Shown: piece after piece, positions 1 to 35,452 of the stretch
How positions within the stretch are numbered: position 1 is the stretch's first letter
Layout: each line of letters begins with the position of its first letter
NCBI GenBank assembly: GCA_021324685.1
Contig: JAJPIQ010000065.1
Span: 1 to 35,452, forward strand
From: Bacteroidota bacterium
Lineage (GTDB): Bacteria > Bacteroidota > Ignavibacteria > Palsa-1295
DNA length: 35,452 nucleotides
Direction: 5' to 3'
Position numbers and translations under genes: made by a program
Notes under the pieces: generated by a model
Told to the model about the DNA's origin: nothing
The model's input: the letters and a program-made list of their open reading frames with translations, nothing else
Database searches by the model: none

Positions 1-2450
1 ACCGTAAAATTCGACCACGACCCTCCACCATTGATGACGTTTTTATGTCCCCCACCAATAAATGACCGTGAGGCTTGCACCGTATCGAATTCGCCGCCGC
101 CAATGGTGCTCGAATATGCATCGACTCCCATATAATTACTGTCGCCACCGGCAATCACCCCAAAGCTGGGATTGTCTTCGGTGTTGCCCAAGCCGCCGCC
201 AATAAAATTATGATCGGCGCCGAGAGCACTAATTTGATTGCCTTCTCCCCCTGCAATCACGCACTCGGGACCTTGCAAGAGATTATTTAAGCCACCACCT
301 ATTGAACCGTAGACAGCGTTCGTATCGATGGTGTTTTTCCAGCCTCCTGCAATTACACTATAAGCCGCAGAATCTTTAATCCAATTCGTCAAACCGCTGC
401 CGATAAATGAGTGGTCAGCTGCGGTATCTATCGTATTGTGCTGTCCGCCAGAAATCACCGCATGATCGGAGTTCGGCAAAATTAGATTTGTATCGCCGCC
501 CGCAATCACACTTCGTTTGGCATTGATGATGTTGAGGAAGCCTCCTCCGATAGCCGCATGGTCTGCAGAATCGCGAATCGTATTAGAACCGCCTCCAACG
601 ATCGCCGATACCGAGCTTTGCGTATCAATCAAATTTTTCGTTCCAGAACCAATGAACGATACTGTATCGTAGGGGCCTCGAATTTTATTAAACTGTCCTC
701 CCGCGATCGTGCTTCGGAAATTATAATCGCCAATGATCGAGTCCTTAAGGCCACCCCCGATCGTATTATGATCCGAATAATCACCGTCAATCGAATTGCG
801 TTCGCCCCCAGCAATAACAGAAAAACTAGAACTTGTTCCTAACGGATAGTCGAATGGAGATAGTCCGATTTCGTTATGATCGCCGCCAAGAATCGAAACG
901 CTATTGCCTAATAACATATTCGTATGACCTCCGCCGATAATGGCATACGTTCCACTCGCCCAGTTTGAATCGCCGCCACCGATCGATGTCCATTCTGTAT
1001 TAGAGAGGACTGTATTTGAGTCACCCCCAAGAATTGCGCTAAATTGCCCGGCAATGATATTTAAGTACCCGCCAACAATCGACGAAAAATTTGGATCCGG
1101 ACTATTAAAAGATGAAATTCGATTTTTTGCCCCACCGCCGATAAATTCCAATCCTTCATCTACCCAGTTTGAGTCACCACCGACAATGGAACTTCCTTCA
1201 TCGCCTGCATATGGCGGGACAATAGGGATTATAGGTTCAAGGTCGCCATTCCCGGAACCGATAATATTATAAGAGCCACCGCCGATAAAGGAAGTGTAAT
1301 TATAAATCGTATTGTTAAATCCACCAACGATCGAGGAGCCCAGTGGGCCTTGTGTGTCCGAGCCATCCGCGATTACGGTATTTTCAAATCCGCCCCCGAT
1401 AAAGCTTTGAGATGCAGAATTGATAATTTTGTTGCGGCTTCCACCAACAATAGAGGACGTGTCCACCAATACGAGATTCGAGTCGCCACCGCCTATAAAT
1501 GAAAGCTTGCCCTCAATATTATTAACTTTTCCATTGGCACCACCGCCTGCAATGGTCGACCCACTTCCCGTTATAATATTCCCACTCGTAGAACCGGATC
1601 CATACCCCATTATTATATTTGGAGAAGCAGTTTCGAATTGATAGTGTGCAACTCTTACATTATTTGGAGTAGAAGTCCCCCCCGAACCATCCTCAAGGTG
1701 AATTTCAAGTGCGGAGCTGGTGTCTGTTGTACCCACAAAATTTTTCGGAACGGAAATTTGGAAGTTCCCAATTTCCCCCCAGTTGACCGTACCGTTTTCA
1801 ATTGGAGCCTGGCCGCTCGATGCAGCTCCTGAAAGCAGAAGTCGGTTCGAATCAGCTTGATACGCCACAGAGACGCCGTTATAACCGACGATGTTGAGCA
1901 TTGCGCCTTTCGTCGTGATTGTATCTCCGGCCACCGTGACACCGGCAAGGTAACTCATGCCGAGCTTGTCGGGCGTTACTGAACCGGAAGCAAGCTTGGC
2001 CTCTGTAACGGAATTATCAGCAAGTTTTTCTGTCGTAACGGCTCCCCGTCGAATCTTTGCGGCCGAAATCGCGCTGTCTGAGATATTAATTGCCATGGGT
2101 ACCGCACTCAAGCGACTTCGGACAATTGAGTGCGGATCGCCGTTGATCGTTAGTCCGACGTATAGTTGACGGTCCAAAATCGCAGCAGGAGGCAGTGGCA
2201 CGTGCGAACCGAGTTCTATATTGAAAACGCTATGGGACACTATTTCTTCGAACGAGTCAGTCCAAAGGAGGGTGCCCGTGGCAGCGTCTGGGCCTGTCCA
2301 AAGCGAAACTTCAAACGTATAGACGCCATCGGGAATCGGCCTACCGGCGGTATCACTAAGCATTCCCTGATAGGAGATGATGGCGGGCGATTGAGCATGA
2401 GCGGACAACGCAAGGAACAAAAGGACTGCAAGAACTGCAATTTTCTTCAT
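1..2450 (-). CDS. Secreted IGGG-repeat surface protein, adhesin/fibre-like (3' end cut by window edge)
   Basis: The minus-strand frame is open from an ATG at 2450 to base 3 (816 codons) without a stop, so the C terminus lies outside the window. Residues 1-20 form a signal peptide (MKK, hydrophobic core, AHAQ end). Residues 21-120 resemble the domain that opens many Bacteroidota fibre-like proteins (ISYQGMLSDTAG, then DGVYTF). A short stretch with KLADNSV and KLASGSV heptad-like units follows. From about residue 290 to the edge there are about 29 copies of a 19-30 residue unit built on [ST]-x-I-[GAV]-G-G-x-x-N-x-I, for example SFIGGG, SVIAGG and SSIVGG. The pattern resembles the left-handed beta-roll head repeats of trimeric autotransporters (YadA/Hep_Hag). 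Family relatives often end in a self-cleaving S74 chaperone, which would lie beyond the edge. The gene is AT-richer than its neighbours. A role in attachment or as a surface fibre is inferred. Confidence 0.85.
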   Translation of the reverse strand, partial: MKKIAVLAVLLFLALSAHAQSPAIISYQGMLSDTAGRPIPDGVYTFEVSLWTGPDAATGTLLWTDSFEEIVSHSVFNIELGSHVPLPPAAILDRQLYVGLTINGDPHSIVRSRLSAVPMAINISDSAISAAKIRRGAVTTEKLADNSVTEAKLASGSVTPDKLGMSYLAGVTVAGDTITTKGAMLNIVGYNGVSVAYQADSNRLLLSGAASSGQAPIENGTVNWGEIGNFQISVPKNFVGTTDTSSALEIHLEDGSGGTSTPNNVRVAHYQFETASPNIIMGYGSGSTSGNIITGSGSTIAGGGANGKVNNIEGKLSFIGGGDSNLVLVDTSSIVGGSRNKIINSASQSFIGGGFENTVIADGSDTQGPLGSSIVGGFNNTIYNYTSFIGGGSYNIIGSGNGDLEPIIPIVPPYAGDEGSSIVGGDSNWVDEGLEFIGGGAKNRISSFNSPDPNFSSIVGGYLNIIAGQFSAILGGDSNTVLSNTEWTSIGGGDSNWASGTYAIIGGGHTNMLLGNSVSILGGDHNEIGLSPFDYPLGTSSSFSVIAGGERNSIDGDYSDHNTIGGGLKDSIIGDYNFRSTIAGGQFNKIRGPYDTVSFIGSGTKNLIDTQSSVSAIVGGGSNTIRDSADHAAIGGGFLNIINAKRSVIAGGDTNLILPNSDHAVISGGQHNTIDTAADHSFIGSGLTNWIKDSAAYSVIAGGWKNTIDTNAVYGSIGGGLNNLLQGPECVIAGGEGNQISALGADHNFIGGGLGNTEDNPSFGVIAGGDSNYMGVDAYSSTIGGGEFDTVQASRSFIGGGHKNVINGGGSWSNFT

Positions 2451-2545
2451 AGCGGTGAATAGGGTTTAGTGAAAAAAAGCCAAGGACAAAGAAGCTAATT
2501 CATAACAATCACCATTCTCAGTTTTTGTTACATCTATAATCTTCC

Positions 2546-2567
2546 TTTGTCCTAAGCATCGGACAAA
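2546..2567. promoter_or_regulatory. Inverted repeat, candidate operator
   Basis: TTTGTCC, 8 nt, GGACAAA: perfect 7-bp arms between the divergent starts of the IGGG-repeat gene (2450) and the HTH gene (2603). The position and size fit a dimeric Cro/C1-type regulator site. Binding is inferred. Confidence 0.4.
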
Positions 2568-2579
2568 TATACAACGGAA

Positions 2580-2596
2580 TCACACTCATAGTGTGA
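2580..2596. promoter_or_regulatory. Inverted repeat just upstream of the HTH start, candidate operator
   Basis: TCACACT, CAT, AGTGTGA: perfect 7-bp arms ending 6 nt before the ATG at 2603. A protein bound here would cover the translation-initiation or promoter region of the HTH gene, which would fit autoregulation. This is inference from position only. Confidence 0.4.
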
Positions 2597-2602
2597 AGCA
2601 AG

Positions 2603-2854
2603 ATGGTTAGGAATATGCCATTTTGCAAAGTGGACATTCGTAAGATCGTGGGCAATAATATTCGAGGATTTCGGCACAAGAAAGACTACACGCAAGAAAA
2701 ACTATCCGAATTGGCTGGAATTCATATTAACTATGTAAGCTCTGTGGAACGCGGTGAAAGAAATGTCGGAATTTTAAATATCGCAAAAATAGCCAAAGCC
2801 CTAAAAATCCCTCCGCATGTCTTGCTGATGCCTGAGAGTTATGATCGGGAATGA
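2603..2854 (+). CDS. Small Cro/C1 (XRE) family helix-turn-helix regulator
   Basis: An 83-residue protein that is almost entirely one HTH_3 domain (about residues 10-75). The recognition region contains YTQEKLSELAGIH, NYVSSVERGERN and NIAKIAKALKI. The GIHxNYVSSVERGERN / NIxKIAKAL pattern is typical of short XRE regulators, including controller (C) proteins of restriction-modification systems. No methylase or endonuclease gene is present in the window, so that role is not supported. The start could be ATG 2603 or ATG 2615; the second has AGGA close upstream. Two inverted repeats lie directly upstream, and the divergent neighbour is the IGGG-repeat surface gene, so autoregulation or control of that gene is possible. 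The DNA is AT-rich like the repeat gene and unlike the housekeeping genes that follow. Confidence 0.85.
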   Translation: MVRNMPFCKVDIRKIVGNNIRGFRHKKDYTQEKLSELAGIHINYVSSVERGERNVGILNIAKIAKALKIPPHVLLMPESYDRE

Positions 2855-3066
2855 GAAATCATCGTGGGCAATTGACGGATATGCGCCAGGCTGAAGGCAT
2901 AACCAAAGATGCTAAGTCTCTTACATTGCAATAGAAGGTATAGCGGAAGCATACACAAAATCGCCCATCTTTTGTGAAGCTTTAGTTTGGGCGGGTGCGT
3001 TTACAGGGCCTTGATTCGGGCTTGGGCTGGCGCTTTTTTACGCGGCTCCGGCCTCCTACTCACACT

Positions 3067-4143
3067 ATGGCTCGCTTAGCAAAACTTCAAAAGACTGTAA
3101 AGGACATTGGGCTGGATGCGCTCCTCATTACGCACCTGCCGCATATTCAATACCTTATCAATTATACTGGCTCGAACGGGCTGCTTATCGTGCCGGCGCA
3201 GGGAAAACCCCATTTTTTCACCGATTTCCGGTATAAAGCGCAGGTCAAGACCGAAGTTGTGGGAGCCAAGATCTCGATCGTCGATCGGGACCGCACGATC
3301 GCCGATACGCTCGTCGAAAAACAGATGTTTTCGGACTACGACCATCTGGGCTTCGAAAAAAGCCATATCAGCTATGCGCTCTACGATTTTCTTCGTACGA
3401 AATTCCGGCATGTCAAGCTCGACCCGCAGACGGAAGTCGTCGAAAAGCTGATCATGATCAAGTCCGAGGACGAGATCGGCGCGATCCGCAAAGCGGCGGA
3501 GATCGGCGACAAGGTCTTTGAAAAAGTTCTCGACGTGATCAAGCCCGGCATGGCCGAGCGCGATGTCGCGGCGGAGATCGCGTACCAGACGCGGCTCTGC
3601 GGCGCGGAGCGAGAAGCGTTTACGATCATCGTCGCGAGCGGGGAACGGTCCGCGCTCCCGCACGGCGCGGCGAGCGATAAAAAGCTGCGTAAAGGCGAGC
3701 TCGTCACGCTCGATTTCGGCTGCGTCTATAAAGGGTTCAATTCGGACATGACGCGGACGGTCGCGCTTGGAAAGATTCCCAATGAACTGCAGAAGATCTA
3801 CGAGATCGTCCGCGCGGCACAGCAGCGCGCGATCGATAAGGTCGTCGCCGGCATGACGGCCCGTGATTTAGACAGCGTCGCGCGCGATTACATCACGCTG
3901 CACGGATACGGCTCGAAATTCGGCCACTCGACGGGCCACGGCCTTGGCATCGAAGTCCACGAATTGCCGAAGGTCTCGCAGCGGGGCGAGCGCTATAAAC
4001 TGGAGCCGAATATGGTCGTCACTGTGGAACCCGGAATTTATTTGGACGGCATGGGCGGCGTTCGCATCGAGGACGATATCGTTATTCGTCGCGAAGGCTG
4101 CGAAGTCCTTACCACCTCTCCGAAAGAACTGCGCGTGCTGTAA
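3067..4143 (+). CDS. M24 metallopeptidase, Xaa-Pro aminopeptidase type
   Basis: Predicted to remove an N-terminal residue preceding proline in peptides, in the cytoplasm, using two metal ions. The frame stays open upstream to a GTG at 2995, but homology-like sequence begins at the ATG at 3067 (MARLAKLQKTVKD), giving 358 residues, normal for the short Xaa-Pro peptidases. Residues 1-125 are the creatinase-like N domain and 130-358 the pita-bread catalytic domain. All five expected metal ligands are visible: D216 (TLDFG), D227 (SDMTRT, the usual 11 residues on), H287 (FGHSTGHG), E321 (VEPGIY) and E335 (RIEDD). No signal peptide is seen. It is followed after 124 nt by the ptsN-like gene. The M24 family is certain; the exact substrate (pepP or pepQ/ypdF type) is not. 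Confidence 0.93.
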   Translation: MARLAKLQKTVKDIGLDALLITHLPHIQYLINYTGSNGLLIVPAQGKPHFFTDFRYKAQVKTEVVGAKISIVDRDRTIADTLVEKQMFSDYDHLGFEKSHISYALYDFLRTKFRHVKLDPQTEVVEKLIMIKSEDEIGAIRKAAEIGDKVFEKVLDVIKPGMAERDVAAEIAYQTRLCGAEREAFTIIVASGERSALPHGAASDKKLRKGELVTLDFGCVYKGFNSDMTRTVALGKIPNELQKIYEIVRAAQQRAIDKVVAGMTARDLDSVARDYITLHGYGSKFGHSTGHGLGIEVHELPKVSQRGERYKLEPNMVVTVEPGIYLDGMGGVRIEDDIVIRREGCEVLTTSPKELRVL

Positions 4144-4267
4144 GATCGCTGCGCGCAACGCAAAAAGTCCCTCCGGCCTGTTTATCGGGAAAACTCAGGA
4201 ACTCCGCTTTGTTATAACGATTTGCGCTTTTGCCGAAGACATCTATTCATGAAGGCGGGCCAATACC

Positions 4268-4735
4268 TTGAAGCTTACCGACTACCTAAAGCCTGAATAC
4301 ATCGAAATCGGCCTGAAAGCCGATTCCAAGGAAGAACTTCTCGACCGGGTCCTCGAATTAGCCGAGAAAAATCCCCACGTGCTCGACGGACGGAAAATGC
4401 GCGCCGCCGTCCTGGACCGAGAAAAGATCATGTCCACCGGCGTCGGCAAGAATTTCGCCATTCCCCACGGCAAAACCGATGCTGTGGACGATATCGTCCT
4501 CGCCTTTGCCGTTACCGCGGAGGGGGTCGATTACGCCTCGATGGACAACGAACCGGTGCGGCTCGTGCTCCTGCTCGTCAGCAAGGAAAGCCTGGTCTCC
4601 CAGCGGCTCAAGCTCTTAAGCCGCGCCTCCAAAGTGATGAATTCCGAAGCAGCCCGGACCGCACTGATCGCGGCCACCACCCCGCAGGACGTCCTCGCCA
4701 TCTTCAATAAGGAAGAAGAACGCATTGGAGACTAA
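4268..4735 (+). CDS. ptsN: PTS EIIA type-2 domain protein, PtsN-like
   Basis: A single-domain 155-residue EIIA of the fructose/nitrogen type. The phosphorylation site is H67 in the motif NFAIPHGKT. The start is a TTG; no in-frame ATG precedes it, and the translated beginning (MKLTDYLKPE) matches the normal N terminus of this family, so the TTG is convincing. The family accepts phosphate from HPr/NPr and in proteobacteria acts mainly in regulation rather than sugar import. No HPr, EI or EIIBC gene lies in the window, which fits a regulatory role here. Its stop lies 11 nt inside hisS, so the two are probably cotranscribed and translationally coupled. Confidence 0.92.
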   Translation: MKLTDYLKPEYIEIGLKADSKEELLDRVLELAEKNPHVLDGRKMRAAVLDREKIMSTGVGKNFAIPHGKTDAVDDIVLAFAVTAEGVDYASMDNEPVRLVLLLVSKESLVSQRLKLLSRASKVMNSEAARTALIAATTPQDVLAIFNKEEERIGD

Positions 4736-6047
4736 CGCCGCGAAACTACGGGAACGCCTGCAGGCGCCTCGGGGAACGAAAGATATTCTTCCCGAAGAAG
4801 CGGCAAAATGGCGCGCCGTCGAGGGCGTCGTGCACGAAGTGGCGCGGCTCTATGGCTACGGCGAAATTCGCACGCCGAGTTTCGAGGCGGTCCGGCTCTT
4901 CAAACGCGCCGTGGGCGAAGAAACGGACATCGTTTCCAAAGAAATGTACCTGCTCCAGAGGCGGAGCGAAGAAGAGGAAGAGTTTGCCCTGCGCCCGGAG
5001 CTTACGGCACCCGTCGTTCGCGCGGCGATCCAGCACGGGATGCTGACCGGGCAATCGGACTGTGTGCGGCTCTATTACGCAAGCGCCCCGAATTTCCGGT
5101 ACGAGAAACCGCAGTTAGGCCGCCTGCGGCAGCACCATCAGTTCGGAACGGAACTCCTCGGCCCGGCGAGTCCGCTGGCCGATGCAGAGACGATCTCCTT
5201 CGCAATCTCGATCTTTCGAAATCTGGGACTTCAGAATTTTCGGGTGCGGCTGAATTCGCTCGGTTCCAAAGAATCGCGCGAAGCATGGAAACAGCAACTC
5301 GTCCCCTACCTGCGGGAAAATAAAACGAAGCTTTCGAACGACAGCCAGCGCCGCACGGAGACGAACCCGCTCCGCGTGCTCGACTCCAAAGCGCCGGAGG
5401 ACCACGAGATCGTCCGGAATGCGCCGCGCATCCTCGATCATTTGAATGCCGCCGATCGCGCGCATTTCGAAGAGCTGAAATCGCTTCTCGCGAGCATTAC
5501 GATCGCGTACCATGAGGACCCCCTGCTCGTGCGCGGCATCGATTATTACACGGGAACCGTTTTTGAAGTGACGTCGTCCGATCTCGGTTCCCAGGACGCG
5601 CTCTGCGGCGGCGGGCGGTACGATAGCCTGGTCGAACAATTAGGCGGCCCGAACTGCCCCGCGGTCGGCTTTGGCGCCGGCATCGAACGGCTGCTGCTGG
5701 CGCTCGAAAGCCGAAATGACGCGCCGCTGCTTTCGACCGTTCGGAGGCCCGCGGTGTACGTCCTCGCGCTCGGCGCGGAGGCTGCGCAGAAAGCGTTCGA
5801 GCTCCTCTCGAACTTGCATGCGGCAGGGATCTCGGCAACGGGCGATCTCAACGCACGCTCGATGAAAGCCCAAATGCGCGAGGCCAATCGGCTGGGAACG
5901 CCGTTCGTCTATGTGATCGGCGAGTCCGAGCTGGCGCAAGGCGCCGGCATGCTCAAGAACATGCAGACGAGCGAGCAGGAAGCGGTTGCCTTCGGTGCGA
6001 TTATCGAACACGTAAATCATTCATCCTTCACCCATCATCATTCTTAA
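4725..6047 (+). CDS. hisS: Histidine-tRNA ligase
   Basis: Class II aminoacyl-tRNA synthetase that charges tRNA-His in the cytoplasm. The 440 residues are slightly above the usual 420-430. Visible landmarks are RGTKDILPEEA at about residue 16, motif 2 with FRYEKPQLGRLRQHHQFG at about 120-140, the histidine-specific LVRGIDYYTGTVFE at about 267-280, GGGRYDSL at about 295, motif 3 with GFGAGIERLLLAL at about 315, and a C-terminal anticodon-binding domain from about 335. The start is a TTG at 4725 that overlaps the end of the ptsN-like gene by 11 nt. No ATG lies between it and the conserved RGTKD motif, so the TTG is likely real. The next gene begins 5 nt after its stop. Confidence 0.97.
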   Translation: METNAAKLRERLQAPRGTKDILPEEAAKWRAVEGVVHEVARLYGYGEIRTPSFEAVRLFKRAVGEETDIVSKEMYLLQRRSEEEEEFALRPELTAPVVRAAIQHGMLTGQSDCVRLYYASAPNFRYEKPQLGRLRQHHQFGTELLGPASPLADAETISFAISIFRNLGLQNFRVRLNSLGSKESREAWKQQLVPYLRENKTKLSNDSQRRTETNPLRVLDSKAPEDHEIVRNAPRILDHLNAADRAHFEELKSLLASITIAYHEDPLLVRGIDYYTGTVFEVTSSDLGSQDALCGGGRYDSLVEQLGGPNCPAVGFGAGIERLLLALESRNDAPLLSTVRRPAVYVLALGAEAAQKAFELLSNLHAAGISATGDLNARSMKAQMREANRLGTPFVYVIGESELAQGAGMLKNMQTSEQEAVAFGAIIEHVNHSSFTHHHS

Positions 6048-6052
6048 TTCCC

Positions 6053-6973
6053 ATGGAGCCATTACCGCCAGTAAAAGAGGTCGAATACCGGTGTTACATC
6101 AGCAAGATCTTCGAGGAGCTTTCGGGGACCGAGTACATGACGTTCGCGTTCGAGACGGCGAAGGAGTTCTCGAGCTTCCGCTACGAGATCGCCGTGCGCT
6201 ACCGTATCTCTCCCGGCAAGCTCGAGTTCAAAGTGCTCGGCATGACGGCTACGCGTACCATGATGCCGGCCTTCGGCACGGCCCGATCGGTGCTGAAAGT
6301 TCCGCTGCTGCCGCTCGGCGTCTATGAGGTCCGAATGATCAAGAGCGATGGGATGGAAAACATTTTTTCGATCGAAGTGACGAAAAAAGGGTTCCAGCTC
6401 CTGCTGCCCATCCCGCGGAAGCGCTTTATCGATCTGGTGATCGAATCGCACGCGGCGATGCCCAACGGCAAGCACCTCTCGACGGTCTCGAAAGCGCCGC
6501 CGATGCCGCTCGTCCCGCGCACGATCCAAAAACGCCAGCTCCCCCCGCCTACGCCGGAAGAACAGGCGATCCTGGACTCGCTCCGCACCGAAACGCCCGA
6601 AGAACGCGACCTGCGCGAAGAAGCAGAACTCTTTGGGACGTCTTCCAAATCGTCGGCCAAACGGGCGATCGAAGAAGTGAAGGAAGTTCCCGTACCGCCG
6701 AAGCCGAAGTCCGAAGCGAAGGCAAAAGAACCGGCGGCCGCGAAGGCAAAAGAACCGGCGGCCAAAGCAAAAGAACCGGCCGCGAAGACAAAGGAACCGG
6801 CGGCCAAAGCGAAGAAGCCGGAAGCGAAACCGGCCAAAAAAGTTACAAAACCGGCAAAGAAGGTCGAGCATAAAGCGAAGCCCGCCTCCAAAAAACCGGC
6901 CGCAAAAAAGCCGGCCCCAAAACCGAAACCGAAAGCGAAGCCGGCGCCCAAAAAGAGCGGAAAGAAAAAATAA
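6053..6973 (+). CDS. Unknown globular domain with a histone-H1-like Lys/Ala/Pro-rich tail
   Basis: A 306-residue protein that I do not recognise. Residues 1-145 look like a compact beta-rich domain (VEYRCYISKIF, FRYEIAVRYRIS, LPLGVYEVRMIKSDG, FSIEVTKKGFQLLLPIP). Residues 150-210 are a proline- and acid-rich linker. Residues 215-306 are nearly pure Lys, Ala and Pro, with repeated AKAKEPAA and KPAAKKPAP units, like the C-terminal tail of histone H1 or bacterial Hc1/AlgP-type proteins. Such tails usually bind DNA or RNA nonspecifically. No signal peptide or membrane segment is seen. It starts 5 nt after hisS, so it is probably in the same operon. A nucleoid or RNA-associated role is inferred from composition alone. 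Confidence 0.8.
   Translation: MEPLPPVKEVEYRCYISKIFEELSGTEYMTFAFETAKEFSSFRYEIAVRYRISPGKLEFKVLGMTATRTMMPAFGTARSVLKVPLLPLGVYEVRMIKSDGMENIFSIEVTKKGFQLLLPIPRKRFIDLVIESHAAMPNGKHLSTVSKAPPMPLVPRTIQKRQLPPPTPEEQAILDSLRTETPEERDLREEAELFGTSSKSSAKRAIEEVKEVPVPPKPKSEAKAKEPAAAKAKEPAAKAKEPAAKTKEPAAKAKKPEAKPAKKVTKPAKKVEHKAKPASKKPAAKKPAPKPKPKAKPAPKKSGKKK
6716..6805 (+). repeat. In-frame 24-nt (one 18-nt) tandem repeats coding the Lys/Ala/Pro tail
   Basis: The units start at 6716, 6740, 6764 and 6782. The first two are identical 24-mers beginning GCGAAGGCAAAAGAA, the third is an 18-nt shortened unit and the fourth carries two changes. All lengths are multiples of three, so copy-number change would lengthen or shorten the tail without a frameshift. 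Confidence 0.85.
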
Positions 6974-7021
6974 AGCGAACGGATAGATAACACCGAACGG
7001 GAAACAGGAAAAGGAAATACT

Positions 7022-7390
7022 ATGGAAGCCGCATCGCCGTACGATTTTCATCTTGACGTTAAATACGCACCGCTCGAAACGATCGATGTGAATGCGATCG
7101 TCGCCGCCAACCAGCCGTGGTTCAACCAGACGCTATCGACGGTCAACGGCAGCGTCCTGCGCGTGGGTATCGTACAGGGCGAATTCCACTGGCATAAGCA
7201 CGACGAGGACGATGAGCTCTTTTTCGTGCTTTCGGGCAAGCTCTTCGTCGATACCGAACGCGGAAATTTCGTGCTCGGTCCGAACGAGGGCGTGACCGTC
7301 CCCAAAGGCGTGCGGCACCGGACGCGCGCCGAAGAAAAGACCGTGATGCTGATGATCGAGAACGCCGGGATCGATCCGTCCGGCGATTAG
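7022..7390 (+). CDS. Small cupin-domain protein
   Basis: A 122-residue single-domain cupin. Cupin motif 1 is G53-x4-H58-x-H60-x4-E65-x6-G72, inside HWHKHDEDDELFFVLSG. Motif 2 is G87-x6-P94-x-G96-x2-H99 (PKGVRHRT). All four expected metal ligands (H58, H60, E65, H99) are present, so it should bind a divalent metal. The substrate and the activity (isomerase, dioxygenase or sensor) cannot be told from the sequence. A purine-rich ribosome site (GGAAAAGGAAA) lies just before the ATG. The gene ends exactly where the convergent T9SS cargo gene ends, with no base between the two stop codons. Confidence 0.9.
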   Translation: MEAASPYDFHLDVKYAPLETIDVNAIVAANQPWFNQTLSTVNGSVLRVGIVQGEFHWHKHDEDDELFFVLSGKLFVDTERGNFVLGPNEGVTVPKGVRHRTRAEEKTVMLMIENAGIDPSGD

Positions 7391-10300
7391 CTATCGAACG
7401 ACCGGGAACCTCGCCGCCGCCTCGGTTCCTCCGGCTCGAAGGAGTACCGTGTAAAGGCCCGACGCGAGCGTTCTTGTATCGATCTTCAGTTTCCCGATTC
7501 CTTCCCGCTCGATCGCGGCCGGAACGGTCCGTCCCAATGCGTCCACGATTTCCACCGCCGGAACGGAATTCCCGAGTGATAGATAGGAACGGAATGCGAT
7601 CTCTATATCGTTCCGATCGGGATAGACCTGTTCGATCTGAATGGCAAGATGCCCACGCAGGGCCTCCATGAGCAGCGAATCGCCGCATGCGGGTGCAAGA
7701 GAAAAAGACGTACTGTCCCCTCCGGCGCTTAATACGCATGCCGCAAACGTAGGATCGGAACCATTAAGGACCGGGTCGCTTACCGTAATTCGAGTGCTCA
7801 GCGAATCGGCGACCGCCGTCCGGAAGACAAACTGTGCGATCGGGACCTGAGGGTCGAGCGAAATATTCGTTCCAGAATATTCCAGGCTGTCCCAGGTCAT
7901 GCTTCCCTGAGAATGTGCGGACTCCCAAAAGGCCAGGGGCGAGGTCGCACTTAGCTCCGACAACAAATCGCTATTATATGACACCGTAGCCTGGACCGAA
8001 TGTAGATCGACGTTCGAGACAGCGGTATCGGGATAGAGTCCGAGCGAGACGGTACCGTTCTGCGAGGCTGCCGTATGTGTGACGATCGCATGGAGATGAA
8101 ACTCGGGCGCCGCATGCGTTTCTGCGGCGATCGGGACCGTCAGCACGCTATCGTTTGCCGCATCGGAGAGGACCGTGAGATAGGCCGTGTCCCGTCCGAG
8201 CGACGGATCGTACGCAAGGATCACAGTGTCGGCCTGCCCGGGAAGGAGCAGGCTCCGTGTGGGATTCTTCAGGAACGAAAAATGAGTTCCGGAGAGGGCG
8301 ATGCTCTTGATCGCGATCGTATCGTCGCCGCCATTGATAAGAACGATCGCTGTATCGGCCGTGCGACAGAGCGAACCGGTGCCGAGATCGCGGAGCGTGC
8401 TATCGACAGAAAGAAATCTCGTTACGGGTGATAGCATCGCCACGAACGTGGCGGATAAGCTATCGAGAAACGGCGCCTGAAAAGCGTCCCGCGTCGTCGG
8501 GAAATCGGTGGAGGTCGTCATTCCGGCAAGGTACACGGAATGCCGGGTTCCGAGCGCGATCGCATTCGGACGTTCATCGCCCGCACCGCCTAAGTAGGTC
8601 GCATACACGAGCGAAGCACCGTTCGGATCGAGTTCCGCAACGAAGGCCTCGGTCCGGCCATGATTCGTCTTTTGAATCGCTCCCGGAAGCGTCGGAAAAT
8701 CGGACGAGGCCGTTGTGCCCGTAACGAAAGCCTCCCCGGCGGTATCGACCGCGATAGCGGTCCCGCCGTACTGCCCCTGAAAACCGGAAAATGAATCGAA
8801 CTCCGAATTGCCGATGAAGGTCGAATAGAGCACTGCGCGTCCGTCCGCGCTGAGCTTCGTGACAAACGCGTTCGGGCGTTCGAGGAGCGAGGGTTGGAAC
8901 GCTCCGCTCGAAGTTCGGAAATCCGGGGATGTCGTTACTCCGGTCACGAACATGTCTCCTGCCGAGTCGATCGCAATCCCGGTTCCCACGTCGTTTCGAG
9001 ACCCGCCGAGATAGGTCGCATACTCCAGTGCGGAGCCGCTCGGATTCAGTTCTGCGACAAATGCATTGAACTCGGTGTCGCTATGGATCGCCGGCTGAAT
9101 AGCGCCCGGGGTCACCGGAAAATCGGCGGCATTCGTGGAACCGACCAGGAATACATTCCCGGCCCGATCGAGCGCCATTCCCGCGGCTTCATTCATGACG
9201 ATGGGATAGGGATTGGGAAGTACGAGTTTCGATCCACCGAGATACGTCGAATAGATCAGGCCTGTTCCCCGCGCATTGAACTTCGTGACAAACGTCGAGG
9301 CGCAGCCAATACTCTCGAAGTTGTACGTGAACGCCCCGTTCTTCGTTTGAAATGCGCCTTTGGTAACTGGAAAGTCGGAGGACGATGTGGTCCCGAAGAC
9401 GATCGCCTCGCCGGCAGAATCGACGGCGATGGCAGACCCCGATTCTCCGTAGCCGTCGAAATCGCCGTCCGAGCCGCCGAGATAGGTGGAATACAGAAGG
9501 TGGGAACCATCCGAATCGAGCTTTGCCGCGAACGCGTTGACGTATCCGGGAGTCGTTCCCTTGCTTGCGCGCTGAAATGCGTTCGAAGTCACCGGAAAAT
9601 CGGTGGAGGTCGTGTTGCCCGTCACATAGGCGTCGCCGGCCGAATCGATCGCGATTGCGATTCCTTCATCCCCCCAGAAATAACTCGAGGAACCTCCCAG
9701 GTAAGTTGAATAGACGAGCGCGCTCCCGGAGGGGTTCAATTTTAAGATGAACGTGTTCGCGCCTCCCGCCTTGTTCTGATAGGCTCCCGGCGTCACCGGA
9801 AAACTCGTGGAGCCGGCCCATCCCGTCACATACGCGTCCCCGGCCCGATCGACCGCAAGCCCGAAGGCCTCGCTGCCGAACCCAAACCGCGAGGAATACA
9901 GAAGCGGATCGATCGTGACGGGCCGCGTCGGATCGTAGGGGCCGAGTTGGAAGGAGACCCGATTTCCATCGAGTCGAAAGGCACACGCGACCGGTTCTCG
10001 TGTCCCGTTTCGTTCCTGATACGCGGCAAGTTCCCGCTCTTCGATCGTGCCGAGCGATGTTCGGATCGAGAGAGTCCCATCGCCCTGTAGCACGATCGAA
10101 TCGGCACCGTTCATTTCCATTTGGACCTGGCTTACGTCCGCGCCCGGCTCGAGGACGAGATCGTATCGAGGCACTCCGCGATCGATCGTAAATATCGCGT
10201 CGATACCGTTATACAGGTGTTCTATCGTGGCACGCTCAAATGAACGAACGCCATGCACCCATCGTGTGCTATCGTTCCCAATGAAGTAGTTCGTCCGACC

Positions 10301-10648
10301 CGGATCGGGATCCGATGCAATGGCGTGCGGTCCCACCGTATGAAGAAAGGAACAGGAGATCACCGCACCGTCGCGTAACGGCGCGGGGTGCCCTTTCCCT
10401 GAAGGCGTGTGAAACGATCGCGCCGGCACAAGGGCGCCGGGCGCGTGGGCTTCCCCGCCTGCGATCCTGAACATATCGTACACCATTCCGGAATCGGTGA
10501 TCCAGAAATTGACCGTTCCGCACTGCAGTAAATATTTCGCGCGCGCATCCCACTGCCCTCGGTTTTCTACGAACGCCGCGGACGGTTGCGCACACAGGGG
10601 AGCGGCGAAGCAGGCAAGCAAGACCGACGCTTGCAGGAACGGTCTCAT
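7391..10648 (-). CDS. Secreted SBBP-repeat protein with T9SS sorting domain
   Basis: The start is taken at 10648 because the ATG overlaps the stop of the upstream gene as ATGA and begins a clear signal peptide (MRPFLQASVLLAC, cleavage after LCAQ); the frame extends 16 codons further upstream. The mature part opens with AFVENRGQWD, the N terminus of the DUF7948 domain that precedes SBBP propellers. At least seven SBBP (beta-propeller) repeats follow, each with LYSTYLGG, then AIDSAGDAYVTG, then TSTDFPVTxxAFQ. Around residues 745-850 is an ASH/choice-of-anchor-like beta-sandwich, and after it a possible cohesin-like sandwich (tentative). The last 80 residues are a type A T9SS C-terminal domain (IEQVYPDRN, VEIVDALGR, LASGLYTVLLR, ending FPVVR). 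The 1085-residue product is predicted to be exported by Sec, then passed across the outer membrane by T9SS and attached or released. Its partner or substrate is unknown. Confidence 0.92.
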   Translation of the reverse strand: MRPFLQASVLLACFAAPLCAQPSAAFVENRGQWDARAKYLLQCGTVNFWITDSGMVYDMFRIAGGEAHAPGALVPARSFHTPSGKGHPAPLRDGAVISCSFLHTVGPHAIASDPDPGRTNYFIGNDSTRWVHGVRSFERATIEHLYNGIDAIFTIDRGVPRYDLVLEPGADVSQVQMEMNGADSIVLQGDGTLSIRTSLGTIEERELAAYQERNGTREPVACAFRLDGNRVSFQLGPYDPTRPVTIDPLLYSSRFGFGSEAFGLAVDRAGDAYVTGWAGSTSFPVTPGAYQNKAGGANTFILKLNPSGSALVYSTYLGGSSSYFWGDEGIAIAIDSAGDAYVTGNTTSTDFPVTSNAFQRASKGTTPGYVNAFAAKLDSDGSHLLYSTYLGGSDGDFDGYGESGSAIAVDSAGEAIVFGTTSSSDFPVTKGAFQTKNGAFTYNFESIGCASTFVTKFNARGTGLIYSTYLGGSKLVLPNPYPIVMNEAAGMALDRAGNVFLVGSTNAADFPVTPGAIQPAIHSDTEFNAFVAELNPSGSALEYATYLGGSRNDVGTGIAIDSAGDMFVTGVTTSPDFRTSSGAFQPSLLERPNAFVTKLSADGRAVLYSTFIGNSEFDSFSGFQGQYGGTAIAVDTAGEAFVTGTTASSDFPTLPGAIQKTNHGRTEAFVAELDPNGASLVYATYLGGAGDERPNAIALGTRHSVYLAGMTTSTDFPTTRDAFQAPFLDSLSATFVAMLSPVTRFLSVDSTLRDLGTGSLCRTADTAIVLINGGDDTIAIKSIALSGTHFSFLKNPTRSLLLPGQADTVILAYDPSLGRDTAYLTVLSDAANDSVLTVPIAAETHAAPEFHLHAIVTHTAASQNGTVSLGLYPDTAVSNVDLHSVQATVSYNSDLLSELSATSPLAFWESAHSQGSMTWDSLEYSGTNISLDPQVPIAQFVFRTAVADSLSTRITVSDPVLNGSDPTFAACVLSAGGDSTSFSLAPACGDSLLMEALRGHLAIQIEQVYPDRNDIEIAFRSYLSLGNSVPAVEIVDALGRTVPAAIEREGIGKLKIDTRTLASGLYTVLLRAGGTEAAARFPVVR

Positions 10649-13068
10649 CGCACGACCTGGAATGTTTTCGTTCCGATCCGCCCGTCTGCACTGCACCGCA
10701 GCACGTAGGTGCCGATCGGGAGCGCGCTGACATCGAGGGGGCCACCACCCGCCGCTTCGCTGGTCCGGAGGACCACATTCCCAAGCACATTCAGGATCTC
10801 GATCTTCGCTTCGCTGTGGGAAGCGATACTAAGGTGCAGTTCGTCTTGCGCCGGATCCGGATACAACACAACGTTCAGGACGTCCGGCGTGGTAGAAACG
10901 GGCTGGCGCACCGCCGCGGCCGCAAGATTCAATCTCCCCCGATAGAACCCGTAGTCTGCCACGCTGATCGGGGTATTGATCGAAGGATCGATCTCCACGA
11001 TCGTATCGCCATTAATGACAGTATCTTTCGGAGGCACCACAAAATAGATCAGGGACCGAGCAAACGAAACGAGCACCGTGGAAGAATCGGGAAAGAAAAT
11101 ACCCTGCGTGCTCATACCGCTGCGGTTCGGGATTGTATCGTTATTGTAGATAAAAATATCCTGCCGATTGTAAATTTCCTCACGGTTGGTCGGGATCGGA
11201 AGCCAGGACCAATGCACCCCACCGTCCGTTGTCGAGAGCACGGCTTCGGTATCGATGGTCAGGAAGCCGATGCGCTCGTTTAAGAATTTGATCCCATTGA
11301 ACGAGTACAGTGCCGGAACGACCTGTTCCATGTTCCACGAGTTCCCACCGTCGGAGGTTCGATAAATTTTTCCGCCACTCGAAGTAAGGAAGCCGAGCGA
11401 AGAATTATAGAAATAGATTCCGGGCTGTGCCGCGAAGGACGGAACATTGGAAACCTTCTGCCACGAAACGCCGCCATCCGTCGTCGAATAAAGATCGAAC
11501 CGCGTCTTTTCGCCGTTCGAAAACGATTTTCCCGTTTGGACGATGAGGGTGTCCTCGACGCGCGCAAGCAGGTATGCATCGAGCGCACTCAGGGGATCGA
11601 TGGAAACGACGGTCGTCCTATAGACTTTATATCCGGCGTTGGAAGTTTCGGTCGAAAAGCGGAGGGTCGAATCCGGTTCCCAATTTTTTCCGCCATCGGT
11701 GGTCCGGACGAGCCCACTGACCGTCGCGAAGCCGGTATCGCTCCCGCCGAAGCACGGCATCGAGATGCTCGTGGGAGACATCGCCATGGCGTTCCAGGTC
11801 TCTCCGCTATCGGTCGTTTCAAGACTCGTGTAATCGAGCCAGCCGCCATGATAGATATAGCCGGTGTCCGCGGAGGCAAAGTGCATCCCGGTATATTCGG
11901 GATATTGGCCGTTCGTCACCTGCCAGAAGTACCCACTGTCCGTCGAGATCAATGGATAGGAACCCGCGAGGCATTGCAGGACCGCGCCGTTCGACGCATG
12001 AAGGCTTACGCCGGAATTAAAAGAACACTCGTGCAGGACCGTCCAATTGGGAGCGATCGCGTTTTCCGGCAACTCGGCTCGCAGGACGATGCCGCCATCG
12101 CCAAAAGGATTCCCATTCTGATCGATACCCCCACCCACGGCAAGCCAGTCGCCATCTCCCGTCCGAATAACATGGCTGATGCTGCTGGCCTGGCGCATCT
12201 GCGTGATGCTCACACTCTGTCCGAGATCGGTGGAAGTAAACAGATAGGCGTTCGGAGTCCCGAACATCGCGAAACTCGTGGGACCGAAAAAACTGACGGT
12301 CATATAATTGTCGTCGCGTTCGTCATGAAAAACCGGGGTAAATGCCCAGGTCGAGCCGCCATCGGTCGTGACATAATATCCTTCCAGCGCAGCAATGGCT
12401 CCGGTATCGCGATTATAAAAGTCGATATCCTGCGGAGCAATGCTGCCTGTTTGGAGCGTAACGGGAGCCCAGTGCGCACCGGCATCGCCGGTCACGACGC
12501 ACATATTGGGACCGATCGCGAACGTGCGGCCAAAGCATGTGACGAACTTATGCGGATTACTATATCCGGTATCGATAAAGACCGTATCCCAATGCGCGCC
12601 ACGGTCCGTCGATCGAAACAGCAATCCGAAAAGAAATTGTCCGTTCGATTCCCGGAATCCCTGAGTTCCCGTGATGAGCGTATCGGTACCCCATTCCCCC
12701 ACCGCGGTAAGCCAGGGTGAAGGCTGCGGACAGCCGTTCCATGTCGCTCCGCCGTCGGACGTGAGCAACAGGTTCCCACTCGCGACAAGGGCGCCATGAA
12801 GCGAATCGGCGAACGCGATCGAGTTGATATCGACGGTGTCGCTCACCTCCTGTCGCTGCCACGTCACTCCGTCGTCCTCGGTGCTGTAAAGATAGCCGTG
12901 ATCGGTCGCGGCGACCATGCGGGTCGGCGTTTGCTTCACGAGACCGGTAAAATGAATGGGACCGATCTTCTCCCAATGGGAAACGAGGGACGACTGAGCC
13001 CTCGTCTGTGACAACGGAAGGGTTGAGAACACAACGGCGGCGAAAAAAACAAACGAACGAAGACGCAT
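10645..13068 (-). CDS. Secreted Ycf48/BNR-like repeat protein with T9SS sorting domain
   Basis: The start at 13068 is chosen because a GGAGG Shine-Dalgarno site lies just before it and a signal peptide follows (MRLRSFVFFAAVVF, cleavage near TRAQ). About twelve repeats carry the Asp-box-like TTDGGxxW signature (TSDGGATW, TTDGGSTW, TTDSGETW, TTDGGKNW, TTDGGVSW), typical of Ycf48/BNR beta-propellers. The final 80 residues are a T9SS sorting domain (VVLYPDPAQDELHLSI, IEILNVLGNVVLR, LPIGTYVLR, ending TFQVVR). The 807-residue product is predicted to be secreted to the cell surface or medium. Its stop overlaps the start of the SBBP gene by 4 nt (ATGA), so the two cargo proteins are translationally coupled and probably act together. 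Enzymatic function is not evident; no sialidase catalytic residues were recognised. Confidence 0.92.
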   Translation of the reverse strand: MRLRSFVFFAAVVFSTLPLSQTRAQSSLVSHWEKIGPIHFTGLVKQTPTRMVAATDHGYLYSTEDDGVTWQRQEVSDTVDINSIAFADSLHGALVASGNLLLTSDGGATWNGCPQPSPWLTAVGEWGTDTLITGTQGFRESNGQFLFGLLFRSTDRGAHWDTVFIDTGYSNPHKFVTCFGRTFAIGPNMCVVTGDAGAHWAPVTLQTGSIAPQDIDFYNRDTGAIAALEGYYVTTDGGSTWAFTPVFHDERDDNYMTVSFFGPTSFAMFGTPNAYLFTSTDLGQSVSITQMRQASSISHVIRTGDGDWLAVGGGIDQNGNPFGDGGIVLRAELPENAIAPNWTVLHECSFNSGVSLHASNGAVLQCLAGSYPLISTDSGYFWQVTNGQYPEYTGMHFASADTGYIYHGGWLDYTSLETTDSGETWNAMAMSPTSISMPCFGGSDTGFATVSGLVRTTDGGKNWEPDSTLRFSTETSNAGYKVYRTTVVSIDPLSALDAYLLARVEDTLIVQTGKSFSNGEKTRFDLYSTTDGGVSWQKVSNVPSFAAQPGIYFYNSSLGFLTSSGGKIYRTSDGGNSWNMEQVVPALYSFNGIKFLNERIGFLTIDTEAVLSTTDGGVHWSWLPIPTNREEIYNRQDIFIYNNDTIPNRSGMSTQGIFFPDSSTVLVSFARSLIYFVVPPKDTVINGDTIVEIDPSINTPISVADYGFYRGRLNLAAAAVRQPVSTTPDVLNVVLYPDPAQDELHLSIASHSEAKIEILNVLGNVVLRTSEAAGGGPLDVSALPIGTYVLRCSADGRIGTKTFQVVR

Positions 13069-13535
13069 GGAACCTCCGAAAAGATGATACTTAAAAAACA
13101 CTCGGCCCACCTGCAAGTTGCCAAACTTGCCCCCGTTTCACTACTCAAAAACTACTTAGGCGAGCTGAAAACGGAACTTTAGAAAACCGTAGAAAGCGCA
13201 GGATTGACCTTCGGACCGCGGGATCCGATTGCTGGAAATAAAGGAACGAATAGAGCCGCAAGCCGTCCGGACAAACGGCAGCTTTGAAGGCTGCCAATTT
13301 TCCTTGACTCATAATCCCCCCTTACTCATCGTGCGGGCGTATCAGAAAAACTCATTATTACGTTTTCGTTACCGAACGGTAAAGTTGCCCCGCTATTCAT
13401 GAACTCCGTCGAACCATTGTTAAAGCGCGTTGTTCGGATAGAAAGCTTTGCATGAATAAAAAATAAGAATTATCGAAATTATTGAGATTCGACATTCGCT
13501 GCTCATTACTTTTTTGTCCACTTTTCAAAACCGTC
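13069..13535. other. Noncoding region between divergent T9SS cargo genes
   Basis: About 470 bases separate two divergent secreted-protein starts and must hold both promoters. No convincing gene or RNA gene was seen. A perfect inverted repeat with a 2-nt centre, TTACCG-AA-CGGTAA, lies at 13369-13382 and is a candidate operator. The frame of the rightward gene runs back to a TTG at 13482, but the ATG at 13536 fits the signal peptide better. Confidence 0.55.
13073..13077 (-). promoter_or_regulatory. Shine-Dalgarno site deciding the Ycf48-like start
   Basis: The minus strand reads GGAGGTTCCATG. This near-consensus ribosome-binding site, 4 nt before the ATG at 13068, favours that start over the upstream in-frame codon at 13116. 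Strong sites are uncommon among the genes in this window. Confidence 0.75.
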
Positions 13536-16500
13536 ATGATACGCTACTCTGCACTCGCGGCTATGTTGGTATTGCTGGTTTTTGTCGGAACGGCGTGGGG
13601 TTCGACCCTCACCATTAACAAGTCTAACGATGCACCCGCCGCCGGAGTCCAAAGCGGCGTGCCGTTCACCTACACGATAGGATATAACTGGTCGGGTGGG
13701 GTTCCCGCCGGTGGAACGCTGATCATCCAGGACATCGTACCTGCTCCTCTTATCGTGGTTTCCGCGGCACCCTCCTGCGGCGCCACGGCTGTCATAGGGG
13801 GAAATACCGTGACGGCTACGCATTCAGGGATCGTGACCACTGCCGGGTCGTGCGTGCTCCAGATTACCGTAGAATATCCGGTAGGGACCACCTGTCCCGG
13901 CACTTCGGTCTGCGATACTGCCCGTATTGCGGAACAAGGAAGCAATCCAGTATGGGTCTACTCGAACCCTTCCTGCTCCAAAGCACTGGCGACGAATAAT
14001 TGGCAATTCTCCAATCAACTTTACGCGGGCTGCGCTCCCTGCGCTGGGAATGATATTATTTTCCGAGTGTATGCCCTCAATCCCTCCGGGCCTTACGGCG
14101 GCTTAAATTTGGGCAATGTTACGCTGAACTTCTCGTTTCCCGCGCTTTCGGGCGCTGCGATTACAAGCGTCAGCGGCCCGTGTGGCGCGGTCCTGACAGG
14201 CCCGCCCCCGGCCGGTTGCTGGGGTGCGAGCGCCTACGGCAGCAACGCCGTTACGATCACGCTCAATCCGAGCGCGTCGCTTTCAGTCTGGAGTTATTGG
14301 TATGTCTTCTATATCCATGTGAATTTTCCCTGCGCCGATTCGAACCAGACGATCCTTTCGACCGCAGTATGGAACTATACCACACCGTGCTCGCCGAAGC
14401 CATTTAGTGTAACCGATACCGCATCGGTGAAAATTTGTAAGCCGGTTTCCTCGGGTAGCCTCTACAAATATTTTTACGAGCCGACCTACGATCCGTACAA
14501 TCCCTATTTTTATCCAGGTACCATTACTCCGGGCTGCTGCGGCACGTATGCCATTCAATACCAAAATACGGGTACGGTCTCGCAGACTGGCGTTGTCGTG
14601 ACCGATACCATTCCCGGTTACATGGACGTTTCGCAGATTTACACCACGGTTCCCTCCGGAATGACATCGGTCAAAGAAGAAGTGTGGCCCTATCCGTCCG
14701 GCCCGTGGACCATCATCCAATTGGCTCGGTCTTCTTCGGGCTCGGATCCAATTCCACTCAGCGTAACGCCGGTCGCCAAAATCCGCTGGACCTACACGGG
14801 GTCGCTGCCGATCGCTACGTCCTTCACGAATACGATCGACGTCTGCGTGCGGACGACAAATTTCAAAACGGGCGCGACGGTTGTCCCCGGCCAGGTAATG
14901 CGCGATACGGCAGTGGTACAGGTCTCCGGCTTGCCCAATTATGTTTATATCCTGGCCGACACCGTCAGTGCGGCTTCCCCAAAGCTGATCGCCGAGAAGT
15001 CGTTTATCGGAAAATGTGCCGGCGGTGCTTCGCCGAGCGGTCCATGGTATCCTGGAGATGTGGTACGCTTTAGAATAGCCGTCGCAAATGTAGGGAGCGC
15101 CGCTACGACTTCCCTCACGACCATCACCGATGCCCTGCCACCCGGATTCACGTATGAAGGTGGCGAGACCTACTATTTCGGGCCGATATTACCTCCCGGG
15201 AACTGGTTATCTCCATGGACGCCGGATTGTAGCACCGATTTTTCGTCGTACACTCCAGCGATTCAATCGCAGCTTGGAGGGCCTCTCACTTCTCCTTCGA
15301 TCGGTGCGACGAACTGCGTCTGGAAGTTCCCAACGCTGCCGGCGCAGTGCGACGGAACGCCGCTCTATTTTATGATAGAGTTCAATGTGCTGATCGACAC
15401 CGTTCCCCCCACGTTGCCCGGCACGTATGCCAATAACTTTACGATAGCGGCCCCGAATGCGGCTTCGGCGACCTCGAATAACGCGTATGTCGTCGTCAGC
15501 AGTAAACCCGGAGTCACCGCCGTGAAGCAGGTTCGAAGTGGAACAAGCGGAGCATGGGGTTCAACGGCTACGATTCCACCGGGAGGCACGGGACAATATC
15601 TTTTGACCGTCACGAATTCCGGGAACGTTCCCATCTCCAATTTGTGCATTCTCGATATTCTGCCCCATATCGGCGATATCGGGATATTGCCGCCGTACGC
15701 CGTGCGTAACAGCGCATTCAATCTTTCCTTGAATACGCCGATTACCTCGATCCTTCCGGCCGGTTTCACTCCGTCGTATTATAACGGCAGTCCGGCGAAC
15801 CTGGGAGGGACCGTTAATCCAAGCCGAACGGCGGTGTGCGGTGGCTTCTGTGGCGTGACGAATCCGGCCGGCGCGACCAGCGGAACATGGGGAGCCGTCT
15901 TACCTTCGTATGGAACGTACGCATTCTCCGTCTCCGCTGGTACCAATACCCTTGCGCCGGGCGCTTCGCTGAAAGTGATCGTTCCCTTTACCGTGCCCGC
16001 AAATGCAAAGGTGGGGTCGATGGCCTGCAATTCCTTTGCATATCAGTGCAATCCGACGGGAACGACGACATGCCTCGCCGCGGAACCGGTGGACGTTTGT
16101 ATTACGGTCGGGACCGACACGTCTTCCGGTGCATGCTGCCCTTGCGATACCATTGGCATCACCCCCAGTGCGTATCAAAACCTTCAGGAGCAATGGAAGA
16201 CATTCACGATTTATCATCTCCATGTATGCAGCCCCATTACGACGATCGATATTAAATATTTCGATTGCGGGACGGGCCTGCCCATCGCAAATCTTTCATA
16301 CGTCAATGGCGGCAACGTGCATGTGTACCGGAATACACCGTATACGAACACGCTGCTCCCCTATTGTGCGTTTAACATCAGCGACAACTACCAACACATG
16401 CCACTGACCGGATGCCTCGTTGGGAACGTACTGCCCACGTATGGGACGCCACCATCGCAGGACCGGGTTTCGTTCGATCTTGGATTGAACTACGGAGTGA

Positions 16501-17309
16501 CACCGCCTTCGTGGTGCATTCACGTGATCATTCATTATGCGGATGGGGATAGCTGCGTGGACACGATTCCTCCCTGGAAGCCGACCCCGCCCTCCGACGG
16601 GACCGGGATCGGATCGGGAACGCTCGACTCGCTCCGCAAGATCTATGTCGTTCCGATCAAGATCGATCCGGAACAATTCCCGGAGACGGTCCTCGGTTTT
16701 GCGACCGCAACGCTCGCCGATACCGCCGATGAAATTGTCGGCGGAAGCGGAGGGATCTGGGAGAGCCAGGTGGACTCGACATCACCCTCGATTCCTCCAA
16801 CGGTGCGGCCGCAACTGTTCGTCCAGAATAAGCATACGGCGCTATTCGAACTGCAACCGACTCCTGCAGGGTCGTTCGGCACCATGCAATTCTATCTCTT
16901 CGTCAGCCATCCGGGCGATTCGTCCAGGAAGCCGGTCGTTAAACTCGGCCTCTTCGATAACGAAGCGAACCTGCTTTCTACCGATAGCATACAGGCTTCG
17001 ATCACCACGAGCGGTGTCACTCCGTCGCCGGGGATTGTGGCAAACAACGGTATCGCGATCCTGGCGATCCGCCCGGACCCGGCACAAACGGCGATCGACG
17101 TGCAATACACGCTGGGAACCAATGAAGTAGCGAAGCTGGAAATGTTCAACACGCTCGGTCAGCAGGTTGGAGTGCTTGCCGATGGTTTCGAGAACCAGGG
17201 CGATCACACGACACACTTCAACATAAGCTCGCTTGCCGGCGGTACCTATTATCTGCGCCTTTCAACTCTGGCCGGCCAAACATCGGCCAGCTTCCAGATC
17301 GTACACTAA
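13536..17309 (+). CDS. Giant secreted DUF11-like repeat protein with T9SS sorting domain
   Basis: A 1257-residue protein from the ATG at 13536, which begins a signal peptide (MIRYSALAAMLVLLVF, cleavage near TAWG). The mature part starts LTINKSNDAPAAGVQSG. Several DUF11/CARDB-type beta-sandwich repeats follow, each marked by a phrase such as YAIQYQNTGTVSQTGVVVTD, FRIAVANVG...TTITDALPPGF or YLLTVTNSGNVPISN...ILDILP. These modules usually form stalks on surface proteins. Cysteine is unusually frequent for a Bacteroidota surface protein (CGG, CCPCD and similar clusters), suggesting disulfides outside the cell. The final 80 residues are a T9SS type A sorting domain (IRPDPAQTAIDVQYTLG, KLEMFNTLGQQV, LAGGTYYLRL, ending SFQIVH). 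It lies divergent to the other two cargo genes. It is most likely a structural or adhesive surface protein; no catalytic motif was found. Confidence 0.9.
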   Translation: MIRYSALAAMLVLLVFVGTAWGSTLTINKSNDAPAAGVQSGVPFTYTIGYNWSGGVPAGGTLIIQDIVPAPLIVVSAAPSCGATAVIGGNTVTATHSGIVTTAGSCVLQITVEYPVGTTCPGTSVCDTARIAEQGSNPVWVYSNPSCSKALATNNWQFSNQLYAGCAPCAGNDIIFRVYALNPSGPYGGLNLGNVTLNFSFPALSGAAITSVSGPCGAVLTGPPPAGCWGASAYGSNAVTITLNPSASLSVWSYWYVFYIHVNFPCADSNQTILSTAVWNYTTPCSPKPFSVTDTASVKICKPVSSGSLYKYFYEPTYDPYNPYFYPGTITPGCCGTYAIQYQNTGTVSQTGVVVTDTIPGYMDVSQIYTTVPSGMTSVKEEVWPYPSGPWTIIQLARSSSGSDPIPLSVTPVAKIRWTYTGSLPIATSFTNTIDVCVRTTNFKTGATVVPGQVMRDTAVVQVSGLPNYVYILADTVSAASPKLIAEKSFIGKCAGGASPSGPWYPGDVVRFRIAVANVGSAATTSLTTITDALPPGFTYEGGETYYFGPILPPGNWLSPWTPDCSTDFSSYTPAIQSQLGGPLTSPSIGATNCVWKFPTLPAQCDGTPLYFMIEFNVLIDTVPPTLPGTYANNFTIAAPNAASATSNNAYVVVSSKPGVTAVKQVRSGTSGAWGSTATIPPGGTGQYLLTVTNSGNVPISNLCILDILPHIGDIGILPPYAVRNSAFNLSLNTPITSILPAGFTPSYYNGSPANLGGTVNPSRTAVCGGFCGVTNPAGATSGTWGAVLPSYGTYAFSVSAGTNTLAPGASLKVIVPFTVPANAKVGSMACNSFAYQCNPTGTTTCLAAEPVDVCITVGTDTSSGACCPCDTIGITPSAYQNLQEQWKTFTIYHLHVCSPITTIDIKYFDCGTGLPIANLSYVNGGNVHVYRNTPYTNTLLPYCAFNISDNYQHMPLTGCLVGNVLPTYGTPPSQDRVSFDLGLNYGVTPPSWCIHVIIHYADGDSCVDTIPPWKPTPPSDGTGIGSGTLDSLRKIYVVPIKIDPEQFPETVLGFATATLADTADEIVGGSGGIWESQVDSTSPSIPPTVRPQLFVQNKHTALFELQPTPAGSFGTMQFYLFVSHPGDSSRKPVVKLGLFDNEANLLSTDSIQASITTSGVTPSPGIVANNGIAILAIRPDPAQTAIDVQYTLGTNEVAKLEMFNTLGQQVGVLADGFENQGDHTTHFNISSLAGGTYYLRLSTLAGQTSASFQIVH

Positions 17310-17325
17310 GGACCGGGCACAAAGG

Positions 17326-17356
17326 TGGTGGGGCGAAATACTGTTTCGCCCCACCA
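17326..17356. terminator. Strong hairpin after the DUF11-like gene
   Basis: TGGTGGGGCGAAA, loop TACTG, TTTCGCCCCACCA: a perfect 13-bp stem beginning 16 nt after the stop at 17309. No T-tract follows, so it is not a classical intrinsic terminator. It may be an RNA 3'-end stabiliser or a copy of a repeat element. A related inverted repeat (CGAAAT-ACC-ATTTCG) lies about 8 bases further on. Confidence 0.5.
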
Positions 17357-17432
17357 ATAAAAGGTCGAAATACCATTTCGGTCAACCGCGCGCGAAAAGT
17401 TTCGAACCTGCGCCAGCGCCTTCACGTTCGTC

Positions 17433-18797
17433 ATGGGAATGGCCCATGTTCAGGAGCGGGTAGTAGCGCGAACGGCGACCGCGAACGGTCCGCAGCAGCG
17501 CGTTCGCCGTGGGCGTCCCGGCTCGTCCGCCCGGCTGCCGCGGTCCGCCAATATCAAGCTCGGCTTGCTGGCCGTCTCGGTGCTCATCGTGCTTGGGACG
17601 CTTTTCTATGCCCATCAGCTCGTCTCACAGCTTCGCCAGCGGGAATTCCTGGTCGTTAAACTTTTTTCCGACGCGGTCAAGTATTATAATAATTCACAAC
17701 AAACGCCCGACGATTCGCTCTACCGCATGATCACGCATTATGCGATGTCGAGCGACGTACCCGTCATACTCACCGACCGGCACGATCACCCGAGCGTGCG
17801 GCATTTTCGCGAAACGAACTGGAACGTTCCGTACGATTCCACGCTCGACTCCGCCCAACAGTTTCGGTTCCTGCGCGAACAAATACGCGAAATGGATGCC
17901 GTGTATCCGCGCATAGCGATTTATTTTCATGATGGAACGACCAATCGTGACGAGATTATTCAATATCTTCATTATGGGAACAGTCTCGTCCTGGGCAAGA
18001 TCGAATCGCTTCCGTACATCCAACTCCTGCTTGGAGCGGTCGTCGTCGTGATCGGGTACCTGAGCTTTAGTTATTTGAAACGGAGCGAGCAATCGAACAT
18101 CTGGGTCGGCATGGCGAAGGAGACGGCCCACCAGTTGGGAACTCCGCTGTCGAGCCTGCTCGGGTGGGCCGAAATGCTGCGGCTTTCTGCCGCCGAGCCA
18201 CCCGAAGTCGAAAAAATTGCCGGGGAGATCGACCGCGACATCGAGCGGCTGAACCGGATCGCCGTTCGATTCTCGAAGATCGGTTCCATTCCCGACTTAA
18301 AAGACGTCAACGTCGTCGAAATCGTGGCCGACGTAATGAATTACTTCGAAGGCCGCATGCCGACTTTACGAAAGAACATTCGGGTAGAACTCATCAGCGA
18401 CGAAGACGAAATTTTGGTCCGCATCAATCGAGAACTCTTTGAATGGGTGATCGAAAACCTGATCAAGAACGCCTACGAAGCCATCGAAGGGACGGAGGGC
18501 GCGATCACGGTGCATATCGCTCGAGGTCACGCGGCCGCCCCGGCGTTACGGAAAGGGTTACAGAAAGGCCCGACCGCTGGAGCGGTTACGATCGACGTGA
18601 CCGATACGGGCAAAGGCATTACGCTACGGAAAAAGAACGATGTTTTTCGGCCGGGCTATTCGACAAAAAAGCGCGGCTGGGGCCTGGGACTCTCGCTCGC
18701 GCGGCGCATCATACAGGAATATCACCACGGCCGGCTTTTCGTGAGAGATTCCCAGCCGGGCAAGGGAACGACGTTTCGAATTCGGTTGCGAACGTAA
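17433..18797 (+). CDS. Membrane sensor histidine kinase (orphan)
   Basis: A 454-residue sensor kinase. A basic N-terminal segment (residues 1-40, arginine-rich) precedes transmembrane helix 1 (about 41-60). An extracytoplasmic sensor region (about 61-193) follows, then transmembrane helix 2 (about 195-213). The dimerisation/phosphoacceptor domain has H233 in KETAHQLGTPLSSL. The ATPase domain shows the N box N342-x3-N346 (ENLIKNAYEAI), the G1 box D391TGKG and the G2 box G415WGLGLSLARRI. The segment from about 363 to 384 between beta strands of the ATPase is an insertion rich in Ala, Gly and Lys. No response regulator is adjacent, so its partner is encoded elsewhere. ATG 17433 and ATG 17439 are both possible starts. 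The stimulus cannot be inferred. Confidence 0.92.
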   Translation: MGMAHVQERVVARTATANGPQQRVRRGRPGSSARLPRSANIKLGLLAVSVLIVLGTLFYAHQLVSQLRQREFLVVKLFSDAVKYYNNSQQTPDDSLYRMITHYAMSSDVPVILTDRHDHPSVRHFRETNWNVPYDSTLDSAQQFRFLREQIREMDAVYPRIAIYFHDGTTNRDEIIQYLHYGNSLVLGKIESLPYIQLLLGAVVVVIGYLSFSYLKRSEQSNIWVGMAKETAHQLGTPLSSLLGWAEMLRLSAAEPPEVEKIAGEIDRDIERLNRIAVRFSKIGSIPDLKDVNVVEIVADVMNYFEGRMPTLRKNIRVELISDEDEILVRINRELFEWVIENLIKNAYEAIEGTEGAITVHIARGHAAAPALRKGLQKGPTAGAVTIDVTDTGKGITLRKKNDVFRPGYSTKKRGWGLGLSLARRIIQEYHHGRLFVRDSQPGKGTTFRIRLRT

Positions 18798-18851
18798 TTC
18801 GCTGTTGCTCGCAGGACGCTCGTTCCCCTCCTCTATCTGAGGAGCGGAGGA

Positions 18852-19616
18852 TTACAACTCCTCGTACATCCTTCTCATTTTTTTCAGGTCTTCCCAGGCG
18901 CCGTGTTTCCAGTCGGGATTGCGGAGCAGCGCGGCCGGATGATAGGTCACGATCACGGAAATGCCGCAAAAATCGAAGACCTGGCCCCGCATGCGTCCGA
19001 GCGACTCGTTCATTTTGAGCAAATTCGTTCCGGCAATGCGGCCGAGGCACAGAATGATCTTCGGCTTAACGATCGAGATCTGTTTCCAGAGGTACGGCTC
19101 GCAGGCTTCGACTTCGTCCGGCTTGGGATCGCGGTTGTTCGGCGGCCGCGATTTGAGAATATTCGCGATATAGACCTCCTCGCGCTTGAATTCGACCGCG
19201 GCGAGCATTTTGTTCAGTAACTGCCCGGCACGTCCTACAAATGGTTCCCCCTGCTTATCCTCGTCGGCCCCCGGCGCTTCGCCGATCACCATGACTTTCG
19301 CGTTCGGGTTCCCAACGCCGAAGACGAACTTCGTGCGGGTCTCTCCCAGGCGGCATTTCTGGCATTGGTTGATTTTCGATTCGAGTTCCTCCAGCGTTTT
19401 CGCGGTGTACCACGGCTCGTTGCGATGGACCTGTAATTTTTCTTCGAGGAGACCGATCGCAATGGAAGGTTGCGGTCCGGCAGCCGCAGCCGGGGCTTCG
19501 GAGACCGGCGCTTTGGCTGGGACGTAAGAGATGACATCGCCGAACCGGGCGGCTTGTTCTTTGACAAAGCGTTCGAGTTCGGCGGCGAGATCGTGTTCGG
19601 AAGGTGTTTTGCTCAT
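18852..19616 (-). CDS. Family 4 uracil-DNA glycosylase
   Basis: Removes uracil from DNA to start base-excision repair. The 254 residues include an N-terminal extension of about 80 residues of low complexity (Ala/Pro-rich near 35-50). Motif 1 is G112[19 protein letters not shown], and the C-terminal motif is H226PAALLRNP. Family 4 enzymes carry a 4Fe-4S cluster held by four cysteines. Here C85 and C88 ([10 protein letters not shown]) and C172 (ACEPYLW) are present, but the position 16 residues before C172, usually Cys in KCRPP, is S156 (LKSRPPNNR). C190 nearby might or might not compensate. The start overlaps the stop of the upstream gene as ATGA, so it is translated together with the PrnB-like gene. 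Confidence 0.93.
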
Positions 19617-20815
19617 GCCGTGGTGCGTTCGCGTTCGGAGTGGAATAATTCAGGATAGAGGCGTTCGAGATCGTTCTTTACGTTCTCGCGTTCGGCATTC
19701 AGGCCATCGCGGAGGAACGTGACAATATTCGTTCCGGCAGAACCGATCTGCTCGCCCGCGGCATTCTTTGGAACATGCCGCCGGGCCAGCTGCCAATGAA
19801 CGTTCGAGGCCGCGAGATAATGCTTCATAACCTCGCGTAGCGTGCGTGCAAGTTCCAATTGTTCGGCCCCGGAAAAGCGTTTCCGGATCGCGAGGAGGAG
19901 CGTATCGTTCGTACGCTCGATCGCATCGGTCGTTTGCACCAGTTCCTCATAGTCCTCCGGCAAAAAATATTTCGGGTGTAAGTATCGGCCGGAGTCGAAC
20001 TCGTAGCGAACCATGTCGGCACTCGTTCGTACGGCGGGAGGGTACCGCCGCTCCCCGCTCGTCCCTTCGAAGGAACGTTCGAAGACGCCTTTCAAATCGA
20101 CACCGAGGAGCAGATCGATCATATAGGGCCACGGTTGATCGCCGGCGTTGACGCCGCGTAAGGTTTTCCCGGCGATCTCCACAGCACCAAAGTACTGCGT
20201 AATGAACCGGAATTCTTCGCCGCCCGGCGTTTGGAGCAGCATCGAGTTCCCGTGCGAAATTTTCCGGAACGAGGTAACGGCGAGGTCCAGCAGCGAATGG
20301 AGGGATGCGTAATGTGCATTCCCCGTTTCGAGCATCCGGTACGCCTTCCAGAGCGCCTTCGCGGCATGCGTATATTGGAGCGTTCCCTCCTTGTTAATGC
20401 GGATAAACGCGGTCTCGTATTCGAGCGGACGGAACTGCGCGAAGCGGCCACGCAGGTCCGGAAGTTCGGGATTGTAAAATAAATAAAACACTGAAAGGAA
20501 CCGGTGCTCGACGCCAATGCGCGAGGCGAATTCCAGGACCATCGATTCTATCTCATTCACTTCCGCACTGACGTCGTGCGAGCGCGCCGGATGAGAGAGC
20601 GCGTGATGCCAGAGCGCGCTGTGCACCATCGTGAGGTACGTGTAAAGCTCTCGCTCGTGCGCTCTCGGCTCTTTTTCAATGTGGCGGCACAGGGCGAGGG
20701 ATTCGTGCAACAGGGTGGAAAGATCGTCCGTGTTTCCATCGTCGATCGATTTATTGAGATCGGGAAAGCGTCCGCGCATCCAGTCGCGGTAGTCAGCGGG
20801 CGAGTCGTGATGCAT
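19613..20815 (-). CDS. PrnB/IDO-like heme-dioxygenase superfamily protein
   Basis: A 400-residue, mostly helical protein. Two segments match my memory of PrnB (the pyrrolnitrin enzyme of the tryptophan/indoleamine dioxygenase superfamily). One is FxAVEIAGKTLRGVNAGDQP...MIDLLLG, where PrnB has a similar I-x-G-x4-G-x2-A-x3-P pattern. The other is H340WQLARRHV followed by GEQIGSAG, equivalent to PrnB's proximal heme histidine region and its GPEIGSGG. H340 is therefore the predicted heme ligand. True PrnB acts on 7-chlorotryptophan; no other pyrrolnitrin genes are here, so the substrate is probably different. The gene sits 17 nt after lat and overlaps the UDG gene by 4 nt. A TTG four codons upstream (20827) is an alternative start. 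The superfamily call comes from remembered motifs, not a search. Confidence 0.62.
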   Translation of the reverse strand: MHHDSPADYRDWMRGRFPDLNKSIDDGNTDDLSTLLHESLALCRHIEKEPRAHERELYTYLTMVHSALWHHALSHPARSHDVSAEVNEIESMVLEFASRIGVEHRFLSVFYLFYNPELPDLRGRFAQFRPLEYETAFIRINKEGTLQYTHAAKALWKAYRMLETGNAHYASLHSLLDLAVTSFRKISHGNSMLLQTPGGEEFRFITQYFGAVEIAGKTLRGVNAGDQPWPYMIDLLLGVDLKGVFERSFEGTSGERRYPPAVRTSADMVRYEFDSGRYLHPKYFLPEDYEELVQTTDAIERTNDTLLLAIRKRFSGAEQLELARTLREVMKHYLAASNVHWQLARRHVPKNAAGEQIGSAGTNIVTFLRDGLNAERENVKNDLERLYPELFHSERERTTA

Positions 20816-20832
20816 GGGAGCAGGCAATCGGG

Positions 20833-22239
20833 TTAATAATCGCGGAGGCTCAGCTCTTTTAATTGTTCCCGAATGATCGTGAGGCCGATCGAAAGTTCAT
20901 CGCGCGTGATCGTGAGCGGCGGTCGAAAACGAATCGAGCGATCGCCGGCCCCGATCAGGATCAGACCTTCCTCGTAACATTTCTGTTTCAGCAGGTCGCG
21001 CATTTGCGCTTCGGCGAGATCGAACGCGCACAGGAGTCCGCGGCCGCGCGCCTCGAAGACCAGCGAAGGAAATTCTTCCTGGATCTTTTCGATCTCGGCA
21101 AGTAAAAATTCCCCCTGCACACGCGCATTGTTCACGAGCTGGTCTTCCTCCACGATCTCGAAGTAGCGTTTGGAACGGACCATGTCGACCAGGTTCCCAC
21201 CCCACGTCGAATTGATCCGGCTCGGTTTCTGAAATACATTTTCGAGCACTTCATCGACGCGTTTCGAAGCGAGGATGCCACAGACCTGCGTTTTCTTGCC
21301 AAAGCTCATAATGTCCGGCTCGACAAAATGCTGGTGCGCCCACATTTTGCCGGTGAGTCCCACGCCGGTTTGTACTTCGTCGAAGATGAGCATTGCATCG
21401 TTCTCGTCGGCGAGCAGGCGGAGCGTCCTTAAAAATTCCGCACTGAAATGGTGGTCGCCGCCTTCGGCCTGGATCGGCTCGATAATGATGGCGGCAATAT
21501 CGTCGGGATTATTGATGAAGGCTTCTTTTATTTGCTGAATGGCGCGGGCTTCGTCCTGCCGCGCGCGTTCCAGATTATCGGGAGTGAGCGGAAAATGGAG
21601 GTAGGGAGAGTCGACGCGCGGCCAGTCTCGAAATTTCGGGAAGTACAGCGTTTTGTTCGGGTCGGTATTCGTCAGCGACATGGTATATCCCGAACGGCCA
21701 TGGAACGCATACCGGAAGTGGAGTACGAGGCGGCCGCGCTCGGTCGTATATCCATGCGTAAAGTTCTTTCGGACCTTCCAGTCGAACGCGGTCTTAAGCG
21801 CATTTTCGACGGCCAATGCGCCGCCCTCGATGAGGAAAAGGTGCGGAAGATAGTCGGGCATGGCGATGCGCGCGAACGTCTCGACAAATTCGGCCATTTC
21901 GACGGTGTACGCATCGGAACTCGACGGCTTGTTGACCGCTGCGCGCATGAGCGCTTCCTGAAATTCGGGCTCGAACATCTTTGGATGGTTGAGCCCGATG
22001 GGAGACGAACCAAAAAATGTGAAAAAATCGAGATAACGCTTTCCGCTGCGAGCATCTTCGATCCAGGAGCCTTTTGATTTTTTGAGATCGACCACAAGGT
22101 CCAGCCCATCGGCCAGCATGTGCCCGACGAGGGTTTCATGCACACGGGCAGGAGCAATATGAACCGGCTCGAAACGACGATGCGCCTGCCCATTGGTGGC
22201 AAAATCGGCGATGTTCTTTCTTTCGCGCGCTTCGTTCAT
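20833..22239 (-). CDS. lat: L-lysine 6-transaminase (lysine epsilon-aminotransferase)
   Basis: Class III PLP aminotransferase that moves the epsilon-amino group of L-lysine to 2-oxoglutarate, giving allysine, which cyclises to piperideine-6-carboxylate. The 468 residues are close to the expected length. Residues forming the active site are visible: D287 and Q290 in FDEVQTGVG, which contact the pyridine ring and O3', and the Schiff-base lysine K315 in SFGKKTQVCG. The TQVCG and INSTWGGNLVDMVR phrases are characteristic of Lat rather than ornithine or GABA transaminases. It is the first gene of a minus-strand operon with the PrnB-like and UDG genes, divergent from ispE across 50 nt. No beta-lactam genes are nearby, so lysine catabolism or another alpha-aminoadipate route is more likely. 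Confidence 0.92.
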   Translation of the reverse strand: MNEARERKNIADFATNGQAHRRFEPVHIAPARVHETLVGHMLADGLDLVVDLKKSKGSWIEDARSGKRYLDFFTFFGSSPIGLNHPKMFEPEFQEALMRAAVNKPSSSDAYTVEMAEFVETFARIAMPDYLPHLFLIEGGALAVENALKTAFDWKVRKNFTHGYTTERGRLVLHFRYAFHGRSGYTMSLTNTDPNKTLYFPKFRDWPRVDSPYLHFPLTPDNLERARQDEARAIQQIKEAFINNPDDIAAIIIEPIQAEGGDHHFSAEFLRTLRLLADENDAMLIFDEVQTGVGLTGKMWAHQHFVEPDIMSFGKKTQVCGILASKRVDEVLENVFQKPSRINSTWGGNLVDMVRSKRYFEIVEEDQLVNNARVQGEFLLAEIEKIQEEFPSLVFEARGRGLLCAFDLAEAQMRDLLKQKCYEEGLILIGAGDRSIRFRPPLTITRDELSIGLTIIREQLKELSLRDY

Positions 22240-22289
22240 GACTGCTGATTGAACAAAGCTTATACCCTGAATCGTTTAGAACGACCTTC

Positions 22290-23123
22290 ATGATCGCCCA
22301 CTCGAAAATCAATCTCGGCCTCGAAGTTCTGCACAAGCGCACCGATGGATACCACGAGATCAACACTGTCTTTTACCGTGTCCGTGAACCGCACGACGAA
22401 CTTCAGATAACGCGCGGTGGCTTTTTTCGCTTTACGCTCTCTGGTGCCGAACTTCCGGCGGACGAATCGAACCTCGTACTCCGTGCGGCACACGCGTTCG
22501 AACGCTGGACCGAACGGCCGCTGCCCCCGGTGCACATGCACCTTCATAAACAGATCCCGATGGGCGCGGGACTGGGCGGAGGGTCGAGCGATGCCGCCGC
22601 AATGTTCGCGTTCTTAAGCGAGGAACACCGTTTGAATGAAGCGGAGCGAAGGGAACTCATTCGCTTTTCGGCGAACACCGGGGCGGACGTTCCCTTCTTC
22701 CTTTCGGGCTCGCGCGCGGCAGTAGCCCATGGTATCGGTGAAATCTTGGAACCGATCGCGCTCGAAATTCCCGCTTCTATACTCATTGTGATCGATCCCG
22801 GGATCCAGAGCTCGACCCGCGAAGCCTATGCGGCGCTCTCGCCGGAAGTCGGACGGCGCGGAACGAATTACGCCGAATTTTTCCGCAAACCGCCGGCCCT
22901 GCGCCAATGGCGGGAACACTTATGTAACGATTTCGAGCCGGACGTCTTTCGCCGCTATCCGAAACTTGCGCAAATAAAGCAACAGCTGTATCGTGAAGGC
23001 GCGGCCTTCGCCCTGCTCAGTGGATCGGGATCGGCGTTGTTTGGACTCTTCGAAGACACTCAAAAAGGCGAGCACGCCAAACACACCTTCGAAGCGGAAG
23101 GCTTGCTCGCATGGTTAAGCTAA
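22290..23123 (+). CDS. ispE: 4-diphosphocytidyl-2-C-methyl-D-erythritol kinase
   Basis: GHMP kinase that phosphorylates CDP-methylerythritol in the non-mevalonate (MEP) isoprenoid pathway, in the cytoplasm. The 277 residues are typical. Visible motifs are K6INLGL near the start (catalytic lysine), the ATP loop PMGAGLGGGSSDAAA at about residues 90-104, D133 in GADVPFFL (catalytic base), and LLSGSGSALFG in the C-terminal domain. The 3' end overlaps the convergent purB by 9 nt, and the start is 50 nt from the divergent lat start, so both flanks are tightly packed. Confidence 0.96.
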   Translation: MIAHSKINLGLEVLHKRTDGYHEINTVFYRVREPHDELQITRGGFFRFTLSGAELPADESNLVLRAAHAFERWTERPLPPVHMHLHKQIPMGAGLGGGSSDAAAMFAFLSEEHRLNEAERRELIRFSANTGADVPFFLSGSRAAVAHGIGEILEPIALEIPASILIVIDPGIQSSTREAYAALSPEVGRRGTNYAEFFRKPPALRQWREHLCNDFEPDVFRRYPKLAQIKQQLYREGAAFALLSGSGSALFGLFEDTQKGEHAKHTFEAEGLLAWLS

Positions 23124-24431
23124 ACCGACGCGCTCGAAAATATAATCGACGTGCTTCACCGCGGCCCGGGGGTCGAACGCACGGTCCAGGTCCTCCTTTT
23201 TGAGACGGCCCTGAATATCAGGATCTTTTTCGATCAGCGACCGGAACGTAACTTCCGGTTGTGCACCGCTCGCAGCAAGTTCCCACACCTGCATTGCATT
23301 CCGCTGCACGATGCGGTAGGCCTCTTCCCGTGTCAGTCCGCTTTTGGCTAAGAGCAAAAGGATCGGCTGGCTGAAAACGAGGCCGCGTGTAAGGTTCAGA
23401 TTTCGTTGCATGGCCTCGGGATAGACGAACATTGTGCTCACGGTCTTCGTCATCAGGTCGAGCATGTAATCGAGTGCGATGGTCGCGTCGGGTCCGATCA
23501 CGCGCTCCGTCGAAGAATGCGAAATATCGCGTTCGTGCCAGAGCGCGACGTTCTCCATCGCGGTGACCGCATAGCCGCGCAGGAGTCGCGCCAGGCCCGC
23601 CACGCGTTCCATCGTGATCGGATTGCGCTTGTGCGGCATGGCGCTGGAACCTTTTTGGCCCTTCGAAAAGAATTCTTCCGCCTCGCGGACTTCGGTCCGC
23701 TGCAAATGCCGGATTTCGGTCGCCAGTTTTTCGAGACTGGACCCCACGAGCGCGATCGCGGTGAAAAATTCAGCATGCCGGTCCCGCTGGACGATTTGCG
23801 TTGAGATGGGGTCTGCTGCAAGTCCTAATTTTCCGCAAACATATTCTTCGACGCTGGGGTCCAGATGTTCGAAGGTCCCCACCGCCCCGGAAATTTTCCC
23901 GGTGGAAATGGTCTTCACGGCCCGCTCCATTCGTTCCAGGCACCGTTTCAGTTCGGCATGAAAGACGGCCAGTTTCAGGCCGAAGGTCGTCGGTTCGGCA
24001 TGAATGCCGTGCGTTCGGCCAATGATCGGCGTGTATTTAAATTCTTTCGCGCGCTGGCCGAGCGCATCGATCAGTTTTGAGATCGATTCCAGCAGCCGTT
24101 TCCCGGCCTGCATACACTGAACCGAAAAAGCCGTATCGACAACGTCGCTCGAGGTCATTCCCAAATGAATAAAACGCGATTCGGGACCCACCGACTCGGC
24201 GACATTCGTCAGAAAAGCGATCACATCATGCTTCGTTTCCCGCTCGATTTCGTCGATTTTTGCTGCCTGAAATGTAGCTTTCTGCCTTATATTTTTACTT
24301 GTTCCAACGGGAACGTTGCCTAAATCCTCCTGCTTCTCAATAGCGAGGAGTTCTATTTCGAGCCAGATCCGGTACCTGTTTTCGTCGGTCCAGATCGTTC
24401 CCATTTCGGGGCGGGTGTAGCGAGGAATCAT
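23115..24431 (-). CDS. purB: Adenylosuccinate lyase
   Basis: Fumarase/aspartase superfamily enzyme that splits adenylosuccinate to AMP and SAICAR to AICAR, both with release of fumarate, in purine synthesis. The 438 residues match the short bacterial form. The superfamily signature GSSAMPHKRNP lies at 261-271, with the catalytic serine at about 263. Other landmarks are H68 in ETKHDV, the TSSD stretch at 93-96, and H141 in GRTHGIHAEPTT, which supplies the general acid. The ATG at 24431 gives the canonical N terminus MIPRYTRPEMG. Its 3' end overlaps ispE by 9 nt on the opposite strand. Confidence 0.97.
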   Translation of the reverse strand: MIPRYTRPEMGTIWTDENRYRIWLEIELLAIEKQEDLGNVPVGTSKNIRQKATFQAAKIDEIERETKHDVIAFLTNVAESVGPESRFIHLGMTSSDVVDTAFSVQCMQAGKRLLESISKLIDALGQRAKEFKYTPIIGRTHGIHAEPTTFGLKLAVFHAELKRCLERMERAVKTISTGKISGAVGTFEHLDPSVEEYVCGKLGLAADPISTQIVQRDRHAEFFTAIALVGSSLEKLATEIRHLQRTEVREAEEFFSKGQKGSSAMPHKRNPITMERVAGLARLLRGYAVTAMENVALWHERDISHSSTERVIGPDATIALDYMLDLMTKTVSTMFVYPEAMQRNLNLTRGLVFSQPILLLLAKSGLTREEAYRIVQRNAMQVWELAASGAQPEVTFRSLIEKDPDIQGRLKKEDLDRAFDPRAAVKHVDYIFERVGLA

Positions 24432-24612
24432 GTATCGAAAAGTTTGTGAGGCGCTTGTAACACGGGAGCGCCGCGCTTAGTGACAGATCGCTCACGGAAT
24501 CGTACTTTTCCAGCGATAGTTGAATGTTCTGTAGGAGGCACATTCAGCTTTTGCATGACTCGTCCAGGTTTTCGGTCGTGCCGAAAAGTTCACACATCGG
24601 CGCATCGTTAGA

Positions 24613-25077
24613 ATGCGCCAAAGGAGACTGTTCTTTATGTTAGCGACAATAGTACTTGCAGCTTCGCTGGCGACTTCGCCGGCCGGGGCTAAACTTCCCG
24701 CCCACGCCACCCCTGCGATTTCCGCACCATCGACCGCACCGGTTGCTGCTGCTCCGATCACCTCACCGTCGATCGTGCCGGTTGCTTCGCAGTCGGTTGT
24801 TTCCGCGCCGGTTGCTTCGCAGTCGGTTGTTTCCGCGCCGGTTGCTTCGCAGTCGGTTGCTTCCGTGCCGGTTGCTTCGCAGTCGGTTGCACCAATGGTA
24901 TCTTCTGAGATTGCGGTCACGCTGCATTCGATGACTCCGGAGGAGCAGAAAATCTATCCCGGTCGCCAGAATTGGGACAAGACCGAATGGTACGAAGCGC
25001 AAATGAAGAGCGCCAAGATCGTCATTCTTCCCGAACATGTGGACGAATGGCACAACGGCGGCCTGGAGATCGCTTAA
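24613..25077 (+). CDS. Small secreted protein with VASQS tandem repeats
   Basis: A 154-residue protein I do not recognise. A signal peptide (hydrophobic core LATIVLAASLATS, cleavage near AGA) is followed by a low-complexity Ala/Pro/Ser/Val region (about 30-95). This contains four PVASQSV units encoded by near-identical 30-bp DNA repeats. The C-terminal 55 residues are non-repetitive and look folded or helical (MTPEEQKIYPGRQNWDKTEW, ending EWHNGGLEIA), with several Trp. Two starts are possible. ATG 24613 gives a basic n-region MRQRR. ATG 24637 has AAGGAG 10 nt upstream. The first ATG lies in the right arm of a small hairpin (GGCGCAT, 7 nt, ATGCGCC), which might control initiation. A clear terminator follows. 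Confidence 0.8.
   Translation: MRQRRLFFMLATIVLAASLATSPAGAKLPAHATPAISAPSTAPVAAAPITSPSIVPVASQSVVSAPVASQSVVSAPVASQSVASVPVASQSVAPMVSSEIAVTLHSMTPEEQKIYPGRQNWDKTEWYEAQMKSAKIVILPEHVDEWHNGGLEIA
24781..24890 (+). repeat. Perfect-phase 30-bp tandem repeats
   Basis: Copies start at 24781, 24811, 24841 and 24871. The first two are identical and the later ones differ by one or a few bases; the fourth is partial. Each codes for ten residues containing VASQSV. The 30-bp period preserves frame, so slippage would change repeat number without breaking the protein. Confidence 0.92.
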
Positions 25078-25094
25078 CAACTTTCTGAATGCCG

Positions 25095-25114
25095 CGCATG
25101 AACGCGTTCATGCG
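25095..25114. repeat. Perfect 20-bp palindrome
   Basis: CGCATGAACG/CGTTCATGCG reads identically on both strands, with no spacer. It sits between the stop at 25077 and the terminator stem. It may form part of the terminator, a cruciform or a protein site. Confidence 0.8.
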
Positions 25115-25146
25115 AAAAGCCTCGCTCCTTCGAGCGGGGCTTTTTT
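25115..25146 (+). terminator. Intrinsic terminator of the VASQS gene
   Basis: AAAAGCCTCGCTC, loop CTTC, GAGCGGGGC then TTTTTT: a GC-rich stem with one G-T pair followed by a six-T run. This is a textbook rho-independent terminator on the plus strand, just before the SDR gene. Confidence 0.9.
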
Positions 25147-25165
25147 ATTGCCGTAAATTTGTGCG

Positions 25166-25873
25166 ATGACAAACGCACCTCTCGCCTGGATCGTCGGCGG
25201 CTCGCGCGGCATTGGCTTCGCGTGTGCCGAGGCGCTGCACCGCGAAGGCTATCGCATCGCGATCTCCGGGCGAGACAGCGAGATGCTAACCGCTTCCGCC
25301 GCGAAGATCGACCGTTCGATCCTTGCCGTCGTCTGCGATGTCACGAGCGAAGGATCCGTGCAGGCAGCCTATCGCACCATTGTCGACCGCTTCGGGGCCG
25401 CGCCGGACGTGCTCCTTAACAGCGCCGGGATTTCGCCGTGGGATACGTTTTCGGAAACGAGCATCGACACATTCGATGCCGTCCTGGCAACGAACATGCG
25501 AGGGCTTTTTCTCACTGCGCGCGAAGTGCTCCGCGACATGTTCGCACGCGGTTCAGGGACGATCGTACACATGCTTTCGGTCGCCGCGCTTAAAGGCTAT
25601 AAAAACGGCGCGGCCTATGTGGCCAGCAAATTTGCCGCCCTCGGGTTTACGAATGCGCTCCGCGAAGAAGCGCGCACGCATGGCGTGAGCGTCATCTCCA
25701 TTTTTCCTGGCGCAACGGAGACGGAACTCTGGGACGAAACAGAGCGAACACAGTATCACGATCGCATGATGCAGCCGGAAGATATTGCGCACGCCATCGT
25801 TTCGGCGCTTCGGGAACCGAAACGCGCCGTCATGGAAGAAATAGTGTTGCGGCCGATCCAGGGAGACCTTTGA
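25166..25873 (+). CDS. Short-chain dehydrogenase/reductase (SDR)
   Basis: A classical SDR of 235 residues that binds NAD(P)H with a Rossmann fold. The dinucleotide loop is G11GSRGIG17 (the usual T of TGxxxGIG is replaced by G). NSAG lies at 85-88. The catalytic tetrad is complete: N110, S138 (HMLSVAA), Y151 and K155 (YVASK). The closest general match is a 3-oxoacyl-ACP reductase-like or sepiapterin-reductase-like oxidoreductase; the substrate is not predictable. hutU begins 6 nt after its stop, so the two are likely cotranscribed. No other fatty-acid genes are nearby. Confidence 0.93.
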   Translation: MTNAPLAWIVGGSRGIGFACAEALHREGYRIAISGRDSEMLTASAAKIDRSILAVVCDVTSEGSVQAAYRTIVDRFGAAPDVLLNSAGISPWDTFSETSIDTFDAVLATNMRGLFLTAREVLRDMFARGSGTIVHMLSVAALKGYKNGAAYVASKFAALGFTNALREEARTHGVSVISIFPGATETELWDETERTQYHDRMMQPEDIAHAIVSALREPKRAVMEEIVLRPIQGDL

Positions 25874-25879
25874 ACACAG

Positions 25880-27664
25880 ATGAATATGAATGACGAATCA
25901 CTAAAAACAGCAACGCGGCCACCGAGCGATCGTCCTGAGCCATTGAGCCGCCGCCATTCCGATATTCATGCCCCTCGGGGAACGGAACTTTCCTGCCAGG
26001 GCTGGCCGCAGGAGGCCGCCATGCGGATGCTGATGAATAATTTGGACCCGGACGTTGCCGAGCGGCCGAAGGACCTGATCGTCTATGGCGGGTCCGGCAA
26101 GGCCGCGCGAAATTGGGACTGCTACGACGCGATCATTCGGGAACTCAAATCCTTGAAGCAGGACGAAACGCTGCTCGTGCAGTCCGGCAAACCCGTCGGC
26201 GTACTCCAAACCTATTCCGATGCACCGCGCGTGGTCATCAGCAATTCGCAGATCGTTCCGCACTGGGCGACCTGGGACGAGTTCCGCCGCCTGGAAGCAC
26301 TCGGCCTCACGATGTTCGGCCAGATGACGGCCGGTAGCTGGATCTATATCGGCAGTCAGGGCATCGTCCAGGGAACTTACGAAACGTTCATGGCCTGCGC
26401 CCAAAAGCATTTTGGCGAGCATTCCTCCTACGCTTCGAGCGGACCAGCCACGCCCGCGCGGCGCCAAGCGGGGGGCCTTTCCGGAAAAATCGTTCTCACG
26501 GCCGGTCTGGGCGGAATGGGCGGGGCACAACCGCTGGCCGCGACCATGGCCGGCGCCGCATTCCTCGGTGTTGAGATCGACGAAGCACGAGCGCAGAAAC
26601 GGATCGATACCGGCTATTGCGACCGCATCACCCATTCACTCGACGAGGCGCTCAAGATCGTCACAACGGCAAAAGAAAAAGGCAGCGCGATCTCGGTCGC
26701 GCTTATCGGAAACGCCGCCGAGGTCCATCCGGAACTTGTTCGCCGAGGGTTTACGCCCGATGTCGTCACCGACCAAACGAGCGCGCACGATGTGTTGAAC
26801 GGGTACTACCCCGCCGGCTATTCCAAAGCGGAAGCCGATGAGCTTCGGAAGAACGATCCGGAACGCTATATGGCAGACGCCCGAGCTTCGATCGTCACGC
26901 ATGTCGAAGCGATGCTCACGATGCAGCAGCGCGGCGCGATCGCCTTCGATTATGGGAACAATATTCGCGGGGAGGCCCAGGCGAACGGCCTTGCCCGTGC
27001 GTTCGACATCCCGGGATTCGTTCCGGAATATATTCGACCGCTGTTTTGCGAAGGCAAAGGACCGTTCCGATGGGTGGCCCTTTCGGGCGATCCGGAAGAC
27101 ATCTATACGACCGACCGCGAACTCCTGAACTTGTTTCCGGACGATGCGACGCTGCACCGCTGGATCCCGCTCGCGCAAACGCACATTCATTTCCAGGGAC
27201 TGCCCGCCCGAATTTGCTGGCTGGGCATGGGCGCGCGCGCCAAAGCCGGACTGTTATTCAACCGGCTTGTCCGCGAAGGTAAAATAAAAGCTCCCATCGT
27301 GATCGGCCGCGACCATCTCGATACCGGCAGCGTTGCCAGCCCGAACCGTGAGACCGAAGGAATGAAAGACGGCAGCGATGCCATTGCCGACTGGCCGATT
27401 CTCAACTTTGCGATGAATGCCATTGGCGGAGCGACGTGGGTCTCGCTCCATCACGGCGGTGGCGTCGGCATTGGGAACTCGATTCATGCCGGGATGGTCA
27501 TCGTCTGCGATGGCACGCCCGATGCCGATCGCCGTCTCGAGCGTGTCCTGAATTACGATCCGGCAATGGGCTTGCTCCGGCATGCCGATGCTGGTTATGA
27601 AACGGCAATCGAGGAAGCAAGCCGGCATCGAGTGCATATTCCAATGGAGCCGGCAAATAGGTAA
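25880..27664 (+). CDS. hutU: Urocanate hydratase
   Basis: Converts urocanate to 4-imidazolone-5-propionate, the second step of histidine breakdown, using tightly bound NAD+ in the cytoplasm. Conserved stretches include [11 protein letters not shown] at about 69-79, [12 protein letters not shown] at about 147-158, the NAD-binding G210[28 protein letters not shown] at about 296-314, and the active-site cysteine C446 in [13 protein letters not shown]. The 594 residues exceed the usual 555 or so; the surplus is an N-terminal extension (about 25 residues) and an insertion near 180-200. No hutH, hutI or hutG lies in the window. The last codons form the first copy of a 28-bp tandem repeat, so the natural C terminus may have been altered by repeat expansion. 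Confidence 0.96.
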
Positions 27665-27779
27665 AGGGCAATTGGAGCCGGCAAATAGGTAAAGGGCAAT
27701 TGGAGCCGGCAAATAGGTAAAGGGCAATTGGAGCCGGCAAATAGGTAAAGGGCAATTGGAGCCGGCAAAAGGGCAATCC
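27646..27779 (+). repeat. 28-bp tandem repeat (minisatellite) starting inside hutU
   Basis: Four complete copies begin at 27646, 27674, 27702 and 27730, and a fifth at 27758 is internally shortened. Each starts GGAGCCGGCAAATAGG and ends GGGCAATT. The copies appear identical. The first copy contains the last codons and TAA stop of hutU; the rest are noncoding. The period is not a multiple of three. Confidence 0.95.
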
Positions 27780-27801
27780 CGTATCGGGAAAGAAAATTAA
27801 C

Positions 27802-27858
27802 ATGGCGAACATTTCGAATTATCGCGGGTTGGAAGTTTGGCAGAGGACGACCCTGTAA
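27802..27858 (+). pseudogene. Stub of a four-helix-bundle (S23 / 23S rRNA-IVS-type) gene
   Basis: An 18-codon frame begins MANISNYRGLEVWQR and stops at once. YRxLEVWQ is the hallmark N terminus of four-helix-bundle S23-like proteins, normally about 120 residues. Only this start remains, so it reads as a broken gene. A 10-codon frame (27858-27890) overlaps its stop as TAATG and in turn overlaps the next gene's start the same way. Identification rests on about eleven residues, so it is tentative. Confidence 0.5.
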
Positions 27859-27889
27859 TGATCGAACGATTACTCGAACCACCTTTCTA

Positions 27890-29548
27890 ATGGACGAATC
27901 TACCGGCCTTATCGAGCGTCGAGCGCGAACGATCGTCACGTTCGTCCTGCTGGCGATGGCGGTATGGGTATTCTTTTTTAGTTACCTGCCGCTCGATGCC
28001 GGGCTTTGGGCGCTTCAGGCGGAGCTCCTCCGAAGTCATATGTTCGGCGGCCCATCGCATGATCTCTGGCGAGCCATCCCGTATCCCGCCGCAAACACCG
28101 GCGCGCCATTCCTCTCGGCGCTCCTTGCCACATTCCTACCCGGCGAAACGGTCGTGCGCCTCGCGCTTTGCATCGGTGCGATCTTCCTTCGCGGAGCCGG
28201 AATGCTCGCGCTCTTTCGGACCTTGCGCGTTCGAGATCCCGCCGTTTATTTTTTAATTCCCATCCTTGCAATGACCGGCCTCTGGTACGCCGGAGCCATG
28301 CCCTATCTGATGGGCGAGACGGTCGCGCTCTGGGTCCTTGTTTTTTTTCTTTCGCAGGACCATCCCCGTTCGGCGGCGTTCTGGATTCTGGCGATCGGTA
28401 TCGCGCTGGTCTCGCTCTTGAATGGACTTCTCTTTCTGCTGCTCGCGATCGTCGTGATCATGATCATGCTCGAACAGCGCAAGTCCGTGCACTTGTCGCA
28501 GGGCTGGCTTTCGGAACCGCGCGCCGTCATGAGCTTGCTCGGGATCGGCGCGCTCCTACTTGTGCTCGGACTGATCGGGCGCGAACCGGTCCTGCGGCTT
28601 TCGGCAACAGGAATGCTTCCCAGTGCGGGATTTTCACGACTGCTATTTCTTCTGACTCCGGCGCCGCGTGTGCTCGAAGCGACCTTTCGCTATGGCGATA
28701 TTTTACACGCGCTCGTAACGCTCCTCTTTATCGTCGTCGTGCTCGGATTCTTTTTGAGGGCGGCGTTGCTCGCGATCGAGGAGGTCACCTGGCAATCGCG
28801 CGCGGTCCGTGGTGCGGGATACACCCTGCTGCTCCTCGCGCTCCTGAGCCCTCTTTTTGCGAACATCGGGATCGAGACCTCTTCAGGAATTATTTTTGCG
28901 ATCGTGCTGATCCTCGCCGGATCCTATTCGCGTGGACCGGCGGTGCGCAGAACTCCGATCGACCGCCTGATCTATACGCTCACGGTTATTGCCGCGATCG
29001 CAAGCGTTGCGATGAACGCCTTTTCGGTCGCCAGCGGAAGCGCCGCCGCATCGGACGTGCTCCGTTCATCCCGAATGCTGATCACGCAGGAAAAAGAAAC
29101 GGCGCGCGAAGACCAGCACATCGATCGGATTCGCATCCGTTTTACACTCGATTCTTCGCTGGCGGCGCAATGTGCATATGTCGGCACGCTTTCGTATTCT
29201 GCGACCGCGCCGATCTATCTTTTTTCTGAACACGATCTGCTTTCGGATCCTGCCGCATTCCAGCCGCCGGGCGGAATGATAAAAACGATATCCCGCCCCA
29301 ACGGACGAACCCTAAGCCCTTCCGTTCCCGTGCAACTTGGCTCGGAGGACCGCTATATCGACTCGACCGTCCGCATTCTGGCGGCGTTGCCCATGGCAAC
29401 TCACACATCGAATTCATTCGCGCCATTCGACGTGTCGCTCCGGGAAGATGCCGGAATCAATGTCAACAAAGGCGAAGCGAAATATCATCTCGGGATCGGC
29501 ACTCTCCGAGCGGGTCACCCGGTCGAAATGGCATTTGAACGATTTTAA
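27890..29548 (+). CDS. Polytopic integral membrane protein of unknown function
   Basis: A 552-residue protein that I cannot place in a family. About ten hydrophobic helices span residues 15-375, including IVTFVLLAMAVWVFFF, LLFLLLAIVVIMIML and TLLFIVVVLGFFL. Then comes a long non-membrane region (about 395-552) with mixed alpha/beta character (IRIRFTLDSSLAAQCAYVGTLSYSATAPIYLFSEHD). The layout of an N-terminal membrane block and a C-terminal soluble block, with a conserved-looking acid near the first loop (LPLDAGLWALQ), loosely recalls GT-C glycosyltransferases, but no specific motif supports that. The start overlaps the stop of a 10-codon frame as TAATG. The HIT gene follows 36 nt downstream. 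Confidence 0.82.
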   Translation: MDESTGLIERRARTIVTFVLLAMAVWVFFFSYLPLDAGLWALQAELLRSHMFGGPSHDLWRAIPYPAANTGAPFLSALLATFLPGETVVRLALCIGAIFLRGAGMLALFRTLRVRDPAVYFLIPILAMTGLWYAGAMPYLMGETVALWVLVFFLSQDHPRSAAFWILAIGIALVSLLNGLLFLLLAIVVIMIMLEQRKSVHLSQGWLSEPRAVMSLLGIGALLLVLGLIGREPVLRLSATGMLPSAGFSRLLFLLTPAPRVLEATFRYGDILHALVTLLFIVVVLGFFLRAALLAIEEVTWQSRAVRGAGYTLLLLALLSPLFANIGIETSSGIIFAIVLILAGSYSRGPAVRRTPIDRLIYTLTVIAAIASVAMNAFSVASGSAAASDVLRSSRMLITQEKETAREDQHIDRIRIRFTLDSSLAAQCAYVGTLSYSATAPIYLFSEHDLLSDPAAFQPPGGMIKTISRPNGRTLSPSVPVQLGSEDRYIDSTVRILAALPMATHTSNSFAPFDVSLREDAGINVNKGEAKYHLGIGTLRAGHPVEMAFERF

Positions 29549-29550
29549 TC

Positions 29551-29587
29551 TGCACACACTCTTTTATGTGCGCACCACTCTTTTATG
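29551..29587 (+). repeat. Imperfect direct duplication carrying the HIT start codon
   Basis: Copy 1 (29551-29568) reads TGCACACACTCTTTTATG and copy 2 (29569-29587) reads TGCGCACCACTCTTTTATG. Both end in ATG, but the two ATGs are 19 nt apart and out of frame. Only the second opens the HIT protein; the first gives a short overlapping frame. Confidence 0.85.
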
Positions 29588-29923
29588 ACACTCTTCGAAA
29601 AGATCGCGAACCACGAAATTCCGGCGACGATTGTCCATGAAGATGCCGATCTTGTCGCATTTCAGGATATCAATCCCCAGGCACCGCAACACATCATTAT
29701 CATTCCGAGGCGTGCCATTGCCTCGATCGACGATGTCGAGCCCGGAGACGCCGAACTCCTCGGAAAAATGATCGTTCTGGCAAAACAATTGGCACGGGAA
29801 ACGGGTGTCGCAAACAATGGTTACCGCCTGGTGTTCAATTGCGGCCCGGACGCGGGACAGTCCGTCGATCATATTCATTTGCACCTCTTAGGCGGTCGAG
29901 AACTCGATTGGCCGCCGGGATGA
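29585..29923 (+). CDS. HIT-family nucleotide hydrolase (HINT-like)
   Basis: A 112-residue histidine-triad protein of the HINT/PKCI branch. The triad is H96-I-H98-L-H100-LLGG near the C terminus, with H98 as the nucleophile. LVAFQDINPQAPQHIIIIPRR at about 23-43 is the typical core. Family members hydrolyse adenosine phosphoramidates or related AMP-lysine adducts. The length is normal and the motif complete. The start lies in the second copy of a short duplication. No operon partner gives a specific role. Confidence 0.95.
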   Translation: MTLFEKIANHEIPATIVHEDADLVAFQDINPQAPQHIIIIPRRAIASIDDVEPGDAELLGKMIVLAKQLARETGVANNGYRLVFNCGPDAGQSVDHIHLHLLGGRELDWPPG

Positions 29924-30016
29924 GAGGAAGGTGGACGACCTTGATCCTGCGCTTCGTTCGAATGGAACCACGCCTTATCTAAATGTATTCTCGGACATCT
30001 TTTATTCAATTGTAAT

Positions 30017-30745
30017 ATGAAAACGAAAACGTTCCTATGCCTGCTTTCGCTTTTCGCGGTTTCGTGTTCGAATTCGACGACGAATAACGGCGGTCCGCAA
30101 AATACAACGGTCATGCAATGGAAAGTTGGGTCGCGTACAACGATCGTAACAACGCCACGCGATACGTCATCGAATGACTTCGACATGGAATTGTCCTCCC
30201 ACGATACCATTATTCGAACGATCGTGTCGACCCATCAAACTTTCATGGGACGATCGAACGTAACGATCTACCAGGACAGCTTTCCCGCCACTCCTGGTAT
30301 CGTTTCGAATGGTTACATGTCCCAGGATAACGATGGGACGGTCTGGATCTTCAGTTACGGTGAGAATGCATGGATCGATTACTTCAATAAAAAGTTTATC
30401 GATGCGATCGGATGGGTGAAGTGTTACGATCCTGCCAGCGTCGAATGGAACTCGGAATTCGATATCGGTCCCTACGAAAGTTCCGATCATACGTTCGTTA
30501 ACTATTCGGAGACCCTTCAGCCGGACGATACCGTCTCCGTCAATGGAAAAACATACACTGCCAAGCATGTCCTCTATACGATGACGACTTCGACCGCCGG
30601 TTATGCGAGTTTCTTCACGGTTTTTGCCGACTCCTATCTCGTGTTTCAACTCGGCATGCCGGCAATCGAGATCGACCATAGCTTTCACGACTGGGTGCAG
30701 CAGGCACACTTCGGTTTGACCACTCGAGTAAGTCAAACGCAGTGA
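30017..30745 (+). CDS. Predicted lipoprotein, function unknown
   Basis: A 242-residue protein with a lipoprotein signal peptide: MKTKTFLCLLSLFAVS then C17, with a lipobox-like FAVSC. The mature protein begins with a Ser/Thr/Asn-rich linker and continues as a beta-rich domain (WKVGSRTTIVTTPRDTSS, NVTIYQDSFPA, GKTYTAKHVLYTMTTSTAGYASFFTVFADSYLVFQLG). It is probably anchored to the outer or inner membrane facing the periplasm. No catalytic motif is recognised. It is preceded by an AT-rich segment that may hold its promoter. The C-terminal SHDWVQQAHFGLTTRVSQTQ lacks the pattern of a T9SS domain. Confidence 0.83.
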   Translation: MKTKTFLCLLSLFAVSCSNSTTNNGGPQNTTVMQWKVGSRTTIVTTPRDTSSNDFDMELSSHDTIIRTIVSTHQTFMGRSNVTIYQDSFPATPGIVSNGYMSQDNDGTVWIFSYGENAWIDYFNKKFIDAIGWVKCYDPASVEWNSEFDIGPYESSDHTFVNYSETLQPDDTVSVNGKTYTAKHVLYTMTTSTAGYASFFTVFADSYLVFQLGMPAIEIDHSFHDWVQQAHFGLTTRVSQTQ

Positions 30746-30825
30746 AGAATGTGGCAGAAGACTTGCGTTTGCGTTAGACCATCCGCACGCGGCGCAACCC
30801 CGAACGCGGAGCAATAACGAACCGC

Positions 30826-31626
30826 ATGACGAACGAAATAAAAATCGGAAGCTTTACCGTCCATCGCATCGGCCTGGGAACGAACCGCATTACCGGTACG
30901 GAACATGCGCGGGCGGTGCTCCTGCGTGCGGCGGAGCTCGGCGTCAATTTCATCGACACGGCCGATATTTATCAGCGCGGGCACAGCGAGCAGACGATCG
31001 GGGAAACATTCCAGAACCCCTATCCCGACGGTCCCCTGATCGCGACCAAGGGCGGAATGTCGTGGCAGGACTCGAGCGCTATCAACGACCCCGATTATCT
31101 TCGGCACGCACTGGAAGCAAGCTTGAAACGGCTCGGTCGTGCTACGACCGACCTCTACCAATTGCACCGGACCGATCCGAACCTTCCCGTCGAGCAGACG
31201 GCCACCGTGCTCAAGGAACTTAAGGATCGAGGGAACGCCCGTCATATTGGCCTTTCCGAAGTGACCGTGGAGCAGATCGAGCGATATCGTTCCGTCGTGG
31301 AAATCGTCTCGGTCCAGAATCAATACAATATCTTCGAGCGCAAGCACGAAGCCGTGCTCGACTATTGCGAGCGCAACAACATAGTCTTTATTCCGTGGTA
31401 CCCACTCGCAAAAGGAAGGCTGGAAGATGCCGCCATGACCCGTATTGCGAAGGCCCATGCGGCGACGCCCGTCCAGATCGCGATCGCCTGGTTACTGCAG
31501 CGCTCCCCGGTCATCCTGCCGATTCCGGGAACACTTTCCATCGAGCACCTGGAACGGAACGTCGCAGCGGCGACGATCGCATTGAGCGAAGAAGAGTTCC
31601 ATGCGTTGGATGCGCTGTCGCGATAA
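30826..31626 (+). CDS. Aldo/keto reductase
   Basis: NADPH-dependent carbonyl reductase with a TIM-barrel fold. The 266 residues hold the full catalytic tetrad: D44 (FIDTADIYQ), Y49, K75 (IATKGGM) and H114 (YQLHRTDP). The C-terminal nucleotide-binding part has PIPGTLSIEHLERNVAA. The sequence resembles the shorter, single-domain bacterial AKR group (YajO/AKR13-like); the substrate is unknown. It is followed by the convergent TlpA gene 67 nt away. No obvious pathway partner adjoins it. Confidence 0.94.
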   Translation: MTNEIKIGSFTVHRIGLGTNRITGTEHARAVLLRAAELGVNFIDTADIYQRGHSEQTIGETFQNPYPDGPLIATKGGMSWQDSSAINDPDYLRHALEASLKRLGRATTDLYQLHRTDPNLPVEQTATVLKELKDRGNARHIGLSEVTVEQIERYRSVVEIVSVQNQYNIFERKHEAVLDYCERNNIVFIPWYPLAKGRLEDAAMTRIAKAHAATPVQIAIAWLLQRSPVILPIPGTLSIEHLERNVAAATIALSEEEFHALDALSR

Positions 31627-31693
31627 GCCCCGAAAAACTGAAACGCCCGCTCGCGGTCGCGAACAGGCGTTGATGGAACTTTTATCGGCTCGG

Positions 31694-32254
31694 TCATTGC
31701 CCGGCGCTGGCCGTCTCCAGGAGCAGCGGCTTGAACAGATCTTCCACGGCCGACTTTTGGCGCATCCCCACGAAGCTCGAACGGATCAGGCCCTTGCGAT
31801 CGATCACGAACGTGACCGGGATCGACGGCATGTCCCCATACGCAGAAGTAACTTTCGGGTCCGGCAACAAGATCGGATAGGTCACGGCGTGCTTCGCAAG
31901 CCACGGCTGGATTTTCGCCATTCCTTCCTCATCGAGCGCGATGCCGAGGAACTGCAGCCCCTGCGCGCCATATTCCTTCTGCAATTCGCCGAACTCGGGA
32001 ATTTCCTTATTGCACGGCGGGCACCACGTTGCCCAGAAATTGAGCATGACCACTTTGCCACGATAATCGGACAAATGATAGACCTTGCCGGTCACGTCCT
32101 TCAGTGCGAAATCGGGCGCGGCCTTCGGGGCGCCCTGGGCAAAGGCGGCTTCCGCAAGCCCGCCAGAATGATTCAGTTGATAGAAAGCGACCGCTGCGAC
32201 AATGCCGAGCGCCGCGAGAACCGGAGTGAGTAATTTTGAACTGCGAGTTTTCAT
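31694..32254 (-). CDS. TlpA/ResA-like thioredoxin, membrane anchored
   Basis: A 186-residue extracytoplasmic thiol-disulfide protein. A single N-terminal hydrophobic helix (about 8-26) anchors it or is cleaved. The thioredoxin fold follows, with the active site W77-C78-P-P-C81 (ATWCPPCNKEIPEF) and the cis-proline P146 (PSIPVTFVID). The APDFALKDVTGK opening is the usual AhpC/TSA-Redoxin start. It probably reduces or oxidises periplasmic cysteines, for example in cytochrome c maturation, but no ccm gene is near. It is divergent from the lipoprotein gene at 32372 across 117 nt. Confidence 0.94.
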   Translation of the reverse strand: MKTRSSKLLTPVLAALGIVAAVAFYQLNHSGGLAEAAFAQGAPKAAPDFALKDVTGKVYHLSDYRGKVVMLNFWATWCPPCNKEIPEFGELQKEYGAQGLQFLGIALDEEGMAKIQPWLAKHAVTYPILLPDPKVTSAYGDMPSIPVTFVIDRKGLIRSSFVGMRQKSAVEDLFKPLLLETASAGQ

Positions 32255-32307
32255 GGCTTTTCGGTTAAAAGTGTAAAATTAGCAACCCAATTGGTAGCAC
32301 TTGTGTT

Positions 32308-32328
32308 CGCCAAAGCTGTTTTTTGGCG
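32308..32328. promoter_or_regulatory. Inverted repeat between tlpA-like and lipoprotein starts
   Basis: CGCCAAA, 7 nt, TTTGGCG: perfect 7-bp arms in the 117-nt divergent region. It could be an operator or a 5'-UTR hairpin of the rightward gene. No consensus is known to me. Confidence 0.35.
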
Positions 32329-32371
32329 GTTTCCGTCGCGGAATTTGCAATTCATTTCATCCTTTTCGTCC

Positions 32372-32794
32372 ATGATGCGCCACGCTTCCATCCTGTCGTT
32401 CCGAATTCCATTCTTCATCGCCGCAGGGATCGTCCTTGCCGGGCTCTCCTCCTGCGCCACGCCGCAAGTGCCGTTTCACGGGTTCCCCGATGCTGGGACC
32501 CTCGAATCGCACGATCGCACCGTTATGACCCAATCGGCCAGCGGCGGTCCGCTCGACCCGATGAACCTCGCGCAGGAGGACCAGCGCTACACGCACGATA
32601 ATATCGCCTACGACCGCGTCGAAGAAGGCTATTATCAGTGGGGCGCCCGGCTCTACGCCATGGGATACCGGGACGAATACTACGTCCGCGATCTCGCCCC
32701 GAAGGCGTTCGGCCATGAGATGATGGATACCTACGATCACGACATCGCCAAAGGCTTCGAGGACGCCGCCCAGAACGATTCCCAGAATAAATAG
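32372..32794 (+). CDS. Small predicted lipoprotein
   Basis: A 140-residue protein starting at the ATG at 32372 (MMRHAS; 32375 is an equal alternative). A lipoprotein signal (SFRIPFFIAAGIVLAGLSS then C28, lipobox LSSC) is followed by a Pro/Gly/Asp linker and a helical, Tyr/Asp-rich domain (EEGYYQWGARLYAMGYRDEYYVRDLAPKAFG). I recognise no family. The frame stays open upstream to 32291, but that would put the signal peptide internally. The TPR gene starts 18 nt downstream, so they are probably one operon. Confidence 0.85.
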   Translation: MMRHASILSFRIPFFIAAGIVLAGLSSCATPQVPFHGFPDAGTLESHDRTVMTQSASGGPLDPMNLAQEDQRYTHDNIAYDRVEEGYYQWGARLYAMGYRDEYYVRDLAPKAFGHEMMDTYDHDIAKGFEDAAQNDSQNK

Positions 32795-32812
32795 AGACTT
32801 AACAATCACTGC

Positions 32813-34678
32813 ATGTTGACGGACGTCGAATCTCCCCGTACCGGTTCTGCCACTCGTTTCGAAACCCCCGAATCCGCGTTCGCGGCCCTGCTTGCGCTCG
32901 AAAAAAAGAGTTCCGGCATCGGCGCTTATGTAACCGCGGACCGCTCCCAGGGCACGGTCTCGCTCGCGCTCACGCCAGAAGGCGAAGCGATCGACCAGAC
33001 CTATAAACACGCTTCCCGGCTCGCCGATGAAAAAGGGATCGACGACCGTGACGTCCTCGAACGCCTGGGCGAAGTCGAATCGAAATGGCCCTCGCATCCC
33101 GGCGTCGTCGAAAACGCCATCAACGAAGCCATCGAAACATCGCAGCCGGAGCGGGCCGTCGAGATCGCGGAGCAGGCCCTTGCCGACTGGGCGGCCACGC
33201 TCCATGCGGCCGGCGTCCGGAACGCCGGCGATCTGTCGGCGGGGCGCGGTGCGGGAACGCTTTTTATTCAACTGCTCGCCAATTACGAGTTCGCGCTCGA
33301 ACGCGCCGGCCGCCTGCACGATGCGCTTTCGGTCGCCCGGCTTTCCCGCCAGCTCGACCCGGCCGATCCCGAACATATACTTAGTTCCATCGTCAGCCTC
33401 GCGGTCCGCACCGGGGACGCGATGGCGGCGCTCCGCGCGCTGGAACCGCTCGCCGAGTCGCTCGCACCCTATGTGCTCTATGGGCGCGCGCTCGCCTATT
33501 TTGCGCTCGGGCAGCAGGAGAACGCGCAGGCCGCCGTCCACACCGCGCTCCGGCACTGGCCCGACGTCGCGCAGGCGCTGACCCGCGAATGGAAATCGGG
33601 AACCCCGATGCCCCGCCCGGGCGAAGCCGTGAGCGAACTCCAGGTCCTCTTCGGATATTACGAAGTCTTCGGCTCCGCCTGGAAATCGGTCCCCGGAGCG
33701 ATCGAATGGCTGAAGCAAGCCGCCGCATCGGCGCTCCGGCCCGGAGCAAAACGCGAGCGATATACCGGCCTCACCCGCACCGGCGCCTCGGCCGCCGCTC
33801 CGGAAACCGAAGAAGCGGTCCAGAAAGAACAGGCCGAACTCATTCGCAAAGCGCAGGTCATCGGCGAGGACGAATTCGTCCGATTCCTCGAAGTCCAGCC
33901 GAATGTCTATGTTTACGACCTCACCGAGCGTGGGAAGGAATTGGAAGAGGAGCATTCGGCGCTCTACCGGCGCGACATGAAACTCGCCGCCCGCATCCAG
34001 GCGATCGAAGAGATGCTCGTTACGTGGCCCGGTCATGCCAACGCGACCATTGCGCTCGCGCGGTTCCATGCCCAGAAGGAACATTTCGATTCGGCCATCG
34101 AACTGCTGGAACCCGCGATCTTCGATCTCCAGAAGTTCTGGCCCGAAGACATGGGGACCGTTGGCCGCCTTCCGCACGAGTGGCCCGGTAACAAGCCGCT
34201 CCTCAGCGCCTATGCCTATCTCGTCACCGATCTTGCCGCCGCCGGCGACCATGCGAGCGCCAAAGCCTGGGCCGCCGATTATTTGGGATTCAATCCCGGC
34301 GATAACCTCGGTGTCCGTCAAAAAGCGATCGAACTTGCGATCTCCGACGGCGAATACGCCGACGCCCTTCGGCTTATCAACGAAGCCGTGGACCCGATCT
34401 CCGCTTACAATCTCTTTGGCCGTGCTTTGCTCGGCTACGTCCTTCAGGCGAACGATGCCGAGGCCGCGCTGAAAAACGCCGTCGAAAGCCGGCCGCTCGT
34501 CTGGAGAGAACTCGTCTCCGACAAACACCGCATGCCGCACCATTACAATCCGGGCTGGGTCCGTTATTATTCTCCCGAAGAAGCATATAATTACAACGAA
34601 GTCTGGTCCGGCCTCTGGCTCCGAAAACATGGCGCCCTGCTCTGGCTCAAAAAAGAAGGTAGGAAATATATCGCTTAA
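32813..34678 (+). CDS. TPR-like repeat protein, ST7-like
   Basis: A 621-residue, mostly helical protein with degenerate TPR-like repeats (LEPLAESLAPYVLYGRALAYFALGQ, MLVTWPGHANATIALARFHAQK, ATLHAAGVRNAGD). Two copies of a distinctive [EV]xxxWxxxPGAxxWL unit occur. The first is FGYYEVFGSAWKSVPGAIEWL near residue 285. The second, near the C terminus, is SPEEAYNYNEVWSGLWLRKHGALLWL. Similar GAL-WL endings occur in ST7-type and related TPR proteins. No signal peptide is visible, so it is probably cytoplasmic, possibly a scaffold. It lies directly behind the small lipoprotein gene. The call of TPR-like is reasonable; the ST7 comparison is tentative. Confidence 0.8.
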   Translation: MLTDVESPRTGSATRFETPESAFAALLALEKKSSGIGAYVTADRSQGTVSLALTPEGEAIDQTYKHASRLADEKGIDDRDVLERLGEVESKWPSHPGVVENAINEAIETSQPERAVEIAEQALADWAATLHAAGVRNAGDLSAGRGAGTLFIQLLANYEFALERAGRLHDALSVARLSRQLDPADPEHILSSIVSLAVRTGDAMAALRALEPLAESLAPYVLYGRALAYFALGQQENAQAAVHTALRHWPDVAQALTREWKSGTPMPRPGEAVSELQVLFGYYEVFGSAWKSVPGAIEWLKQAAASALRPGAKRERYTGLTRTGASAAAPETEEAVQKEQAELIRKAQVIGEDEFVRFLEVQPNVYVYDLTERGKELEEEHSALYRRDMKLAARIQAIEEMLVTWPGHANATIALARFHAQKEHFDSAIELLEPAIFDLQKFWPEDMGTVGRLPHEWPGNKPLLSAYAYLVTDLAAAGDHASAKAWAADYLGFNPGDNLGVRQKAIELAISDGEYADALRLINEAVDPISAYNLFGRALLGYVLQANDAEAALKNAVESRPLVWRELVSDKHRMPHHYNPGWVRYYSPEEAYNYNEVWSGLWLRKHGALLWLKKEGRKYIA

Positions 34679-34762
34679 ATGATCGGTGGATTTTGGATGG
34701 GGAAAATTTTCATGAACTCAGCCTTATTTTTCATGAATTCCAAAACCCTCCCGCCATGTAGA

Positions 34763-34795
34763 ACAGACTTCAGTCTGTCCCCGGACTTTAGTCCG
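34763..34795. repeat. Pair of adjacent short inverted repeats
   Basis: ACAGACT-TC-AGTCTGT (34763-34778) is followed by CGGACT-TT-AGTCCG (34782-34795), 3 nt apart. Both have perfect arms and a two-base centre. They could fold as tandem small hairpins or be traces of a dispersed repeat. Confidence 0.75.
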
Positions 34796-35099
34796 TGTAT
34801 CGCAGTAGTCCAGATATATTCAATAGTCTTCAACCCTGGGATGCTCGCTTAATAGACATCCTGCTTTTCATGAATTTATGCAGTATCCCCCTGAAGTTCG
34901 GACCGGGCGGGACACAATGGGAACTATAAGTATGAAAAATCCGAAAAAATTGAACGAATATTTTTGCGAAAAGGTTCCTGCAAAGTGCCATAAATGCCCC
35001 GCCGTTGCCGGCTTTGTCCTGATACCCTCTCTCTGGCCTGAAGGCTGCGGCTACAGGTTTTTAGGTGTTTTACAGGGCATATTGTCAAAATTCCAGTTT

Positions 35100-35132
35100 T
35101 TGATGCCTCTGTAAATTTATGTTGTACCTTTG
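35100..35132 (+). promoter_or_regulatory. Possible Bacteroidota-type promoter
   Basis: TTG at 35100-35102 and TACCTTTG at 35125-35132 are 22 nt apart, matching the group's TTTG / TAnnTTTG pattern in spacing and sequence. The nearest downstream gene is the secreted protein at 35343, which would leave a 5' leader of about 200 nt. Confidence 0.35.
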
Positions 35133-35136
35133 TGGC

Positions 35137-35152
35137 GAATGGTTTACCATTC
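35137..35152. repeat. Short inverted repeat with TT centre
   Basis: GAATGGT-TT-ACCATTC, just downstream of the possible promoter. It is in the same style as the pair near 34780. It might form a small hairpin in the leader RNA. Confidence 0.65.
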
Positions 35153-35342
35153 ACTTAGTCAGAAAAACTGAAAGTGCCTTTTGTTGCCCGCGCCGCCAGC
35201 TCTTCATGTTCCTTGCTTGCGGTCTTAGCACGATGGTCAGTCCACAGTGCAGCTCCCGACGCCCGCGCCCAAGACCCGTTCAATCGTTCACGGTCGAATT
35301 CTAAAAAAATTCGCTCAACTTCAGTACCCTAACATTTGGTTT

Positions 35343-35452
35343 ATGAAACAGACTCGTTCCGCAAAACATAATTCCTGGCATGCCACACGCACGCTCACAG
35401 CCATGCTTGCCGTTATCGTGCTATGCTCGCTCCACTTCAGGGGCCTTCGCGC
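35343..35452 (+). CDS. Start of a secreted-protein gene (cut by window edge)
   Basis: An ATG at 35343 opens a frame that remains open through the last base (36 codons). The product begins MKQTRSAKHNSWHATRTLTA and then MLAVIVLCSLHFRGLRA. It has a basic n-region, a hydrophobic core and a possible cleavage region, that is, a signal peptide. Nothing can be said about its function. Given the other cargo genes here, a T9SS substrate is a guess only. Confidence 0.6.
   Translation, partial: MKQTRSAKHNSWHATRTLTAMLAVIVLCSLHFRGLR

Follow-up and report, generated by a model that had tools for sequence, protein, structure and literature searches.

The gene directly behind lat in a Bacteroidota genome (NCBI GenBank assembly GCA_021324685.1, contig JAJPIQ010000065.1) encodes a PrnB-family, putatively histidine-ligated heme protein that, judging from sequence comparison and a structural model, probably replaced tryptophan 2,3-dioxygenase (TDO) in situ and cleaves L-tryptophan to N-formylkynurenine. 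Members of this PrnB-like family occupy the slot that holds TDO in sister genera, match the fold of the heme dioxygenases, carry a histidine at the position of the proximal heme ligand, and never occur together with TDO in the sampled genomes of the family. We hypothesize that one sub-lineage of an uncultured Kapabacteria/Ignavibacteria-like genus underwent the swap, at the position behind lat. The protein would hold heme through H340, activate O2 on the distal side, and insert it into the indole C2–C3 bond of L-tryptophan to form N-formylkynurenine, as TDO and indoleamine 2,3-dioxygenase (IDO) do. After deformylation, the product would be used by a kynureninase-family enzyme whose gene lies at another place in the genome.

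The novelty lies in the role inferred for the PrnB/SO4414 branch, the superfamily itself being known. The literature searched, which was mostly without subscription papers, contained no account of TDO being replaced by a PrnB-family protein. If the proposal is true, tryptophan dioxygenation arose or persisted in a third superfamily branch besides TDO and IDO, and the TDO swap offers the PrnB/SO4414 branch a concrete, cheaply testable substrate and reaction.

Locus layout and family assignment

The window analysed here is the whole stretch of 35,452 nt (positions 1 to 35,452 of the contig, forward strand). The features that bear on the proposal are:

18852..19616, minus strand: family-4 uracil-DNA glycosylase (TIGR00758, E 2.8e-67)
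19613..20815, minus strand: gene for a PrnB-family (PF08933) heme-dioxygenase-fold protein (Pfam, PDB profile match, predicted fold)
19733..19756, minus strand: GEQIGSAG loop, whose Ser S359 (ATG numbering) aligns with PrnB S332 and human IDO1 T379
19796..19798, minus strand: H340 codon (H344 counted from the TTG); this His is the predicted proximal ligand of heme, in a conserved column
20833..22239, minus strand: lat, L-lysine 6-aminotransferase, upstream of the PrnB-like gene (TIGR03251)
22290..23123, plus strand: GHMP kinase, ispE-like, the divergent flank of lat (Pfam GHMP kinase)

The PrnB-like gene begins with an ATG at 20815 (400 aa), separated from the lat stop by 17 nt, and this confirms the spacing given in a preliminary description made from the sequence alone. 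An alternative TTG start at 20827 would yield 404 aa; relatives begin near the ATG. Both genes are co-directional on the minus strand and probably form one transcription unit. The lat product scored 675 bits against TIGR03251 (L-lysine 6-transaminase), for which the cut-off is 521. The uracil-DNA glycosylase gene and the PrnB-like gene share 4 nt and are neighbours in four of the six homologous loci, and the ispE-like GHMP kinase flank of lat is common to the lat–PrnB-like arrangement and the lat–TDO arrangement of the sister genera.

The preliminary description had placed the protein in the PrnB/IDO/TDO fold group, and profile matches to the heme dioxygenase superfamily bear this out, as does the predicted fold described below. 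The window protein matched PF08933 (PrnB) with 34.1 bits (curated cut-off 27; E 1.8e-8), and a profile of six homologues searched against PDB sequences matched SO4414 (1ZEE/2NWB) with an E-value of 1.1e-14. PF03301 (TDO) gave no match to the protein up to E 0.1 and PF01231 (IDO) none at E 0.1. Searching genomes with PF01231 also found nothing, and the control genomes gave no match either. A diverged TDO was considered as an identity for the protein and rejected in view of its clear PF08933/SO4414 similarity and a best blastp E-value against TDOs of 0.003. The missing PF03301 match together with this marginal blastp similarity indicates displacement of TDO rather than divergence from it.

Predicted fold, heme ligand and distal pocket

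An AlphaFold2 model built from five window/locus sequences reached moderate confidence (mean pLDDT 71.5, pTM 0.69). VIA-align comparison with solved folds gave Z-scores of 20.5 for SO4414, 19.5 for PrnB, 19.3 for IDO2, and 18.8 for IDO1, with an overlap of about 305–327 residues with SO4414/PrnB/IDO (about 313–327 for the first three), and Foldseek matched the model to 2NWB with an E-value of 9.6e-7. Structure prediction, which had been suggested alongside the preliminary description, thus agrees with its fold assignment.

That description had also put H340 in the place of the proximal heme ligand of PrnB and named the GEQIGSAG loop as a PrnB motif, and both observations held. H340 (ATG numbering) is invariant in all six homologues, and its column in the superfamily alignment corresponds to H313 of PrnB (reference sequence from a Burkholderia prn cluster) and H346 of human IDO1 (a sequence identical to PDB 5EK2). 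From these sequences we infer that the PrnB-like protein binds heme through H340. The C-terminal stretch HWQLARR...GEQIGSAG matches HFQLAQR...TTGSAG of crystallised PrnB, sharing its "GSAG", in a HMMER motif match with an E-value of 0.07, which counts only jointly with other evidence. Since hhalign of the six-sequence profile against two-sequence PrnB and single-sequence IDO1 profiles returned no significant score, the residue correspondences depend on MAFFT (an alignment of very distant proteins), on the motif matched with HMMER, and on motifs that follow one another in a conserved order.

All six PrnB-like proteins keep the IDO residue at IDO1 positions F163, F226, A264, G265, and T382, where their distal pocket resembles that of IDO, and have Ser at the T379 position, as PrnB does. 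The position of PrnB Y321, which we take to be an active-site residue of that enzyme, is Val in 6/6 homologues, near I354 of IDO. The position of IDO R231 is Thr in 6/6 (T206 of the window protein, ATG numbering) and Arg in PrnB and the SO4414 homologue in a remote sequence alignment, and the IDO S167 position is Asn in the PrnB-like proteins; with these two substitutions, the distal pocket is no copy of that of IDO. In crystal structures, the tryptophan carboxylate is held in PrnB by a heme propionate together with two Gly and a C-terminal-loop Ser (PMC11791213). Given this precedent for tryptophan binding without Arg, Thr at the R231 position is not fatal to the proposed reaction, though still a reason for caution.

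Distribution of the PrnB-like gene and TDO

The surroundings of lat were compared by gene calls in 24 genomes. Five sister-genus genomes have a readable slot (G007, G008, G009, G011, and G012), and in each the gene directly behind lat is a PF03301 TDO on the same strand, with a gap of 6–57 nt. G003, the congener without the PrnB-like gene, carries a TDO behind lat, with one gene inserted between them. These slot TDOs are divergent, scoring about 90–108 bits where several other families of the class reach about 370, and they align with solved TDOs along the catalytic motifs HQ..ELWF, SGFQS.Q.R, W...H, and GTG.

A PF03301 search of 149 genomes located TDO within the family in G003 and G007–G012. 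It gave no match in the window genome (G000) or in G001, G002, G004, G005, and G006, and these six are the genomes with the PrnB-like gene. The family sample of 13 therefore divides into seven genomes with TDO and six with the PrnB-like gene, with exactly one of the two in 13/13 and both in 0/13. As the genomes share descent, the strength of this pattern lies in the coincidence of position; it does not represent 13 independent trials. The presence of the PrnB-like gene in the slot of TDO, combined with the lack of any genome holding both, makes it most likely that the PrnB-like protein took over the job of TDO.

Beyond the family, the PrnB-like gene is rare. A protein search of 149 related genomes confined it to its own genus (six of seven genomes), PF08933 had no match outside that genus in 395 genomes of the phylum, a genome-collection scan with the PrnB-like protein returned four loci, all from already known congeners, and plasmid tblastn with the window protein gave no match. 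Homologues are 44–57% identical to the window copy, compared with about 79–83% for lat, a much faster divergence. The closest homologue pair has a dN of 0.24 and a dS of 3.4, a sign of purifying selection that is only indicative because dS is saturated.

Phylogenies differ on the number of swaps. G009 and G003, both with TDO, split off one after the other in the rpoB tree, outside the group of the six PrnB-like genomes, a topology compatible with an ancestral TDO that was displaced once. Support for the key branch is weak (61/24), and a single change is needed in 62% of bootstrap trees. The lat tree places G003 beside G001/G002 (85/88) and requires two changes. The either/or distribution may reflect a single evolutionary event, and one event could also explain it if the lineage lost TDO and the gene for a PrnB-family member with an unrelated function, such as a heme or indole binder, came to lie behind lat by coincidence. 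The fast divergence of the PrnB-like sequence relative to lat is in line with such an origin. We nevertheless consider this quite unlikely, because a protein of the same superfamily would have had to land by chance at the exact position that was lost, and because the gene, with its ligand and loop motifs, was kept in all six sampled descendants, even where its linkage to lat is lost (G006) or interrupted (G002).

Lat as an inherited neighbour

The preliminary description took the pairing with Lat as a sign of an undescribed oxidation, perhaps of a lysine- or tryptophan-derived compound. A tryptophan-derived substrate is plausible; coupling to Lat or its lysine product found no support. In that reading, the heme enzyme and Lat would act jointly on a product derived from lysine, for example piperideine-6-carboxylate, and the 17-nt spacing in the window genome and the adjacency in three further congeners speak for it. 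Across genomes the pairing recurs in part: the PrnB-like gene adjoins lat in four of six genomes (the window genome, G001, G004, and G005), but in G002 the two are 2.6 kb apart, and in G006 the PrnB-like gene sits on a different contig, still next to the uracil-DNA glycosylase gene. Furthermore, lat is common without the PrnB-like gene (of 61 related genomes in the class, 48 have a lat match above cut-off); its slot is common to TDO, a tryptophan enzyme; and the characterised superfamily enzymes use aromatic substrates (PMC11791213). Joint action on a lysine-derived product is accordingly very improbable, and Lat-coupled lysine oxidation was rejected on the grounds that lat is class-wide and the slot shared with TDO. 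Because the slot behind lat also holds TDO, the pairing looks inherited from a lat–TDO arrangement and points to tryptophan, not lysine. Lat is probably an operon partner retained from that arrangement which only shares the transcription unit.

Kynurenine pathway context

A kynureninase-family gene is present in 13/13 family genomes, with 69–82% identity to the copy in the window genome, which is located at:

C12:26870-28078: kynureninase-family gene of G000 (PDB match 1QZ9)

Among PDB entries its product best matches the bacterial kynureninase 1QZ9 (full length, E 3e-34), with cysteine desulfurases far behind; its score lies below the TIGR01814 cut-off. In G009 the genes are ordered lat–TDO–kynureninase-like, the last directly behind TDO. 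A kynurenine-to-NAD route was rejected, as all 13 family genomes are without 3-hydroxyanthranilate dioxygenase (3-HAO) and 11 of them have NadA. The missing 3-HAO and mostly present NadA make conversion of tryptophan to kynurenine/anthranilate, not NAD synthesis, the natural reading.

The PrnB-like protein could instead oxidise tryptophan or another indole to a product other than N-formylkynurenine, with the slot kept for the substrate and the pathway changed, an unlikely alternative, though the main rival. The fold group includes MarE, which yields a mono-oxygenated oxindole, and PrnB, which yields a rearranged product (PMC11904535, PMC11791213). Thr at R231 and Asn at S167 set the distal pocket apart from that of IDO, and a search of the window genome revealed no cyclase-type kynurenine formamidase. 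Among the 13 family genomes this formamidase occurs only in G001 and G005, however, and the TDO genomes G003 and G007–G012 are likewise without it, so its absence does not single out the swapped genomes. Y321 of PrnB is missing, which also argues against a changed product. The kynureninase-family gene is kept alike in PrnB-like and TDO genomes, and its retention in all PrnB-like genomes suggests an unchanged downstream step. It is unlikely, too, that the protein performs another indole oxidation whose product goes to the same kynureninase-family enzyme or enters a new branch, which would be an undescribed first step of tryptophan catabolism. Cleavage to N-formylkynurenine is the more probable reading.

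Comparison with known systems

Among solved structures, SO4414 of Shewanella oneidensis (1ZEE/2NWB), a putative 2,3-dioxygenase crystallised with ferric heme, is the best match to the PrnB-like protein in both sequence and fold. The two have an RG.NAGD motif in common and are 18–19% identical. A Novosphingobium homologue used as a proxy for SO4414 resembles the PrnB-like proteins in having Asn at the IDO S167 position, but differs in having Arg at the R231 position and lacking the GSAG loop. No paper on SO4414 was found in the literature searched.

With PrnB (monodechloroaminopyrrolnitrin synthase), the PrnB-like protein has in common PF08933, the H313 and S332 positions, and the H.QLA.R...GSAG motif. 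It differs from PrnB in the changes of Y321 to Val and R206 to Thr, and identity over the structural alignment is about 12–15%. The prn cluster used for comparison was locus L108. None of its other genes (tryptophan 7-halogenase, PrnC, Rieske PrnD) turned up when part of the ORFs in the window was scanned with Pfam/NCBIfam; this agrees with the preliminary description, and a pyrrolnitrin-type cluster in the window was rejected. The PrnB/SO4414 branch belongs to the heme-dependent aromatic oxygenases; PrnB alone among its members was found to have a known pathway role, and the in vitro activity of PrnB has proved hard to reconstitute (PMC11791213).

IDO1 and IDO2 (PF01231) resemble the PrnB-like protein in fold (Z 18.8–19.3), the proximal His, and the F163/F226/A264/G265/T382 positions, and differ from it in the PF01231 profile, which it does not match, and at R231 (Thr) and S167 (Asn). 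TDO (KynA, PF03301) stands apart in sequence, with the PF03301 profile unmatched and only marginal blastp similarity, yet it shares with the PrnB-like protein the superfamily fold, the slot behind lat in sister genera, and the reaction that we propose.

Gene neighbourhood of lat

A gene of histidine catabolism, encoding urocanate hydratase (TIGR01228, 924 bits), lies ~3 kb away from the L-lysine 6-aminotransferase gene (lat), so that several amino-acid degradation genes stand close together in the window. The window also holds a small ORF with a short repeat and a cluster of genes for large proteins that are putatively secreted.

7391-17309: clustered large proteins, putatively secreted (DUF7948/SBBP beta-propeller; BNR/YCF48-like plus Por secretion tail; DUF11 repeats plus Por secretion tail)
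24613-25077, +: small ORF with SQSVVSAPVA repeat units, between a purB-like lyase and a short-chain dehydrogenase
25166-27664, +: short-chain dehydrogenase, then urocanate hydratase

Apparent insertions and a tandem gene set behind lat

Large ORFs seem to have been inserted repeatedly at the spot behind lat. An ORF of ~1230 aa on the opposite strand (L048:8979-12665) separates lat from tryptophan 2,3-dioxygenase (TDO) in the congener G003, and a 771-aa ORF, likewise on the opposite strand (L012:6185), separates lat from the PrnB-like gene in G002. The position behind lat is without a PrnB-like gene in G006, where contig 59 carries the gene set of clusters c13, c24 and c25 in two tandem copies behind lat (L049:2995-8300). 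G004, another of the PrnB-like genomes, may be a mixed MAG because rpoB matches fall on two of its contigs, C50 and C11 (contamination 7%).

Divergent TDOs in a second family

Divergent TDOs (about 105-116 bits, frames of 290-360 aa) were also found in a second family of the class, f4, in genomes G025, G043, G015, G034 and G052. In G015, the divergent TDO occurs together with full kynureninase, cyclase and 3-HAO genes.
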